64,000 nucleotides of DNA from Clostridium sp. BNL1100. Lineage in GTDB: Bacteria > Bacillota > Clostridia > Acetivibrionales > DSM-1351. The translations under genes were made by a program, and so were the position numbers. The notes under the pieces were generated by a model that did not search any database, was not told the origin of the DNA, and saw nothing but the letters and a program-made list of their open reading frames with translations. The stretch spans positions 2,857,001-2,921,000 of the forward strand of contig NC_016791.1 in assembly GCF_000244875.1 (NCBI RefSeq). Reading direction: 5' to 3'. Of this stretch, positions 1 through 64,000 are shown one piece after another; the first letter of the stretch is position 1; every line of letters starts with the position of its first letter.

Positions 1-117
1 TAAATTCTGCTTCTTTGCACAGCTTACACATAAGCCTTCCTGAATTTGCTTCCCGTCTATAATTTTTGTTACAAACACAACTGCAATATTTTTATTACAA
101 ATGGAACATTTTATCAT
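1..117 (-). CDS. N-terminus of a ClpC-like AAA+ unfoldase (partial)
   Basis: The reading frame runs off the left edge, so only the first 39 codons are visible. They open with MIKCSICNKNIAVVFVTKII and continue to a second Cys pair (CVSC), giving a CxxC...CxxC zinc-binding knuckle. In clostridia this kind of N-terminus precedes ClpC-type ATP-dependent Clp subunits; McsA-like proteins begin in a similar way. The ATG at 117 is preceded by an AGAGGTGATT ribosome binding site. The zinc knuckle is seen; the AAA+ part lies outside the window and is inferred from family resemblance. Confidence 0.5.
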   Translation of the reverse strand, partial: MIKCSICNKNIAVVFVTKIIDGKQIQEGLCVSCAKKQNL

Positions 118-326
118 TTAATCACCTCTTCTTTTAATTCCAGTATATTCCTTCCAATATATATACTATATTATTTCCATAAATGTCCAACAATTTATTA
201 TTTAATCTTCTTTTTTATCTATATTAGTTTTTACTAGTATAACACAAGTACATTTCGAGGTCTAACCGATTTGCTTTTATTTTTTTGATTTTTGTCTTAT
301 ATAAGTAGTTCATATTCTAAAAGACG

Positions 327-384
327 AATAAACCTGAATTATAGTCCTAATATCTAATCTATACGACTCTAATTCAGGTTTATT
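327..384 (-). terminator. Hairpin terminator in the 118-437 gap
   Basis: Inverted arms AATAAACCTGAATT and AATTCAGGTTTATT enclose about 30 nt, with a further AGTC/GACT pairing inside. On the minus strand the hairpin is followed by a short T-run, so it probably ends the phosphate transporter transcript. The rest of the 320-bp gap is AT-rich and contains nothing else I recognise beyond the ClpC-like gene's ribosome binding site. Confidence 0.6.
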
Positions 385-437
385 AATGTGTAATTGTAAC
401 CATTTCTATTTAGAAATAAGTACGTTTTTAATAATTA

Positions 438-1436
438 TTAAGCAAAGAATTTAAATATAGTTGTTATAAATGCTCCAATTATTGCTGATACAGGAATTGT
501 AAATATCCAAGCATATACTATATTTCTTGCCAGTGCCCATTTTACAGCAGATAACCTTTTTGAAGCTCCAACACCCATTATTGATGTTGATATAACATGT
601 GTTGTACTTACAGGTGCTCCGAAGTGTGTCATTGTTTCAATAACAATTGCTGCCCCTGTTTCAGCTGCAAAACCGCCAATTGGCTGAAGCCTGATCATGT
701 TAACACCTATTGTTTTAATAATTTTCCATCCGCCTATTGACGTACCAAGTGCCATTGAGACAGCACATGCCAACATAACCCAAGGCTGAACTCCTGTATG
801 GCCATTATTTAAATTTGCACCTATTAATGCCAGTGTTATTATTCCCATTGACTTCTGAGCATCATTATTTCCGTGAGAATATGCCATAAATGCTGCTGAA
901 ACTATTTGTAATTTAGAGAACCATTTATTTACGAACCTTTGAGAAAAAGGACGGAGTATCTTGTATAGAAATGACATAAACACAAAACCAATTACAAAAC
1001 CTATTACCGGGGACGTAATTAATGGTATAACAACCTTGTCCAGTATACCTTGCCATTTTACTATGCTTAACCCACCTGAATATGCTATTGATGAACCTAC
1101 AAGAGCACCTATCAACGCATGTGATGAACTACTTGGTATACCAAAATACCATGTAATCAAATCCCATATAATTGAAGCTATTAAAGTTGCTATAATTACA
1201 TATTGTACCTTAATCATGGTACTATCAACCAGGCCGTTAGTAATAGTATGAGCTACCTTACTGCTCATTAATGCACCTATAAAATTAAGTACTGCAGACA
1301 TTAAAATGGCCTGACGGGGTGACAAAACTCTTGTTGAAACTGAAGTAGCGATAGAATTTGCGGTATCGTGGAATCCGTTTATAAAATCAAATCCTAGTGC
1401 CAGTACAACAACTACTACTAATGAAACACTAAGCAT
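438..1436 (-). CDS. pit: PiT-family inorganic phosphate transporter
   Basis: This 332-residue membrane protein is predicted to import inorganic phosphate by ion symport (PiT family, PF01384). The N-terminal repeat carries the family signature GFDFINGFHDTANSIATSVS. The second half repeats it around SHGNNDAQKSMGIITLALIG. Both repeats show the conserved G-DxxN-xHD/NNDA pattern, and hydrophobic segments span nearly the whole length. The start codon overlaps the end of the DUF47 gene by 8 bp, so the two are translationally coupled. A DUF47-PiT pair is the usual arrangement in Firmicutes. The family is clear; the driving ion (H+ or Na+) cannot be read from the sequence. Confidence 0.93.
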   Translation of the reverse strand: MLSVSLVVVVVLALGFDFINGFHDTANSIATSVSTRVLSPRQAILMSAVLNFIGALMSSKVAHTITNGLVDSTMIKVQYVIIATLIASIIWDLITWYFGIPSSSSHALIGALVGSSIAYSGGLSIVKWQGILDKVVIPLITSPVIGFVIGFVFMSFLYKILRPFSQRFVNKWFSKLQIVSAAFMAYSHGNNDAQKSMGIITLALIGANLNNGHTGVQPWVMLACAVSMALGTSIGGWKIIKTIGVNMIRLQPIGGFAAETGAAIVIETMTHFGAPVSTTHVISTSIMGVGASKRLSAVKWALARNIVYAWIFTIPVSAIIGAFITTIFKFFA

Positions 1437-2052
1437 TTTTCATAACAACCCCTTCTACTATATTCGCAACGTCCTCACAAGCATCTATGGTATTTTCAAG
1501 AAGTTCAAATATTTCTTTCCACTTTATAACTTCTACTGCGTCATGCTCAGTTATAAACAGGTTTGCCATTGCATCTCTGAAAATAGTATCAGCTTCATCC
1601 TCAACATTGTTTACTTCAATTATTTTGTTCTGGAGCTGTTTGCTCTTCTTCATATTTTTCATTTCAATCATTACATTTTTCAGCTCGCTTGTTGCTCTGA
1701 CAATCAACTTTGTCATGGTAACAGCTTCGGGTTTTACAGACTTAACGTTATACATGCTAAACCTATGCGCAGCAGTTTCAATATCATCTGTAATGTTATC
1801 CAGTTCTTTTGCTATTGTGAAAATATCTTCACGGTCAATCGGGGTAATAAAAGATTGGTTAAGCTCATTTAGAATTTTATGGACATTACTATCGCATGCA
1901 TGCTCAGTTCCTTCTATAGTTGAGATCTTTTCATTAACATTTACATAGTTTGTAGTTAAATCCTCAAGAAGTGATGCTGCTTTGCAAATAATCTCACATG
2001 TCTCAATAAAATAGTCAAAAAATTTCTCTTCCTTAGGTGTAATTCTAAACAT
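1429..2052 (-). CDS. DUF47 / PhoU-like accessory protein of the phosphate transporter
   Basis: This 207-residue soluble protein begins MFRITPKEEKFFDYFIETCE, the characteristic opening of DUF47 (PF01865, distantly PhoU-like). The remainder is helical and acidic, with the conserved EHACDSNVHKILNELN and a late VEDEAD segment of the PhoU-type metal-binding helices. It lies directly upstream of the PiT gene with an 8-bp overlap and is expected to modulate transporter activity or assembly. Length matches the family (about 205-210 residues). The exact biochemical role of this family is not settled. Confidence 0.9.
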   Translation of the reverse strand: MFRITPKEEKFFDYFIETCEIICKAASLLEDLTTNYVNVNEKISTIEGTEHACDSNVHKILNELNQSFITPIDREDIFTIAKELDNITDDIETAAHRFSMYNVKSVKPEAVTMTKLIVRATSELKNVMIEMKNMKKSKQLQNKIIEVNNVEDEADTIFRDAMANLFITEHDAVEVIKWKEIFELLENTIDACEDVANIVEGVVMKNA

Positions 2053-2259
2053 TTATAAATTACCTTCTTTCGACAAAATATAACATTTTTACTATTTAAT
2101 TATATAGCAATGTAAAATTTTTTACAACAAAGTTAACACAGAATTAACAAACCTTCTTAGTATTTACTACAGTTCTATAGATAATGTAATTTATTATTTT
2201 ACATATTTTATTATATTATTTTTGATAGACAAGCTTGTACTTTTGGGTAATAATAAAAA

Positions 2260-2304
2260 TATTTCCAAAGATAAGTACGTCAAAGTACCTATCTTTTGGA
2301 AATA
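2260..2304 (-). terminator. Terminator after uvrA
   Basis: A long hairpin (arms ATTTCCAAAGATA and TATCTTTTGGAAAT, loop near 2280) lies 18 bp beyond the uvrA stop. On the minus strand it is followed by a T-rich run. Confidence 0.7.
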
Positions 2305-2321
2305 CTTAGTTATCACTGAAA

Positions 2322-5153
2322 TTACTTACTTTCTATAATTTTGCTAAGATATTGTCCTGTATATGATTCTTTTACTTTTGCAATTTCTTCAGGAGTACCC
2401 TGTGCTATAATGGTACCTCCTTTGTTACCACCCTCAGGCCCCAGATCAATTATATAATCAGAAGTCTTTATAACATCAAGGTTGTGTTCAATAACTACTA
2501 TTGAATTACCTGTATCTACCAGTCTGTGAAGAATATCTATCAATCTGTGAACATCAGCTACATGAAGTCCGGTTGTAGGCTCATCCAATATATACAGCGT
2601 ATTTCCCGTACTTCTCTTTGATAACTCTGTAGCAAGCTTTACTCTTTGAGCTTCACCTCCCGACAAAGTTGTAGAAGGCTGACCAACCTTGACATATCCC
2701 AATCCTACATCATACAATGTTTGCAATTTTCTTTGTATTTTGGGGATATTCTTAAAGAATTCCAGTGCATCTTCTATAGTCATGTTAAGCACATCTGATA
2801 TACTTTTACCTTTGTACTTAACCTCCAGAGTCTCCCGGTTATACCTTTTTCCCTTACAAACCTCACAAGGAACATATACGTCAGGAAGAAAATGCATTTC
2901 AATCTTTATAATTCCATCTCCACTGCAGGCTTCACACCTACCGCCTTTTATATTAAAGCTGAATCGTCCGTTTTTATATCCCTTCATCTTTGCTTCATTG
3001 GTGGAAGCATACACATCCCTTATAAGATCAAATACTCCTGTATAGGTTGCCGGATTTGATCTTGGAGTTCTTCCGATTGGTGATTGGTCAATATTTATAA
3101 CCTTGTCAATATTTTTTAAACCTTTTATTGTTTCATGATTGCCCGGTTTGGCTTTGGCTCTGTATAACTGGTTTGCAAGGCTGTTATACAGTATTTCGTT
3201 AATTAATGTGCTTTTTCCGGACCCCGAAACACCTGTAACTGATGTCAATACCCCAAGTGGAATCTTGGCATTTATGTTTTTCAGATTATTCTGCTTTGCC
3301 CCTACAATTTCAAGCCATTTTCCATTTGGTTTTCTTCTGCCTTGGGGAACTTCTATCTTTTTGCGTCCGCTGAGATATTGTCCTGTTAGGGAATCCTCAC
3401 ATTTTAGTATTTCGTCCAGTGTTCCCTTAGCAACAACATGGCCGCCGTGGATTCCTGCTCCGGGGCCCATGTCAATGATATGGTCTGCTGCATGCATGGT
3501 ATCTTCGTCATGTTCTACAACAATAAGCGTATTTCCAAGGTTCCTAAGTCTGTTTAAGGTTTTCAGGAGCTTTTCATTATCTCTTTGATGCAGTCCTATA
3601 CTGGGCTCATCCAGAATATAAAGTACTCCCATCAAGCCAGAACCTATCTGAGTAGCAAGCCTTATTCTCTGTGCCTCTCCCCCGGATAAAGTACCAGCAG
3701 GTCTTGAAAGTGTAAGATAGTCCAGACCAACGTCAACGAGGAAGCCTATTCTGGCCGCAATCTCTTTCAAAATCTGGTTTGCTATCATCTTATCTCTTTC
3801 ACTTAGCTCAATGTTGTCAAAGAATTCTTTTGTATCAGCCACAGACATATAAGATACTTCATGTATATTTTTACCTCCGACTGTAACCGCAAGACTTTCT
3901 GGTTTTAATCTTGCACCTTTACAATCCGGACACGGGTTGTTGCTCATAAACTGTTCATAATACTGCTTCATGCTTTCTGACTGGGTTTCATGGTAACGGC
4001 GTTCAATGGAATTGATAATTCCTTCGAATGTTGCCATATAAGATCCTTTACCATATTCTCTTTCGTAATCTACTTTTATTTTTTCGCCTTTTGTTCCGTA
4101 AAGTACTATATCTACTACTTCTCCGGGAAGCTTATTAAACGGTGTATCCAGTTCAAATTTGTAATGTTTTGCCAGGGCGTTGAATATCATCCTGGTATAT
4201 GCATCCTCACTCTCAATATTCCAGCCTGTAACATTAATTGCACCATTCGTAAGTGACAATGATCTATCAGGTATGACAAGCTCAGGGTCTACCTTTAGAA
4301 GATTCCCTAATCCGGTACATGTCTGGCATGCTCCAAACGGATTGTTAAATGAAAACATCCTTGGTACAAGTTCTTCTATACTGATTCCGCAATCACTGCA
4401 TGCAAAGTTCTGACTGAACAGTATCTCTTCTTTACCGATTACATCTACAATAACTATACCACCGCTTAAGCGAAGCACTGTTTCCAATGAATCAACAAGT
4501 CTTTTCTGTATATCTCCACGTACTACAAGTCTGTCAACAACTATTTCAATATTATGCTTTTTGTTTTTATCTAATTTAATCTCATCATTTATATCTACTA
4601 TTTGCCCGTCGACACGCAGCCTAACAAAACCATCTTTTTTAGCATCCTCTATAAGCTTATGGTATTCCCCTTTTCTGCCTCTTACCACAGGAGCAAGCAA
4701 CTGTATCCTGGTTCCTTCTTCAAAAGATATTATCTGGTCTACCATCTGGTCAACAGTTTGCTGTGCAATCTCCTTGCCACACTTCGGACAATGGGGAATT
4801 CCTATCCTCGAGTACAAAAGCCTGAGGTAATCGTGAATTTCTGTTACAGTTCCTACGGTAGACCTGGGGTTTCTGCTGGTTGTCTTTTGATCGATTGATA
4901 TTGCCGGAGACAAACCGTCAATATAGTCTACGTCCGGCTTGTCCATCTGACCAAGAAACTGCCTTGCGTAAGATGAGAGTGATTCAACATACCTTCTCTG
5001 ACCTTCAGCGTAAATTGTATCAAAGGCAAGAGAAGACTTACCTGAACCGCTCAACCCTGTTATAACAACAAATTTATCTCTTGGTATCTCAACATCTACA
5101 TTTTTTAAGTTATGCTCACGTGCACCTTTTATAAAAATATTATCCCTTATCAT
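2322..5153 (-). CDS. uvrA: UvrABC excinuclease subunit A
   Basis: This 943-residue UvrA recognises DNA lesions as a dimer with UvrB in nucleotide excision repair. It has two ABC ATPase modules with Walker A motifs [14 protein letters not shown] (near residue 32) and [13 protein letters not shown] (near residue 645). There are two LSGGEAQR signatures and Walker B sequences [12 protein letters not shown] and [12 protein letters not shown]. Zinc-binding cysteine clusters are visible ([13 protein letters not shown]...[17 protein letters not shown]...CEVCKGKR). Length is standard. The start ATG is preceded by AAAGGTG. It is monocistronic here, with a terminator downstream and no uvrB beside it. 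Confidence 0.98.
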
Positions 5154-5366
5154 TTAAAACACCTTTTTCATAAATGTTATATTTTAACTATATCGCTAAT
5201 TATATCCTTAATATTTTCACCACTTTTATTATTATATCAAATTATAAGACAAATGCAAACATTTGTTCGTTGTTTGCCAATATTTTATAAAAACCTACGA
5301 GTAAATTTAAAGGTTGATAGTTGTTTAACTATCTGCTATAATCACTTTGGTTAAAAAATTGAATAT

Positions 5367-5455
5367 TAACGGGGAGCTGGAAAATAATTCGGCTGAGATA
5401 AGTATGTTTTACTTAAAACCCATGTACCTGATCTGGATAATGCCAGCGTAGGAAT
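5367..5455 (+). ncRNA. TPP (THI-box) riboswitch
   Basis: The segment contains the conserved thiamine pyrophosphate aptamer blocks in order: GGGGAGC, GGCTGAGAT, ACCC, then ACCTGATCTGGATAATGCCA and GCGTAGGA. It lies directly upstream of a thiamine transporter gene, as expected. The 3' strand AGCGTAG (5445-5451) can also pair with CTGCGCT (5472-5478) inside the downstream terminator, which suggests an antiterminator helix that forms when TPP is absent. Confidence 0.94.
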
Positions 5456-5462
5456 TTTATTT

Positions 5463-5501
5463 TGTCATACTCTGCGCTTTCGATCAGGTATGGCATTTTT
5501 T
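5463..5501 (+). terminator. Riboswitch-controlled terminator of thiT
   Basis: TGTCATAC pairs with GTATGGCA (one G-U), helped by an inner CTG/CAG, and is followed by six T residues. It lies between the TPP aptamer and the thiT start codon. Its 5' arm overlaps the predicted antiterminator. Confidence 0.8.
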
Positions 5502-5533
5502 ATATTTCGTTGGGGAAAGGAATAGATACTATT

Positions 5534-6067
5534 ATGGAAAAAATGTCTACCAGGATATTGGTGGAAGCAGGGGTTTTAATTGCTCTTGCACAGATTCTCA
5601 GTTTTATTAAATATGAAATGCCCTATGGAGGCTCTGTAACACTGGGAAGTATGGTGCCAATAATTATTTTTGCAATTCGTTGGGGTACAAAGCGCGGTAT
5701 TCTTGTGGGACTTGTTTACGGTTTTCTACAATTTGCTCTTGGAACTAAATTTTCTTATCATCCCCTGGGTATATTTCTTGACTATATTTTTGCTTTCGGC
5801 TGCCTTGGCCTTGCCGGAATATTTAAAAAGAATTTATTTGCTATAATTTCAAGTACTGCTTTGGCAATGCTGGGCAGATTTGCGTTTCACTTTCTTTCCG
5901 GGATCATTCTTTGGTATACATATGCTCCCGAGGGAATGAACATTTTCCTTTATTCTCTTATTTATAACGGTCAGTACATGTTGCCGGAGTTTATAATAAC
6001 ATCTGTTATTTTGTGTGCTCTTTATAAACCGTTAGGAAAATATATTAACAGGCAGAGTCTTATTTAA
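5534..6067 (+). CDS. thiT: ThiT, thiamine-specific S component of an ECF transporter
   Basis: This 177-residue protein has about six hydrophobic segments and belongs to the ThiT family (thiamine-binding S component of energy-coupling factor transporters). It would work with a shared EcfAA'T module that is not in this window. Family features include the N-terminal EAGVLIALAQILSFIKYEMP, the central YGFLQFALG and the C-terminal YNGQYMLPEFIITSVIL. I chose the ATG at 5534 because GGGGAAAGG lies 13 nt upstream; the longer open frame begins inside the terminator hairpin. The TPP riboswitch should reduce transcription when thiamine pyrophosphate is plentiful. Confidence 0.93.
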   Translation: MEKMSTRILVEAGVLIALAQILSFIKYEMPYGGSVTLGSMVPIIIFAIRWGTKRGILVGLVYGFLQFALGTKFSYHPLGIFLDYIFAFGCLGLAGIFKKNLFAIISSTALAMLGRFAFHFLSGIILWYTYAPEGMNIFLYSLIYNGQYMLPEFIITSVILCALYKPLGKYINRQSLI

Positions 6068-6096
6068 CCTGCTTGTATAAATGTTTATACGCCAAA

Positions 6097-6130
6097 AAAG
6101 ATGATTCTTTATATTGAATCATCTTTTTTT
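6097..6130. terminator. Bidirectional terminator between thiT and the spoIVA 3' part
   Basis: AAAGATGATTC and GAATCATCTTT form an 11-bp stem with A-run and T-run flanks on both sides. It can therefore stop both thiT (plus) and spoIVA (minus) transcripts. Confidence 0.8.
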
Positions 6131-6151
6131 GTTATTTATGTTTAATGTGAG

Positions 6152-6445
6152 CTACAGTATAATACATATCAATCCGCCGCTGCCCTCATTTATTATTTTC
6201 TGCAAGGTTTCCTGAAGTTTGAGCTGTGCGTCCTCCGGCATTCTGAAAAGCTTGTTCTGCAATCCCTCATTAACGAGTTCATGGAGAGACTTTCCGAATA
6301 TGTTTGACTCCCATAATTTGCCGGTATCGTTTTCAAATTCTTTTAGCAAGTATGAAACCAACTCTTCAGATTGCTTTTCGGTTCCGACCAAAGGTGCTAT
6401 TTCTGTTTCAATATCAGCCCTTATCATATGTATTGTGAGGAACAA
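6152..6445 (-). CDS. spoIVA: SpoIVA, C-terminal part of the split gene
   Basis: The last 91 codons (from 6424 downward) encode the C-terminal domain of the spore coat morphogenetic ATPase SpoIVA. It includes IRADIETEIAPLVGTEKQSE and the invariant tail NEGSGGLICIIL, the region linked to coat basement-layer polymerisation and SpoVM-dependent anchoring. The first residues (MFLTIH) come from the inserted element up to the core. Joined at the 10-bp core with the 401 codons ending ...APSIH at 12469-13737, the frame continues APSIH-MIRADIETE to exactly 492 residues, the size of B. subtilis SpoIVA. As it stands this is a gene fragment, not an independent gene. Confidence 0.95.
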   Translation of the reverse strand: MFLTIHMIRADIETEIAPLVGTEKQSEELVSYLLKEFENDTGKLWESNIFGKSLHELVNEGLQNKLFRMPEDAQLKLQETLQKIINEGSGGLICIIL

Positions 6446-8067
6446 ACAGAAGTACTCTTTCGGTCCCGTAATATCTTATAATCAAAGGGTTTTGTCAATA
6501 CTTTAAAGTATACTTTCAAATCTATTTCGTTTTTCTTGTCTGTCTTATATACTTCAATCTTTTCTAGTAATGACTCTATTAATTTATTATCCAGTCCATC
6601 ATCATAATTAATTTCCTTCGCAATTATTTTTCGTAAGATTTCAACTGAATAACTTATTTCTTTGTTTTTCAATTCGTCCTCATCCAGTTCCTTTAACCTT
6701 ATACTCAGTTTATCAATATCCTCATTGAACCTATTGTTTCTTCTTTCAAACTCGTCATCAGACAGTCTTCCGTTTATACTTAACTCCAAAAGCTTGTCTT
6801 TCATTTTAAGTATTTGGTCAATCTCCGTCTTAACCTTGGCAATATCTTCTTTTATCTTGGATTGAGCTCCAAGGTTTGAATACATCGTAACCATTTCATG
6901 TATAATTTCTGAACGGTTAACTATTATCTCATCATATGCTTTCTTTATTATCATATCCAACTCAGATGTATATATGGATGGAGAAGTACAACCCTCTTTA
7001 CCCTTCTCAACGTACCTTTTACATTGCCATACTTCTTTATTCCCTGAACTGTAACGATAAAGTGTTCTGTAATATGGAACATTATGCTCTGTACAAATTA
7101 TTTTTCCGCTGTAGGCGTACTTGTTTTGGTAGCTTGTCTTATCTTCTGCCGATTGCTTTTCACTTCTGCCTTTTAAGATATAATTTGCCTTTTGCCATAT
7201 TTCTTCAGGTACAATTGGAGGGACTGTATCTTCATCTTTATACATAACCCATTCAGTCTGATCCAGATACTTTCTATCATGAAGCTTATAATCTAATTTG
7301 TGTGTTTTATTTCCGCAATAATATCCCATATATTTGGGATTTGTGAGAATACTCTTAATAGTAGAAAAAGAAAACGGATTACCTCTATTATTTTTTATTC
7401 CCATATTGTCAAGCTTGGCACTTATCCCTCTTATCCCCATATTTTGTGTAGCGTACATATCAAATATCAGTCTTACTATTTCAGCTTCCTTTTCATCGAT
7501 TATAAGTTTACCACTATCTTTTTTGTACCCCCATATTTTATTATTTCCAAGTACTACTCCTTTTTCAATGGCTCTTTTAAAACCGAATTTCACTCTCTCA
7601 GATATTTTTCTGACCTCATCCTGAGCTATACTGGACATAATTGTCAACCTCAACTCAGCATCGGGCATTAAGGTATTGATATTGTCAGACTGAAAAAGAA
7701 CCCCCACCCCATATGACAGCAATTCCTGAGTATACTTTATACTATCTAAGGTGTTTCTTGAAAATCTGGAAATCTCTTTTGTAATAATAAAATCAAATTT
7801 TTTGAGTTTAGCGTCTGAAATCATTTTAAGGAACGATTCTCTTTTATTTACACTTGTACCACTTATGCCTTCATCAATATATCCGTCTACGTATGACCAC
7901 TTCTGATTTCTTTTAATAAAATCCGAATAGTACTCTATCTGGTTTTTCAGAGAGTGAACCTGTTCATCCTTTTCAGTAGATACTCTTGCGTAATAAGTAA
8001 CTCTCAGATTTAAATCATATATTGTTTTACCCGTATTAAGTTCGTTTCTTATAGTGTACAAATCCAT
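6424..8067 (-). CDS. Large serine recombinase of the spoIVA element (SpoIVCA-like role)
   Basis: This 547-residue large serine recombinase has an N-terminal resolvase domain with the nucleophile in YYARVSTEKDEQ (Ser30). A recombinase domain, a zinc-ribbon-like region (CTEH...CKRY...CTSP) and a coiled coil near residues 400-480 follow. It is the obvious enzyme for integrating and excising element 1, as SpoIVCA is for skin. The ATG at 8067 is preferred because GAGGTG lies 7 nt upstream; a GTG three codons earlier is possible. Its stop codon touches the left core, so the last residues are read through the attachment site. A near-consensus sigma-A promoter lies upstream, and a copy of the attachment-arm motif lies in its leader. 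Confidence 0.95.
   Translation of the reverse strand: MDLYTIRNELNTGKTIYDLNLRVTYYARVSTEKDEQVHSLKNQIEYYSDFIKRNQKWSYVDGYIDEGISGTSVNKRESFLKMISDAKLKKFDFIITKEISRFSRNTLDSIKYTQELLSYGVGVLFQSDNINTLMPDAELRLTIMSSIAQDEVRKISERVKFGFKRAIEKGVVLGNNKIWGYKKDSGKLIIDEKEAEIVRLIFDMYATQNMGIRGISAKLDNMGIKNNRGNPFSFSTIKSILTNPKYMGYYCGNKTHKLDYKLHDRKYLDQTEWVMYKDEDTVPPIVPEEIWQKANYILKGRSEKQSAEDKTSYQNKYAYSGKIICTEHNVPYYRTLYRYSSGNKEVWQCKRYVEKGKEGCTSPSIYTSELDMIIKKAYDEIIVNRSEIIHEMVTMYSNLGAQSKIKEDIAKVKTEIDQILKMKDKLLELSINGRLSDDEFERRNNRFNEDIDKLSIRLKELDEDELKNKEISYSVEILRKIIAKEINYDDGLDNKLIESLLEKIEVYKTDKKNEIDLKVYFKVLTKPFDYKILRDRKSTSVCSSQYI
6426..6453. other. Left attachment site of element 1 (core plus arm)
   Basis: The core ATATGTATTG (6426-6435, plus strand) recurs at 12533-12542. 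The element-side arm AGGAACAAACAGAAGT (6438-6453) is the reverse complement of the right arm, with one mismatch. The predicted crossover is the dinucleotide at 6429-6430 (TG on plus, CA on the coding strand), seven bases from the arm. The site lies inside the 3' end of the recombinase gene. Confidence 0.88.
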
Positions 8068-8083
8068 CCTACACACCTCGTTT

Positions 8084-8096
8084 ACACTTCTGTTTG
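8084..8096 (+). promoter_or_regulatory. Copy of the attachment-arm motif in the recombinase leader
   Basis: ACACTTCTGTTTG here is identical to 12511-12523 of the right attachment arm. It lies just downstream of the predicted transcription start of the recombinase gene, where a bound recombinase could block its own transcription. Identity is seen; autoregulation is inferred. Confidence 0.55.
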
Positions 8097-8105
8097 ATAC
8101 TTTTC

Positions 8106-8133
8106 ATTATATTATCCGAATAATATTTGTCAA
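8106..8133 (-). promoter_or_regulatory. Sigma-A-type promoter of the recombinase gene
   Basis: On the minus strand, TTGACA (8133-8128) and TATAAT (8111-8106) are separated by 16 bp. Both hexamers match consensus exactly. It points into the recombinase gene. Confidence 0.75.
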
Positions 8134-8146
8134 CTGTTCTCCCAAT

Positions 8147-8169
8147 AAAAAAGCACCGATTTCCGGTGC
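8147..8169 (-). terminator. Terminator after the GH53 gene
   Basis: GCACCG/CGGTGC stem with a 5-nt loop, followed by six T residues on the minus strand. It separates the galactanase transcript from the recombinase promoter. Confidence 0.85.
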
Positions 8170-8190
8170 AATTTTAGTAATTAATATGTA

Positions 8191-9462
8191 CTAATTCAAA
8201 AAACCATCCAATGCAATTGTAGGCTTCCCATCAGAGTCCCAGCAGCCTTTATTGTAGCCGTTCATTCCCGGAAATGACTCCGGTTCCCAATAAAATACTC
8301 CCAAACCCTTATTGTTCGGTAACGATTTAGTCTTTTTTATCATGTCAGCAATAAATGACTTACTCTCTGAAGCATAGTTATATTGCATTCCTATTTCACA
8401 AATCATTATTTCTTTATTATACCTTGATACCATATCATTCATGTTCGAGAGGCATTGGCTTGAAAGAGCAGAATAGTTGTCTTTGTCAGGATATAGTGAC
8501 ATTCCGATAACATCGTATTTTGCTCCGTTGGAGTTAAGGCCGTCAAACATCCACCTGAACAATGTATTGTTAAATCCATTTGATATATGTACAATTACCT
8601 TGGTTTTGGAGCTTACAGCTTTTACAGCATCATAACCGCAATTTACGAGCCATGCGAAATTTTTCATATTATTCGATGCTTTTCCATCCTCCCATAGCAT
8701 CCCATTGTTGGTTTCATTCCCAACCTGCACCCACTCGGGTGATATTCCGTTATTCCTGAGTTGAGTCATTACATTATATGTATAGTCATATGTCATTTTC
8801 ATTAATCCATTGAAATCCAGGTTTAACCAGGCCGCAGGTTTTGTCTGCTTTCCGGGGTCTGCCCAGGAATCACTGTAATGAAAGTCGATCATAACTCTGA
8901 AACCCAAGTTATTGGCTCTCTTTGCCAAAGCTATAGTTTCGTTGGTACTGCAGTGTCCATTCCATTTATCTGTTGATGGATTTACCCAAGTTCTGATTCT
9001 CACGGAGTTGATTCCATAGTCTTTTAAAATTTGTAAACAATCCTGCTGATTGTCTTTATTATTATAAAACTTGTATCCGTTTGCTTCCATCTGTGGCAGC
9101 CAGCTTATATCAGCACCTTTTGCAAAAGTATTTGTGGGAGTTTCAATCGGAAACTTTTCTATAATTCCTAAAATAAAACTTTTTGTCAACGAAATATCCA
9201 ATGAATCTATGCTACCATCTCCGTTTACATCAGCAGCCCTTTTACCGTTAGCCTCAGGGAAGTCGGTTATATTTCCAAGTAAATAGCTTTTTATTAGTGC
9301 ATAATCCAAGGAATTTACTTCTCCGCTTCCGTCCACGTCACCATATAAAAGCTGTGAAGTGGCGGCTGATACCATATCTACATGCATAAAAAAGTTCTCG
9401 AAGAGTATCATCAAAACCAAAAGAGAGACAAAAATCAATTTATTTTTTTTAAAAGCATTCAT
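8191..9462 (-). CDS. Cellulosomal GH53 endo-beta-1,4-galactanase with N-terminal dockerin
   Basis: This 423-residue secreted enzyme should cleave beta-1,4-galactan or arabinogalactan side chains of pectin. After a signal peptide (about residues 1-33) comes a type I dockerin with two Ca-binding repeats, GDVDGSGEVNSLDYALIKSY and ADVNGDGSIDSLDISLTKSF. The GH53 barrel follows, starting at ADISWLPQME. The likely acid/base Glu is in QVGNETNNGMLW and the nucleophile Glu in MICEIGMQY. The dockerin should anchor it to a cellulosomal scaffoldin cohesin. I chose ATG 9462 because GGGGGAG lies just upstream; the open frame reaches 9534. It is cargo inside the spoIVA element, which is an odd place for a plant-polysaccharide enzyme. 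Confidence 0.95.
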   Translation of the reverse strand: MNAFKKNKLIFVSLLVLMILFENFFMHVDMVSAATSQLLYGDVDGSGEVNSLDYALIKSYLLGNITDFPEANGKRAADVNGDGSIDSLDISLTKSFILGIIEKFPIETPTNTFAKGADISWLPQMEANGYKFYNNKDNQQDCLQILKDYGINSVRIRTWVNPSTDKWNGHCSTNETIALAKRANNLGFRVMIDFHYSDSWADPGKQTKPAAWLNLDFNGLMKMTYDYTYNVMTQLRNNGISPEWVQVGNETNNGMLWEDGKASNNMKNFAWLVNCGYDAVKAVSSKTKVIVHISNGFNNTLFRWMFDGLNSNGAKYDVIGMSLYPDKDNYSALSSQCLSNMNDMVSRYNKEIMICEIGMQYNYASESKSFIADMIKKTKSLPNNKGLGVFYWEPESFPGMNGYNKGCWDSDGKPTIALDGFLN

Positions 9463-9559
9463 TATATCTCCCCCAATATGTTTCTTACTTATTAATGTAA
9501 TATTAAGTATATTATACCAATTAATGTAATGCATTTACAACCTTCATTATTTGACCAAC

Positions 9560-9582
9560 AAAAAAGCACTGTAAACCAGTGC
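9560..9582 (-). terminator. Terminator after the 44-residue ORF
   Basis: GCACTG/CAGTGC stem with a 5-nt loop, followed by six T residues on the minus strand. It lies about 30 bp after the stop of the small gene at 9614-9748. Confidence 0.8.
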
Positions 9583-9613
9583 ATTATAAAAGGCCATTAA
9601 TTTATTTTTGTTG

Positions 9614-9748
9614 CTACCCCTTCAAAATTATTTCCTTTGCTTTTGTATACATTTCTTCGGTTATATACCCTTGTTCAAACAGTCGCTGGTTGATATGTAG
9701 TTTAACTTCTACTATCACAAGCTTTACTGCCTCTTCATTAAAAGCCAT
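9614..9748 (-). CDS. Small 44-residue protein of the spoIVA element
   Basis: The frame begins MAFNEEAVKLVIVEVKLHIN and ends with a stretch containing GYITEEMYTKAKEIILKG. A strong GGAGG site lies 5 nt before the ATG and a terminator follows, so it is very probably translated. The charged helix followed by a GxITxEEY-like turn and second helix resembles SHOCT-type small domains that often accompany serine recombinases in clostridial elements. Its function is unknown. Given its size and place in the element, it could be a recombination directionality factor or another helper of the recombinase. Confidence 0.65.
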   Translation of the reverse strand: MAFNEEAVKLVIVEVKLHINQRLFEQGYITEEMYTKAKEIILKG

Positions 9749-10122
9749 TTTAACCTCCAATGTATTTTCTATCTGTTATAAATTTATTAGTTAAAAGCTT
9801 TTTTATGATTTAAATATAAAACCGTTAATTATTTCCGATTACTACAAACCGTGCATGGATTGAAACAGGTAAAAAACTATTGTTTACAGCGTATAATTAA
9901 ATGTAAAAATGTGTTATTATTGAAATGAATTTATTTTTGAACAAAATAATCGAAAAAGTAATATAAATATTTCAAAATATCATTTTTTTTACATTAAATG
10001 ATATCATTTAGGAGAAAAACATAATATAATGTAAATTAGGATAGGTATACTGGAAATTAATTACCCCTTGATTGAAAATAATAAAGATATTATCAAGTAT
10101 TCCGAGCTTGGAGGGAAATATA
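9749..10122. promoter_or_regulatory. Divergent intergenic region with a 16-bp palindrome
   Basis: This 374-bp AT-rich gap separates the small minus-strand gene from the AgrC-like kinase. TAAATGATATCATTTA (9995-10010) is a perfect palindrome upstream of the kinase. A 15-bp portion of it recurs at 34076-34090 downstream of another promoter. A weak TTGAAC...TATAAA pair (near 9937 and 9962) could be the kinase promoter. No other gene or RNA is evident. Confidence 0.35.
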
Positions 10123-11415
10123 GTGTTTATAATCGGTCAGCTGTTGATAAATACATTGTTTGCAATGATAACTGCCTACATAACTTACTTATTTCTTAAA
10201 GAAAATTTTGATATAAAAATACAACTGAATTTTTTAGTTGCATTTATTGCTTGTAATGGTGTGCTAAACGGATTTGTGTCTACTTTGTGGATGAGTGTAC
10301 TTCCCGTACCGGGAAATCTACAATTCCTTAAATCTATAATTTTGACAATCCTCAACATAATTTTAATTAAGTATCTACTACGTGTTGAATGGCTAAAATC
10401 GGTATTATCCTTTTGTTTGATTATACTTTTTGTTGGAGTAGGAAATTTTACAGTGCCATTGATTTTTTATTCCGTAGGTATTAATGCAACACCTGAGACA
10501 ATAAATAATAATCTATTTTTATTTTTTATTATGAATCTGATTATTTATTGCCTAGCCCTGATTCTTATTAAATTTATACCTTATGCTAAATTAATCGGAA
10601 ATATAAAAAACCTTACACCTGTAGGTATTCTACTTTTTATTACCATATTGATAATGGCCTCTTTTCTTGGAATGCATTTCGTAGTTCACTTTGACCCTGT
10701 CTCATTTGTTATTGTACTTATTTCATCTCTCTCATATTTCTTTTTCTCGGCTTGGTATATAAACATCTATCATAAATACGAAATGAAGAAGGAAGAACAA
10801 AAGCAGCAGGAATTTTATAATGAATCCCTTGCCAATACACTTCATGATTTAAGACGTATAAAACATGATCAAATGAATCACCTCTCTGTCCTATACGCTA
10901 TGCACCAAATGAACAAGTATGATGCGGCTGCTTCATATCTAAAAGAAATAATAGGGACAAGTCAAAGTATAGGAAATACTGCTATTTACAATATTAAGAA
11001 TGCCGGACTATTCGGATTAATATCATCTAAAGTAAACTATGCTAATAGCCATGGAATTAATTTTGACTTGGATACCATCGGCGAAGTTGATTCTATTCCC
11101 AATATTAAAATTTCTGATTTATGTGAGGTAATAGCTATTTATCTTGACAATGCACTGGAAGAGGTTTTAAATAACGGAAAACTTAAGCTTGATATGAAAA
11201 TTTTAAGTACAGATGAAAGCCTTACAATCAGAATAGAAAATGAATGTACTAAAACACCTAACACAAAAAACTCATCAAAGGGTACAGATCGTGGAAACGG
11301 GTTAGTCATTGCAAATAAAATAATTGCTTCATATAAAAATATTTCAAGTTCTACTATATTTGATGAAAAAAGAATGATATTCTCACAAGTTCTAAGAATG
11401 GCAAAAGAGGCTTAA
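10123..11415 (+). CDS. AgrC-like sensor histidine kinase (GHKL family)
   Basis: This protein of about 430 residues has six or seven hydrophobic segments in its first 220 residues. A short coiled coil and the AgrC-type phosphoacceptor region DLRRIKHDQMNHLSVLYAM follow. A GHKL ATPase domain has an N-box around YLDNALEEVLNNG and a glycine-rich GTDRGNGLVIANKII. It is predicted to sense a cyclic peptide made by the adjacent AgrBD. The GTG at 10123 has GGAGGG 7 nt upstream; a TTG 17 codons earlier (10072) has no good site. It converges on agrD with 14 bp between stops. No AgrA-type LytTR regulator is in the window, so its phosphotransfer partner is unknown. Confidence 0.85.
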   Translation: MFIIGQLLINTLFAMITAYITYLFLKENFDIKIQLNFLVAFIACNGVLNGFVSTLWMSVLPVPGNLQFLKSIILTILNIILIKYLLRVEWLKSVLSFCLIILFVGVGNFTVPLIFYSVGINATPETINNNLFLFFIMNLIIYCLALILIKFIPYAKLIGNIKNLTPVGILLFITILIMASFLGMHFVVHFDPVSFVIVLISSLSYFFFSAWYINIYHKYEMKKEEQKQQEFYNESLANTLHDLRRIKHDQMNHLSVLYAMHQMNKYDAAASYLKEIIGTSQSIGNTAIYNIKNAGLFGLISSKVNYANSHGINFDLDTIGEVDSIPNIKISDLCEVIAIYLDNALEEVLNNGKLKLDMKILSTDESLTIRIENECTKTPNTKNSSKGTDRGNGLVIANKIIASYKNISSSTIFDEKRMIFSQVLRMAKEA

Positions 11416-11429
11416 CAGCCTCTTTTTGC

Positions 11430-11564
11430 TTACTTGAGTAATGATTTTGGACATTCTTTTTGATAATAAGACCAAAACCAGCATGCACCTGCAGAAGCAG
11501 TAGCTGCAAATACTCCAATTAGAGATAGAACAGTTAGTACCAGTAATTTAATTTTACCCTTCAT
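11430..11564 (-). CDS. agrD: AgrD-like cyclic autoinducer prepeptide
   Basis: This 44-residue frame is too short for most gene callers. It has a Lys-rich amphipathic leader (MKGKIKLLVLTVLSLIGVF), a small-residue stretch ATASAGA, then CWFWSYYQKECPKSLLK. The Cys followed by aromatic residues and the ECPKSL tail match clostridial AgrD precursors, for example the CLWFT...EPKSL pattern of C. perfringens. By analogy the mature signal would be a five-membered CWFWS thiolactone; that is inference. Its ATG overlaps the agrB stop (ATGA, 11561-11564), so it is translationally coupled to the processing protease. Confidence 0.85.
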   Translation of the reverse strand: MKGKIKLLVLTVLSLIGVFAATASAGACWFWSYYQKECPKSLLK

Positions 11565-12145
11565 GTAATTATCCCACCCCTCTTATTTTTTGTTAATCTA
11601 TACACTATTGGTGTAATATTAACCGTAGATATTAGTGTAATTACTGAAATGATATTTGAGTAAATATTAGGAACTATTAGTGTAATAACAAAGCATATTA
11701 CTAATAGAATACTACATTTTATCCTTAAATCCCTTTTTCTTTTTTCAGTAACAATTGGTTTTGACACCAGATCAGCAGGTGCGTATAGAAATGTCAAAAT
11801 TCCTGATATAGTAAATAAAACTATATTTAAGAATTTTATATTAAGAATCTGTGCCAGATATACAGTACCAAATATAAACGTAAAGTGAGTGATTACACAT
11901 CCGATTTGTGTTTTTGCATGTACTCCTCCTAAATAGGATTTATTTAATGAAAACACTATCACAGCAACTATGGCATATTTAAATTGTCCCAGGAGTAACG
12001 CTGCAATTAACACTGTAAGTAATTTCAAACCATCTGCGAAAGCCATATACAATCCGTAATCAATTTGTTCAGCTTTTTCTTCTGAGATTCCCGGGATATT
12101 TGAAACAATCTCATTAGTGATTTTCTTTGTTATATCCTCTAGCAC
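11561..12145 (-). CDS. agrB: AgrB, autoinducer-processing membrane protease
   Basis: This 194-residue membrane protein of the AgrB family (PF04647) cleaves and cyclises AgrD. Visible features include the N-terminal amphipathic region, several membrane segments, the catalytic His in YLGGVHAKTQIGCVITH and the Cys seven residues later. These fit the conserved H...C pair of the cysteine endopeptidase. A GTG start (12145) follows GGCGGTGATT. It overlaps agrD and forms an agrBD operon with the kinase convergent on the other strand. The 323-bp region upstream (12146-12468) must hold its promoter; I see no convincing hexamers there. Confidence 0.9.
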   Translation of the reverse strand: MLEDITKKITNEIVSNIPGISEEKAEQIDYGLYMAFADGLKLLTVLIAALLLGQFKYAIVAVIVFSLNKSYLGGVHAKTQIGCVITHFTFIFGTVYLAQILNIKFLNIVLFTISGILTFLYAPADLVSKPIVTEKRKRDLRIKCSILLVICFVITLIVPNIYSNIISVITLISTVNITPIVYRLTKNKRGGIIT

Positions 12146-12397
12146 TCAATCACCGCCACTTACATTTTACACCATTATATCCTATTTTTCTTTCTTTGTC
12201 GATATTATTTTCTTTATATTAATATGTTTCCAATTGAACAGTAAACGTGATATATCATATTAAGAAAAAGGGGATATATTGCATAATATTATATTTGAGT
12301 ACTAAATGTTACATTTTTGATCCAGCTATGATGACTTCTTTATTTAATAAATAAATTAATAAAGTCAAGCTGCATTCATCGGCACACAAAATTGTAG

Positions 12398-12420
12398 CCT
12401 GCAAAGATTTTCTTTGCAGG
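12398..12420. terminator. Perfect hairpin between agrB and the spoIVA 5' part
   Basis: CCTGCAAAGA and TCTTTGCAGG form a perfect 10-bp stem with a 3-nt loop. The T-run is weak on both strands, so it may end transcription from the interrupted spoIVA gene or simply be structural. Confidence 0.45.
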
Positions 12421-12468
12421 ATTTAAATTTATGAAACCCCTATTAGTATTTGAACATTGAATTTAAAT

Positions 12469-13737
12469 TCATGCGGTTTTGTTGTTCCGGCACCTCCTCT
12501 TGTTACACATACACTTCTGTTTGTACCTAACAATATGTATTGAAGGAGCACTTGCTCTAAGTTTCACCCCAAACTTGTTACCCTGCTTGATAATCTCCGG
12601 TTCCTCCAGAGTGAGTTCTTCCATCTGAGGCGAGACCATTCCATAGCCCTTAACCTTAACTTCATGCAAGGCATATTCTACCCTATCATATTCCTTTTTT
12701 ACCCTTGCAAGGTCTTTTATAAGGCTTATGAGTTTATGCTCACCCTCTATTTCCATTCCAGACTCTTCGCTTAAAATTCTATACAAAAGTCCGTCAGCAG
12801 CCGACAAATCGATTAAAACAGTACCTTCCCCAAGGCTTACCTTATCAATAACTGCCCTCTTAACAAATTCATATTGTTCAAAAGAAGGTAGAGCATCCTT
12901 TATTGCACGTATTTTCGTGGCTGCTTTAAAGGTATCTCTTATTGAATTTATAATGTCTGCTTTTAACCAATGAGAATCATCCAAAGCTTCAACCCATTTT
13001 GGTATATTAATACCTATTTCACAGATTGGAAACTCATGTAGAACCTTTTCCATAACGGTATCAACATCATCAATTCTCATTTGGAGACAATCCATTGCTA
13101 TTACGGTTACACCGTACTTTTGCTCCATCTCGTCACGCAATTTCAATGTTTCTGAATCTCTTGGATTTGTTGAATTAATAATCACTACAAAAGGTTTATT
13201 TATAGCCTTCAGTTCTGTTATTACCCTTCTTTCAGCTTCAACATAATCCTCTCTTGGGATATCTGAAATTGAGCCGTCTGTTGTGATTACAATACCGATG
13301 GTTGAATGTTCATTGATTACTTTCTTTGTCCCAAGCTCAGCTGCTTCCTCAAAAGGTATCTGATGATCATACCACGGTGTTGAAACCATTCTCGGGGCAT
13401 TATTCTCCAAATGTCCCATTGCACCTTTGACCATGTAGCCCACACAGTCAATCATTCTTACTTTAAGTTGCACGTTTTCATCAATAACAACTTCTACTGC
13501 TTCGTTGGGGATAAATTTAGGTTCAGTGGTCATTATAGTTCTTCCGGATGCACTTTGCGGAAGTTCATCTATTGCCCTCTCTTTTTGATATGTGTTCTCT
13601 ATATTAGGGATAACCAACAAATCCATGAACCTTTTAATAAAAGTTGATTTTCCCGTCCTGACAGGTCCCACAATTCCTATGTAAATATCCCCTTGAGTTC
13701 TTTCAGCTATTTGCTGGTATATGTTGAATTTATCCAC
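12469..13737 (-). CDS. spoIVA: SpoIVA, N-terminal part of the split gene
   Basis: Residues 1-401 are the ATPase and middle domains of SpoIVA, which builds the basement layer of the spore coat in the mother cell. The Walker A motif GPVRTGKST places Lys30 and Thr32 as in B. subtilis. DCVGYMVKGAMGHLENNAPR and TDGSISDIPREDY are family hallmarks. After APSIH the frame enters the element and adds 21 foreign residues (from IVRYKQKCMCNK) before a stop, giving 422 codons. The GTG start follows GGGGAGGG. It lies beside gpsA-plsY-der, a common clostridial order. Without its C-terminal 91 residues this product should not support normal coat assembly. Confidence 0.95.
   Translation of the reverse strand: MDKFNIYQQIAERTQGDIYIGIVGPVRTGKSTFIKRFMDLLVIPNIENTYQKERAIDELPQSASGRTIMTTEPKFIPNEAVEVVIDENVQLKVRMIDCVGYMVKGAMGHLENNAPRMVSTPWYDHQIPFEEAAELGTKKVINEHSTIGIVITTDGSISDIPREDYVEAERRVITELKAINKPFVVIINSTNPRDSETLKLRDEMEQKYGVTVIAMDCLQMRIDDVDTVMEKVLHEFPICEIGINIPKWVEALDDSHWLKADIINSIRDTFKAATKIRAIKDALPSFEQYEFVKRAVIDKVSLGEGTVLIDLSAADGLLYRILSEESGMEIEGEHKLISLIKDLARVKKEYDRVEYALHEVKVKGYGMVSPQMEELTLEEPEIIKQGNKFGVKLRASAPSIHIVRYKQKCMCNKRRCRNNKTA
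12513..12542. other. Right attachment site of element 1 (arm plus core)
   Basis: The arm ACTTCTGTTTGTACCT (12513-12528) is the inverted partner of 6438-6453 (15 of 16 bases). The core ATATGTATTG is at 12533-12542, and the predicted crossover dinucleotide at 12536-12537. The seven-base spacing between arm and crossover equals that at the left end. Confidence 0.88.
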
Positions 13738-13779
13738 CCTTAGAACCCTCCCCTATATTGTTACACGTCTCGTTACGGA

Positions 13780-13815
13780 CTATGTATATTGTCTTTTTCA
13801 ATATTAAATATATGT
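13780..13815 (-). promoter_or_regulatory. Possible sigma-E promoter of spoIVA
   Basis: On the minus strand an ATATATTT block is followed, after a gap typical for sigma-E, by ATACATAG, loosely like the -35 and -10 elements of mother-cell sigma-E. It lies 45-80 bp before the GTG. The match is imperfect and based on position as much as sequence. Confidence 0.3.
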
Positions 13816-13965
13816 CCGAAAACAGTTATTATTACAAAAAAATAAATTTATTGAAAACTGTGTTTATATACTGAAAACATTGAGAGGACTGATATAAAAC
13901 CCGGCAGCCTATTTTGATAAGACGGGAATTGACATTAACAAACATTCCACGATATAATTTTTTTA

Positions 13966-14132
13966 TAAAAGGCTGAATCCTCTTTAAATGAGGTACGGAG
14001 GAACCAATTTTGGGGCTAATCTGAAAAAGATAATTAGTAAGTGTACATATATTAATCATTTAATAAATCATCTTTGTCTTTTTCGTAGGGCGATCCTATT
14101 ACCCGAACCCGACAGCTAACTTCGGAAGCCAT
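13966..14132 (+). ncRNA. c-di-AMP riboswitch (ydaO/yuaA type)
   Basis: Conserved blocks of the ydaO leader are present in order: GAGGTACGGAGGAACCAA, GGGGCTAATCT, then TAGGGCGATCCTATTACCCG and AACCCGACAGCTAACTTCGG with a closing GAAGCC. The leader lies 15 bp before an NlpC/P60 wall hydrolase gene, a classic target of this riboswitch in Firmicutes. It would turn expression off when cyclic di-AMP is high. It fills most of the 410-bp gap 13738-14147. Confidence 0.87.
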
Positions 14133-14147
14133 AAATAGGAGGCTAAA

Positions 14148-14855
14148 ATGTTGCAACTAAAGAAAATGATTTCCGGTGCAGCAACCATTGTGTTGTGCCT
14201 GGGATTGTTTGCATTTTCATCTTTTGCCGATGAAATTCAGACTGGAACAGTTTCCGCATCTGTTCTAAATCTCCGAAGTGAACCCGGAACAACCTCAAAG
14301 GTCATTGGAAGTATGACCCGCGGGGACAAGCTTAGTATTCTTGAAAGCTCAGGTGATTGGTTAAAAGTAAAAACATCAGATGGTGAAACGGGCTGGGCGT
14401 TCAGTCAATACGTTGCCCTTTCCAAAGATTCCGATGAAGATACATCGGACAGGCAGTCTGAAAATTCTACTGACTTATCAGAGCTGATAGTGAAATTTTC
14501 CAAGACTCTATTGGGTACAGAGTATGTTTATGGAGGTACAACTCCTAAAGGCTTTGACTGCTCAGGATTTGTACAGTATGTCTTTAAGCACTTTGATATT
14601 TCATTAGAGAGGGTAGCTTCCAGTCAGGCAAACCAGGGTAGCCGTGTTTCAAGTCAAGACTTGAGTGCCGGTGATTTGGTTTTCTTTGACACTGACGGAG
14701 GTCACAACAGTATCAGTCATGTAGGGATATACATTGGCGGCGGACAATTTATCCATGCGGCATCAGGAAGTTCTACCCGTAAAGTTATAATTTCTGATTT
14801 AACTTCCGGGTATTATGCAAACAATTTTATGAAAGCAAGACGAGTTATAGTATAA
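14148..14855 (+). CDS. Secreted SH3-NlpC/P60 cell-wall hydrolase
   Basis: This 235-residue protein has a signal peptide (about 1-27, ending SSFADE), a bacterial SH3 domain (about 32-88) and a C-terminal NlpC/P60 cysteine peptidase domain (about 108-235). The catalytic Cys lies in GFDCSGFVQYVF and the His in ISHVGIYIGGGQFIHAAS. It should cut peptide stems of peptidoglycan, probably during growth or germination. The upstream c-di-AMP riboswitch links it to osmotic and wall homeostasis. GGAGG precedes the ATG, and a terminator follows directly. Confidence 0.93.
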   Translation: MLQLKKMISGAATIVLCLGLFAFSSFADEIQTGTVSASVLNLRSEPGTTSKVIGSMTRGDKLSILESSGDWLKVKTSDGETGWAFSQYVALSKDSDEDTSDRQSENSTDLSELIVKFSKTLLGTEYVYGGTTPKGFDCSGFVQYVFKHFDISLERVASSQANQGSRVSSQDLSAGDLVFFDTDGGHNSISHVGIYIGGGQFIHAASGSSTRKVIISDLTSGYYANNFMKARRVIV

Positions 14856-14863
14856 TTTTTGGG

Positions 14864-14889
14864 GCTGCTCTTTTGAGCAGCTTTTTTTT
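14864..14889 (+). terminator. Terminator of the NlpC/P60 gene
   Basis: GCTGCTC/GAGCAGC stem with a TTTT loop and eight T residues. Confidence 0.92.
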
Positions 14890-14893
14890 ATCT

Positions 14894-14939
14894 AAAAAGG
14901 GCTGCCGTCCAATGAAAATAATTCACCCGGTGGCAGCCC
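14894..14939 (-). terminator. Terminator of the der-plsY-gpsA transcript
   Basis: GGGCTGCC/GGCAGCCC stem with a T-run on the minus strand, 12 bp past the gpsA stop. Confidence 0.85.
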
Positions 14940-14951
14940 TTTCATCAACAT

Positions 14952-15947
14952 TTACATTTCGGTTTTTTTATCTCTGGTCATTAATGCTCCTACAGCACTT
15001 CTTGGGTCTTTACCTTCAAAAAGTATTTTATATGCTTCTTCAGTTATAGGCATTGAAACACCAAGTTTTTTTGCGAGATCATAGGCAGGCTTTGTAGTTG
15101 CTACGCCTTCAACAACCATATTTACTTCATCCAATGCCTGCTGAACGCTCTTTCCCTGACCAATTAAAATACCTGCTCTTCTGTTTCTGCTATGCATACT
15201 TGTACATGTAACTATCAGGTCTCCTACTCCCGTGAGTCCTGAAAAAGTATCCGCATGTCCTCCCATGGCTACACCAAGTCTGGATATTTCTGCAATTCCT
15301 CTTGTCATAAGAGCGGCCTTTGTGTTGTCACCATACCCCAGACCATCTGAAATTCCTGCACATAAGGCAATAATATTTTTAAGAGCTCCTCCCAGTTCAA
15401 CACCAACTACATCAGTATTTGTATAAACTCTGAAATTTGGAGTCATAAATAAATCCTGAAGGAACTCAGCAACTTCTATTTTTTCGCAAGCAGCTACCAC
15501 AGTAGTAGGTATGTCCCGTCCTATTTCTTCTGCATGGCTTGGCCCAGATAGCACTGCTACGTTGTTATCAGGCAGCTCCTCTTTCATTATTTCTGAAAGC
15601 AATTTACAGGTTTCATTTTCAATTCCCTTTGAACAGGTAACTACAATAGTATTCTTGGAAATAATGCTTGCAAGGGTTTTGCAGTTCTGTCTTGTAGTTT
15701 GTGAAGGAACAGCCAGCACAACTACCTCCGCTTCTTTGCAAGCCTCCGAAATATCGTTTGTAAATTCAACGCTTTCAGCTACTTTAACACCGGGCAGTCT
15801 TGTAATATGCTCTCTGTTTTTCTTTAACATTTCTATTTCTTCTACCATGGGTGACCACAATCTAACCTTGTTACCGTTCTTTGATAACAATACCGCCATT
15901 GCCGTACCCATGCTTCCCGCACCAACAATTGCTATATTTCTATTCAT
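14952..15947 (-). CDS. gpsA: NAD(P)-dependent glycerol-3-phosphate dehydrogenase
   Basis: This 331-residue enzyme reduces dihydroxyacetone phosphate to sn-glycerol-3-phosphate for phospholipid synthesis. The N-terminal Rossmann motif [18 protein letters not shown] and the catalytic-region sequence [20 protein letters not shown] are family signatures, as is [16 protein letters not shown]. It lies downstream of plsY and der on the same strand. Its product is the substrate acylated by PlsY, so the order fits a pathway operon. Confidence 0.97.
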
Positions 15948-15982
15948 GTTTGCCTCCCTATACCAATAAAGTTATATATACA

Positions 15983-16624
15983 TTAAGCTTTTTTCTTTTC
16001 ACCGATTTTTGATTCTGTTCCATTCAAAAGTCTCTTAATATTCCCATTATGACGGGCGATTGCCAATATTGACAGTATCGTCGCAAATATAATAAAAATC
16101 GGACTGTTCCCTTTTATGGCAGCCCCTATTGGAAAAGCTACGCATGCTAATATTGATCCCAGTGATACATATCTGGTAATAACTACTATTATAACAAATA
16201 CACCCAGAAGAATCAGGCCAAGTTTCCAATCCATCATCATTACCACTGAAAATGAAGTGAGAATACCCTTTCCGCCTTTAAACTCGAAGTATACCGGCCA
16301 GTTATGCCCTGCTATAGCAGCGATACCGCCAACCATACCTCCTATCCCTGAAATATTACACAAAGTAATTGAATCAGGTATGGAAGTAATAATCAAGTTA
16401 CCAATAATATATGATAAAACTCCTTTAAGAATATCTCCGAATATTACAAGAACCGCTGCGGTTTTTCCAAGTGTCCTCAATGTATTTGTCATTCCGGCAT
16501 TGCCGCTGCCATGCTTACGTATATCAGTTCCGTAAATTCTCCCCACAACAATGGAAGTATTCAAGCTTCCAAGAAGATATCCGATTATCATAACCAATAA
16601 AATCTTTATTGAAAAAAGACCCAT
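15983..16624 (-). CDS. plsY: Glycerol-3-phosphate acyltransferase PlsY
   Basis: This 213-residue integral membrane enzyme transfers the acyl group from acyl-phosphate to glycerol-3-phosphate. PlsY motifs are visible: YLLGSLNTSIVVGRIYG, then GSGNAGMTNTLRTLGK, and GHNWPVYFEFKGGKGILTS. I chose ATG 16624 (MGLFSIK) because GGAGGG ends 5 nt upstream; the longer frame's first ATG overlaps that site. It is followed by gpsA and preceded by der. Confidence 0.96.
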   Translation of the reverse strand: MGLFSIKILLVMIIGYLLGSLNTSIVVGRIYGTDIRKHGSGNAGMTNTLRTLGKTAAVLVIFGDILKGVLSYIIGNLIITSIPDSITLCNISGIGGMVGGIAAIAGHNWPVYFEFKGGKGILTSFSVVMMMDWKLGLILLGVFVIIVVITRYVSLGSILACVAFPIGAAIKGNSPIFIIFATILSILAIARHNGNIKRLLNGTESKIGEKKKA

Positions 16625-16699
16625 CTTTCCCTCCATAAGCCTAATCGGCTAAAAATCATTTAAAGAAATAAATCCCTAATCTCTCTACAATTGCTTAGA

Positions 16700-18025
16700 C
16701 TAATCTTCCTTTTCACGCTGCCTATGGATAAATCTTATGGGAGTTCCTTCAAAGCCGAAATTTTTCCTCAGCTGATTTTCCAAATAACGCTCATAGGAAT
16801 AATGGAACAATTCCAAATCATTAACAAATACAACAAATGACGGTGGCTTTATGCCCGCCTGAGTCATATAGTATATTTTCAGTCTTTTACCCTTATCTGA
16901 AGGAGGCTGAACCATAGCAACTGCTTCGTTTATAAGATCGTTCAACATTCCTGTAGAAATACGGAAGGCTGCCTGATCGGCAACAAATTTGATAAGCTCA
17001 TAAATTTTATTGACCCTTTGTCCGGTTTTAGCAGATATAAAGAGAACCGGTGCATAGGTCATAAATCCCAATTTCTCATGTACTACTTTCCTGTATTCCT
17101 CTAGTGTACCTGTCTGCTTTTCAATTAAATCCCATTTATTAATAACTATAATTGAGGCTTTTCCCTGCTGATGTGCATAACCCGCAATCTTTGTATCCTG
17201 CTCTGTTACACCGTCTTCGGCATCAATCATAATAAGGCATACATCTGCACGTTCAATGGCAGTCCAAGACCTGATTGTACTGTATTTTTCAATGGTTTCG
17301 TTAATTTTACTTCTTTTTCTTATTCCGGCTGTATCAATAAAAGTGTACTTCTGTCCATCCTTTTCCACATGAGTATCGATAGCGTCTCTGGTAGTACCCG
17401 GAATATTACTTACAATAACCCTGTTTTCACCGAGAATTGAATTTATTAATGAAGATTTTCCTGCATTAGGCTTTCCGACAACGGCTACCTTTATAACATC
17501 CTCATCCTCTTCAGCATCCATATCTTCGGGAAAATGCTCAAAAACTGCATCAAGAAGATCACCCATACCAAGGCCATGTACAGATGAAATTATCTGCATA
17601 TCGCCCATACCCAGGTTATAAAATTCATATACATCAGGAGGCGGGTCACCGACCCTGTCAACCTTGTTTACACATAACACAACAGGCTTCTGGGATTTTC
17701 TCAGCATGGTTGCAACTTCCTTGTCGGTAGCTGTCATACCATCCTTTGCATCAACCATAAAAATAATAACGTCTGCCGTTTCAATGGCAATTTCAGCCTG
17801 ACGCTTCATTTGCTGCATAATGATATCCTCGGAATAAGGCTCAATTCCTCCCGTATCTATTAATGTAAACTTTGTGTTTCTCCACTCTATCTCAGTGTAT
17901 ATCCTATCTCTTGTTACACCAGGAGTATCTTCAACAATAGAAATTCTGCTGCCTGCCAGATAATTAAAAAAAGTAGACTTACCAACATTCGGTCTGCCAA
18001 CAACTGCTACAACAGGTTTACCCAA
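16700..18025 (-). CDS. der: Ribosome-assembly GTPase Der (EngA)
   Basis: This 441-residue protein has two tandem GTPase domains and a C-terminal KH-like domain and acts in 50S subunit maturation. The first P-loop is [14 protein letters not shown] and the second [14 protein letters not shown]. Two DTxG motifs ([18 protein letters not shown]) and two NKxD motifs ([18 protein letters not shown]) complete both domains. The start is a TTG with GGAGGTG 5 nt upstream. Head of the der-plsY-gpsA group. Confidence 0.97.
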
Positions 18026-18081
18026 ATACTACACCTCCACGTAAAATTAACAACTAACTTTATTATATTTATATAAAATAT

Positions 18082-19398
18082 CTAATTTCCAATCAATGCA
18101 TTTACAAAATCACTACCCGAGCTATCCACTATTCGGATGGGGATGTCAAGCTCAACTTCAATACGTTCAACAGTATAATCGTCGAGGAAGACATGTTCTC
18201 CGGCTCGCAGCATATTCCTGCTTATTAACAATTCCTGCCCTAGATCACGGCCTTTCAGCTGCTTTACAATATCCTGCCCCGTAAGCAATCCCGTAACAGT
18301 TACATAAGGGCCAAAAAAATCATTTTCTATATCATAAACATTGACTTCCAAACCACTATATACATTTTTTATTTCATCTACCAATTGTAATATATTTTTA
18401 TATACAAGTCTACCTGTTACCAGACTTACCTTTCGTTGGGTAGACATTATATGCTTTTTCTTATTTTTAAGGGCTTCCTTCACTTCTTGCCTGAGCAATG
18501 CCACCATTCCAACACCGTTTTCAATCTGCGGAAAGCCCTCATATTCCTTGTATTTTGGAATATCTATACCTGCATTAATATAAAACTCGTCGGACAGATA
18601 TATAACTCTGGAGCCTCTCTCTTGCAATAGTTTATTCTGCCATTTATGTACCTGATTTATAACATTCGCACTGCTTTCCATATCAAATGGCTTTAATTCA
18701 AACAGGTTTTCCCTATGTCTGCTTATACCCACCGGTACAATTGAAACACTGTTTATAGAAGGATAAAGCTGACACAAATCATCAATAGTTTTATCCAATT
18801 CGTGGTGGTCATTGATATCCCTACATAAAACAATCTGACAGTTAACTTCAATACCGTTATCTGTTAACATTCTTATTTTATCCATAACATCACCGGCAAA
18901 CCTGTTTCCAAGCATGAATTTTCTTAAATCAGGGTTAGTCGTATGAACAGAAACATTTATAGGTGACATTCTATAATGAATAATTCTCTCAAGTTCTTCA
19001 TTTTTTATATTAGTTAGTGTAACATAATTTCCGGTAAGGAAAGAAAGTCTTGAATCATCGTCTTTAAAGTATACTGTTTCTCTCATTCCCTTGGGAAGCT
19101 GGTCAATAAAACAGAAAATACACTTGTTGGTGCAGCTCTTAGCTCCATCAATAAGTGAATCCTCAAATTCCAGGCCTAAATCTTCAATTTCATCCTTTTC
19201 GACTTCTATCTCCCATATCTCACCGTCAGGTTTTTCAATCTCCAACAGCAATTCCTCAGAAGCCTGATAATACCTATAATCAAAGATATCCTTTATATTC
19301 TGCTTGTTTATGGACAACAGGAAATCTCCTGCCTCAACCCCGGCTTCTTCTGCTATGCTCTCGGACTGAACCATACATATTTTAATTTTGTTGTGCAA
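18082..19398 (-). CDS. DUF512-family radical SAM protein with PDZ-like N-terminus
   Basis: This 438-residue protein begins with a PDZ-like segment (about 9-60, AEEAGVEAGDFLLSINKQNI). A radical SAM core follows with the iron-sulphur motif CTNKCIFCFIDQLPKGMR, then the DUF512 C-terminal region (about 200-420). It is widespread next to der in clostridia, and its substrate is unknown. The TTG start is the best available, with AGGATGG upstream. The function beyond binding SAM and a 4Fe-4S cluster is not known. Confidence 0.9.
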   Translation of the reverse strand: MHNKIKICMVQSESIAEEAGVEAGDFLLSINKQNIKDIFDYRYYQASEELLLEIEKPDGEIWEIEVEKDEIEDLGLEFEDSLIDGAKSCTNKCIFCFIDQLPKGMRETVYFKDDDSRLSFLTGNYVTLTNIKNEELERIIHYRMSPINVSVHTTNPDLRKFMLGNRFAGDVMDKIRMLTDNGIEVNCQIVLCRDINDHHELDKTIDDLCQLYPSINSVSIVPVGISRHRENLFELKPFDMESSANVINQVHKWQNKLLQERGSRVIYLSDEFYINAGIDIPKYKEYEGFPQIENGVGMVALLRQEVKEALKNKKKHIMSTQRKVSLVTGRLVYKNILQLVDEIKNVYSGLEVNVYDIENDFFGPYVTVTGLLTGQDIVKQLKGRDLGQELLISRNMLRAGEHVFLDDYTVERIEVELDIPIRIVDSSGSDFVNALIGN

Positions 19399-19504
19399 GC
19401 TATAACACCATCCTACTAATTTTTCATAAACAAGCGAATATTTTTCGCTCTATACTATCATTTGCATCTGCTAAAAAAATAATCAATAATTTTTTGTAAA
19501 AATC

Positions 19505-19534
19505 AAAAAGCAGCAAGATATCATCCTGCTGCTT
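19505..19534 (-). terminator. Terminator of the yceD-rpmF transcript
   Basis: AGCAGCAAGAT/TCCTGCTGCT-type stem with a T-run on the minus strand, just beyond the rpmF stop. Confidence 0.8.
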
Positions 19535-19547
19535 TAATGACATATTA

Positions 19548-19730
19548 TTATTTAGCTTCTACTTTAACTACCTGTTTGCCATCATAATATCCACATTCAC
19601 CACATACCCTGTGAGGCAGCTTGAAAACATGACACTGTGGGCAGCTTACTAGAGTTGGTGATGCCAGCTTCCACTGGGATCTTCTCTTACCTGTTCTTGC
19701 CTTGGACCATCTACGCTTTGGATTTGCCAT
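19548..19730 (-). CDS. rpmF: Ribosomal protein bL32
   Basis: This 60-residue protein begins MANPKRRWSKARTGKRRSQW and has the zinc-ribbon pairs CPQC and CGECGYY, typical of C+ type L32. The ATG at 19730 has GGGAGGTG about 9 nt upstream; the longer frame lacks such a site. It follows yceD by 43 bp, a pairing conserved across bacteria. Confidence 0.97.
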   Translation of the reverse strand: MANPKRRWSKARTGKRRSQWKLASPTLVSCPQCHVFKLPHRVCGECGYYDGKQVVKVEAK

Positions 19731-19773
19731 CAATAACACCTCCCTACTATAATGCAACCATCAAAGTAGAAAC

Positions 19774-20271
19774 CTACTTGAAATAATCTTTAAGTATTTC
19801 CATCCTTGGGTCTACTATCTCTCGCTCATCACACTTGCAACTTTTAATATTTAAATTGGTTCCACAAGTCCTGCATAACCCTTTGCAGTCTTCACTGCAT
19901 ACAATTTTCATGGGCATTGCAAGAATAATGTTGTCCATAAGTGGCTTATCAATGTCAACAACATTACCTTCAAATGTATATGCATCAACATCATCGGATT
20001 TTGAAACCTCGACAAAGCTTTCTTCGACCTCAATATCTTCAGTCATGTCTAAATGCTTCAGACACCTGAGGCAGTTTGCACTAAACTCATAATGAAGCTC
20101 ACCACTTAACTTTAACAGGCCACCTAAATTAACTATGCGCCCTGTAAACTTAAAAGAAGGTTTAAACTCTACTGAAGTATCATACTCCCGTATTTCAGGC
20201 AGATCATCAACAAAATTGATATCTATCCCTGCTCCTTCAGTTTTAATAATATCAGACACATTTACTCTCAT
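19774..20271 (-). CDS. yceD: YceD/DUF177 protein, partner of L32
   Basis: This 165-residue protein of the YceD family (DUF177, PF02620) has the conserved core CLRCLKHLDMTEDIEVEESF and the terminal zinc-like cluster CSEDCKGLCRTCGTNLN...CKCDE. YceD-like proteins are linked to 23S rRNA accumulation and are almost always next to rpmF. ATG 20271 is preferred because AAGAGG ends 6 nt before it; the frame can be extended eight codons to a TTG. Confidence 0.9.
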   Translation of the reverse strand: MRVNVSDIIKTEGAGIDINFVDDLPEIREYDTSVEFKPSFKFTGRIVNLGGLLKLSGELHYEFSANCLRCLKHLDMTEDIEVEESFVEVSKSDDVDAYTFEGNVVDIDKPLMDNIILAMPMKIVCSEDCKGLCRTCGTNLNIKSCKCDEREIVDPRMEILKDYFK

Positions 20272-20408
20272 AAGTAACCTCTTAAAAACCGACAACTGAT
20301 ATTATACTAACTAATGCAGCTTTTGTCAATAATTCAATTTCGGTAAAATTATATTATTAATTACATCACTATTGTTGCCCTGTTTTGACATATATATTAT
20401 ATCGAAAA

Positions 20409-21602
20409 TTACTTTATAAATCTCACTGTTTCTTTTGCAATTGCAAGCTCTTCATTAGTTGGAATTACTAGAGTTCTTACAGTAGCACCTGCAGTAGAAA
20501 TATCAATTTCCTGTCCTCTGAGCTTGTTTTTTTCTTCATCTATTTTAATACCGAAGAAATCCATATCGCTGACAATCATATTTCTTACTACGGAATTATT
20601 TTCACCTACACCAGCTGTAAATATGATTGCATCAACACCGTTCATAACTGCAATATATTCTCCGATGAATTTCTTAACACCATAACTGAAAATTTGAATT
20701 GCAAGCTCGGCTCTGCTGTTTCCTGAATCAGCTGCAGCATGTAAATCTCTGAAGTCACTGCTTACACCTGATATACCCAGAACACCTGACTTTTTATTTA
20801 AGAGATTGCTTACACCCTTAACATCCAGGTTTTCCTTTTCCATAAGGAATGTAACTACTTCAGGGTCAATTGTACCGCTTCTTGTACCCATTGCAAGTCC
20901 CTGCAGAGGTGTAAAGCCCATTGATGTATCAACTGACTTACCCTTGTTTACTGCACAAATACTTGAACCGTTTCCAAGATGACATGTAATTAACTTTAAT
21001 TCGCTTAATGGCTTATCAAGCATTTCAGCAGCTCTTTCTGCAACATACTTGTGTGATGTTCCATGGAAACCGTATTTCCTTATACCATATTTTTCATAGA
21101 GTTCATATGGCAATGCATAAAGGTATGCATAATCAGGCATGGAGCTGTGGAAAGTAGTATCAAATACAGCTACCATCGGTATATTCGGCATAATCTGCTG
21201 ACAAGCCTCTATACCTATTATATTCGGAGGATTGTGAAGGGGAGCTATGTCTATACACTCTCTTACCGCTGCCATAACCTTTTCATCTATAACTACTGAA
21301 CTGTTGAATTTTTCTCCGCCGTGTACTATTCTGTGTCCTACCGCTGATATTTCGGACATGTTTTTTATAACGCCGATCTTATTGTCTGTAAGTGCACTAA
21401 TAACTGCCTCTATCGCATCTTTGTGGTTCTTTAATTCCTTGTTTAAAACAACCGCCTCTTCAGAACCCCTTGTTTGCTTTATAAAGGAATTGTCAATCCC
21501 TATTCTGTCACATAACCCCTTTGCAAGAACTGTTTCATTTGTCATATCGATTAATTGATATTTTAATGAAGAACTCCCTGCATTGATAACTAATACCTTC
21601 AT
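20409..21602 (-). CDS. ackA: Acetate kinase
   Basis: This 397-residue enzyme makes ATP and acetate from acetyl phosphate, the last energy-yielding step of acetate fermentation. Signatures include [17 protein letters not shown] at the N-terminus, [20 protein letters not shown], and [20 protein letters not shown] with the phosphate-binding loop. [13 protein letters not shown] lies near the C-terminus. It lies 45 bp downstream of pta, forming the usual pta-ackA operon. Confidence 0.98.
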
Positions 21603-21647
21603 CGTTAGTTCATCTCCCCTAATAATAGTTAAACGTATTTTTTTATA

Positions 21648-23017
<1,370 letters not shown>

Positions 23018-24619
23018 ATGAAAAAAAAGCTACTATTATATTCCACATCGTTCTTTTGCGGAATGTCTGTAATGGCAGTAGAACTAAGTGTTTCCAAGCT
23101 TCTTGCACCCTATTTCGGGACTTCCCAGATTATATGGACAGTTATTATCGGATTGATTATGATATCCCTGAGTGTAGGAAACGTTTTGGGCGGAAGGTCT
23201 GCCGACAAGCATAATAGCATGAACAGGCTTTATCTTATTATATGGGCAGCCGCTATATGGATTGCCATAATTCCTTTTGTAGGCAAATATATCGTTGTAG
23301 GTATAATTGGCCTGCTTTTTATGTTTCTTCCTCAGAACCTGCTTATTACAGGTTCGGCAATCTCCTGTCTGGTTCTGTTCTCTGTTCCTTTAATTGGACT
23401 TGGAATGGTTTCTCCTTATCTGGTGAAGCTGGGTGTTACCGATATTGAAAATACAGGTAAAACTACCGGGAAGATATACGCCATGAATACTATAGGAAGT
23501 ATTATCGGGACGTTTTTACCTACTTTTGTTACAATACCTACTGTGGGTACAAGCAAAACCTTTCTTATTTTTGCACTTGTTTTAAACGTTATCTGCCTTG
23601 CATATTTTATTATGAATAAAGTTAAAAGTGTTAAGACTTCTTTGACATTTATAATAATTTTCGCTTTGCTCTTTATGCCTCTCTCTAATTCATATGCTTT
23701 CTGGAGGGATTGTGTTGTTGAAGACGAATCTGTGTACAATTATTTACAGGTAACGGAAGACAAGGACTCCGTATACCTTTCAACTAATGTAGCTTTTGGT
23801 GTTCAGTCGGTATACAAAAAGGACAACAAGCTGTCAGGTATGTACTATGATTTTGCACTGGCAGCTCCGCAATTCATAAAGGATTTTAGAAGCGATGACA
23901 AAACGGACCTTTTGGTACTTGGAAATGGTACCGGTACTTATGCAAAACAATCAAGAATATATTATCCGAATATTAAGACAGATGCCGTTGAGATTGACCC
24001 TAAGATTGTTGATTTATCCAAAAAGTATTTTGACTTGAAGGATGATGAAGCAACCATTTATGAGACTGACGGCAGAACCTTTCTTTCTGATGAAAATTGC
24101 GGTATGTACGACGTAATAATGATTGATGCGTATCATGACATAACAATCCCGTTCCACATGGCCACAAAGGAGTTTTTTTCAAAAGTTTCTGAGCATTTGA
24201 AGCCCGGAGGTGTAATTATTCTCAACATTAACATGAAGGCAAAAGGTGATAATCCTATAAACCAGTATTTAAGCCAGACTGTCAAGAGTGTTTTTGAAAA
24301 GGTTTATACTTGTGAATTGAAAACAAGTACAAATGAATTGCTGTTTGCATCCAATGATACAAATATGGTGAATAATTTATTTGACAATATTGGCAATATG
24401 AATACCTCCAACCCATTAAAGGACGTTTTCCAGTTTGTAATTGAAAATCTGGAGGAGGTTACTGATTCCAGTCATATATTTACTGATGAAGTGGCACCTG
24501 TGGATATATTAGGACAGAAGCTTCTAAATTCCATGGTTCAGGACGAAACTTCTGATTTGAAGGAAATGATTAATTTTAAAGAAAAGGGATTCAAAGGTTT
24601 GCTTGACATGCTTAGATAG
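23018..24619 (+). CDS. Membrane-fused spermidine-synthase-like protein
   Basis: This 533-residue protein has eight or so membrane segments in its first 230 residues (MFS-like spermidine-synthase membrane domain). A Rossmann methyltransferase/SpeE-like domain follows (about 240-440), with the nucleotide loop VLGNGTGTYAKQSR, the acidic DAVEIDPKIVDLSKKYF and DVIMIDAYHDITIPFH. Such fusions are common in clostridia and are related to polyamine aminopropyltransferases, but the substrate is not established. GAAAGG precedes the ATG and a strong terminator follows. Confidence 0.85.
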   Translation: MKKKLLLYSTSFFCGMSVMAVELSVSKLLAPYFGTSQIIWTVIIGLIMISLSVGNVLGGRSADKHNSMNRLYLIIWAAAIWIAIIPFVGKYIVVGIIGLLFMFLPQNLLITGSAISCLVLFSVPLIGLGMVSPYLVKLGVTDIENTGKTTGKIYAMNTIGSIIGTFLPTFVTIPTVGTSKTFLIFALVLNVICLAYFIMNKVKSVKTSLTFIIIFALLFMPLSNSYAFWRDCVVEDESVYNYLQVTEDKDSVYLSTNVAFGVQSVYKKDNKLSGMYYDFALAAPQFIKDFRSDDKTDLLVLGNGTGTYAKQSRIYYPNIKTDAVEIDPKIVDLSKKYFDLKDDEATIYETDGRTFLSDENCGMYDVIMIDAYHDITIPFHMATKEFFSKVSEHLKPGGVIILNINMKAKGDNPINQYLSQTVKSVFEKVYTCELKTSTNELLFASNDTNMVNNLFDNIGNMNTSNPLKDVFQFVIENLEEVTDSSHIFTDEVAPVDILGQKLLNSMVQDETSDLKEMINFKEKGFKGLLDMLR

Positions 24620-24675
24620 ATAATTCACCTTGACACACATTTATTTAAAATAATATAATATTATAGCGGAAGATT

Positions 24676-24709
24676 ACCTTTCGTCCTACATATGGACGAA
24701 AGGTTTTTT
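24676..24709 (+). terminator. Terminator before gltX
   Basis: CCTTTCGTCC/GGACGAAAGG stem with a 7-nt loop and six T residues. Confidence 0.93.
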
Positions 24710-24758
24710 AATATGTTTTCTCAAAATTATATAAATTTCAGTTGAAAGGAGATTTTTT

Positions 24759-26228
24759 ATGCAAAATGTAAGAACCAGATTTGCACCTAGTCCTACAGGC
24801 TATATGCATATAGGAAATTTGAGGACTGCACTTTATGAATATCTTATTGCAAGAAAATACAATGGTAAATTCATTTTAAGAATAGAAGATACCGATCAGG
24901 AACGTTTTGTCGAAGGAGCTGTAGACGTTATATACAAAACCCTCAAGCTTGCCGGAATAAACCACGATGAAGGCCCGGATGTTGGCGGTAATTATGGCCC
25001 TTATGTTCAAAGCGAAAGAAGAGGCATGTACCTTGATTATGCTAAAAAGCTTGTTGAACTTGGCGGTGCATACTATTGCTTCTGTACAAAGGAAAGGCTT
25101 GCAGAATTAAAGGAAAAACAGGATGCCGAAGGTCATGGTCACAGATATGACCGCTGCTGCCTGACGCTTTCCAAAGAAGAGATTGAAGAAAATCTTAGAA
25201 ACAACGTACCTTATGTTATAAGACAAAAAATGCCGGATACAGGTACTACAAGCTTTGAAGATGCGGTTTACGGCACAATTACCGTTGACAACAGCGAACT
25301 TGATGATCAGATTCTTATTAAAACTGACGGACTTCCTACCTACAACTTTGCAAATGTAATTGATGACCATCAGATGGAAATTTCACATGTTGTCAGGGGT
25401 AACGAATACCTTTCTTCTACTCCTAAATATAACCTTCTGTATGAAGCTTTTGGATGGGACATTCCAACTTACGTGCATGTTCCTCTTATTCTCAAGGCTT
25501 CCGGACAGAAGCTCAGTAAAAGGGCAGGAGACCCCTCATTTGAAGATTTGGTTTCAATGGGCTATCTGGTTGAAGCTATTGTAAACTATGTTGTATTGCT
25601 GGGTTGGAGTCCAAGTACAAACCAGGAGATTTACTCTTTAAAGGAACTTGAAGAAGTTTTTGAAATTTCAGGTATCAGTAAAGCTCCTGCAATTTTTGAT
25701 ATTAACAAGCTGACATGGATGAATGGTGAGTATATCAGAAAAATGCCTGTAGAACAATTCCACAAGCTTGCTCTTCCCTTTTATGAGATAGCAATAACCA
25801 ATAAAAATATTGACACACTGAAGCTCAGCAAACTCCTTCAAATAAGAACAGAGGTTTTAACAACTATTCCGGAAACCATTGATTTTCTTGACCAATTACC
25901 GGATTACGATGTTCAGATGTATGTTCATAAGAAGAGTAAAACAACCCTTGAAAACTCCTTGGAGAATTTAACTGCTGCCTATCCGATTCTGGAAGGTATA
26001 AGCGATTGGAATGCTGACAGTATTCACGAAAAGATTTTTGCACACATAGAAGCTCTTGGAATCAAAAACAGCTTAATGCTTTGGCCTATAAGAACAGCTG
26101 TGTCCGGAAAGGCTGTTACACCGGGCGGAGCTATTGAAATTGCGGATATAATCGGAAAAGAAGAAACACTCAAAAGAATCAGTATTGGTATTGATAAACT
26201 AAAAGCTGCTTTGGGGACCAATGCATAA
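24759..26228 (+). CDS. gltX: Glutamyl-tRNA synthetase
   Basis: This 489-residue class I synthetase charges tRNA-Glu, and possibly tRNA-Gln in a genome using the GatCAB route. The HIGH-like motif is in [20 protein letters not shown] and the KMSKS-like loop is [23 protein letters not shown] is another family marker. The C-terminal anticodon-binding helices run from about residue 330. AAAGGAG lies just before the ATG. apgM follows after 27 bp and may be co-transcribed. Confidence 0.97.
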
Positions 26229-26255
26229 ATAATATTAAGTAAAGGATTTGATAGT

Positions 26256-27467
26256 ATGAAATATGTTGTGATTCTTGGTGACGGTATGGCCGATTATCCC
26301 ATGCCTGAACTTGATAACAAAACCCCTTTGCAATATGCAAAAAAAACGACAATTGATATGCTGGCTTCAAAGGGTACCGTAGGACTTGTTCGTACTGTTC
26401 CTGAAGGTATTGCCCCCGGCAGTGATGCTGCCAACCTGTCTGTAATGGGCTATAACCCAAAAGTATATTATACAGGTCGTTCACCTCTAGAGGCTGTAAG
26501 CATGGGGTTAGAATTATTGCCTACTGATGTTGCCCTTAGATGCAATCTTGTTCATCTTTCAGAAGATGAACCCGAGTATTCGGATAAAACAATGATTGAT
26601 TACAGTTCAGATGAAATTTCAACAGCTGAATCTAAAGTTCTGATAGAGGCTGTAAATGATGCTCTTAAAACCGAGAACATTAATTTTCATCCCGGAATAA
26701 GCTACAGGCATTGCATGGTTTGGAGCAACGGCAGAACAGACCTTGGATGTACTCCTCCCCATGATATTTCCGACAAAAAGATAACAGATTATCTTCCAAA
26801 GGAAGAGTCCGGGCTGTTGCTTGATTTAATGAAGAAGAGTTATGAAATTCTAAAAGACCATCCTGTGAATCAGGCAAGAAAAGCACGTGGACTAAGAACT
26901 GCAAACTCTATATGGCTCTGGGGCGAGGGTAAGAAACCGGCTTTGTCCTCTTTCCAGGAAAAATACCACAAAACCGGAGCAATGATATCTGCGGTGGATT
27001 TACTTAAAGGTATCGGAATCTGTGCGGGACTTGATTCCATTGATGTGGAAGGTGCCACAGGTAATATTGATACAAATTTTATCGGTAAGGCTAATGCTGC
27101 AATTCAGGCCCTTGAAAACGGGAAAGATTTTGTTTACGTACATGTTGAAGCACCTGACGAATGTGGCCACAGACATGAAATCAAAAACAAGGTCAAGGCC
27201 ATAGAGTTGTTGGATTCACAGATTGTAAAACCTATACTTGAAGGTATAAGTAAGTTTGATTACCGTGTATTGGTACTACCCGACCATCCTACTCCTCTCA
27301 GTTTACGTACTCACACCTCCGAACCGGTTCCGTTTATTATTTATGACAGCACCGATGAAATTCAATCACCGGCTAATAGCTACGATGAGTTTGAAGTAAA
27401 AAAATCCGGTGTATTCGTAGAGGATGGTTACAAATTAATGGATTTGTTTATTAAAGGAAGTCTGTAA
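26256..27467 (+). CDS. apgM: Cofactor-independent phosphoglycerate mutase (ApgM type)
   Basis: This 403-residue enzyme interconverts 2- and 3-phosphoglycerate. It is the short archaeal-type (ApgM) member of the alkaline-phosphatase superfamily. The N-terminus MKYVVILGDGMADYPMPELD contributes metal ligands, and the nucleophile Ser is in GIAPGSDAANLSVMGYNP. VHVEAPDECGHRHE and LPDHPTPLSLRTH carry the remaining metal ligands. A hairpin terminator follows. Confidence 0.93.
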   Translation: MKYVVILGDGMADYPMPELDNKTPLQYAKKTTIDMLASKGTVGLVRTVPEGIAPGSDAANLSVMGYNPKVYYTGRSPLEAVSMGLELLPTDVALRCNLVHLSEDEPEYSDKTMIDYSSDEISTAESKVLIEAVNDALKTENINFHPGISYRHCMVWSNGRTDLGCTPPHDISDKKITDYLPKEESGLLLDLMKKSYEILKDHPVNQARKARGLRTANSIWLWGEGKKPALSSFQEKYHKTGAMISAVDLLKGIGICAGLDSIDVEGATGNIDTNFIGKANAAIQALENGKDFVYVHVEAPDECGHRHEIKNKVKAIELLDSQIVKPILEGISKFDYRVLVLPDHPTPLSLRTHTSEPVPFIIYDSTDEIQSPANSYDEFEVKKSGVFVEDGYKLMDLFIKGSL

Positions 27468-27482
27468 TTAAATAACAATAAG

Positions 27483-27504
27483 GGTTTTCGCAAAACCAAT
27501 TTTT
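27483..27504 (+). terminator. Terminator of gltX-apgM
   Basis: GGTTTT/AAAACC stem with a CGC loop, followed by AATTTTT, 15 bp after the apgM stop. Confidence 0.7.
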
Positions 27505-27527
27505 ACCTTTTGAACCTAACACTCAGA

Positions 27528-27654
27528 GTATAAATTGTATCAATGGAAGCTTGGTTAAAGATATTTGCATTTGTTTATCGGTAAAATATCCTAAGATGAG
27601 CCGCTATAAACTCTTGCAAATATCTTGGAAGCAATCATTGATATAATTTTATAC
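27528..27654. repeat. 127-bp long inverted repeat (MITE-like or structured RNA)
   Basis: Nested arms pair across about 127 bp. The outer arms GTATAAATTGTATCAATG and CATTGATATAATTTTATAC differ by one substitution and one indel. The inner arms AGATATTTGCA and TGCAAATATCT are perfect. GTTTAT and ATAAAC form a third pairing near the centre. It lies between the apgM terminator and the 3' end of a split recombinase gene. It could be a MITE, a recombinase-related site or a small RNA; I cannot decide. Confidence 0.6.
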
Positions 27655-27720
27655 GGGAGTACCGATGTTAAAACAGTGAAACTTTTTGTTTTGCGACACT
27701 TCCTTATTTTTTTATACTTA

Positions 27721-28901
27721 CTATTTTCTATCTGTCTGCTGTTTCCAGTTATTGTAGTTATATTCGATTACTATGCAGCCGTTTTCTGTATCTTCCAAGG
27801 TTGCATCTGTTTCAGGGAGCACATCTTTGCTTTCAAATACTGTTATTTTATTAACCATTAATTCAATTATGTTTCTGGTAATCCCCTGTGTTTTTATTCT
27901 GGTAACAAAATTTTTAATAAGCTGTTCTTTATCCAGCTGCTTTGTTTCTTCTTCCTTTAACTTCTCTACTTCCTGCCTTATTGTTGAAATACGGGTCTCA
28001 AGGTTTTGGTTCATCCTAAAAAACAGCTGTTCAGAAATTCTTCCTTCAAGCCTATCATTATAAAGGATATCCTGCTGCTTTTGTTTTTGGATTATCTGCT
28101 GCTCAAACCTTTTTATACTGTGCAAAAGACGTTCCTTCTCTACAAATTCACTGTTATAATTTATATTCAGGTTATTAATCAGTTCGTTATTTGACAGGAG
28201 TTCCAGCAGTTCTTTCGTTACTATATCAATAATGCTCTCTTCTGTAACATAATGGCTTGAGCATGCTTCACAACCTTTTTTGGAATAGGAGCTGCATATA
28301 TAACCCACCGGCCTATCTTTTCTAACCCGGACATACATTGCCTTACCACATTTGCCACAATAGACAAGGTTACTCAGGAGATGTGTTACATTGCGGTTAT
28401 ATCCCTGATTTGACCTTTTTTTAGCTCTCAATTTCTGAACTTCATCAAATTCTTCATTGGATATTATGGGTTGGTGTGTGTTGGTTGTTATTATCCATTT
28501 GTCAAAGGGCAGTCTTCTGGTTTTTTTGTTTTTAAAACTTATTTTTTCACTCACGCCTTGAACCGTGTCTCCGATATATACCCGGTTACATAAGATTCTC
28601 TGAACTGCAACCTGATTCCATGGCGTTATAGGTATTTCAGAATTTTTTGATGAGGGCGACGGATATCCTTTTTGGTTGAGCATATTTGCTATGGCAGCAT
28701 ATCCGTAACCCTTCCTGTATAAGCTGAATATTTCCTTTACGACAGGTGCATTTCTGCTGTCTATTACCAGCTTATTTTTTTCATTTACCGATTTCACGTA
28801 CCCGAATGGTGCATTGCCTATGTATTCACCCTGCTCTATTTTGAACCTGAGATTGGCTCTTATTTTTTTCGATATGTCTCTAATGTATCGCTCGTTGTAC
28901 C
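27721..28901 (-). pseudogene. C-terminal part of a serine recombinase gene split by element 2
   Basis: From the 12-bp core at 28890-28901 downward the frame reads continuously YNERYIRDISKKIRANLRFK, then IEQGEYIGNAPFGYVKSVNE, through a recombinase domain. A zinc ribbon (CGKCGKAMY...CSSYSKKGCEAC) and coiled coil follow, to the stop at 27721. It lacks the resolvase catalytic domain; the first plausible start inside is a GTG at 28797. Joined at the core to residues 1-137 encoded at 55956-56396 it gives a 526-residue recombinase with no stop. The gene is therefore split, not decayed. Confidence 0.9.
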
Positions 28902-28914
28902 TTATATCATGGAT
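28890..28914. other. Left attachment site of element 2
   Basis: The core GCTCGTTGTACC (28890-28901) recurs at 55985-55996. The element-side motif ATCATGGAT (28906-28914) is inverted at the other end. Symmetry of the two arms places the crossover at TC, 28892-28893. Confidence 0.8.
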
Positions 28915-28935
28915 ATATCCGTGTAATACTGTTCC

Positions 28936-29130
28936 TTATGGCAGGTGGAATTCTAGTCCTGTTTTGTGACTTTTTACTTTTTTCATTGGTTTTATTGTTA
29001 ATAATTCTTCCGTATCCACATATTTACATTGGTGCCCTGTTATACGGGATAAAACATCTCCAACATTGTTAAGTCTTTTTAACCTTTCTTCAGGAGTAAT
29101 ATCTGGTGTAATTATTACTTTATCCGACAT
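28936..29130 (-). CDS. Small 64-residue protein beside the element 2 recombinase
   Basis: The frame begins MSDKVIITPDITPEERLKRL and includes VLSRITGHQCKYVDTEELLT. AAGGAGG lies 8 nt before the ATG, so translation is very likely. It is divergent from the recombinase at 29252 and ends 35 bp from the left core. The first half looks like a charged helix; there is no signal peptide. Function is unknown. Size and position suit a recombination directionality factor or a regulator of the recombinase, but no homology supports this. Confidence 0.65.
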   Translation of the reverse strand: MSDKVIITPDITPEERLKRLNNVGDVLSRITGHQCKYVDTEELLTIKPMKKVKSHKTGLEFHLP

Positions 29131-29251
29131 AAATACTCCTCCTTACTACAAGTCTATTTTACATGGTCTGTCCCGTATACATTTTTCACGTTTTAATAAG
29201 AACTCTTTTTGCATAAAATTTTAATATATATTACTTCAATGGAGTTTTTAA

Positions 29252-30766
29252 ATGGTAAAAACCTGCATATATCTAAGAAAATCAAGAGAAGACGAGAGAA
29301 TGGAAAAGGAACTTGGAAAAGGTGAAACACTTTCAAAGCATAGAGAAGATTTGTTGAGTTTTGCCAGAAAGAAAGACCTTTGTATTGTAAATATATCTGA
29401 GGAGCTCGTTACAGGCGAAAGTCTTCTTTACAGACCTGCCATGCTTGAGCTTCTAAAGGACGTTGAAGCCGGAGCGTACGATGCTGTACTGGTAATGGAT
29501 CTACAAAGGCTTGGTCGCGGAGATATGGAAGAACAAGGGATTATTCTTAAAGCCTTTAAAAATACAAATACAAAAATTATAACTCCAGACAAGGAATATG
29601 ACCTTTCAAATGAGTTTGACGAAGAATATAGTGAATTTGAAGCATTCATGAGCCGCAAGGAATACAAAATGATTAACAAGCGCCTTCAGCGGGGGATTAT
29701 TCATTCGGTAAACAGCGGCAACTACAATTCTCCCTACCCTCCATTTGGTTACATCATAAAGCAGGAAAAATTGGGACGTACTTTGGAACCTCATGTTCAG
29801 CAGTCGGAAGTATTGAAGTGTATATTCAACTGGTATGTAAATGAATCGGCAGGCAGTCAAATTATTGCACAAAGACTCAATAGTATGGGACTTAAAACCA
29901 ATAAAAATAATAACTGGACTTGTCAGGCGGTAACAGCTATTTTAAAAAATCCTGTTTATACGGGAAAAATAGCCTGGAGAAAAACAACAAGCAATCGTCT
30001 GACCAAAAAAAAGAGCAAAAAGACCCAACCAAGGCAGGATTGGATTCTTGCAGAAGGAAAACATCCTGCACTGATTTCAGAAAGTATTTATCAAAAGGCA
30101 CAAAGCATTATGAAAAATAACAGTAAAACTCACACAAAGCAATCATCCGGTCTTCAAAATACTTTAGCTGGAATAATTGTTTGCGGAGTTTGCGGAGCTA
30201 AAATGAGGTATAGGCCATACCTTAATTCAGAGCCACATCTTGTATGTATTAACAAATGCGGTAATAAAAGCAGTAAGTTTGATTATATAGAGGACTGTGT
30301 GCTGTCAAGCCTTAATGAATACCTGAATGAATATACTTTTGAATTATCTGGAGAACTACAAAAGAAAAACAGCAGTCAGGCTGCTTTGAGGAAAAGTGCT
30401 GCTATGCTTGAAAAGCAGCTGAAGGAAGCTTATCTGCAAAAAGAAAATGTTTATAATCTTTTGGAAAAAGGTGTTTATTCCATAGAGGATTTTAATCAAA
30501 GACTTATTTCCGTTAATACCAGAATTAATGAACTCCGACAATCTATTTCTAACATAGTCAATCTACATAAAAAAACACTTAGTCAAAAACCCGACAATGC
30601 AGAGGTTCAAAGTGGTCTTACAAAAATTATGAAGATATACCATACGCTAAGAAACATTGAAGATAAAAATATTTTAATTAAAAGTGTTTTAGGAAAAGTT
30701 GAATACTTCAAAGGCAAGGATTGTAGAAATGATAATTTTATTCTGAGAATATATCCGCTTTTTTAG
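29252..30766 (+). CDS. Large serine recombinase of element 2
   Basis: This 504-residue protein has an N-terminal resolvase domain with the nucleophile in IYLRKSREDER (Ser11). It also has the conserved LVMDLQRLGRGDMEEQG, a recombinase domain (about 165-280), and a compact zinc ribbon CGVCGAKM...CINKCG. A coiled coil spans about 370-440. It lies 350 bp inside the left end of the 27-kb element and is the best candidate for its integration and excision. GGAG precedes the ATG. It is clearly different in sequence from the recombinase of element 1 and from the split one. Confidence 0.94.
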   Translation: MVKTCIYLRKSREDERMEKELGKGETLSKHREDLLSFARKKDLCIVNISEELVTGESLLYRPAMLELLKDVEAGAYDAVLVMDLQRLGRGDMEEQGIILKAFKNTNTKIITPDKEYDLSNEFDEEYSEFEAFMSRKEYKMINKRLQRGIIHSVNSGNYNSPYPPFGYIIKQEKLGRTLEPHVQQSEVLKCIFNWYVNESAGSQIIAQRLNSMGLKTNKNNNWTCQAVTAILKNPVYTGKIAWRKTTSNRLTKKKSKKTQPRQDWILAEGKHPALISESIYQKAQSIMKNNSKTHTKQSSGLQNTLAGIIVCGVCGAKMRYRPYLNSEPHLVCINKCGNKSSKFDYIEDCVLSSLNEYLNEYTFELSGELQKKNSSQAALRKSAAMLEKQLKEAYLQKENVYNLLEKGVYSIEDFNQRLISVNTRINELRQSISNIVNLHKKTLSQKPDNAEVQSGLTKIMKIYHTLRNIEDKNILIKSVLGKVEYFKGKDCRNDNFILRIYPLF

Positions 30767-30788
30767 GCTATCATTTTTCTAAACTTCT

Positions 30789-30838
30789 CAATAAGCATAA
30801 CAACCGAGAAAACATTTTGATTCGGCTGCTATGCTTAT
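30789..30838. terminator. Hairpin between convergent recombinase and fascin-like genes
   Basis: AATAAGCATA/TATGCTTATT outer stem with an inner CCGA/TCGG. It lies between two convergent genes and probably terminates both. Confidence 0.55.
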
Positions 30839-30851
30839 TAATTCTTCTATG

Positions 30852-31253
30852 CTATCTGAAAATCACTATAACCTCAAAGACTTCATTAGGGCCTATTGTG
30901 TCACTTGCCGCATATAACTTTCTATTATTATCTTTCTGATAGCTTACAAACTTTCCGTTATGTGCCCTTATTGCAACCTTGTTCATACCAAGGCAAATAA
31001 AATCGAACGTTTCGTTATTAGTAATACTTTCCTTGTTGGATTTAATTCTTAGCAGTCCATCATCAGCAATACTGAGCAAATCTCTGGTATGTGTTTGTAT
31101 GTATGCACCGCTCAGTGCCGCCGGCACAGTAAATATAATATCATTCCTTGTTTCATCATACATACCGGATGTTAATAAGGCATCGCTTTCCTTGATACAT
31201 AGGTATTCGCCATTACTTGCTTTAACAACTACCCTTGCTCCCATAAAAGACAT
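30852..31253 (-). CDS. Fascin-like beta-trefoil protein
   Basis: This 133-residue protein has no signal peptide. Three related segments of about 40 residues resemble a beta-trefoil: GARVVVKASNGEYLCIKES, SGAYIQTHTRDLLSIADDG and KVAIRAHNGKFVSYQKDNN. The last ends GPNEVFEVIVI, much like fascin and actin-crosslinking domains (xVAxRAHNGKYVxAE...xxExFExI). It is the last gene after the histidine kinase, 65 bp away. Ligand and role are unknown; carbohydrate or protein binding is usual for the fold. Confidence 0.65.
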   Translation of the reverse strand: MSFMGARVVVKASNGEYLCIKESDALLTSGMYDETRNDIIFTVPAALSGAYIQTHTRDLLSIADDGLLRIKSNKESITNNETFDFICLGMNKVAIRAHNGKFVSYQKDNNRKLYAASDTIGPNEVFEVIVIFR

Positions 31254-31318
31254 AAATTGTTCCTCCCTTAAAAAAAACTATAAATTTTGTATAATTATAG
31301 CAAATTTTATAAGATTTA

Positions 31319-33157
31319 TCAATTAGCCGTTTTTATGGGAACTGTTATAAATACTGTAGTTCCTTTGCCTTCTTCCGACTCAATGGATATGGAACCCCTA
31401 AATTGACTTTTAACGGCAATATTTGCAAAATAAAGTCCGAGACCTGAGCCATCTTTGCCTTTAGTTGTAACCATTTCATTGAAAATTCTATTCTTTATCT
31501 CTGATGGAATTCCCTTTCCGAAATCCTGTATTGTAAATAGAACACCTTCCGGCTTCCTCTCGGCTTGCAAATTGATTACGCCACCTTCGCTATATGCCTG
31601 TGTCGCATTTATTACTGCGTTGCCCAGAATTTGAGTCAATGAAGAAATGTCTCCTTCTATACAAGTATCCTCATTAACATTTAAAATGCTGTTTAAACTA
31701 CAATTGGACTTTTTTAACTCAAAATCCAACAATAGTGTAAGCTTTGAGAATAACTCCTTAACTTCAAATCTTTTATTCTGGTTTCCAATCATACTGGCCG
31801 CCTGTTCTTTAACTGCGGTAATTATATCTGACATATAAACAAGGTAATTTTTTATAGAGTCCTCCCACTTTCTCATGTCAGATACAATATCCAGATATTC
31901 AGTGTATTCCCCATTATTATTCATGTCAGTTATTAGGCTCTCTATCTTGCGGGTATGGTTTTTAAGAGCAAGAATACCTCCCGATGATGACATCAGCGGA
32001 GATTTCATATTATGAGAAATACCACCTATAAGATTATGCAACGATACCAGTCGTGCCTTTTCAATCATTTGTTTTGCGTTCTCTTCCATGAGCTTTATTA
32101 CCTGCATATGCTCTGTCATGTCATGGAATAAAATAAGTATTGCAATATATTGCTCATGAGCATATACATGTATAATTTCAATTTCAAAGTAACGCCGGAC
32201 ATTATTTATTATGAATTCCTGCTCAATTTTGGTATTCTGGTGTGTTCCTCCCTTGTTGGCAGTAATTTGGGATATTTGATTTTTGAGATTATGAAAATTG
32301 TCATCCTGCATGACTTTATAAAAATCATTCTCATTTTGCTTTATTATTGAGCCAAACTCGGTTTTAAAGTTCTTGTTCATTTCCAGAATGTTGTTTTTAT
32401 AGTCTATAACTACAAATGAATCACTTATGTAGTCTACAATACTCCTTATTGCAATAGGAAGTGTATCAAGAAACCTATATTTCCTTATTGCAACTGATAA
32501 GCAAACCGTTGTAAAGCAATAGCTCAATGTATGTATACTATCGGGCAATGAAATAGGAAGATTTGAAAAATAGTTTAGGTATACCACATAATCCACTGCT
32601 ATAGGCATAATTATACCCGAAACTACAAGGAGTATTTGCCTTGTAAGGCAGTTTGTGTATTTCAGGCAGAAATATATAAGGTATAAAACCGCAAAAGTGG
32701 CATAAATCAACTGCCAGGTACAATGAACATAGTAATAGCTTCCGAATACCATTGTCTTAACATCTGCCGAAATTTCCTTTATAAAAAGCTTATGAAAACT
32801 ATTGGTAACAAGCATTATAGTACTTGTAACAGGCGGTATGCAGATTAGGATATAAGTTGCAATAGAACTGATTTTGTTCTTTACAAGGAGTATGCAAAGC
32901 ATAATGAGAGTTGCCGGGAGAAAAAATACACAGATTGAACCTGCAAAGTATATGTTGCATATCCTATAACCGGTAATAGTGTCTATGATAATATTTGACA
33001 ATGCAAGTATAGTCCACATAAAGAGGATTAAAATATTCAAGGCACAGATACGATGCAGCTGCCTTGAATATTTTATACTTTTTATTCTGATTAGTAGTAC
33101 TAAATGTACTCCTGCAGAAAATAAATAGATTAAGATTTTTGTTATTGTTTCAAGCAT
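31319..33157 (-). CDS. Membrane sensor histidine kinase with PAS domain
   Basis: This 612-residue kinase has seven hydrophobic segments (1-225) like the 7TM histidine-kinase N-terminal module. A PAS domain (about 235-350), a DHp helix with the phosphoacceptor in LIGGISHNMKSPLMS (His382) and a HATPase domain (about 505-612) follow. The HATPase shows NAVINATQAY, DFGKGIPSEIK and KDGSGLGLYFANI. The response regulator gene ends 12 bp upstream, so they form one operon. The signal is unknown. The neighbouring divergent PixA-like genes are plausible targets. Confidence 0.92.
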   Translation of the reverse strand: MLETITKILIYLFSAGVHLVLLIRIKSIKYSRQLHRICALNILILFMWTILALSNIIIDTITGYRICNIYFAGSICVFFLPATLIMLCILLVKNKISSIATYILICIPPVTSTIMLVTNSFHKLFIKEISADVKTMVFGSYYYVHCTWQLIYATFAVLYLIYFCLKYTNCLTRQILLVVSGIIMPIAVDYVVYLNYFSNLPISLPDSIHTLSYCFTTVCLSVAIRKYRFLDTLPIAIRSIVDYISDSFVVIDYKNNILEMNKNFKTEFGSIIKQNENDFYKVMQDDNFHNLKNQISQITANKGGTHQNTKIEQEFIINNVRRYFEIEIIHVYAHEQYIAILILFHDMTEHMQVIKLMEENAKQMIEKARLVSLHNLIGGISHNMKSPLMSSSGGILALKNHTRKIESLITDMNNNGEYTEYLDIVSDMRKWEDSIKNYLVYMSDIITAVKEQAASMIGNQNKRFEVKELFSKLTLLLDFELKKSNCSLNSILNVNEDTCIEGDISSLTQILGNAVINATQAYSEGGVINLQAERKPEGVLFTIQDFGKGIPSEIKNRIFNEMVTTKGKDGSGLGLYFANIAVKSQFRGSISIESEEGKGTTVFITVPIKTAN

Positions 33158-33169
33158 AAAAGCATACCT

Positions 33170-33790
33170 CTATTTTTTTGCCAGATTAGGGGTATCTCCG
33201 AAATTAGCCTTATAGCAAAGTAAATAGTCTGTTGTTACTCTAAAAAGTTCTGCCAGTTTTTTAATGTTTTCCCCTGTAGGCTCAGTTTGATTGGTTTCCC
33301 AGTTAGCTATGGCTGTACGACCTACTCCTAAAACTTTACCTAAATCTTCCTGACTAATGTTATGGATTCTTCTCAGTCTTTTTAGACGAATACCGAAGCT
33401 TCCTTCTTTTCTTGAATGTTCTACGGATTTTCTTGCTGATTCAATCATAATTAGTATTTCTTCAAAATTTGCTGACTTTTCGCAATACATTTGAATATCA
33501 AGATTTTTGAGTGTTTCCAAACCCGGAGCTTCTTCAGCCCTTCCGGTAAGAAGCATAATGTAAAGCTCGTCATCTGTTTTTCTTATCTTTTCGGTTATTT
33601 GTTTTCCATTCATGGAATCAATAAAATAGTCTAAAATCAAGAGGTCGTAATTATTTTCCCTTATTGCATCAATGCCTTCCTTTGAAGTCACAAACCCATC
33701 AACCAAATATTCGGACGAAAGATTTGCTTTTATTGCATCAATAACTCCCTGTTCATCATCAATAATAATTATTTTGAATTGTTCTTCCAT
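33170..33790 (-). CDS. Response regulator with REC domain fused to an XRE-type HTH
   Basis: This 206-residue regulator has a receiver domain (about 5-120) with acidic residues IIIDDEQG and phosphoacceptor Asp54 in LLILDYFIDS. A Cro/C1-type helix-turn-helix (about 135-190) follows: GIRLKRLRRIHNISQEDLGK, then GVGRTAIANWETNQTEP. XRE output domains are uncommon among response regulators, where OmpR or LuxR types dominate. It begins the operon with the kinase and is divergent from the PixA-like pair across a 336-bp region rich in repeated ATGACA motifs. GAGGAGG precedes the ATG. Confidence 0.9.
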   Translation of the reverse strand: MEEQFKIIIIDDEQGVIDAIKANLSSEYLVDGFVTSKEGIDAIRENNYDLLILDYFIDSMNGKQITEKIRKTDDELYIMLLTGRAEEAPGLETLKNLDIQMYCEKSANFEEILIMIESARKSVEHSRKEGSFGIRLKRLRRIHNISQEDLGKVLGVGRTAIANWETNQTEPTGENIKKLAELFRVTTDYLLCYKANFGDTPNLAKK

Positions 33791-33932
33791 ATCGGCCTCC
33801 TCACTGCCATACTTTATTTAATTATTATACCGTATTCTGACATTTTACCAACTAAAAATATAGAAAAATCTTCTTTAATAATTCAAATAATAATACAAAT
33901 TAGTTTTTTAAGCAATCATTTTTTCATTATTT

Positions 33933-34095
33933 ATGACATTTGTTATGCAATATTTTTGAATTAGTTGTATATTATAAATGTCATTATTGCTACACAATAA
34001 CTGCTTGTAGCACGCTAAAATTAATGGAAAATATTTCTTGACACGTCACATATAATGACATATAATTAGCTCAACAAATGATATCATTTATGACA
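33933..34095. promoter_or_regulatory. Cluster of four ATGACA motifs and a palindrome upstream of the PixA-like genes
   Basis: ATGACA occurs at 33933-33938, 34055-34060 and 34090-34095, and as TGTCAT at 33979-33984. A palindrome AAATGATATCATTT lies at 34077-34090, just past the predicted transcription start. These are candidate binding sites for the divergent REC-XRE regulator. The rest of the gap 33791-34126 shows nothing else. Confidence 0.4.
34038..34066 (+). promoter_or_regulatory. Consensus sigma-A promoter of the PixA-like pair
   Basis: TTGACA (34038-34043) and TATAAT (34061-34066) are both perfect, with a 17-bp spacer. One ATGACA motif lies inside the spacer, so a regulator bound there would compete with polymerase. 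Confidence 0.8.
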
Positions 34096-34126
34096 ATTTA
34101 GTCAAATACTGAAAGGAGAGTTTAAA

Positions 34127-34552
34127 ATGACACAAGCTTTAACACCATCCCCATCGGATTGTAATGTAAAAATTGTTATTTACGTCGATACTGCCAAAGC
34201 AAGAACAGGTTCAACCCAAGGAATCTATATGGTTGATAACAGGGCTCCTAAAAGCTATAACGAGGGGACCGCCGGTCTGGATACATATTGCAACACTAAT
34301 GACTACATATGCTGGAGAATTTTACCGATTGATCCCGATACTCACGATTCAGTTGCTATTACAAGCTTCGATCAGTCACTTGCTTGGGGATACGGCGGAA
34401 GCCCAAAGGCCTCAGATACTACAAACACAGTTTGGGTAGGAAGAGCAGAAAATCAGGGAAGCAATCAGACACCAATCAATATAATTATCACTGAAAGCAA
34501 CAAAAACCCTGTAACATTAAAAATTAATCCTGTTCTGAATGTTAACGGATAA
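34127..34552 (+). CDS. PixA/AidA-like inclusion-body family protein, copy 1
   Basis: This 141-residue soluble protein has no signal peptide. The pattern IVIYVDTAKA...GIYMVDNR, then NDYICWRILPIDPDTHDSV and a C-terminal beta-rich part, resembles the AidA/PixA family (PF12306). That family includes the abundant inclusion protein of Xenorhabdus and quorum-controlled AidA proteins. It is paralogous to the next gene, with the same blocks in the same order. GAAAGGAG precedes the ATG. A perfect consensus promoter suggests high expression when not repressed. The molecular role is unknown. Confidence 0.68.
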   Translation: MTQALTPSPSDCNVKIVIYVDTAKARTGSTQGIYMVDNRAPKSYNEGTAGLDTYCNTNDYICWRILPIDPDTHDSVAITSFDQSLAWGYGGSPKASDTTNTVWVGRAENQGSNQTPINIIITESNKNPVTLKINPVLNVNG

Positions 34553-34581
34553 TATTTTTTAAATAAAGGAGGTCACAAAAA

Positions 34582-35004
34582 ATGACTGAAACTATTGTTT
34601 TAAAAGCCCAAATAAGAGCGCAAACCAAGATAGTAATAACAGTTGATACTTCAAGAGTACTAAGCGGGGATACAAGAGGAATATTTATGATAGATAATCG
34701 CGCCGAAGTCGGAAGTGCTAATGAAGGCACTCTGGAACTTAGCACAAGATGCTTTGCGGGAGATTATGTTTCATGGCTGGTTAACCCTATTGATCCTGAT
34801 ACTCAGGATACAGTGTCCATAGCAGGATTCCAGGTTTCAAGCGGAAATGTATTCGGCGGTGAAGGAAGTCCTCAGCCTGCATCAGATGACAATACATACT
34901 GGATGGGTCGTGCATTTAATCAGGGAACCTCAACATATCAAATTAAGCTTCTTATAAACGGTACACACGTTATACAATGGGACCCTTTTATAACTGCTGT
35001 ATAA
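34582..35004 (+). CDS. PixA/AidA-like inclusion-body family protein, copy 2
   Basis: This 140-residue paralogue of the preceding gene is separated by 29 bp and has its own AAGGAGG site. It shares KIVITVDTSRV, GIFMIDNRAE, GDYVSWLVNPIDPDTQDTV and ends with HVIQWDPFITAV. That ending is close to the WDPFI end typical of AidA/PixA proteins and strengthens the family call for both genes. The two products probably form a complex or paired inclusions; this is inference. Confidence 0.7.
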   Translation: MTETIVLKAQIRAQTKIVITVDTSRVLSGDTRGIFMIDNRAEVGSANEGTLELSTRCFAGDYVSWLVNPIDPDTQDTVSIAGFQVSSGNVFGGEGSPQPASDDNTYWMGRAFNQGTSTYQIKLLINGTHVIQWDPFITAV

Positions 35005-35248
35005 CCTCGCCTTAGCAAGAAATCTACTCTGTGAAATCCGATGCTTCTTCTCCTAACGGATTACCTCTAAAATGTTGCACTGGATTCCATCAGTCTGGGC
35101 TCAAAAGTAGCTAAGTGTGGTACAGAAAAATTTCTATGTTTTCTTTGAACTCTATACACTAGGGGCTGATGGAGAGACACAGAATTTGTACGGGTGCTCC
35201 TATTGGGATTCAACTATTGGTGTGCAGTAGTATTTTGAGTTGAGTAAG

Positions 35249-35289
35249 GAAAGTAAGCCCCCCCGGCTAGGCCGGGGGGGCTTACTTTC
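35249..35289. terminator. Perfect 19-bp GC-rich hairpin
   Basis: GAAAGTAAGCCCCCCCGGC pairs fully with GCCGGGGGGGCTTACTTTC around a TAG loop. It is much more GC-rich than its surroundings and lies 245 bp after the PixA-like pair. TTTATT follows on the plus strand, so it may be their terminator. Elsewhere in the gap 35005-35419 there is only a 10-bp dyad, AAGTAACATT/AATGTTACTT, at 35340-35360. Confidence 0.65.
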
Positions 35290-35419
35290 TTTATTATCTC
35301 TTTACTTACTATCAACGCCTAAAGGACAGTAGTAGCGTAAAGTAACATTGAATGTTACTTATTTTGTTAATTCACTCAACTTGCCCTAAGATAAATTGAT
35401 TTTTTAGCAAGTATTATCT

Positions 35420-35836
35420 TTATGTACGGTTTATAACATAATAAAACCAATCCTTTTCAATCCGTTCACATTGACCCATCCCTGGGTCAACTTCAGGTCG
35501 AAGGTCACTTTTTATATAAACAATTCCTTTTTCTTGTTCGTCCTCTTGCATTATAAACCAAATTTCACCTTCACCCCTATTAAAATCAACTCTAATTATA
35601 TTAGTCTGTTTTGCTAATTCATTGTATTGAACCTCTTTATTCAATTTTTCACTGGTATTTTGCTCTATATCTTCCTTTACTTTAATAAAAGATTTTTTAT
35701 TTTCTTTGTATATATTAATTATCTTTTCGTTTGACAATACTTCCTGGTTCTTAAAATTTATAACAAGAATAATTCCTACAATAGTTATAAGCAATAGTAT
35801 AATTGAATATTTTATTATTTTTTTATTAATTCTCAT
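35420..35836 (-). CDS. Single-pass membrane protein, candidate immunity to the metzincin-tipped cassette
   Basis: This 138-residue protein has one N-terminal membrane helix (IILLLITIVGIILVINF, about 12-28) and a charged outer domain rich in Lys and Glu. I recognise no family. It follows the orphan RHS cassette ending at 35884 by 47 bp, exactly where an immunity gene is found in polymorphic toxin loci. A membrane-anchored extracytoplasmic protein would suit protection from a secreted protease. AAAGGAG precedes the ATG. The immunity role is inferred from position only. Confidence 0.55.
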   Translation of the reverse strand: MRINKKIIKYSIILLLITIVGIILVINFKNQEVLSNEKIINIYKENKKSFIKVKEDIEQNTSEKLNKEVQYNELAKQTNIIRVDFNRGEGEIWFIMQEDEQEKGIVYIKSDLRPEVDPGMGQCERIEKDWFYYVINRT

Positions 35837-35883
35837 TTTAAGTCTCCTTTCTATTTTAACTTAATAACTGATGATTTTTTATG

Positions 35884-38541
35884 TCATTTGTAATCAGTGA
35901 AATATTGCCATTTATTTGAACTCCATGCCTCCCACACCATTTCAACATCGTTAGCATTTACTTTGCCATTGCTTGACATTATATCATCTTCCAACCAATT
36001 ACCAATAGGTACCTCCAATGTATTTTTTGCAGCAGTTCTCCCTTTGTCTTTATCTCCATAAGCATCTCCTATTCCTAATACATGTCCAAATTCGTGTGCA
36101 ACTGTATGTGCATACCCTTTTTGACCGTATTCATTAGGATCTCCTCCCCAACTTCTATACATTGTAATTTTCTTCTTATTACTTACGGACCATTTTTCTT
36201 GTCCTCCATCCATATGTGGTACATGTGATTTTTTCTTTATGCCAAAGATTGTAGTTGGATTACTATTATCTATATAAATTTCCAAGAAGTTCTTCTGGTA
36301 ACTAGGTGCTTTTTCCCATAAATTATTTTTACTCGTATCATTACTGTATATTGTTGTTTTTACTGATACATTGTTATTTATTCCAAAATCATAATAAGTA
36401 CCAGTAAATGATTTATTCCATTGATCAAGTATACCCGCGGCAGCTACCTCTGCATATGTATAATTGGTTTTTTGAAAAATGTCATTTGAACCACCTGTGA
36501 AATTTACGTAAGCTTTTATATTTATATTATTCCCCGACCTAGTTACCTGTATAGCAGCTCCATTCATATCTGGTTGAACAACCACATTTGTTTGCTTATT
36601 AGAACCATTCCACCAACTAACAGTATCATTAACTCCAGCAATTTTAGCCATTTGGCTAACTCCAACTTGCGTCTTATTATTAGTTATTGTAACATCAAAT
36701 AGTTTGTTTCCATTTAGATCATAAGCAGCCTTTGTATTGGTATTTAGCGTAATTTTTACATCTTTACCTGTATCAGCATTCGGTATTGTAACTGTGTATA
36801 CACCGTTTGTAGTTGTAGCCTTAGTTGTACCTCCTAATCCCTTAACAATGTCTGTCAAATTACCCGTAGACCTTCCATTGTTAACTTGAGCATTCCCAAC
36901 TGGGATACCTCCAACATTAATATTAGCAGATGCATGCCCTGTGGGGTCAACATACATCACCGGCTCATTCGCACAATACGTATACAAATTCAAGCTCAAC
37001 GGATCATTTTCATCACCTGTATAAGTATCCTCACTTAGGAATCTGGCTGTTTTACTGTCATAGTAGCGGGCATTCAGGTAGTAAAGGTCTGTCTCTTTGT
37101 CGTACTTGTAGCCTGCGTAGGTTATGTTGTTGTTAACATCTCCCGTCTGCTCTGTTATGTTCCCGAAGGCATCGTAATAGTAGGTTGCTTGGATTGCTCC
37201 GTTTTCCCCTACTAATGCGGTTACGTCTCCGTGGCCGTTGTACATATAGTTCGTTGTATCATTTTGTGCAGTTCTTGTCAGGAGATTTGTTCCATATATG
37301 TTTCTGGCTGTCTCGTTGCCTTCTACGTCTGTTTCCAGTACTACCTTGTCGGCTTCATACAGGTAGTTTGTGGTACGCTCGTTTTCGGTCTTGGATACCC
37401 GGTAGCCTTCCCCGTTATAGGAATAGGTTGCTGTTTTCTTCCCTGCAGTGGTTTTTATCAGTTGGTTCCAGACATCGAACTTATAGTAGGTTACATTGCT
37501 TGCCGTACTCTTACCTGACTTTTCCAGACTGAAGCCACCTGATGTAGATGTGGCAACCGGTTTTACCGTTTCTTTGGTTTTTGAGACTGTGTTTCCGTTG
37601 TTGTCAAACCTGTATGTGTCGGTTATTGTTTCCGTGCCGCTTCTCTTTACTGTTGATACCAGTCTGTTCTGCTCGTTATAGGTATATATGGTGGTTACAG
37701 AAGTTGCACCTGCAAGTATGGTTTCTGTAAGCCTGTTTCCTGCCTTGTCAAAGGTGTAGTTGGTTGTCCTGCCGTTTGGCTCCGTTACCTTTTCAAGCCC
37801 GTTGAGACTGTCGTAGTTATAGCTTGTAGTGCCTTTTCGGTCTGTCTTTGAAGTCTGGTTATGGGCTTCGTCATAGGTATAACTGTAGGTGTCAATTACT
37901 GTTCCATCTGCTTTTTTGTTTGTGAGGGTTTTATTTAGTCCGTCCTTGTAGTAGGTATATTCCTCTTTTGCTCCGTCACTGTAGGTTACGGTTTTTCTAC
38001 TGCCGTTACCGTAATATTCATATGTGGTAGTCTTTCCGTCTGATATCACCTCGTAAAGTCTGCCTGCTTTGTCATATACCTTTTTGGTTAGGTTGTGCTT
38101 GAAATCCTCAGCAGTTTCAAAGTATAAGCCTCCACCCTCAGTATTATCATAGGTATAGGTAGTTGTACCGAAGCCCGGTGCTTTTTTGGTTATTACTCTG
38201 TTTTCTTCGTCATAGGTTCTGGCAGTAGTCCCCGTTTTGTCAGTTATGGTGAGTTGATTGTCGTTGTTGTCATAGGTATAGCTGATTGCTGCTTCTCCTA
38301 TTGCTTTTCTGGTAAGTCTACCATGTATATCGTAGGAATATACGGTCTGTTTTCCGTTTCTGTCGGTCTTTGTCTCCATGTTGCCGTCTGCAAAATAGGT
38401 GTACTTTTCTGTTTTGGCATCCAGATATGTATATTTCCCCGGTGTACCTATTCTTCCACCCTGGTCTATTTTCCTGATAACCTTATTTGCAGCGTTGTAT
38501 TCATAGGAGGTTGTATTTCCGTTTCCGTCGGTCTGAGTCAA
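35884..38541 (-). CDS. Orphan RHS cassette with metzincin-like C-terminal tip
   Basis: The frame begins inside RHS repeats and nearly repeats residues of the full RHS protein until the core-end YYLNARYYDSKTARFLSEDT and the DPTGH junction. A unique tip of about 350 residues follows. It holds a zinc-protease motif AHTVAHEFGHVLGIGDAYGD (HExxHxxGxxD) and a later DDIMSSNG that fits the Met-turn, both metzincin features. There is no ribosome binding site; the apparent start is a TTG at the point where homology to the full gene ends. It is therefore probably a silent donor cassette, not an expressed gene. Confidence 0.82.
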   Translation of the reverse strand: MTQTDGNGNTTSYEYNAANKVIRKIDQGGRIGTPGKYTYLDAKTEKYTYFADGNMETKTDRNGKQTVYSYDIHGRLTRKAIGEAAISYTYDNNDNQLTITDKTGTTARTYDEENRVITKKAPGFGTTTYTYDNTEGGGLYFETAEDFKHNLTKKVYDKAGRLYEVISDGKTTTYEYYGNGSRKTVTYSDGAKEEYTYYKDGLNKTLTNKKADGTVIDTYSYTYDEAHNQTSKTDRKGTTSYNYDSLNGLEKVTEPNGRTTNYTFDKAGNRLTETILAGATSVTTIYTYNEQNRLVSTVKRSGTETITDTYRFDNNGNTVSKTKETVKPVATSTSGGFSLEKSGKSTASNVTYYKFDVWNQLIKTTAGKKTATYSYNGEGYRVSKTENERTTNYLYEADKVVLETDVEGNETARNIYGTNLLTRTAQNDTTNYMYNGHGDVTALVGENGAIQATYYYDAFGNITEQTGDVNNNITYAGYKYDKETDLYYLNARYYDSKTARFLSEDTYTGDENDPLSLNLYTYCANEPVMYVDPTGHASANINVGGIPVGNAQVNNGRSTGNLTDIVKGLGGTTKATTTNGVYTVTIPNADTGKDVKITLNTNTKAAYDLNGNKLFDVTITNNKTQVGVSQMAKIAGVNDTVSWWNGSNKQTNVVVQPDMNGAAIQVTRSGNNINIKAYVNFTGGSNDIFQKTNYTYAEVAAAGILDQWNKSFTGTYYDFGINNNVSVKTTIYSNDTSKNNLWEKAPSYQKNFLEIYIDNSNPTTIFGIKKKSHVPHMDGGQEKWSVSNKKKITMYRSWGGDPNEYGQKGYAHTVAHEFGHVLGIGDAYGDKDKGRTAAKNTLEVPIGNWLEDDIMSSNGKVNANDVEMVWEAWSSNKWQYFTDYK
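36932..38541. repeat. RHS direct repeat, copy C (1.6 kb)
   Basis: Nearly identical in nucleotide sequence to the end of the RHS region of the full gene (about 44520-46129). Homology stops abruptly at 38541. The stretch before the tip, including the sequence encoding EPVMYVDP, matches copy B more closely than copy A. Confidence 0.9.
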
Positions 38542-38895
38542 TATTTAGTGACACTTGACATGTAACATTATTGTTTCAAAAAGAAAACAAGCAAAAGAAA
38601 TGCCTTGACAGCAGTTAAGCCATCAAGGCCTATAACTCAAGTATGGGTTTTGTCTATTCCGCGCAGCAGGCTCATTTGCGATCAACGAAAGTCAATTCCC
38701 CGCCCAGTTTTATGTCCTGCAGAGTGAGTTGTTTGTTTTTTGTGTGATGCTAGTGGTTCAAATTGTGCATCCATTTGTAGTTATATTGTAAGTTATGTGG
38801 CAAATATTACCACATATTCATTACAGGATACAATTTTAGCAACCAACAGCCTACGTCTAAGCCGTTAGTGGCTGTTGTTAATAGTTTTATTCTGG
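38542..38895. other. 354-bp gap between toxin cassettes
   Basis: The sequence after the end of RHS homology is unrelated to the other cassettes. It contains CCTTGA/TCAAGG and CAACAGCC/GGCTGTTG dyads, the latter (about 38850-38880) just past the lipoprotein gene and possibly its terminator. No intact gene is visible. A short open stretch in the minus frame near 38570-38640 could be a remnant. Confidence 0.3.
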
Positions 38896-39414
38896 TTAAT
38901 GTATATATAACCCAGCGCGCATTCTATCCTGCCACGATTCTAAATCTTTCTCATCTGTAAATTTTATTAATTCCAACATATAAACCCCCTGATTATCAGG
39001 ATTTATATTATCCGTGTTGTAATCAATCACGAAAAAATGATACGTATCTTTATCCGTTTTTACATCAAAAGAGAATCGAATCATCAAGGATTTTTTACCA
39101 TCCTCTATTGATTCGTCAGAAGACCAACCATCTCTTTCCCAAGTATTAACTTTGCCTTGTAAAAGTTTGAATAAATAATCAACACCGTTATCAAAATCAT
39201 CGGATTCGTCTAAGGCTTTCTTTGAAAACAATGATTTTAATGATTCTCTGTCTTTGTCCTTAATCGCTGAGATTATTTGTTCGATTCGTGCATCAGCTTG
39301 TTTCTCTTCGCTCCCAATTATTCCCCCTCCGCTAACTCCTCCGATTTTATCACACGAGCTAAACAGCAGTAAACTTACAAGTACAAATAAGATCAATATA
39401 ATTTTTTTGCTCAT
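38896..39414 (-). CDS. DUF5104-like lipoprotein, candidate immunity to the DUF4474-tipped cassette
   Basis: This 172-residue protein has a lipoprotein signal (LFVLVSLLLFSSCDKIGG, lipobox Cys about residue 20). A mature domain with ADARIEQIISAIKDKDRESL and VDYLFKLLQGKVNTWERDGW follows, resembling DUF5104 lipoproteins found beside clostridial toxin tips. It follows the orphan cassette at 39432 by 17 bp. ATG 39414 is chosen because GGAAGGAG lies upstream; an ATG three codons earlier overlaps that site. The immunity role is inferred from context. Confidence 0.65.
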   Translation of the reverse strand: MSKKIILILFVLVSLLLFSSCDKIGGVSGGGIIGSEEKQADARIEQIISAIKDKDRESLKSLFSKKALDESDDFDNGVDYLFKLLQGKVNTWERDGWSSDESIEDGKKSLMIRFSFDVKTDKDTYHFFVIDYNTDNINPDNQGVYMLELIKFTDEKDLESWQDRMRAGLYIH

Positions 39415-39431
39415 AGATAACATCTCCTTCC

Positions 39432-42400
39432 TTAAAATTTGAACTTAGCTGTATTCGTTTTAGGGTCGAACGACCATCTACTGTCCTTATCTATACCTTG
39501 ACCATATTTTTTGAAAAAATCATCATACATGGCTTGGGTATTGAATGTTGCTGTGTAAGTAGCTGTTAGCTGGCTGGCTTTTACGTCTTGATAATCCGGA
39601 TTAAAGCCCGTCACCCACCATTTATCTGTGCTTTCGCGTAGTGGATCAGTAATTTGGGGATCAACTTTCTTGGGATCATAAGATATTATTTGTTTTCTGT
39701 TATAGTCTAATGTTAATGTCATTGGCATAGCAAGACTTTGGTCGATAAGCCAATGTTTCGTAGGGTTACCATTAACATCCATGTTTTTATATATACCCAT
39801 TTCAGCTCCTGCACCTAAATTCAAATAATCCCCTTTCCATGCCCACAAAATGTAATCGTTACCTTTATCATCACTAAATGGGAATTTAGCTTTTTCCATA
39901 CTTGTAGCGTAATGAAAAACAGTATCATAAAAATCATTATACCCTGAATACTTAAAGCTCTGAATTGACCATTCCTGTCTAGCATGGTAAACGCCATCAC
40001 CATCCATGACAAATCCACCTGCATAAAATAGTGCTAATACATCCACTCCCGTGAGGGCTTTCGTAATGTATGGATGTTGAGTCGCAAACGCATTAATCGG
40101 GTTTCCTATTAACCATTTAGCAATATCTCTTGTTACATCATCAGGTTTAAGATTAGATAAATAGATATTATTCGATGCAGATTCTCCGGAACCTTTTGAA
40201 TTCACTGTTGTTCCCCTATTGGTGCTTGGTTTTGGTGCAACAGGTTTATTCGGTGAATTGGAACTCTTCACATTTGATATCTGTTGATTAAACGTATACT
40301 TTGCATTATTTGTTGCATATGCTCTTGAATTACTTTCGATTAAACTGTTTGCATACTGCATATTATATGAATAATTAAGATATGCTAAAGTTGTTTCTCC
40401 GGCTAACCCTCTATTACTTCCTCTATTTCCCGCGGGAAGGATTTTATCCTTATATTTATTCAGTGCAGCTAAAGTATCCGTACCAAAATAACCAGTCGGT
40501 TTAAATGTGTTTCCGTTTTCGCCTGTATAACCTAGTTTACTTAACTTTATCTGCAAATCCATTACATCGTCGCCGCTCATCCCCTGCTCCAGTGTCCTAT
40601 GTCCACTCGGGTCAACATACATCACCGGCTCATTCGCACAATACGTATACAAATTCAAGCTCAACGGATCATTTTCCTCACCTGTATAAGTATCCTCACT
40701 TAGGAATCTGGCTGTTTTGCTGTCATAGTAGCGGGCATTCAGGTAGTAAAGGTCTGTCTCTTTGTCGTACTGGTAGCCTGCGTAGGTTACGCTGTTGTTA
40801 ACATCTCCCGTCTGCTCTGTTATGTTCCCGAAGGCATCGTAATAGTAGGTTGCTTGGATTGCTCCATTTTCCCCTATTAGTGAGGTTACGTCTCCGTGAC
40901 CGTTGTACATATAGTTCATTGTATCATTTTGTGCAGTTCTTGTCAGGAGATTTGTTCCATATATGTTTCTGGCTGTCTCGTTGCCTTCTACGTCTGTTTC
41001 CAGTACTACCTTGTCGGCTTCATACAGGTAGTTTGTGGTACGCTCGTTTTCGGTCTTGGATACCCTGTAGCCTTCCCCGTTATAGGAATAGGTTGCTGTT
41101 TTCTTCCCTGCAGTGGTTTTTATCAGTTGGTTCCAGACATCGAACTTATAGTAGGTTACATTGCTTGCCGTACTCTTACCTGACTTTTCCAGACTGAAGC
41201 CACCTGATGTAGATGTGGCAACCGGTTTTACCGTTTCTGTGGTTTTTGAGACTGTGTTTCCGTTGTTGTCAAACCTGTATGTGTCGGTTATTGTTTCCGT
41301 GCCGCTTCTCTTTACTGTTGATACCAGTCTGTTCTGCTCGTTATAGGTATATATGGTGGTTACAGAAGTTGCACCTGCAAGTATGGTTTCTGTAAGCCTG
41401 TTTCCTGCCTTGTCAAAGGTGTAGTTGGTTGTCCTGCCGTTTGGCTCCGTTACCTTTTCAAGCCTGTTGAGACTGTCGTAGTTATAGCTTGTAGTGCCTT
41501 TTCGGTCTGTCTTTGAAGTCTGGTTATGGGCTTCGTCATAGGTATAACTGTAGGTGTCAATTACTGTTCCATCTGCTTTTTTGTTTGTGAGGGTTTTATT
41601 CAGTCCGTCCTTGTAGTAGGTATATTCCTCTTTTGCTCCGTCACTGTAGGTTACGGTTTTTCTACTGCCGTTACCGTAATATTCATATGTGGTAGTCTTT
41701 CCGTCTGATATCACCTCGTAAAGTCTGCCTGCTTTGTCATATACCTTTTTGGTTAGGTCGTGCTTGAAATCCTCAGCAGTTTCAAAGTATAAGCCTCCAC
41801 CCTCAGTATTATCATAGGTATAGGTAGTTGTACCGAAGCCCGGTGCTTTTTTGGTTATTACTCTGTTTTCTTCGTCATAGGTTCTGGCAGTAGTCCCCGT
41901 TTTGTCAGTTATGGTGAGTTGATTGTCGTTGTTGTCGTAGGAATAGCCGATTGCTGCTTCTCCTATTGCTTTTCTGGTAAGTCTACCATGTATATCGTAG
42001 GAATATACGGTCTGTTTTCCGTTTCTGTCGGTCTTTGTCTCCATGCTGCCGTCTGCAAAATAGGTGTACTTTTCTGTTTTGGCATCCAGATATGTATATT
42101 TCCCCGGTGTACCTATTCTTCCACCCTGGTCTATTTTCCTGATAACCTTATTTGCAGCGTTGTATTCATAGGAGGTTGTATTTCCGTTTCCGTCGGTCTG
42201 GGTCAGCTTGTTTCCGTTTAAGTCGTAGGTATAGGTCGTTTTCTCCGACTTTGGGTTAATTACCTCTGCCAACCTGTTGAATTCATCGAATCTATATGTT
42301 GTGGTAATGTTCCTGCCGTTTGTTTTGGCTATGATATTGCCTACATCATCATAGGACTGGCTTGTTGTATGGCCCTCAGGGTCTATGGTTGCAATGAGTC

Positions 42401-42440
42401 TGTTGTTTTTGTCATATATGTAGCGGGTTTCGTTGCCCAA
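39432..42440 (-). CDS. Orphan RHS cassette with peptidoglycan-binding and DUF4474-like tip
   Basis: The open frame starts in RHS repeats (MGNETRYIYDKNNRLIATID) and RHS homology continues in frame up to 42551, without a start codon or ribosome site at the break. After the core-end and DPSGH junction the tip holds a peptidoglycan-binding-like domain (GMSGDDVMDLQIKLSKLGYT...GYFGTDTLAALNKYK). A C-terminal region follows with WAWKGDYLNLGAGAEMGIY and KWWVTGFNPDYQD, matching the DUF4474 pattern. The tip's activity is unknown. It is probably a stored cassette that becomes active after recombination with the full RHS gene. Confidence 0.82.
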   Translation of the reverse strand: MGNETRYIYDKNNRLIATIDPEGHTTSQSYDDVGNIIAKTNGRNITTTYRFDEFNRLAEVINPKSEKTTYTYDLNGNKLTQTDGNGNTTSYEYNAANKVIRKIDQGGRIGTPGKYTYLDAKTEKYTYFADGSMETKTDRNGKQTVYSYDIHGRLTRKAIGEAAIGYSYDNNDNQLTITDKTGTTARTYDEENRVITKKAPGFGTTTYTYDNTEGGGLYFETAEDFKHDLTKKVYDKAGRLYEVISDGKTTTYEYYGNGSRKTVTYSDGAKEEYTYYKDGLNKTLTNKKADGTVIDTYSYTYDEAHNQTSKTDRKGTTSYNYDSLNRLEKVTEPNGRTTNYTFDKAGNRLTETILAGATSVTTIYTYNEQNRLVSTVKRSGTETITDTYRFDNNGNTVSKTTETVKPVATSTSGGFSLEKSGKSTASNVTYYKFDVWNQLIKTTAGKKTATYSYNGEGYRVSKTENERTTNYLYEADKVVLETDVEGNETARNIYGTNLLTRTAQNDTMNYMYNGHGDVTSLIGENGAIQATYYYDAFGNITEQTGDVNNSVTYAGYQYDKETDLYYLNARYYDSKTARFLSEDTYTGEENDPLSLNLYTYCANEPVMYVDPSGHRTLEQGMSGDDVMDLQIKLSKLGYTGENGNTFKPTGYFGTDTLAALNKYKDKILPAGNRGSNRGLAGETTLAYLNYSYNMQYANSLIESNSRAYATNNAKYTFNQQISNVKSSNSPNKPVAPKPSTNRGTTVNSKGSGESASNNIYLSNLKPDDVTRDIAKWLIGNPINAFATQHPYITKALTGVDVLALFYAGGFVMDGDGVYHARQEWSIQSFKYSGYNDFYDTVFHYATSMEKAKFPFSDDKGNDYILWAWKGDYLNLGAGAEMGIYKNMDVNGNPTKHWLIDQSLAMPMTLTLDYNRKQIISYDPKKVDPQITDPLRESTDKWWVTGFNPDYQDVKASQLTATYTATFNTQAMYDDFFKKYGQGIDKDSRWSFDPKTNTAKFKF

Positions 42441-42551
42441 TGCATCTGTTGATTTTATCTGTTTACTGTTTTTGTTGTATTCTAACTTTTGTATGGTAGT
42501 GTAAGGGTCTCTTTTTTCTATGAGCCTGTTTAAAGGATCGTAGACATTGGT
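40610..42551. repeat. RHS direct repeat, copy B (1.9 kb)
   Basis: Nearly identical to about 44533-46474 of the full gene, with scattered single-base differences. It stops at 42551 in the middle of a repeat codon block. Copies A, B and C lie in the same orientation, so recombination between them would delete the intervening tips. Confidence 0.9.
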
Positions 42552-42618
42552 AAATTATATTAGGTTAAGAGTTAGGCGGAATCCTGACAATATTATTATT
42601 ATAAAATCACGGATAAAA

Positions 42619-42650
42619 AGAAAAAAGACGGTCATCTTGTAGACAACCGT
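42619..42650 (-). terminator. Terminator after the Imm26-like gene
   Basis: A 9-bp stem (ACGGTTGTC with GATGACCGT, including two wobble pairs) and a six-T run on the minus strand. It lies in the 335-bp gap 42552-42886, which otherwise shows no gene. It probably closes the expressed toxin-immunity operon. Confidence 0.65.
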
Positions 42651-42886
42651 TCTATAAAACCGGTTAATACTTTTTTCATTTGACAATGTGAATTATATGA
42701 AAAATATCTGTTCTTTACTAAAAGATAACTGGTAGCCATTACTATTTCTTGTTACTCTAAGGTGTATAATAGTTGTGTTGTAAGAAATCGTGGTTGTTTC
42801 TATATTCTCCAATGAGATATAATGTTTTTCTGCTTTTTTTGGTTATACATTAAATCTTTAGGTCAGTTTACTGTTGATGTATTTAA

Positions 42887-43345
42887 CTATTTTGTCTTTT
42901 TAGCTAGTTCCCTTGAATACGCTATCTGCACAGCAGAATCACCATACAAACCATAAGGTTGTGCATCTTGTATTTCATCCTCATTTATTATTAATGCATC
43001 TTTGAGGGTATCAAAAGTATCACTTGCTTTGTAAAGTAGGATATTACCTGTTGCATCTGATTTAGTCCAAAAATTTGGCATTTTATAATTAGAATCAATG
43101 GGTATATTCCCAATAATTACCCAATTACCCTTTTTAATACCACCGTCAACACACCAAATAGATAGTATCACCTCACAATTATTCAATTTCTCAACATTAT
43201 TTAAATCTTCTAATCTTTTTTCATTATAAAGTTCAATAAATATAAGTGGCTTATCAACTTTAATTATTCTTCCATAGCCTTTAACTCCATCGTCTAAAGG
43301 TATAGAAAAAACATCCCCTATCCTATATTTTACCCGTTTTGCCAT
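42887..43345 (-). CDS. Imm26-like immunity protein
   Basis: This 152-residue soluble protein begins MAKRVKYRIGDVFSIPLDDG and continues KGYGRIIKVDKPLIFIELYN, the Imm26 pattern (GDvFaIPLdDG..gyGrvl). A later GGIKKGNWVIIGNIPI block also fits. It lies 15 bp after the GIY-YIG-tipped RHS gene. A cytoplasmic immunity protein fits a toxin acting on nucleic acid inside cells. ATG 43345 is preceded by GGTGAT; a GTG three codons earlier is possible. Confidence 0.78.
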   Translation of the reverse strand: MAKRVKYRIGDVFSIPLDDGVKGYGRIIKVDKPLIFIELYNEKRLEDLNNVEKLNNCEVILSIWCVDGGIKKGNWVIIGNIPIDSNYKMPNFWTKSDATGNILLYKASDTFDTLKDALIINEDEIQDAQPYGLYGDSAVQIAYSRELAKKTK

Positions 43346-43360
43346 AATAATCACCCATCT

Positions 43361-46300
43361 TTATTTTAATTTTTTTAATACATCCCAAGCATAATCTACA
43401 TATTTACTAAACTTTTTTGCGCTCATTGGGTTTATCTTGTTTTTTAGTTTATCTAGTCCTCCGTATTGCTCAAAAAGTATCTGTTCTGCTGCTCTAGCCT
43501 CATTGTATGACAAATCTGTCCAGCCTTCAACAGCTTTAAATACCAAATTCCCCTTATCAGAACTCAAACTATGTGCTATTCTTCTTGTAGCTGGATTTCG
43601 TGTTCGACCAACATATTTCACCTCTCCAGTTGTTTCGTCAACTAATGTGTATATTGTATGTTTAATATTAACATTACTACTAATCGCAGATGTTATAACC
43701 GCCATGTTTTTCGCATCTGAGATTTTCTCAATGGCAACACTTGATAAATCAGCAGCATATACCGGTTGTGCATCCCCCAATACATCGAATATAACACCAG
43801 CATACGGGATAAATCCACCTAAACCGCATATTACCTCATATGCAAAACTATCGTCTGTATTAATTTTATTATCGTCTCTTAGATTCTGAGCTTTCTCTTC
43901 ACATAATTTACTTAATGCATTATACTCAAAGTCTTTTATTATTTTATTGTCATATGCAACCTTTGCGTATAGATACATATCATCATAATATGATATCATT
44001 TGTTGTATTTCTGGATTTAAATTAAAATCAGAGTTTAAAAATAGACTTTTTGTACTATTGCCCGTCCCATTAACAGTACTCCCATTATTTGTTATTCTCG
44101 GACTAGGACTGGAGCTGACTTGAGGTTTTGTCTGTGTTGTTGATTTTTTAACTCCAGCAGTAACAGTGTTCATTGTAGCTTTAATAGCTTGATTTTTATA
44201 AGTACTTGGGACATATGGACTTTCAGTAATTTTTAATCCATTTATAGCACTCTGCGTTGACTCCTTTTTATACGTGTTACTAATTTTTAGCCAATCACTG
44301 GCTGAAACATAACCGTCTTTTTTTAATTGTTGATCATATAACATCCCAACCTCAGAATATTGAGGCGTCGTTGCAATATTGTCAGAGCAACCTCTTATAG
44401 CTGCTGCTTGTGCTGCACACGCTTTCTTTATTTCAGGGTCACTTGTTGTGACATAAATATCTGTCAGCTGAGATATTGCAATTCTAGCACTTTGAATTAG
44501 ATTTTTATCACTTTCCTGCCAATGTCCCGTCGGATCACTATATGTAATTGGGTTATTAACACAATACGTATACAAATTCAAACTTAATGGATCATTCGGG
44601 TCGCCTGTATAGGTATCCTCACTTAGGAATCTGGCTGTTTTACTGTCATAGTAGCGGGCATTCAGGTAGTAAAGGTCTGTTTCCTTATCGTACTGGTAGC
44701 CTGCGTAGGTTATGTTGTTGTTAACATCTCCCGTCTGCTCTGTTATGTTCCCGAAGGCATCGTAATAGTAGGTTGCTTGGATTGCTCCGTTTTCCCCTAC
44801 TAATGCGGTTACGTCTCCGTGGCCGTTGTACATATAGTTCATTGTATCATTTTGTGCAGTTCTTGTCAGGAGATTTGTTCCATATATGTTTCTGGCTGTC
44901 TCGTTGCCTTCTACGTCTGTTTCCAGTACTACCTTGTCGGCTTCATACAGGTAGTTTGTGGTACGCTCGTTTTCGGTCTTGGATACCCTGTAGCCTTCCC
45001 CGTTATAGGAATAGGTTGCTGTTTTCTTCCCTGCAGTGGTTTTTATCAGTTGGTTCCAGACATCGAACTTATAGTAGGTTACATTGCTTGCCGTACTCTT
45101 ACCTGACTTTTCCAGACTGAAGCCACCTGATGTAGATGTGGCAACCGGTTTTACCGTTTCTGTGGTTTTTGAGACTGTGTTTCCGTTGTTGTCAAACCTG
45201 TATGTGTCGGTTATTGTTTCCGTGCCGCTTCTCTTTACTGTTGATACCAGTCTGTTCTGCTCGTTATAGGTATATGTGGTGGTTACAGAAGTTGCACCTG
45301 CAAGTATGGTTTCTGTAAGCCTGTTTCCTGCCTTGTCAAAGGTGTAGTTGGTTGTCCTGCCGTTTGGCTCCGTTACCTTTTCAAGCCTGTTGAGACTGTC
45401 GTAGTTATAGCTTGTAGTGCCTTTTCGGTCTGTCTTTGAAGTCTGGTTATGGGCTTCGTCATAGGTATAACTGTAGGTGTCAATTACTGTTCCATCTGCT
45501 TTTTTGTTTGTGAGGGTTTTATTTAGTCCGTCCTTGTAGTAGGTATATTCCTCTTTTGCTCCGTCACTGTAGGTTACGGTTTTTCTACTGCCGTTACCGT
45601 AATATTCATATGTGGTAGTCTTTCCGTCTGATATCACCTCGTAAAGTCTGCCTGCTTTGTCATATACCTTTTTGGTTAGGTTGTGCTTGAAATCCTCAGC
45701 AGTTTCAAAGTATAAGCCTCCACCCTCAGTATTATCATAGGTATAGGTAGTTGTACCGAAGCCCGGTGCTTTTTTGGTTATTACTCTGTTTTCTTCGTCA
45801 TAGGTTCTGGCAGTAGTCCCCGTTTTGTCAGTTATGGTGAGTTGATTGTCGTTGTTGTCGTAGGTATAGCCGATTGCTGCTTCTCCTATTGCTTTTCTGG
45901 TAAGTCTACCATGTATATCGTAGGAATATACGGTCTGTTTTCCGTTTCTGTCGGTCTTTGTCTCCATGTTGCCGTCTGCAAAATAGGTGTACTTTTCTGT
46001 TTTGGCATCCAGATATGTATATTTCCCCGGTGTACCTATTCTTCCACCCTGGTCTATTTTCCTGATAACCTTATTTGCAGCGTTGTATTCATAGGAGGTT
46101 GTATTTCCGTTTCCGTCGGTCTGAGTCAACTTGTTTCCGTTTAAGTCGTAGGTATAAGTCGTTTTCTCCGACTTGGGGTTAATTACCTCTGCCAACCAGT
46201 TGAATTCATCGAATCTATATGTTGTGGTAATGTTCCTGCCGCTTGTTTTGGCTATGATATTGCCTACATCATCATAGGACTGGCTTGTTGTATGGCCCTC

Positions 46301-49300
46301 AGGGTCTATGGTTGCAATGAGTCTGTTGTTTTTGTCAAATATGTAGCGGGTTTCGTTGCCCAATGCATCTGTTGATTTTATCTGTTTGCTGTTTTTGTTG
46401 TACTCTAACTTTTGTATTGTGGTGTAGGGATCTCTTTTTTCTACGAGCCTGTTTAAGGGATCATACACATTAGTGCTTGTATTGCCAAGCCAGTCAGTTT
46501 CAGAGGTTTTGTTTCCGTTAGCATCGTATGTGCAAGTAGTTGTTTTTTCCCTGCCACCTACAGTTGTTTCAACAGCTAAAAGTCTGTTTAAACTGTCATA
46601 CTTATATGTCTTTGCATTGCCATTTCCGTCAGTTTCCGAGAATTTGTTTCCATTTATATCATAGGTTGAATACGTAGTTATGGCTTGGGTATTATCGGAC
46701 TTTTTCTCTGTATGGGAAAGCTGTCTCCCCTGATTATCGTAGGTATAGAGGTCAACCTTGCCCATTGAGTTTAGTTGTTGCTTTAGTTGTCCCATTTCGT
46801 CGTACTGGCTTGTTACCATTATTGACGGTATGGTGCTGTCTCCCGGTGCAACTGTCTTTCTGACTTTCCCCAGAGAGTTATATTCAAATGTAGTGATATT
46901 GCCGTTTCCGTCAGTCTGCGCCAGTATTCTGCCTGCAAGGTCATAAGTAGAATGCTTTACTACCTTTGGTGTAGACGAAGCATTCTTTTTCAAGCTTACT
47001 GACAGTATATCTCCTGCATCATTGTATGTGTACCGGGTTTCCACTTTGTTTGCATTGGTTTCAGATATCTTTCTTGCCAATCCGTCATATTCATATCTGG
47101 AAGTAAATGCAAGATCATGTTCCTTTGCAACCGGGTCTTTTGACGTTATTACCAGGTTTGCCAAATTGTATGTATACTCGGTACCATAACCTGAATTTAT
47201 TTTTTCTCCCGGTGTTGTTCCTACTCCTGAGTCATACCCCGCTGCATCGAGTTCTTTTATAAGATTACCAGAATTATCATATTTACAGGTTTTTGTGTAT
47301 ATGGTTACCCATTGGTTTGTAACAGGGTCTATATATATGTCCTTTTTCACTAGTACTCTGTCCATTTCATCATAGACATATTCAACCCTGTTCAAGTCAT
47401 AAATGCTTTTTGTGCTGTCATAGTTTTTTGGTGTTACTTCCGCTATCTTTCTTCCAGCTAGGTCGTAGTCGTACGCTGTTACGCCGTTTTGGGCATCTGT
47501 AACTTTAATCAGTAATCCTCTCTGATTATATTCATACTTTGTAATACCGCCCTTTGCATCTGTTTTTGTAAGCGGGTTTCCGGCCCAGTCGTAGGTTGTG
47601 GAATTGGTTATTGTAACGGCTTCACCTTTTTCGTCCACTCCGGGTTCACTTTGGGACAGCTGTCTGTCCAGTACATCATATTCAAAGGTGGTGGTTACTT
47701 TGTTGGGGGCTGTCACAGTTTTTGTATTACCATTCTTGTCATAGGTGTAGGAGGTTGTAAGTACAGTATCCGTTGTGTCGTCAAAGTCTTTTCCGTAAAG
47801 GTCTCCTGTTTTTACATGTTGCTCCTTTTTTTCCAGATTTCCGAGATAATTGTATGCATAATCTGTTACAAGCTTATTGGTTGTATCGGTATATATACTT
47901 TCTCTTACAACATTTCCGTCATCATCATACAGATATTCTGTCTTTCTTCCTTCAGAATCGTTTGTCTGGCTGACGTTACCGTTTTTGTAATACTGGTAGT
48001 TTGTTATTGCAAGGCTATCGGGTATTGACCACAGGGTTACCTTGTCTTTTCCTGATTCCACCGCAGATTTTCTTCCAGCCTTGTCATATTCGGTTTTGTT
48101 GTATGTGTACAGTGTGTTTCCGTTTGATACTTCAAAGGGGGTCCACTGTTCTGTCAACCTGTTAAGGCCGTCATATTTGAAGTATGTGCTACTTCCATTA
48201 GCTGCAATCTGCCTGTTAATTGTTCCGTTTGCGTTGTATATTGTTCTGAGCCTGGTTCCATCGGGGTTCTGTTGTTCTACAAGTCTGTCGGCAAAGTCAT
48301 AGGTGTAAACCGTAACAGCCTTGTCTTTGGAATTCAGATATTTTGTTTCTGTTTTTTGTGTTTTTCCATCCTCCAAAGTTGTATAACTATATTGGGTAAG
48401 TAGTACTTCAGCTACTGATGAATTATCTCTGAAGTAAATTTTAAGTGGTCTGTCCAGAACATCATATTCATACTTGTAAATTGCGCCGTTAGGTTTTGTT
48501 TCGGTAAGAGTGTTTCCGTATACATCGTAAGTGTAGCTTGTTTTATCGCCTATTGCATTGGTTTGTTCCTTGATTTTACCACTGTCAAAGTATTCGTATC
48601 TTGTTCCCACCGTATTGTCAGTGTATGTATCGGCTTCTATATTGTCCTTAGTACTGTCATATTGGTTTGGAGTAATTTCTTGTATTTTTCTTCCCAACAG
48701 ATCATATACAGTTCTTTGGGTTTCATTTTTTGAGCTTACGGTTCTTGTTTTGATTAGCTGGCCGTTTTTGTCGTAAGCAAATTCTGTTTTGTTGCCCTTT
48801 GGGGTTATTTGTGCAGTTTTCCAACCTATGCGGTTGTACTCATAAGTCGTAACTTTTCCTGTCTCCGGGTCAGATATGGTTTTTACATCACCGTAAGTGT
48901 TGTAGGTGTATGTGGTGGTATTGCCTTCCGGGTCAGTTTCACTTTTTAATAATCCCTTTGCAGATGAACCCGATTCTTCTCCTGTATAATATTGGTAGGA
49001 GGTTATTGCAAAACCTGTATTGCTTGTGCCGTCGTATACATCTAACCCGTTAAGGGGTTGTACCTTCTTTATCAGGTTTATCTTGTTTTCATCGTACAAA
49101 TTGTAGGTTGTTTTCCCGCACTCATCTACTTCTTTTGTTACATTGTTTTTTTCATCATATTCTTTTAGTTGGGTACTTCCGTCAGGATTGATAATTTTAG
49201 TTACATTACCTCTATCATCAATCTCATACTGAGTTTTATTTCCATTACGGTCCGTTTGAGATTTTACATCACCATATTTGTTTTTGCCTCCAATTTGGAA

Positions 49301-51637
49301 ATATTCAGTATAACTGGATTTTCCGTCAGGCTCCTGTATACGTGTTGTAAAAAATGAGGAGTCAAACCAATAGGAGGATACCCTTCCATTTATATCGGTA
49401 ATGGTAGTTTTTTTATTTGTCATGTCATAGGCATATTTTACTGTATCTCCCAGAGAATCTGTTGCCTCGGATACCTTGTGCTGGTTTTCGCCTTCTGCAT
49501 GATTATATGTTATTTTTTCAACTATTTTCTGGTTATGATCCTGTATCTGATTCAGATATCCCCATGTATCATAGAAGTACCTCATTTTACCGCCCATAGG
49601 GTCTGTAACCACTGACAGTCTGTTATTAGCGTCATACTCGTATGCTACCGTCCTGTTTTCCGGGTCGGTAATTTTTTGAACCAGTCCGTTTGCTCCGTAG
49701 CTGACAGTAAAAGCTCTGCCCACGGTGTCGGTTATTTTGGTTATTTTCCCGCTGCCGTCAACAGTTATATTTATGGAATTACCATTTCTGTCCTCCATTT
49801 TTACAAGATAACGGTTGGTATTAAAGGTATACTTATATTGATCCGGGGTAGTCAATGTATATGTACCGTCTGCATTTTTTACAAATTTACTTCTGGATTC
49901 CTCCGGCTCATATACATTGCCATTTAGCCTGAATCGCTCAATGCTTCCGTTTGGAAGCGAAACATCAACTACCTCCGTCCCCTCGACTCTTCCGGTAAAA
50001 CCAAAGGTCCAGCCTCTGCCAAATTCTTTGCTGACATCACTTCTGGAGTTGTAGGTACGTGATATGTTTACCTGAAAACCGGGTGCAGGGACACTCATGT
50101 CGTTTACTGTAACCGAGAAGTTTCCTGATGCGGGATTCACTCCTGATTCCCCGTAATGGAGCTTCTCTTTTATTTTTGCAAGCTGATCCATGGTGTACCA
50201 AGTGTCAATATTACCGCCCTGTTGTCCTGCCGGAACAGTACTGTTGTCATTTCCGGGGCCATCATATGTATCCGGTTCCGGTTTTGTGTTTGTCAAGGCT
50301 GCATACGCATCTACCCTTCCTCCTGAGGAAACCTTACCGCTAAGGTTTGTGCAGGATACCACGTTTTCTTTTATACGCTGTGAAATCTGTGTTATTGTCA
50401 GGTTTGGCACATAACTTTGCAAAAGCGCTGCAATACCCGTTACAAAAGGAACGGCTGCCGATGTTCCGGTGAAATAATCATATGAGTTTCCGGGTGTAGT
50501 ACTTAAAATATTCACTCCAGGAGCCGCTACATGTATTTTGTTTCCGTAGCTGGAATAGGGTGAAAGTACTCCCTTGCTGTCTATGGAAGCTACTGATAAC
50601 ACATTCGGAATATCAAAACATGCGGGATATACCGGGGAAACTGCAACATCCGCTCCTCTGTTTCCTGCAGCACATATGAACAGGATGCCGCTGTTTGCCA
50701 TAGTATCCTTCAGTGCAAAATTGTCATCGGTACCGCCAAAGCTGCAGTTTATTATTTTAACACCCATTTTCATTGCATATTCAATTGCATCTATTGCATC
50801 ACAGGTATAGCCCCAGTTTCCGTTAATAAATTTTAATGGCAGCACCTTTACTTTCGGTGCAATACCGCATATTCCCTCACTGTTTGCTTCTGCTGCAATT
50901 ATTCCTGCAACATGTGTTCCGTGAAAGTCTAATGTTGCATCATCAAATACGGTATTATCTGAATTTACGAAGTCCCATCCTTTAATATCATCTATATATC
51001 CGTTATTGTCATCGTCTATGCCATTGCCCGGAATTTCCTTTGCATTTACAAATATGTTGTCTTTTAAGTCATTGTGGCTGATGTCCACACCCGTGTCCAA
51101 AAGTCCTACTACAACAGAGGAAGAGCCCTGAGTAAGATTCCATGCATTTATTGCATTTATATCTACTCCCGATCTTCCGAGCTGCGCCTCTGTTTCCTGA
51201 CCATTATTCTGAAGACCCCATTGGTGTTCAAACATCGGGGCTGACGGAGCAGACATGATGTCGAGTTTGTAGTTTGGCTGTGCATACAAAACATCAGGGT
51301 CTTTTTTTAACTCGTCAACTACTTGGGATATATCATCCTTTGCGTCTATCTCCAGTAGGTCAATCTTACTTTTTTCATATTTCTTTTTTAAATTCAGCTT
51401 CTTGAGCTTTACTTTCTTTTTCAGGTTATTTTTAACCTTGTCCTGATTTGAGCTGCTTTTATATTTAACCAGAATTTCAGTTTTTTCATGGTGAACCATA
51501 GCAGCAGTTTGTTTATCAGCTTTTTCATTACTATTTCCTGCTGCAAAGCTTAGCGACGGTAAATATACAAGTATATTTGTTATGAAAAAGGCCATAACAA
51601 GAATTCTGGATATTGCGATTCGTATTTTATTTTTCAC
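43361..51637 (-). CDS. Subtilase-RHS polymorphic toxin with GIY-YIG C-terminal domain
   Basis: This 2,758-residue secreted protein has a signal peptide (about 1-32) and an inhibitor-like propeptide (about 50-128). An S8 subtilisin domain has the triad Asp181 (GLLDTGVDISHND), His242 (FHGTHVAGI) and Ser392 (GTSAAVPF). A DUF6531-like junction and more than 1,900 residues of YD/RHS repeats lead to the core-end YYLNARYYDSKTARFLSEDT. The variable tip ends in a GIY-YIG nuclease fold (IYTLVDETTGEVKYVGRTRN...YNEARAAEQILFEQYGG). The RHS shell should encapsulate the tip and the protease may process or release it. GTG start after AAAGGGGTGAT. It lies between a surface protein and Imm26. Confidence 0.93.
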   Translation of the reverse strand: MKNKIRIAISRILVMAFFITNILVYLPSLSFAAGNSNEKADKQTAAMVHHEKTEILVKYKSSSNQDKVKNNLKKKVKLKKLNLKKKYEKSKIDLLEIDAKDDISQVVDELKKDPDVLYAQPNYKLDIMSAPSAPMFEHQWGLQNNGQETEAQLGRSGVDINAINAWNLTQGSSSVVVGLLDTGVDISHNDLKDNIFVNAKEIPGNGIDDDNNGYIDDIKGWDFVNSDNTVFDDATLDFHGTHVAGIIAAEANSEGICGIAPKVKVLPLKFINGNWGYTCDAIDAIEYAMKMGVKIINCSFGGTDDNFALKDTMANSGILFICAAGNRGADVAVSPVYPACFDIPNVLSVASIDSKGVLSPYSSYGNKIHVAAPGVNILSTTPGNSYDYFTGTSAAVPFVTGIAALLQSYVPNLTITQISQRIKENVVSCTNLSGKVSSGGRVDAYAALTNTKPEPDTYDGPGNDNSTVPAGQQGGNIDTWYTMDQLAKIKEKLHYGESGVNPASGNFSVTVNDMSVPAPGFQVNISRTYNSRSDVSKEFGRGWTFGFTGRVEGTEVVDVSLPNGSIERFRLNGNVYEPEESRSKFVKNADGTYTLTTPDQYKYTFNTNRYLVKMEDRNGNSINITVDGSGKITKITDTVGRAFTVSYGANGLVQKITDPENRTVAYEYDANNRLSVVTDPMGGKMRYFYDTWGYLNQIQDHNQKIVEKITYNHAEGENQHKVSEATDSLGDTVKYAYDMTNKKTTITDINGRVSSYWFDSSFFTTRIQEPDGKSSYTEYFQIGGKNKYGDVKSQTDRNGNKTQYEIDDRGNVTKIINPDGSTQLKEYDEKNNVTKEVDECGKTTYNLYDENKINLIKKVQPLNGLDVYDGTSNTGFAITSYQYYTGEESGSSAKGLLKSETDPEGNTTTYTYNTYGDVKTISDPETGKVTTYEYNRIGWKTAQITPKGNKTEFAYDKNGQLIKTRTVSSKNETQRTVYDLLGRKIQEITPNQYDSTKDNIEADTYTDNTVGTRYEYFDSGKIKEQTNAIGDKTSYTYDVYGNTLTETKPNGAIYKYEYDVLDRPLKIYFRDNSSVAEVLLTQYSYTTLEDGKTQKTETKYLNSKDKAVTVYTYDFADRLVEQQNPDGTRLRTIYNANGTINRQIAANGSSTYFKYDGLNRLTEQWTPFEVSNGNTLYTYNKTEYDKAGRKSAVESGKDKVTLWSIPDSLAITNYQYYKNGNVSQTNDSEGRKTEYLYDDDGNVVRESIYTDTTNKLVTDYAYNYLGNLEKKEQHVKTGDLYGKDFDDTTDTVLTTSYTYDKNGNTKTVTAPNKVTTTFEYDVLDRQLSQSEPGVDEKGEAVTITNSTTYDWAGNPLTKTDAKGGITKYEYNQRGLLIKVTDAQNGVTAYDYDLAGRKIAEVTPKNYDSTKSIYDLNRVEYVYDEMDRVLVKKDIYIDPVTNQWVTIYTKTCKYDNSGNLIKELDAAGYDSGVGTTPGEKINSGYGTEYTYNLANLVITSKDPVAKEHDLAFTSRYEYDGLARKISETNANKVETRYTYNDAGDILSVSLKKNASSTPKVVKHSTYDLAGRILAQTDGNGNITTFEYNSLGKVRKTVAPGDSTIPSIMVTSQYDEMGQLKQQLNSMGKVDLYTYDNQGRQLSHTEKKSDNTQAITTYSTYDINGNKFSETDGNGNAKTYKYDSLNRLLAVETTVGGREKTTTCTYDANGNKTSETDWLGNTSTNVYDPLNRLVEKRDPYTTIQKLEYNKNSKQIKSTDALGNETRYIFDKNNRLIATIDPEGHTTSQSYDDVGNIIAKTSGRNITTTYRFDEFNWLAEVINPKSEKTTYTYDLNGNKLTQTDGNGNTTSYEYNAANKVIRKIDQGGRIGTPGKYTYLDAKTEKYTYFADGNMETKTDRNGKQTVYSYDIHGRLTRKAIGEAAIGYTYDNNDNQLTITDKTGTTARTYDEENRVITKKAPGFGTTTYTYDNTEGGGLYFETAEDFKHNLTKKVYDKAGRLYEVISDGKTTTYEYYGNGSRKTVTYSDGAKEEYTYYKDGLNKTLTNKKADGTVIDTYSYTYDEAHNQTSKTDRKGTTSYNYDSLNRLEKVTEPNGRTTNYTFDKAGNRLTETILAGATSVTTTYTYNEQNRLVSTVKRSGTETITDTYRFDNNGNTVSKTTETVKPVATSTSGGFSLEKSGKSTASNVTYYKFDVWNQLIKTTAGKKTATYSYNGEGYRVSKTENERTTNYLYEADKVVLETDVEGNETARNIYGTNLLTRTAQNDTMNYMYNGHGDVTALVGENGAIQATYYYDAFGNITEQTGDVNNNITYAGYQYDKETDLYYLNARYYDSKTARFLSEDTYTGDPNDPLSLNLYTYCVNNPITYSDPTGHWQESDKNLIQSARIAISQLTDIYVTTSDPEIKKACAAQAAAIRGCSDNIATTPQYSEVGMLYDQQLKKDGYVSASDWLKISNTYKKESTQSAINGLKITESPYVPSTYKNQAIKATMNTVTAGVKKSTTQTKPQVSSSPSPRITNNGSTVNGTGNSTKSLFLNSDFNLNPEIQQMISYYDDMYLYAKVAYDNKIIKDFEYNALSKLCEEKAQNLRDDNKINTDDSFAYEVICGLGGFIPYAGVIFDVLGDAQPVYAADLSSVAIEKISDAKNMAVITSAISSNVNIKHTIYTLVDETTGEVKYVGRTRNPATRRIAHSLSSDKGNLVFKAVEGWTDLSYNEARAAEQILFEQYGGLDKLKNKINPMSAKKFSKYVDYAWDVLKKLK
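44533..46474. repeat. RHS direct repeat, copy A (inside the full-length gene)
   Basis: This is the part of the full RHS gene shared with the two orphan cassettes. At its low-coordinate edge (about 44530-44570) the three copies diverge into different tips, which marks the tip junction. Confidence 0.9.
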
Positions 51638-51661
51638 TGATGTATCACCCCTTTTTATCCT

Positions 51662-54600
51662 TTACTGTATGGTGTAGGTAATTTCGGCTGGGCCGTCATG
51701 CTTTGCCCTGAGCCTTATACTATTAACAATACCTGACCATACCTGCCAGGACTGTGCAGAGCCATTTTTAACAAACACAATTGTTCCGGGAGCTACCTGT
51801 TTTACGGTAATATCAGTGCCGTAAATATCCCCTTCCTGGGTGTCTGTCTTTGGAGTGAAGCCGCAAAGGTCGATTAAATCAAAATCGTTAGTATCGTACT
51901 GAATCGAGAATGTGTATTTGTTTAAATCCTGAATGTCTGAACCGGATAAAATCAGGTCAAATTCTTCCCCTGCCGATGAAGTAATGTCATATGTCTGTAC
52001 TGAATTCAGGGTCTTAATTATCATCGGGGTACTCCATTCACTACAGCCTGAAACACTTCTGGCCCTTACTCTGTAGGTATGGGTTGTATCAGGGGAAATT
52101 CCTTTATGTAAATAGCTTGTTCCTGTGCCGTTGTCAATAATTGTTCCGTCAACCTCAATTTCAAATTCCTCCGCACCTGCTACTTTATCCCAACTGACAA
52201 GTATCGATGTCATGTTAGAGGAGGATACCACATTTGAAGGTATAGCCGGGCCTTGTGGAAGCGTTGAAACAGTAAATTGACTGCACCATTCTCCTGCGCC
52301 TGAACTGTTATTGGCTCTTACCCGATAGATATGTTTTGTCCCTGCCTGAAGTCCTTTGCTTGTATACGTGGTTCCATTTGCGTTCGAAGTTACTACTCCG
52401 TCTGCTTCAACATCATAGGATGCGGCACCGTCAATTTTATTCCACATGATTGATATTGAAGTCTTTTTAGCAATACCTGATACATTCGGTACATTGCCGG
52501 AAGTAAATTTAGTAGACTTGATTAAGGTATTGCTCCAGTTACCGGTACCACCTTCACTGACCGCCCTGACTCTTATCTCATGTTGGGAATTTGGCTCCAG
52601 ACCTTCGGCTAAATAAGTTGTTTCTGATATTCGTGTAATAATGGAACCATCAAAATCCAGTTCATAAGTTGTTGCTCCCTCAACCTGCTGCCAGTTGATT
52701 GTCATAAAAGTTTCTTCTGAGATTGCTGATAAACCTTGAGGGGTTTGGAGTAAAAATGTATTAACTGTCAATGGCTCTGTCCATTCACTTACCTCTGTGT
52801 CACTTTTCGCCCTTACTCTGTAGGTGTGGGTTGTATTTGGCAATAATCCGTTATGTATACAGGAGGTCTCATCTCCGTTGTCGGTAACCGCACCATCAAC
52901 TTCCACTTCATAGCCAGTTGCATGGGCAACCGGATTCCATGATAATATAACTGAAGAATTATCTGCATTGGCCTTTAGGTTTGAAGGTGTTCCAAATTCA
53001 TTTGTAAGTGTAGCGGAAACAATTGCGGCACTCCATTCACTTGTTATCCCACTCTTCTTTGCCCTTACCCTGTAAACATGCGGTGTTCCCGGTGCAAGGC
53101 TGCTATGGGTATAGGTTGTTCGTGTACCATTGTCAAAGGCAGCCCCATCTACTGATATCTCATAGCCTGATGCTCCAATTACCTTGTCCCATGTAAGAGT
53201 TATACTGTTTAGAGCCGGGGTTGCTGAAAGATTTACCGGTACCGGCACCGTATCAAGAAGTGTGGTGGTATTCACATACCCACTCCATTCACTCTTCCCT
53301 CCCGGATTAATGCTTCTTACCCGGTATGAGTGATGTGATCCCGGAGTTAGACTGTTATGAATATAGTTGGTATTTGGCCCATTGTTGACCAACACTCCAT
53401 CCACTTCTATATCGTAGCCGGTTGCACCGGAGACATTGTTCCAGGTAACCGTAACGGAGGTACTCAAAGGTACCGTATTAAGGTTAACCGGTATATCCGG
53501 CGAAGCGGGAAGTGTAGATTTTGTGATTGGTGTACTCCAGTTGCCGGGGCCCCCTGCATTTCTGGCTCTGACCCGATATGTATGAGGTGTTCCGGGATTA
53601 AGACCAACGTGTGTGTAGACAGTGGCAGTATCAGTATTTACAACTGTTCCGTCAACCTTGATTTCATAGCCTATAGCCCCACTTGAAGCATCCCATGAGA
53701 CGGTTATGGTCTTATCAGTAGCGGTAGCAATAATATTTGCAGGTGAACCGGGAGGTGCAATAAGGGTTGTCCCACTTACGGAAGAACTCTCAACAGTTTC
53801 AATATTTTCAGCATTTCTTGCTTTTGCAATAAAGGTATAGGTTTGCTCAGGAGATAAGCCTGTAACAGTAACCTTTTTGTTTGTAAGAGTAATCCAAGCA
53901 GGTGCAGAAGTAAGAGTTCCTTCTTGGGTTACATACTGGCTGCCGTCACTTGTACTAATCTGATATTGAGTCCCGGATGGGTTTTCATCATTTGTCTGAA
54001 TGTCAATAGAATATGATGAAGGATTGCTTGTGGAAAGTACCGGAACTGCAGCTTTTGTATAAATATTTTTAAAACTGCTTGCAATGTGATTTTTTGCATC
54101 CCTTGCCTCAAACTTTGTAGGATATTGAGTATTTGGTGTCAAATTATTCTGGGAGGTGTATGTACCTGAGTTAATCCATGAAGATACTTCGGAGCCGATA
54201 GTATATCTGTATGGTTCTACAGCAAGCCCGGATATCCCATCTGTGGCCGACCCGGTAATTGTTATTGTATCCGTTGTTGATGAACCCATAACTTCTCCAA
54301 GAGTTGGAGCTGACTTGTCCACTTTGAAATTAATAGTCTGAGTAAACGGCTCGGTAGTCCTGCCGTCTGTAACCTCATAGGTGAATGTGTGAGCCCCTTC
54401 TGAAAGTGAACTCATGTCAATTGGATTAAATGATACCGGCTTAGTTTCTGTAGTATTATTTACAGACTTAGTATCCCTTGGTGTCGTTTCATAATCTATG
54501 TAGTATTTACACGTCAGGGGATCGTTGTTTTCATCAGAAACAGTTATTTGAGGAACAAAATTTGTGTCTGCTTCGGAGAAAACCTCATTTGGCTTTGGAG

Positions 54601-55795
54601 AAACAGCTTCAAAAGCAGGATAGTAGTTTATTGAGTATTCTGTTACCCGATCTATAAAATTATTTTCCCCATCCAAACCACCGTAAATATACATTTTACC
54701 GTTCATTTCAGTAGCTGAGTTATGTTTATGTGCTATTGGACACGACTTCATTTGGGTCCAGATATCATTTTTGGGATTATATTCCAATAACTGGTTTGTA
54801 GCAATTTCATTCGCAAAATATCCACCCGATATATACATTTTATTATTTAGTACTACTGCCGCCGGCTGACCGCATACTTCAATAGGGTTATCTTTTTTCT
54901 TTAGCCATGTATTAGCAATTGGATCATATTCCCACAAATTATAATGATATGTGGTATCATATCCTCCATATATGTATATTTTCCCATTTATTACAGCGGC
55001 TGATTGGAAACTACGAGCAAAAGGAATACCTGTTTTTTGTTCCCAAGTGTCAGTGATAGGATCATATACTAAAATACTAGTAGCGTTATTACCATCGTTA
55101 CAACCTCCTATCACATACATTTTACCATTTACTACCACCGCTTCATGTCTACTTCTAGCAGCAGGAGCATCTTTCTTTTTCGTCCATTTAGCAGTTGCCG
55201 GATCATATTCCCACAAGTCCTTATTATAGACAACAGATCCCGAGTAGTAATTTATCCCACCAAAAACGTACATTTTACCGTTTATAGCCACCGCAGTGTG
55301 TTCCTCTCTGCCACTAGGACCATTGTCGGAGTTTGTAGTCCATGTGTTGGCTGCCAAATCATATACCAATAATTCCTTGTTATATCCAGACCAGTAAGAT
55401 TTGCCTCCAAAAATATAAATTTTGTTACCTATTGCCACACCATTTGTATATACGTGACCACGAATACTACCCATTACTGTCCACTTCTCATCAAAAGTCG
55501 CCTTGCTCCCTTTTACATACCAATACCCATCGGTATACACCCCGTCGTCAGGATATGTACCATCCGGAACCTGAATATCAGACTTCACAAGGGAATTCTT
55601 TGTAATTACACCATTAACTACTTTGGTAGTATATTGTGAGTAGTAATACATTGCCGTAACCGCATTAACTTCACTTCCAAACTTTACAAATTCTTTCTTT
55701 ACTGTGGGATTTCCAATTATAGTAATCCCCGATAACACAATAGCCATTGTCAGCAGCAAAGCAATTATCTTCTTACCCTTTTTGTGCAAAAACAT
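51662..55795 (-). CDS. Secreted Kelch / fibronectin type III surface protein with cohesin-like C-terminus
   Basis: This 1,377-residue protein has a signal peptide (about 1-30). Six Kelch-like repeats (about 85-390; for example INGKMYVFGGINYYSG and VNGKMYVIGGCNDGNN) form a probable beta-propeller. An Ig-like segment and about nine fibronectin type III modules follow, each with a YEIxVDGxxxxNGxxTxYxH core. The last 110 residues (EEFDLILSGSDIQDLNKYTF...) resemble a cohesin or carbohydrate-binding fold. ATG 55795 has AAGGAG 8 nt upstream; the frame could extend 11 codons. It lies 24 bp before the RHS gene in one operon, so it may display or dock the toxin. Adhesion is inferred. Confidence 0.85.
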   Translation of the reverse strand: MFLHKKGKKIIALLLTMAIVLSGITIIGNPTVKKEFVKFGSEVNAVTAMYYYSQYTTKVVNGVITKNSLVKSDIQVPDGTYPDDGVYTDGYWYVKGSKATFDEKWTVMGSIRGHVYTNGVAIGNKIYIFGGKSYWSGYNKELLVYDLAANTWTTNSDNGPSGREEHTAVAINGKMYVFGGINYYSGSVVYNKDLWEYDPATAKWTKKKDAPAARSRHEAVVVNGKMYVIGGCNDGNNATSILVYDPITDTWEQKTGIPFARSFQSAAVINGKIYIYGGYDTTYHYNLWEYDPIANTWLKKKDNPIEVCGQPAAVVLNNKMYISGGYFANEIATNQLLEYNPKNDIWTQMKSCPIAHKHNSATEMNGKMYIYGGLDGENNFIDRVTEYSINYYPAFEAVSPKPNEVFSEADTNFVPQITVSDENNDPLTCKYYIDYETTPRDTKSVNNTTETKPVSFNPIDMSSLSEGAHTFTYEVTDGRTTEPFTQTINFKVDKSAPTLGEVMGSSTTDTITITGSATDGISGLAVEPYRYTIGSEVSSWINSGTYTSQNNLTPNTQYPTKFEARDAKNHIASSFKNIYTKAAVPVLSTSNPSSYSIDIQTNDENPSGTQYQISTSDGSQYVTQEGTLTSAPAWITLTNKKVTVTGLSPEQTYTFIAKARNAENIETVESSSVSGTTLIAPPGSPANIIATATDKTITVSWDASSGAIGYEIKVDGTVVNTDTATVYTHVGLNPGTPHTYRVRARNAGGPGNWSTPITKSTLPASPDIPVNLNTVPLSTSVTVTWNNVSGATGYDIEVDGVLVNNGPNTNYIHNSLTPGSHHSYRVRSINPGGKSEWSGYVNTTTLLDTVPVPVNLSATPALNSITLTWDKVIGASGYEISVDGAAFDNGTRTTYTHSSLAPGTPHVYRVRAKKSGITSEWSAAIVSATLTNEFGTPSNLKANADNSSVILSWNPVAHATGYEVEVDGAVTDNGDETSCIHNGLLPNTTHTYRVRAKSDTEVSEWTEPLTVNTFLLQTPQGLSAISEETFMTINWQQVEGATTYELDFDGSIITRISETTYLAEGLEPNSQHEIRVRAVSEGGTGNWSNTLIKSTKFTSGNVPNVSGIAKKTSISIMWNKIDGAASYDVEADGVVTSNANGTTYTSKGLQAGTKHIYRVRANNSSGAGEWCSQFTVSTLPQGPAIPSNVVSSSNMTSILVSWDKVAGAEEFEIEVDGTIIDNGTGTSYLHKGISPDTTHTYRVRARSVSGCSEWSTPMIIKTLNSVQTYDITSSAGEEFDLILSGSDIQDLNKYTFSIQYDTNDFDLIDLCGFTPKTDTQEGDIYGTDITVKQVAPGTIVFVKNGSAQSWQVWSGIVNSIRLRAKHDGPAEITYTIQ

Positions 55796-55955
55796 AACAT
55801 AATCTCCTTTTTTATTGAATTTTGTCAAACTATGGATTATATAATATTACCATCATTTACAACCTCTTTCAATTATGTTCTGTTTTTGTTTTATAGTTTT
55901 TTATTTACACATTACAAGTCTCTAAATTCCCTCTAACCCATCCACCTACCCACTT

Positions 55956-56396
55956 TCAGCAATACATCCATGATGTATTGTACTGCTCGTTGTACCATGT
56001 ATCTATTCCCACGGTTTCATTGTCCTTGAGGCTGTCATATCTGCCGTCAGAAGTAATTACTCGCACTCCGTATTCCTCCAGAAAGTCAAGGAAAAGCAGC
56101 GTTTTGGCATTGTTTCTTCCCAGCCTTGACAAGTCCTTTAATACAACGAGATTTACATTACACGCCATTACGTCTTTTTTCAGTTCTTCAAGGGCATACC
56201 TTTCAAAGCCCGCACCTGAAACATTGTCATCCACATAAGTTTTATAGATAGTTCCGAAATTATTCTTTTTCACAAAGTCTGCCAGAAGCTTTTTCTGTGT
56301 TTCAATAGTCTCAATATTTTCCTCATTCTCATCTCTGCTTTGCCTTACATATATACCTATATGATAATTGATATCAGGTTTGTTAAATCCAAGCAT
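55956..56396 (-). pseudogene. N-terminal part of the serine recombinase gene split by element 2
   Basis: Residues 1-137 form a resolvase catalytic domain with nucleophile Ser20 (IGIYVRQSRDENEEN), YVDDNVSGAGFERYALEELK and LVVLKDLSRLGRNNAKTLLF. The frame reaches DTWYNE, crosses the 12-bp core and then reads nine residues of element 2 before a stop. The rest of the protein is encoded at 27721-28901. No promoter is obvious in the 140 bp upstream. The break lies between the catalytic and DNA-binding parts, so neither fragment should recombine DNA alone. Confidence 0.9.
55966..55996. other. Right attachment site of element 2
   Basis: The core GCTCGTTGTACC is at 55985-55996. The element-side motif ATCCATGAT (55966-55974) is the inverse of 28906-28914. 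Around the predicted TC crossover (55987-55988) the two element arms match as an inverted repeat at 21 of 30 positions. Confidence 0.8.
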
Positions 56397-56487
56397 GGCA
56401 TCCTCCCCATTTTTACGAATTAATCTGCATAAATACTATTCTATTTATATTCAGTTGTTTTGGATTATAAAAATTGTCCATGAAAAA

Positions 56488-56518
56488 GGCATACTAACCG
56501 ATTAACAGTTAGTATGCC
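56488..56518 (-). terminator. Terminator of the alpha/beta hydrolase gene
   Basis: GGCATACTAAC/GTTAGTATGCC perfect 11-bp stem with a T-run on the minus strand. Confidence 0.9.
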
Positions 56519-56535
56519 TTTATATTTTAGAACTC

Positions 56536-57471
56536 TTATTTATTATTATTTTTTCCCTCACAAGTAGGAAGCATTTCATCAAGATACTCATTTATTAATT
56601 CAGCAGGTTTATGTCCCGGCCTTTCAAATCCAAGTATCATATTACAGTGGGCATAACCTTTGACAATATATAACTTTGAATCTTTTGCTCCTTTTTCAAT
56701 TAGCTTGTCATGTAATTCTATGGAATTTGTTCTGGGAACCAGCCAGTCATCTCCTCCATGCAATATCAGACAAGGGGGTTCTTTTCCGGTTATATGTGAA
56801 ACAGGTGAGCATTCAACTTTATTTTCATCTCCTCCCAGCATTGCGATTATTGCCGCATTAAGCATAGGGGGCATGTAATTTTCCGGCAGGTTAAAATCAT
56901 GAATACCACTTAAAGGTATCCAGCATTTAACCTTTTTAATATCTATATCATATTTTTTGTGCCATTTAACTCCTGTAACAAGAAGAGCCGCCAAATGTCC
57001 TCCGGCCGAATGTCCTATTACACAAATTCTATTAGGGTCGCCACCATACTCATGTATGTTTTCCTGTACCCATTTAAGAGCTTTAGCACAGTCTTCTATT
57101 ATTGCAGGATGTGTCACATTTGGTGATAATCTATAGTTTATAGAAACAACCGTATATCCTTTTTTTATCCAGTCATGTGAAACAAATCTTGTATTGCTTT
57201 TATCTTCATTTGTCCAGCCGCCTCCATGTATATAGAATATAACCGGTCGTTTCTTTTTTTCTAGAGTTTTTAAATGGTGAATATCAAGTCTTTGCAGCGG
57301 ATCCTCACTGTAGGGCCTAGCAAAGTAGTCCTCACGATTAGGATCCGGTGTGGCATAAAGAAACGGATACTCTAGTCCACATTGTCCGTAAAATGCCCAA
57401 TCCTTCTCCTGGATTGAGTTTAACGGTTCCCCTGAATCTACAAACTGCCTATAATCAGCCTCATAATTCAT
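56536..57471 (-). CDS. Alpha/beta hydrolase, HSL-type carboxylesterase
   Basis: This 311-residue hydrolase has no signal peptide. It has the oxyanion-hole motif FYIHGGGWTNEDKSN, the nucleophile elbow IGHSAGGHLAALL (Ser about 154), an Asp in LILHGGDDWLVP and a His in KGYAHCNMILGFERP. These are hallmarks of the hormone-sensitive-lipase/BD-FAE esterase group. It probably cleaves short acyl or feruloyl-type esters; the substrate is not evident. It stands alone, with its own terminator. Confidence 0.88.
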   Translation of the reverse strand: MNYEADYRQFVDSGEPLNSIQEKDWAFYGQCGLEYPFLYATPDPNREDYFARPYSEDPLQRLDIHHLKTLEKKKRPVIFYIHGGGWTNEDKSNTRFVSHDWIKKGYTVVSINYRLSPNVTHPAIIEDCAKALKWVQENIHEYGGDPNRICVIGHSAGGHLAALLVTGVKWHKKYDIDIKKVKCWIPLSGIHDFNLPENYMPPMLNAAIIAMLGGDENKVECSPVSHITGKEPPCLILHGGDDWLVPRTNSIELHDKLIEKGAKDSKLYIVKGYAHCNMILGFERPGHKPAELINEYLDEMLPTCEGKNNNK

Positions 57472-57592
57472 AATTTCTCTGCCTCCGTATTTTGGTTATG
57501 ACATTGATTTTTAATTTCAATTTGTAGATTCTACAAAATATTTACAAATTCCTCCTATTTGTACAATATTTTTATAAAATTAACAGCTAATT

Positions 57593-58387
57593 CTAAACTT
57601 TCAAATCCCTGTTCTTATAAAATAAATAAGTTGAACTGACAAAAACTGCGACAAGTACAATACACAAAATTACTATTGTAACGTCAATACCCTTCCCGTC
57701 AACTATATCCTTGTAACTGAAATATTTAAAAGGCGAAAAAACATTAATTACGTTCACTTTATCTGTCAAGTCAGTAATCTTGGCTACAATAAAGCTTCCC
57801 ATAAGTATTCCTGCTGCCACTGACCCTGAAGCTTTTGGCTTTTTCATTACAGAAGCAAGAGCTGCGCCTAAAGACAAAAATACAAGCTGAACAATAAACA
57901 TGCTCACAAAAAATACTGCAATATTCCCTGTAATGTCTTCTCCCTTGTTATAAGCATTAACCATAATTAACGATGAAACAAAGCTTATCAGGTTAATAAT
58001 CACCAAATTTACAAAAGCTGCAAAAAACTTTGAAGTAATTACATTTGTACGGGACACAGGTTTCACCATCAAAAATTCTGTGGTTTTGTCCCTTTCCTCT
58101 TTTGCGATTATCCCACTTCCCAGCAAAACTGCATGTATAGCAACCGCAAGCTCAATATATACAAACATCATTCCAAAAAAACCGCCGATTGTTGTAACAT
58201 CGAAAGAACCCATTCCCAATAGTGCCTTCAAGGTATACGGCATTTTTTCAAAAACATCACTGCCTGCCCCGCCTGAAGAGTAAGCAGTATATTTTCCCAT
58301 ACCGCTCAGTATCAATAAAAACATGCAAACACTCCATATAATCAAGGCTTTTCTGTTTGCCTTCAATTCTCTTAAAAAAATATTCAT
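57593..58387 (-). CDS. ABC-2 type permease, subunit 2
   Basis: This 264-residue membrane protein has six hydrophobic segments and begins MNIFLRELKANRKALIIWSV, typical of ABC-2 permeases. The cytoplasmic motif SGIIAKEERDKTTEFLMVKP (about 91-110) is strongly conserved with the upstream permease, so the two arose by duplication and probably form a heterodimer. Last gene of the TetR-controlled operon. Such four-gene sets usually export antibiotics, peptides or lipids; the substrate is unknown. Confidence 0.88.
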   Translation of the reverse strand: MNIFLRELKANRKALIIWSVCMFLLILSGMGKYTAYSSGGAGSDVFEKMPYTLKALLGMGSFDVTTIGGFFGMMFVYIELAVAIHAVLLGSGIIAKEERDKTTEFLMVKPVSRTNVITSKFFAAFVNLVIINLISFVSSLIMVNAYNKGEDITGNIAVFFVSMFIVQLVFLSLGAALASVMKKPKASGSVAAGILMGSFIVAKITDLTDKVNVINVFSPFKYFSYKDIVDGKGIDVTIVILCIVLVAVFVSSTYLFYKNRDLKV

Positions 58388-58418
58388 AATAAAGCCTCCT
58401 TTAGCTAATCCCGGGCAG

Positions 58419-59222
58419 TTAACTTACTGCATGGATATCCTTTCTGATATAAATGATATAGCTTGCAACAATGGCCGCAACTACTATTACAGCAGCCGTC
58501 ACAAGATATGAAGCCTCATAGCCTGCATTTTTTATGATATAGGTTATATCAAAATATTTAAAAGGAGAAATATATCGTGCAGCATCATCACTTTTACCTG
58601 TAGAAATGAGAGCACCCACCATATAAAATCCAAAAACCACACCAAGAGATATTGGTAGAACAGATTTCAGTTTTTTGAAAAATACTGAAATAATCAAGCC
58701 AATCGCCATAAAAATTATCTGTAGGAATAATAATGTCAGATTTATCATAAAGAACAGTTTATTGTTATAACCTTCCGTCTTAACAGCATTGGCTATGGAA
58801 AATGATACAACATAAAAAACAATATTTGTTGCAACTATTGTTGTCAATGCAGCCAACAGCTTTGCAGTCACTATTGATTTTCGGGAAACGGGCTTAACCA
58901 GCAGGAAATCCGCCGTACGCTCTCTGGACTCCCTTGAAAGTATGGAAATCCCAAGATTCATACCTTGAATTGCACCGCAAAGTGTAATAAATGAGAATAC
59001 CATGGAATAAAAACCTAATAAGGATGCAATATTATCAATATTTATTCCAAGCATAGCCCTTATTGTCGGAGGATAATTGGCAAGCAGTTTTTTGAATTCT
59101 TCAGCATCAGCAGCTACACTGGGATAAATGCAAAGAAAGAGTGCTGACAAAGCTATCAGACTGATTGTCCATATAGCTGCTGTCTTTCTCATGGATTTAA
59201 GTTCATGCAGAAACATATTCAT
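58419..59222 (-). CDS. ABC-2 type permease, subunit 1
   Basis: This 267-residue membrane protein has six hydrophobic segments. It starts MNMFLHELKSMRKTAAIWTI and carries ISILSRESRERTADFLLVKP, parallel to its neighbour. ATG 59222 is chosen because AAGGAGG lies 9 nt upstream; the longer frame begins with a TTG overlapping the ATPase gene. It lies between the ATPase and the second permease. Confidence 0.88.
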   Translation of the reverse strand: MNMFLHELKSMRKTAAIWTISLIALSALFLCIYPSVAADAEEFKKLLANYPPTIRAMLGINIDNIASLLGFYSMVFSFITLCGAIQGMNLGISILSRESRERTADFLLVKPVSRKSIVTAKLLAALTTIVATNIVFYVVSFSIANAVKTEGYNNKLFFMINLTLLFLQIIFMAIGLIISVFFKKLKSVLPISLGVVFGFYMVGALISTGKSDDAARYISPFKYFDITYIIKNAGYEASYLVTAAVIVVAAIVASYIIYIRKDIHAVS

Positions 59223-59227
59223 ATAAA

Positions 59228-60109
59228 TCAATCCTCCTTTACATAGTAATGCATAAAGATTTCCTCAAGGTCAGGTTCTTCGATTGAAATATTTCTAAGG
59301 TCAATATCAGCCATCTTTCCCATAATCAGGTTAATATTTCCTTTAAAGATAAAATTAATGCTTTTACCTTTGCTTTCCAATTTGCTGACACCCTTTATAT
59401 CAAATACTTCCTTAGGAATAATTTCTTTAGTTTCAATGCTAATCTTCTTATAACTGTTTTCCTGAAGGGTACTCATCTTTTCAAGCTTTATAATCTTACC
59501 GTCCTTAATGAAAGCCACTCTGCTGCACATTTTCTGAACCTCACTGAGGATATGCGAGGAAAAGAACACTGTTGCTCCCTTACGGTTTTCCTCTGCAATA
59601 AGTTCAAAGAATTTCTGCTGCATAAGAGGATCAAGCCCACTGGTAGGTTCGTCAAGAATAATCAGCTTGGGTTCGTGAAGAAGTCCCTGCACAATACCCA
59701 CCTTTTTCTTATTTCCGAAGGAAAGATCTTCTATTTTCTTTTTCAAATCAAGATCCATTACTTCTGCAAGTTCTTTAATCCTTCTTGTACAGTCCTTTTT
59801 GTAAAAGCTGGCTGAATATTTCAAAAGGTCCATTACCCTCATATTGTCATAGTAAAAAACTTCTGAAGGAAGATATCCCAATTCTTTTCTCACCTCGGGA
59901 TGTTCGGTGCAGCTTTTACCAAAAATAGTTGCACTCCCCTCAGAGGGATATATCAGGCCAAGGAGCGTTCTGATAGTGGTTGATTTCCCCGCTCCGTTGG
60001 GACCGATAAAACCAAAAATCTCGCCCTGCTCTACGCTCAGATTTATATTGTTTATACCTCTTGCTTTACCATAACTTTTTGTAAGATTCTTAATTTCAAT
60101 GACACTCAT
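59228..60109 (-). CDS. ABC transporter ATP-binding protein
   Basis: This 293-residue ATPase has Walker A GPNGAGKSTTIRTL, signature LSFGNKKKVGIVQGL, Walker B LIILDEPTSGLDPL and the switch His in FFSSHILSEVQ. The C-terminal extension (about 215-293) is of the kind seen in CcmA/drug-export ATPases. It overlaps the TetR gene by 4 bp and drives the two downstream permeases. Confidence 0.95.
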   Translation of the reverse strand: MSVIEIKNLTKSYGKARGINNINLSVEQGEIFGFIGPNGAGKSTTIRTLLGLIYPSEGSATIFGKSCTEHPEVRKELGYLPSEVFYYDNMRVMDLLKYSASFYKKDCTRRIKELAEVMDLDLKKKIEDLSFGNKKKVGIVQGLLHEPKLIILDEPTSGLDPLMQQKFFELIAEENRKGATVFFSSHILSEVQKMCSRVAFIKDGKIIKLEKMSTLQENSYKKISIETKEIIPKEVFDIKGVSKLESKGKSINFIFKGNINLIMGKMADIDLRNISIEEPDLEEIFMHYYVKED

Positions 60110-60717
60110 AAATACTCCTCCTTATAAAAATTGTTCCTGAGCAAATCCATACATTCATAAAATTCCTTTAACATAACATCTAAATCCAGTGTAGAAAAAG
60201 ACAATTGACTAGAGTAACCTTCAGCCATCCATATAAGCATTTTTAGTACCAACTTGGGGTCAATACCTTCTTTAAATTTTGAAGTATCCATTCCGTCAAA
60301 AGCGATTTTATCTCTGTAATCATCTCCAACGGCAAGCAGGGATGTAATATCTGACTTCACTTCGGGGTCAGACTCAAAAAATACACCGATTAGAAAAGCA
60401 GGAATATCAGTATGCCTTTTCATTACTGAAGCTTTAAGTTCGGATGATTGCTTGATTCTTTCAAAGAAATCAGTAACCGTGGAATCAAAGCCATTATTTA
60501 TTTCATTAATAATTATGTCAGTGCACATTTTTACCAAGTATAGGTATAAATCTTTTTTTGTTCCAAAGTAGTGAAATACCATGGCTTTTGAAATATCAGC
60601 AGCTTTGGCTATATCGCTGACAGAGGTTTTCTTGTAGCCATTTGAACCAAATGATTTAAGTGCCGCATCTACAATTCTGTTTCTTTTCTCTTCAGGTAGA
60701 TTTAAAAACTTATCCAA
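60106..60717 (-). CDS. TetR-family repressor of the ABC-2 operon
   Basis: This 203-residue regulator has an N-terminal helix-turn-helix (SVSDIAKAADISKAMVFHYF, then GTKKDLYLYL) and a helical ligand domain. The start is a TTG preceded by GAGGTGAT. First gene of the operon. Two near-identical palindromes flank the promoter immediately upstream, so it almost certainly represses itself and the exporter. The inducer is unknown. Confidence 0.92.
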   Translation of the reverse strand: MDKFLNLPEEKRNRIVDAALKSFGSNGYKKTSVSDIAKAADISKAMVFHYFGTKKDLYLYLVKMCTDIIINEINNGFDSTVTDFFERIKQSSELKASVMKRHTDIPAFLIGVFFESDPEVKSDITSLLAVGDDYRDKIAFDGMDTSKFKEGIDPKLVLKMLIWMAEGYSSQLSFSTLDLDVMLKEFYECMDLLRNNFYKEEYL

Positions 60718-60738
60718 AATATCACCTCAAAAATTATA

Positions 60739-60783
60739 AACCGAATCGGTTGATACTAGAATATCACCATAAACCGATTCGGT
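60739..60783. promoter_or_regulatory. Twin TetR operators around the operon promoter
   Basis: AACCGAATCGGTT (60739-60751) and ACCGATTCGGT (60773-60783) are palindromes with the same half-site, centred 33 bp apart (about three helical turns). On the minus strand a promoter TTGACC-N17-TATTCT overlaps the distal operator, and the proximal one lies just after the -10. Confidence 0.82.
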
Positions 60784-60819
60784 CAATACATTTATTAAAT
60801 AAATTGGATTATATATTAA

Positions 60820-60884
60820 AAAAAGCATAACACCGTATGGACGAAGCCTTACAGGCTACTCGCTTTACGGTTATTATGCTTTTT
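60820..60884 (-). terminator. Terminator of the dockerin esterase gene
   Basis: AAAAAGCATAA/TTATGCTTTTT outer stem with inner ACCGTA/TACGGT pairing and a T-run on the minus strand. Confidence 0.82.
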
Positions 60885-60902
60885 AATTCATTTAGATGAA
60901 AA

Positions 60903-62213
60903 TTACCAACCCAAATCAGTTTTTATAGTTGCAGCAAGCTGGTTTGCCATCAGCTCATGTGTTTTAACGCTGGGATGCCAGTCTTCACCGTAGCCGTTTG
61001 ATTCAACCTGTACCGGAAATTCTATGAAATGAATTTTTGAATCCCCTGAAGTTTTTTTCTGGTCAACAACACTGGTTATGGCATCCTTGCACTTTGTCAG
61101 CTGATCCCATGAAAGCATTGGCCCTACTGCACAATATATATGGGCATCAGGATACTGCCCCCTTATTTTTGTTACAAAGTTTGCATATGCCGTTGCGAAG
61201 GTTGTTTTATCAATAGAACCGGTACTAAAGTCATTGGTACCCAGATTGATTACAACCACCTGTGGACTCCATTTGCTTGTATCCCAAGTGAGAGTTGTAT
61301 TATAAGGAAGTACTCGTGAATAAACAGCAGGCATTAAGTCATTAAGATCCCCGCCATAGTTTTGTACCAACCCTTTTCCTGACCAACAGATAGTCATCGG
61401 GTCAGCGTTCAACAGTCTTGAAGTTATTGCTCCATACGCCATATACGCATTTTCATTTTTGCTGGTAAATGACTGATACTGGCTTGTTCCTTCGTTACCG
61501 TATCCGCATGTAATAGAATCACCTATGAATTCTATTCTTCTTGTTGAAGGTGAAGGGGCAGGTAACAAGCCACCTCCGGTTACATTAAAGCCTAAAAATT
61601 GTGTTTCACCGATTGAAGCTTCAGTTCTTCTGACCAGTTCAATGCTATGTATACCGTCTGTCAGGCCGGAAGCAAGGGTAATCGGTGATGATGACCCTGC
61701 AGGAACATTAACAGGTGTTTTTACAACACCGTCGATTATAATATTAAACCAGTTGTCCCCTGATGATTTAATAGTTGCACTGATTGCGGTTCCCGTAAAA
61801 CTTGCCTTTATAGTTGAAGTACTCCATGCAAACTTAGGGCCTGCAGAATCGCTGGTATCAAATCTACCAACCAACAGTACCCCCGGTTTTGTAGGTGTAG
61901 AATTAGTTGGCAGGGTCTTAACTATACCCAACAGATATTGTTTCAAAATAGCAAAGTCCATTGCATCCAACGCACTATCACCATTTAAATCCATATAAAA
62001 ATAGTAAGTAGTATTCTGGTCCATCAGATATTGCTTTAATTTCATAAAATCCAGAGCGTCCACATTCCTGTCACCGTTGAAGTCACCATATACTCCGGGT
62101 GGCTCAAGTGCAGAAACGTTGGTGCTTCCTACAGAAGCAAGAAATAATACAAAAAGAAGTGAAAATACAACTAAAAAAGCCCCTGTTTTTCTTGTCATTG
62201 TTATTTTTCTCAT
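60903..62213 (-). CDS. Cellulosomal CE2-type acetylxylan esterase with dockerin
   Basis: This 436-residue secreted protein has a signal peptide (about 1-36). A type I dockerin (about 40-100) has two Ca-binding repeats, GDFNGDRNVDALDFMKLKQY and MDLNGDSALDAMDFAILKQY. A beta-sandwich (about 108-215) precedes an SGNH esterase domain with FIGDSITCGYGNEGTSQYQ (nucleophile Ser), NLGTNDFS and the terminal DWHPS. This order matches CE2 esterases of cellulosomes, which deacetylate xylan or other plant polysaccharides. GGAG precedes the ATG. It is outside both mobile elements and has its own terminator. Confidence 0.9.
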   Translation of the reverse strand: MRKITMTRKTGAFLVVFSLLFVLFLASVGSTNVSALEPPGVYGDFNGDRNVDALDFMKLKQYLMDQNTTYYFYMDLNGDSALDAMDFAILKQYLLGIVKTLPTNSTPTKPGVLLVGRFDTSDSAGPKFAWSTSTIKASFTGTAISATIKSSGDNWFNIIIDGVVKTPVNVPAGSSSPITLASGLTDGIHSIELVRRTEASIGETQFLGFNVTGGGLLPAPSPSTRRIEFIGDSITCGYGNEGTSQYQSFTSKNENAYMAYGAITSRLLNADPMTICWSGKGLVQNYGGDLNDLMPAVYSRVLPYNTTLTWDTSKWSPQVVVINLGTNDFSTGSIDKTTFATAYANFVTKIRGQYPDAHIYCAVGPMLSWDQLTKCKDAITSVVDQKKTSGDSKIHFIEFPVQVESNGYGEDWHPSVKTHELMANQLAATIKTDLGW

Positions 62214-62565
62214 ATCAAAACTCCTATATTCTTATTTTTTTAAATTAACTTAAAGCTTAATTTTTGAAATATAAATGTCGCCGCATCCCCCCTCTATAAA
62301 ATAAAGTCAGGAAATACCGGTAGAATACAGGAATATTTATAAGGGTTAATAAAGAATTCAATAAGAAAGAAATATATCGTTAGTAAAAAATAACTTAGTT
62401 GTTTATAAAATAAAAACCGGTACTGAATATTAATTACAGAATAAATGTCTCACCTCCCAACTCAGGAAATTCAATTTACAAGAATACTTTAATATTAACT
62501 TATATTAAATTCAATATAAAAAATTGTACTCCTTTATACGAATAAAAAATATACACCCAAAAATA
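62214..62565. other. 352-bp gap upstream of the esterase gene
   Basis: AT-rich region that should contain the esterase promoter. I find no convincing promoter hexamers, riboswitch or conserved RNA. Confidence 0.3.
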
Positions 62566-62661
62566 TTACAAATTACGAGTCAACAACTTAATAATAAGTT
62601 CCTTAATATCAATTTTGCCTTTATATATGCTAAGAACTTTTTTCGTTTTTGCTTTTGCCAT
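62566..62661 (-). CDS. Possible 31-residue basic peptide
   Basis: The frame begins MAKAKTKKVLSIYKGKIDIK and ends with LLTRNL. It is Lys-rich and preceded by AGAGGTG, 5-6 nt before the ATG. There is no recognisable family. The composition and good ribosome site make translation plausible, but the length gives little statistical support. Confidence 0.35.
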   Translation of the reverse strand: MAKAKTKKVLSIYKGKIDIKELIIKLLTRNL

Positions 62662-62744
62662 ATGAATACACCTCTAACACTGTTAGAAATACTAGTATAT
62701 TTATATTCAGTTAATGTTAATTTAAAATTTGTCCTTTAAAAATC

Positions 62745-62800
62745 AAAAAGGCACAACAATCTGAAGTAACCTGTAACAGGTACGTCTTCGGTGTTATGCC
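62745..62800 (-). terminator. Terminator of the 5-formyl-THF cyclo-ligase gene
   Basis: Long imperfect hairpin with GGCA/TGCC ends and an inner ACCTGT/ACAGGT stem, followed by five T residues on the minus strand. Confidence 0.72.
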
Positions 62801-62822
62801 CAAAATTTCGAAAACTGATAAT

Positions 62823-63389
62823 TTAGATATTTCTTTCTTCTGTAATTATAATGTCCATAGGAATATCATGTTCATCGCAGGGTATTTCATCCATTATCTG
62901 AAAATCAAAAGCAACCCCTACCTTTAAGCAGTTGTCTGATATTAGTTTCAAAAACCTATCGTAATAACCGGCACCGTATCCCATACGGTTTCTATTTAAA
63001 TCAAATGCACATCCCGGTGCAATCACAACATTGATTAAATCAGGACTAACTGTATTTTTTTGTCCGGTAGTGGGCTCCAATACACCATAGGTTCCCGGCT
63101 CAAGTTCTTCGAGACTGCTTATTTTTACTGCCTCCATGGATTTCCTCTTAGCTTTAACAACACGAGGCACACATACCTGTTTACCTTGAGAAAGCCAGGT
63201 ATTAATAATATCATGAGTATAAACCTCGCTCCCAAAGCTTACATAACACATCAAGGTTTCTGCACGCTTAACACAGTCCAGCTGATTTAGTTTTTGAGCT
63301 ATAATCTTGGATTTCTCATGTAAACTATCTGAACTTATATTATTTCTAAAGGAAATGTATTTCTTTCTCATTTCATTCTTATTACACAA
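62823..63389 (-). CDS. 5-formyltetrahydrofolate cyclo-ligase
   Basis: This 188-residue enzyme converts 5-formyl-THF to 5,10-methenyl-THF with ATP. The signature VIAPGCAFDLNRNRMGYGAGYYDRFL is split by me as VIAPGCAFDLNRNRMGYGAG and YYDRFL; it and LCYVSFGSEVYTHDII-like text near residue 50 identify the family. The TTG start at 63389 overlaps the upstream gene and has GGAGGGG upstream; an ATG six codons later (63371) is a weaker option. Confidence 0.93.
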   Translation of the reverse strand: MCNKNEMRKKYISFRNNISSDSLHEKSKIIAQKLNQLDCVKRAETLMCYVSFGSEVYTHDIINTWLSQGKQVCVPRVVKAKRKSMEAVKISSLEELEPGTYGVLEPTTGQKNTVSPDLINVVIAPGCAFDLNRNRMGYGAGYYDRFLKLISDNCLKVGVAFDFQIMDEIPCDEHDIPMDIIITEERNI

Positions 63390-63723
63390 ATTTCAGTATT
63401 CCCCTCCAGTTTAGCCATAAAAAAGCCAACGTACAAAATGTCATAATAGAAACAGCTATTAGTACAGTTCCAAACGACCTTTTATCTTTTGCCTCATCAG
63501 ATAGAAATACCATTCCCGCAATCAGACCGATAATTTGCCCTAATACGGGAATCAGAACGGTAAGGACGGTTAATACTCCTTTTGTCCAATTACTGATAAC
63601 CTTACTGTTTATGTAATTTAGATTCCCCAGTAACATTTCCCGTTCAAGACTAGTTACCTCACTACTGTCCCAAGTCAGGTGGTTGTTATCAAAACCCTTG
63701 TTATTGCTGTATTCCTGATTCAT
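63382..63723 (-). CDS. Small membrane protein of unknown function
   Basis: This 113-residue protein has a hydrophilic N-terminal 45 residues (rich in Asn, Ser and Glu) and two hydrophobic segments, VLTVLTVLIPVLGQIIGLIA and TVLIAVSIMTFCTLAFLWL. It overlaps the cyclo-ligase start by 8 bp, so the two are co-translated. GGAGG precedes the ATG. No family is recognised. Confidence 0.75.
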   Translation of the reverse strand: MNQEYSNNKGFDNNHLTWDSSEVTSLEREMLLGNLNYINSKVISNWTKGVLTVLTVLIPVLGQIIGLIAGMVFLSDEAKDKRSFGTVLIAVSIMTFCTLAFLWLNWRGILKFV

Positions 63724-63800
63724 CTGAATTAACCTCCAAACCTATTATGTTAATATTATAACATAATTTAACAGTCACGGAATGAGACCTTATTATCATT

Positions 63801-64000
63801 TTATACAGGAACATAATACATTTCAAATAGTCCCTTTACAACGTCTTCATAGTTTGAGTTTGTTATTCTGTATAAGTACCCGTTTTCCATATGTAAATAC
63901 ATAGCTACATCGTATTTCTCGCTGTTGTCCATTAACGCACAAATCATGTCTACTGAATCCAACGGCTTGTAAAAGTCCGTTGCCCATCTGCGAAGTGAAC
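63801..64000 (-). CDS. C-terminal end of an unknown protein (partial)
   Basis: The frame enters from the right edge and ends at 63801. The visible 66 residues include RRWATDFYKPLDSVDMICAL and end NYEDVVKGLFEMYYVPV. The other two frames on this strand are interrupted by stops. I do not recognise a family, and the main part of the gene is outside the window. Confidence 0.6.
   Translation of the reverse strand, partial: SLRRWATDFYKPLDSVDMICALMDNSEKYDVAMYLHMENGYLYRITNSNYEDVVKGLFEMYYVPV

Follow-up and report, generated by a model that had tools for sequence, protein, structure and literature searches.

A small serine-integrase element splits the spore-coat gene spoIVA in Clostridium sp. BNL1100 and may be excised at sporulation

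Known intervening elements and the spoIVA locus

The arrangement described here resembles skin, which splits the mother-cell sporulation gene sigK in B. subtilis and C. difficile, carries a large serine recombinase, and leaves an exactly restored gene when its ends are joined; in C. difficile, skin excision needs the small recombination directionality factor (RDF) CD1234. In contrast to skin, the element we describe lies in spoIVA rather than sigK, its recombinase gene ends inside the recombination core, and at 6 kb it carries agr and GH53 genes as cargo, whereas B. subtilis skin is called prophage-like. SPbeta, in spsM, has the integrase of known structure that comes closest along most of the recombinase, both by profile and by the fold of a modelled relative. 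According to PMC4191935, it also pairs a recombinase gene expressed in growth, sprA, with a small second gene, the 58-aa sprB, which sets the timing; SPbeta, however, is an active prophage. Like our element, gin in gerE of B. cereus is a non-phage intervening element that has a serine recombinase together with the further factor GirX, but it measures 28.6 kb, has three recombinases, and sits in another gene. Finally, yin in yabG of C. botulinum and vfbin in spoVFB also interrupt sporulation genes, and yabG is restored by yin excision (PMC10747680), but both are described as prophage-like and occupy other genes.

In Clostridium sp. BNL1100, two features align the spoIVA locus with skin-type elements: a sporulation gene is interrupted such that exact excision would restore it, and a large serine recombinase lies next to an attachment site. 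The host is a cellulose degrader from a spore-forming genus, and spoIVA is an essential spore-coat gene. A preliminary description of this DNA was aware of no spoIVA case, in agreement with our literature searches of limited depth, which found no published spoIVA intervening element; a 2012 paper gives C. cellulolyticum spoIVA only as missed in annotation. Annotation can overlook such split genes, seemingly so for C. cellulolyticum spoIVA. As a separate observation, sigK is also split in the BNL1100 genome.

The split gene and the borders of the element

spoIVA is a single-copy gene in the one-contig 4.6-Mb genome and is interrupted after codon 401, where two CAATACATAT copies flank a 6107-bp element. 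The following features of the window, by which we mean the whole 64-kb stretch of DNA analysed, define the split.

6152..6435, minus strand: spoIVA 3' part including the core (Pfam SpoIVA_C; sole SpoIVA_C match in the genome)
6426..6435, minus strand: core copy CAATACATAT at the 3'-part junction (core join)
6436..12542, no strand: spoIVA intervening element, 6107 bp with one core copy counted (core spacing 6107 bp)
12469..12532, minus strand: element-derived end of the 5' ORF, 21 extra codons plus stop (ORF 12469-13737)
12533..12542, minus strand: core copy CAATACATAT at the 5'-part junction (core join)
12533..13737, minus strand: spoIVA 5' part, codons 1-401 plus core (Pfam SpoIVA_ATPase, SpoIVA_middle; sole 5' match in the genome)

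Both fragments lie where the preliminary description had placed them, and Pfam SpoIVA domains match: the 5' ORF carries SpoIVA_ATPase (residues 1-237) and SpoIVA_middle (238-405), and the 97-aa 3' ORF matches SpoIVA_C across all 76 profile positions. The core said to be common to both parts is indeed there, as 10 bp of CAATACATAT at 6426-6435 and 12533-12542. The assignment of residues 1-401 to the 5' part stands for the SpoIVA codons and not for the reading frame, which as found encodes 422 aa, 401 from SpoIVA and 21 from the element. A second intact spoIVA, raised as a possible objection, is excluded for the assembly, since the whole genome holds one match to the SpoIVA 5' part and one to SpoIVA_C.

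The protein fused at the core reads ...APSIHMIRADIETE... and has 492 residues, the length of SpoIVA in uninterrupted relatives. In the five Ruminiclostridium genomes (of 11) in which the site is empty, a comparison that had been proposed, SpoIVA is likewise 492 aa and its junction reads SAPSIHMIRADIETE. The exact restoration claimed for the BNL1100 gene extends to its relatives, as the core-joined protein has 492 residues in 6/6 interrupted Ruminiclostridium genomes. These junctions also bear on whether SpoIVA might function as two polypeptides, with excision unneeded. Conservation of both parts would agree with this, as would the 21-codon tail frame of the 5' ORF, open in 6/6 interrupted genomes. 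However, the 3' ORF starts inside the last codons of the recombinase, where inspection by eye shows a TTG as the sole start and no clear leader for this ORF; in addition, the six genomes all join exactly, and the junctions coincide with a palindromic attP and the core, so that we regard two working polypeptides as very improbable.

The palindrome appears when the element ends are joined, from the following two arms.

6443..6453, plus strand: attP arm, a CAAACAGAAGT half-site, 3'-part side (joined element ends)
12513..12523, minus strand: attP arm, the same CAAACAGAAGT half-site inverted, 5'-part side (joined element ends)

The resulting attP is centred on CA, and its inverted repeat matches at 21 of 24 positions. 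This is beyond chance, because shuffling the letters of both arms 100,000 times never reached 21/24. Fourteen further joined ends (L069 excluded) have 16-22 matches of 24 or 26, the shuffle control applying to the window element alone. An inverted-repeat attP around a non-palindromic dinucleotide is as expected for a large serine integrase.

Recombinase, companion, and cargo

The element encodes a recombinase, a small companion, and several cargo proteins.

6424..8067, minus strand: large serine recombinase, 547 aa when integrated, stop codon overlapping the core (Resolvase, Recombinase, Zn_ribbon_recom)
12429..12533, minus strand: 34 further recombinase codons and a stop, read only in the circle, where the protein reaches 581 aa (circle form; C-termini of relatives)
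8086..8096, minus strand: third attP half-site copy, in the recombinase leader (the window holds this 11-mer exactly three times)
8106..8133, minus strand: sigma-A-like promoter TTGACA-N16-TATAAT before the recombinase (found in 5/6 elements)
8191..9534, minus strand: cargo, probable cellulosomal enzyme with a dockerin and a GH53 glycosidase (Pfam Glyco_hydro_53, Dockerin_1)
9614..9748, minus strand: 44-aa companion, candidate recombination directionality factor (6/6 Ruminiclostridium elements)
10072..11415, plus strand: cargo, AgrC-like GHKL sensor kinase (Pfam HATPase_c_5, SPOB_a)
11430..11564, minus strand: cargo, AgrD-like 44-aa signal peptide precursor (TIGR04223 AgrD, above cut-off)
11561..12145, minus strand: cargo, AgrB-like peptide processing protein (Pfam AgrB, 5e-38)

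The recombinase combines the Resolvase, Recombinase, and zinc-ribbon domains of large serine integrases with the N-terminal serine that has a catalytic role in these enzymes, S30, invariant in 7/7. It belongs to a PHROG integrase family (4e-116), and its profile matches SPbeta integrase chains at positions 69-512; for the modelled relative L073, SPbeta integrase structures are the best match (E about 1e-20), with a TM of only 0.34-0.49. Integration removes the last 34 residues of the integrase and the circle restores them, giving 581 aa in 5/5 small elements. The 34-codon extension aligns with the C-termini of relatives; the recombinase frame is separated from the SpoIVA-tail frame in codons 22-34 (ratio 0.20) and not in the first 21 (0.45 against 0.47). 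The strict promoter pattern has six occurrences in the window and alone is not rare. The leader half-site may serve recombinase autoregulation; it and the promoter are both absent from G002, which we take to be the C. cellulolyticum genome and which carries a split spoIVA.

The companion lies on the recombinase strand in 6/6 Ruminiclostridium elements, three of them seeds of its model. Pfam and PHROGs give weak resemblances only (SHOCT types, GvpG, YqgQ, phrog_2996), the Pfam ones, SHOCT_2 among them, never reaching the cut-off. No match came from NCBIfam, PDB, or phage searches, the comparison with PDB sequences extending to E of 1 over a library in which the SPbeta RDF (YotN) is represented by a chain. 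By eye, no convincing sigma-E/sigma-K (mother-cell) promoter was seen before the companion, and the fits of such patterns before spoIVA are too weak to claim. We infer that this small protein serves as the directionality factor.

Cargo varies between hosts: the dockerin-GH53 protein occurs in 4/5 small elements and the AgrD-like peptide in 5/5. Compared with a complete Agr system (AgrB, AgrD, AgrC, AgrA), the element holds AgrB, AgrD, and the GHKL kinase only, and no response regulator was seen by eye among its ORFs. PHROGs assigned the six window ORFs to no phage virion or replication genes, yielding one unknown-function family for AgrB and, for the recombinase, integrase/invertase families alone; in the larger relatives (74/81 ORFs), the 25 PHROG families listed, of 77 in all, include none of virion type. 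Judged by its genes, the element does not resemble a prophage and has no recognisable phage virion genes. A phage origin was considered and rejected, the best phage record being only 47% identical to the recombinase (81% covered); among the matches listed, phage records two to ten are 30-34% identical, and the best 10 of at least 5000 plasmid records 33.5%. The 39-kb G009 element was likewise rejected as a prophage, as its larger ORFs resemble transporters and other cargo.

Recurrence, selection, and excision

The architecture is the same in all six Ruminiclostridium genomes with an occupied site. Across the five small elements, dN/dS is 0.006 for the spoIVA 3' part, 0.039 for the 5' part, 0.060 for the recombinase, and 0.080 for the companion (AgrB, with one row matched, is absent from this set). 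Strong purifying selection thus acts on the integrase, the companion, and both spoIVA parts, and the constraint on the separated 3' part is extreme. Together with the empty sites and shared architecture, this supports the earlier claim of a precisely excisable, recombinase-bearing element. That the insertion is an artefact of assembly, or a dead recent disruption with the strains asporogenous, is already disfavoured and seems to us scarcely credible: the arrangement is repeated in six genus assemblies, the recombinases of five have a mean dS of 0.61 at their low dN/dS, the split recurs in other families, and C. cellulolyticum sporulates. Wild-type C. cellulolyticum is reported to show heat-survival sporulation of 35.7 +/- 7.3% (PMC3936895), and the genus is described as spore-forming.

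Because the split gene is single-copy, the join exact, the 3' part constrained, and C. cellulolyticum reported to sporulate, we consider it very likely that the element is excised during sporulation. According to our model, an element lacking recognisable phage virion genes would have inserted site-specifically at spoIVA codon 402, and spoIVA would remain split in growing cells. At sporulation, the 44-aa companion would turn the serine integrase toward excision, and recombination of attL with attR at the core CA dinucleotide would release a 6.1-kb circle and rebuild spoIVA exactly. Coat assembly could then proceed in the mother cell, to which excision is presumably limited, while the germ line would retain the element. 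We regard this model as a whole, and with it a developmentally excised element, as probable with good confidence. Counting against it are the lack of a convincing mother-cell promoter before the companion, the occurrence of the companion outside spoIVA elements and its absence near some SpoIVA-linked integrases, the missing promoter and leader half-site of G002, the frameshifted recombinase of L062, and the G282 locus. The sigma-A-like promoter in 5/6 elements would fit the SPbeta sprA/sprB scheme; it could also permit excision in growth.

Such excision might be random, with an ordinary mobile element leaving growing cells and spores arising from a subpopulation already free of it. The promoter and the variable cargo are in keeping with this, as are C. 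botulinum yin, excised at all time points according to PMC10747680, and G003, which lost or never acquired the element. However, quick loss would be expected if only element-free cells sporulate, whereas the integrated form is on record in 6/11 genus genomes, and G009 falls outside the other five interrupted genomes in both the host tree and the recombinase tree (L059, L062, L093, L134, L146, L147, L154, and L155 were excluded from the latter beforehand). Because these observations suggest long retention, we find random excision unlikely and favour excision directed by the companion at sporulation. If spoIVA must be rebuilt in this way, rearrangement would act earlier than in the late mother-cell genes known to be rearranged. 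With their minimal pair of integrase and helper, the small elements lend themselves to studies of direction control, and the agr cargo ties a signalling module to the sporulation gate.

A survey of the class found SpoIVA split near residues 403-412 in seven genomes outside Ruminiclostridium, with both parts on one contig in two (G028, G313). Of 13 genomes examined further, five were left uncounted: contig edges interrupt G041 and G116, apparent frameshifts affect G127 and G140, and G296 covers residues 5-100 only; G161, a weak match, lay outside the 13. In G282, no recombinase relative was found within 11.8 kb before the SpoIVA C-part. Because the same gene is cut at the same codon elsewhere, making this spore part probably requires genome rearrangement, and its occurrence in several families points to programmed gene restoration in spore formers being commoner than the few printed cases imply.

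Among the best 80 integrase relatives kept, one scan found SpoIVA fragments at the same locus in 39, and the SpoIVA C-part lies downstream of the integrase in 34. The companion accompanies 29 of the 39 SpoIVA-linked loci (five being model seeds) and is absent within 3 kb at 10; it occurs at 17 of the 41 others and is unspecific to spoIVA elements. Some other relatives adjoin parts of other sporulation-type genes, and a shared-word search for the other halves of these interrupted genes gave nothing useful. A tentative and rather doubtful reading is that this integrase clade is specialised for sporulation genes and has repeatedly colonised spoIVA, with related clades in sigK, transpeptidase-PASTA (SpoVD-like), and D-Ala-D-Ala carboxypeptidase types. 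The integrase might then be switched by its own integration, insertion trimming its last beta-strand (581 to 547 aa) to leave an excision-biased enzyme and the circle encoding a full-length, integration-competent one. If so, spore-coat assembly would commonly be gated by DNA rearrangement throughout Clostridia. At one locus, L062, the recombinase is frameshifted and spoIVA is nonetheless split.

Interruption of spoIVA in Clostridium sp. BNL1100 and its relatives

Pfam matches place the SpoIVA domains of the window in two separate stretches:

13737 down to the core at 12542-12533, minus strand: ATPase and middle domains of SpoIVA
Second core copy at 6435-6426 down to 6152, minus strand: C-terminal domain of SpoIVA

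The two core copies lie 6107 bp apart and fusion of the parts at the core yields 492 residues, which bears out the claims of the preliminary description that a 6.1-kb element splits spoIVA and that the gene can be restored exactly. The split-gene observation is right. In the whole genome (one contig of 4,613,747 bases, 99.99% complete), a search for a second spoIVA copy returned one hit each for the SpoIVA 5' part and the C-terminal family, so the intact second copy that had been raised as a possible counter-argument did not appear. It is very likely that the interpretation as a developmentally excised spoIVA element is correct, with excision itself being predicted.

All 11 genomes of the genus contain spoIVA. 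The gene is interrupted at the same site in six and intact in five, in frames of 497-521 codons, and these five provide the uninterrupted close relatives called for as a check.

Core-to-core distance in the six interrupted spoIVA genes
G000, Clostridium sp. BNL1100: 6107 bp
G007, R. papyrosolvens C7: 6270 bp
G002, which we take to be C. cellulolyticum H10: 5895 bp
G006, probably R. papyrosolvens DSM2782: 5380 bp
G005: 6297 bp
G009, R. sufflavum DSM 19573: 39,424 bp

The window recombinase shares 81-96% identity with those of the other five elements. Two changes are needed to account for interruption on the tree of spoIVA 5' parts, where the intact G003 is sister of the interrupted G009; the recombinase tree places G009 as sister to the other five elements. 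Judged from these trees, one gain followed by a clean loss and two gains would both fit. Mean dN/dS across the five small elements, those other than G009 (10 pairs), was 0.006 for the 3' part of spoIVA and 0.039 for the 5' part; the recombinase had 0.060, the companion 0.080, AgrD 0.076 and the kinase 0.093, and the GH53 gene, from its four carriers (6 pairs), gave 0.064. A value of 0.006 for the separated 3' part is not expected of a functionless sequence. Wild-type C. cellulolyticum has been reported to show a heat survival of 35.7 +/- 7.3% (PMC3936895).

Interrupted sporulation genes in the portions of the literature consulted include sigK, spsM, spoVFB, spoVR, gerE and yabG. Galperin 2012 counts the C. 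cellulolyticum H10 spoIVA as one of the genes that annotation left out, and the words 'interrupted', 'recombinase' and 'prophage' are absent from its main text (PMC3533761). Searches for a spoIVA case in the main texts of openly accessible journal articles, in line with the check suggested in the preliminary description, revealed none among the matches listed. Relative to the known kind, the new features are the target gene, its wide recurrence as a target, a signalling cargo that comes without phage genes, and the C-terminal switch.

Attachment site, recombinase and companion protein

Joining the element ends gives attP, an inverted repeat around CA that reads ACTTCTGTTTGT, six bases, ACAATA, CA, TATTGT, six bases, ACAAACAGAAGT. 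The joined ends of the window element agree at 21 of 24 positions, a score reached by none of 100,000 shuffles; matches number 18-22 of 26 for the six Ruminiclostridium elements and, without shuffle control, 16-20 of 24 for nine other elements. Exactly three copies of an 11-base half-site occur in the 64-kb window, two being the attP arms and the third lying between a promoter-like TTGACA-N16-TATAAT and the recombinase start. The promoter-like sequence recurs at the same place in five of the six Ruminiclostridium elements, accompanied by an exact leader half-site in four and an imperfect one in G009. By itself, the strict pattern turns up 6 times across the window, so its weight lies in this conserved position. 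From this arrangement, we infer that the recombinase may bind the half-site in its own leader. The G002 element (L014) carries neither the recombinase promoter nor the leader half-site, and its recombinase gene closely follows the GH53 gene.

In the integrated form, the recombinase ORF enters the core and meets a stop codon inside it, giving 547 codons in all six elements; in the circle the frame stays open, reaching 581 codons in each of the five small elements and 580 codons in that of G009. Seven relatives whose recombinase gene retains its own end have C-termini that align with the circle-form tail. One of these, L073, was modelled (mean pLDDT 77.6, pTM 0.37), and there the tail forms the final strand of its terminal sheet; in a model of the integrated-form window recombinase (mean pLDDT 78.6, pTM 0.39) the final residues have a pLDDT of ~50. 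Extension codons 22-34, past the overlapping SpoIVA-tail stop, show a pN/pS of 0.20 and no stops; over codons 1-21 the reading-frame test does not discriminate. Among the 34 loci with a SpoIVA C-part downstream (from the best 80 of at least 578 recombinase relatives), the ORF reaches the core in 26, stops short in 6 and is unscored in 2. One could guess that this C-terminal switch biases the recombinase towards excision. By eye, a short perfect hairpin at 12398-12420, past the circle-form stop and before agrB, could be a terminator; it has no clear run of T.

All six Ruminiclostridium elements carry the companion ORF (pattern IEVKL-INxxLFExGYITEEMYTKAKEIIL) on the same strand as the recombinase; in the window, the GH53 gene separates the two. 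A model built from eight seeds (the window, L013, L014, L062, L063, L066, L069 and L098) was searched against the best 80 of at least 578 relatives: it matched in 38 loci no more than 250 bases from the recombinase start, in 11 only farther away (0.4-8.6 kb) and in 31 nowhere, every match being on the recombinase strand. Four of 37 viral contigs also matched. Within 3 kb, the companion accompanies 29/39 SpoIVA-linked loci (5 being seeds) versus 17/41 others of these 80, and is therefore a feature of the recombinase family, not of spoIVA alone. It would be the best RDF candidate, given its analogy to C. difficile CD1234 and to SprB, a 58-aa protein induced in sporulation (PMC4191935).

Recurrence at spoIVA and other sporulation genes

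SpoIVA was found in 280 of 391 genomes of the class sample, for which counts of split genes are lower bounds. Thirteen genomes with divided or weak matches were examined, five of them being other cases. At least seven outside the genus have both parts of SpoIVA, split near residues 403-412, and G282 has only the C-part, from residue 399. G028 and G313 carry the two parts on a single contig, as G363 does in part. In G097, G183, G327 and G366, the parts come from separate contigs, so that assembly breaks are possible there. Related recombinases adjoin the C-part in G028, G313, G363 and G183, and G097 has a partial match; the 0.5-12.3 kb examined in G366, G327 and G282 contained none. In G183, the split is displaced by about eight codons.

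Among the best 80 of at least 578 recombinase relatives in genome contigs, 34 have a SpoIVA C-part within 2.2 kb downstream (8 of them with both parts in one locus, 3.5-11.6 kb apart), 5 show another fragment arrangement and 41 have no fragment, L093 among the latter having an intact SpoIVA. SpoIVA was found on 0 of 37 viral contigs. At L042, L055, L052 and L070, the fragments are in the other orientation or on the other side of the recombinase, and these elements may be inverted or differently laid out. A quick 115-row tree of the recombinases, subject to a long-branch warning, requires 8 changes for the SpoIVA label versus a shuffled mean of 34.4; the label marks 35/46 rows of a large clade, 7/7 of a separate uncultured Bacilli clade, and G183.

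We inspected the downstream gene in 26 of the 41 loci without a SpoIVA fragment among these best 80, and added L081, L083 and L113. Parts of sporulation-type genes lie downstream in 13 of the 26, and none in the other 13 (L053, L058, L060, L061, L064, L065, L072, L078, L079, L092, L104, L108 and L117). Pieces of a sigK-like sigma factor were seen in L080, L081, L083, L084, L085 and L086, by Pfam for L086 only and otherwise by motif, the L080 piece having no Pfam match. The C-half of a transpeptidase-PASTA protein occurs in L101, L105, L109, L113 and L115 (four by Pfam, L113 by motif); in L101 and L105, a motif of the N-half lies on the far side of the element. L088 and L090 have a carboxypeptidase S11 that starts at position 40 of the profile, and in L095, L110 and L114 the recombinase frame enters a sigma-factor-like tail (motif only). 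Putative labels for these targets are SigK, SpoVD, DacF and SigG. Relatives adjoin truncated genes for transpeptidase-PASTA proteins, S11 carboxypeptidases and sigma factors, which suggests a recombinase family specialised for sporulation genes.

BNL1100 itself has a sigK-like gene in three pieces (L157, G000:C1:1665000-1680000):

1666094-1666435: first piece
1673017-1673121: middle piece, 35 residues
1678498-1678770: third piece

It is split by two elements whose serine recombinase ORFs differ from each other. The gene is likewise in three pieces in G006, has the first split only in G002 and is intact in G003.

Cargo of the elements

The five small elements have agrB, agrD and a kinase in common, and four of them carry the GH53-dockerin gene; no response regulator was seen among the element ORFs. 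Among six window ORFs searched against PHROGs, the recombinase matched integrase and invertase families and AgrB one family of unknown function. In G009, G028, G313 and G363, the larger elements together encode transporters, glycosyltransferases, LicD and DNA methylases, and a PHROGs search of 74 of their 81 listed ORFs gave no virion family among the 25 families listed of the 77 matched. The BNL1100 genome has three further AgrB genes. In R. papyrosolvens C7, a second AgrB (G007:C69:41547-42128), 86% identical to that of the element, lies on the same contig as a split sigK, and the agr module of the element may derive from a host locus.
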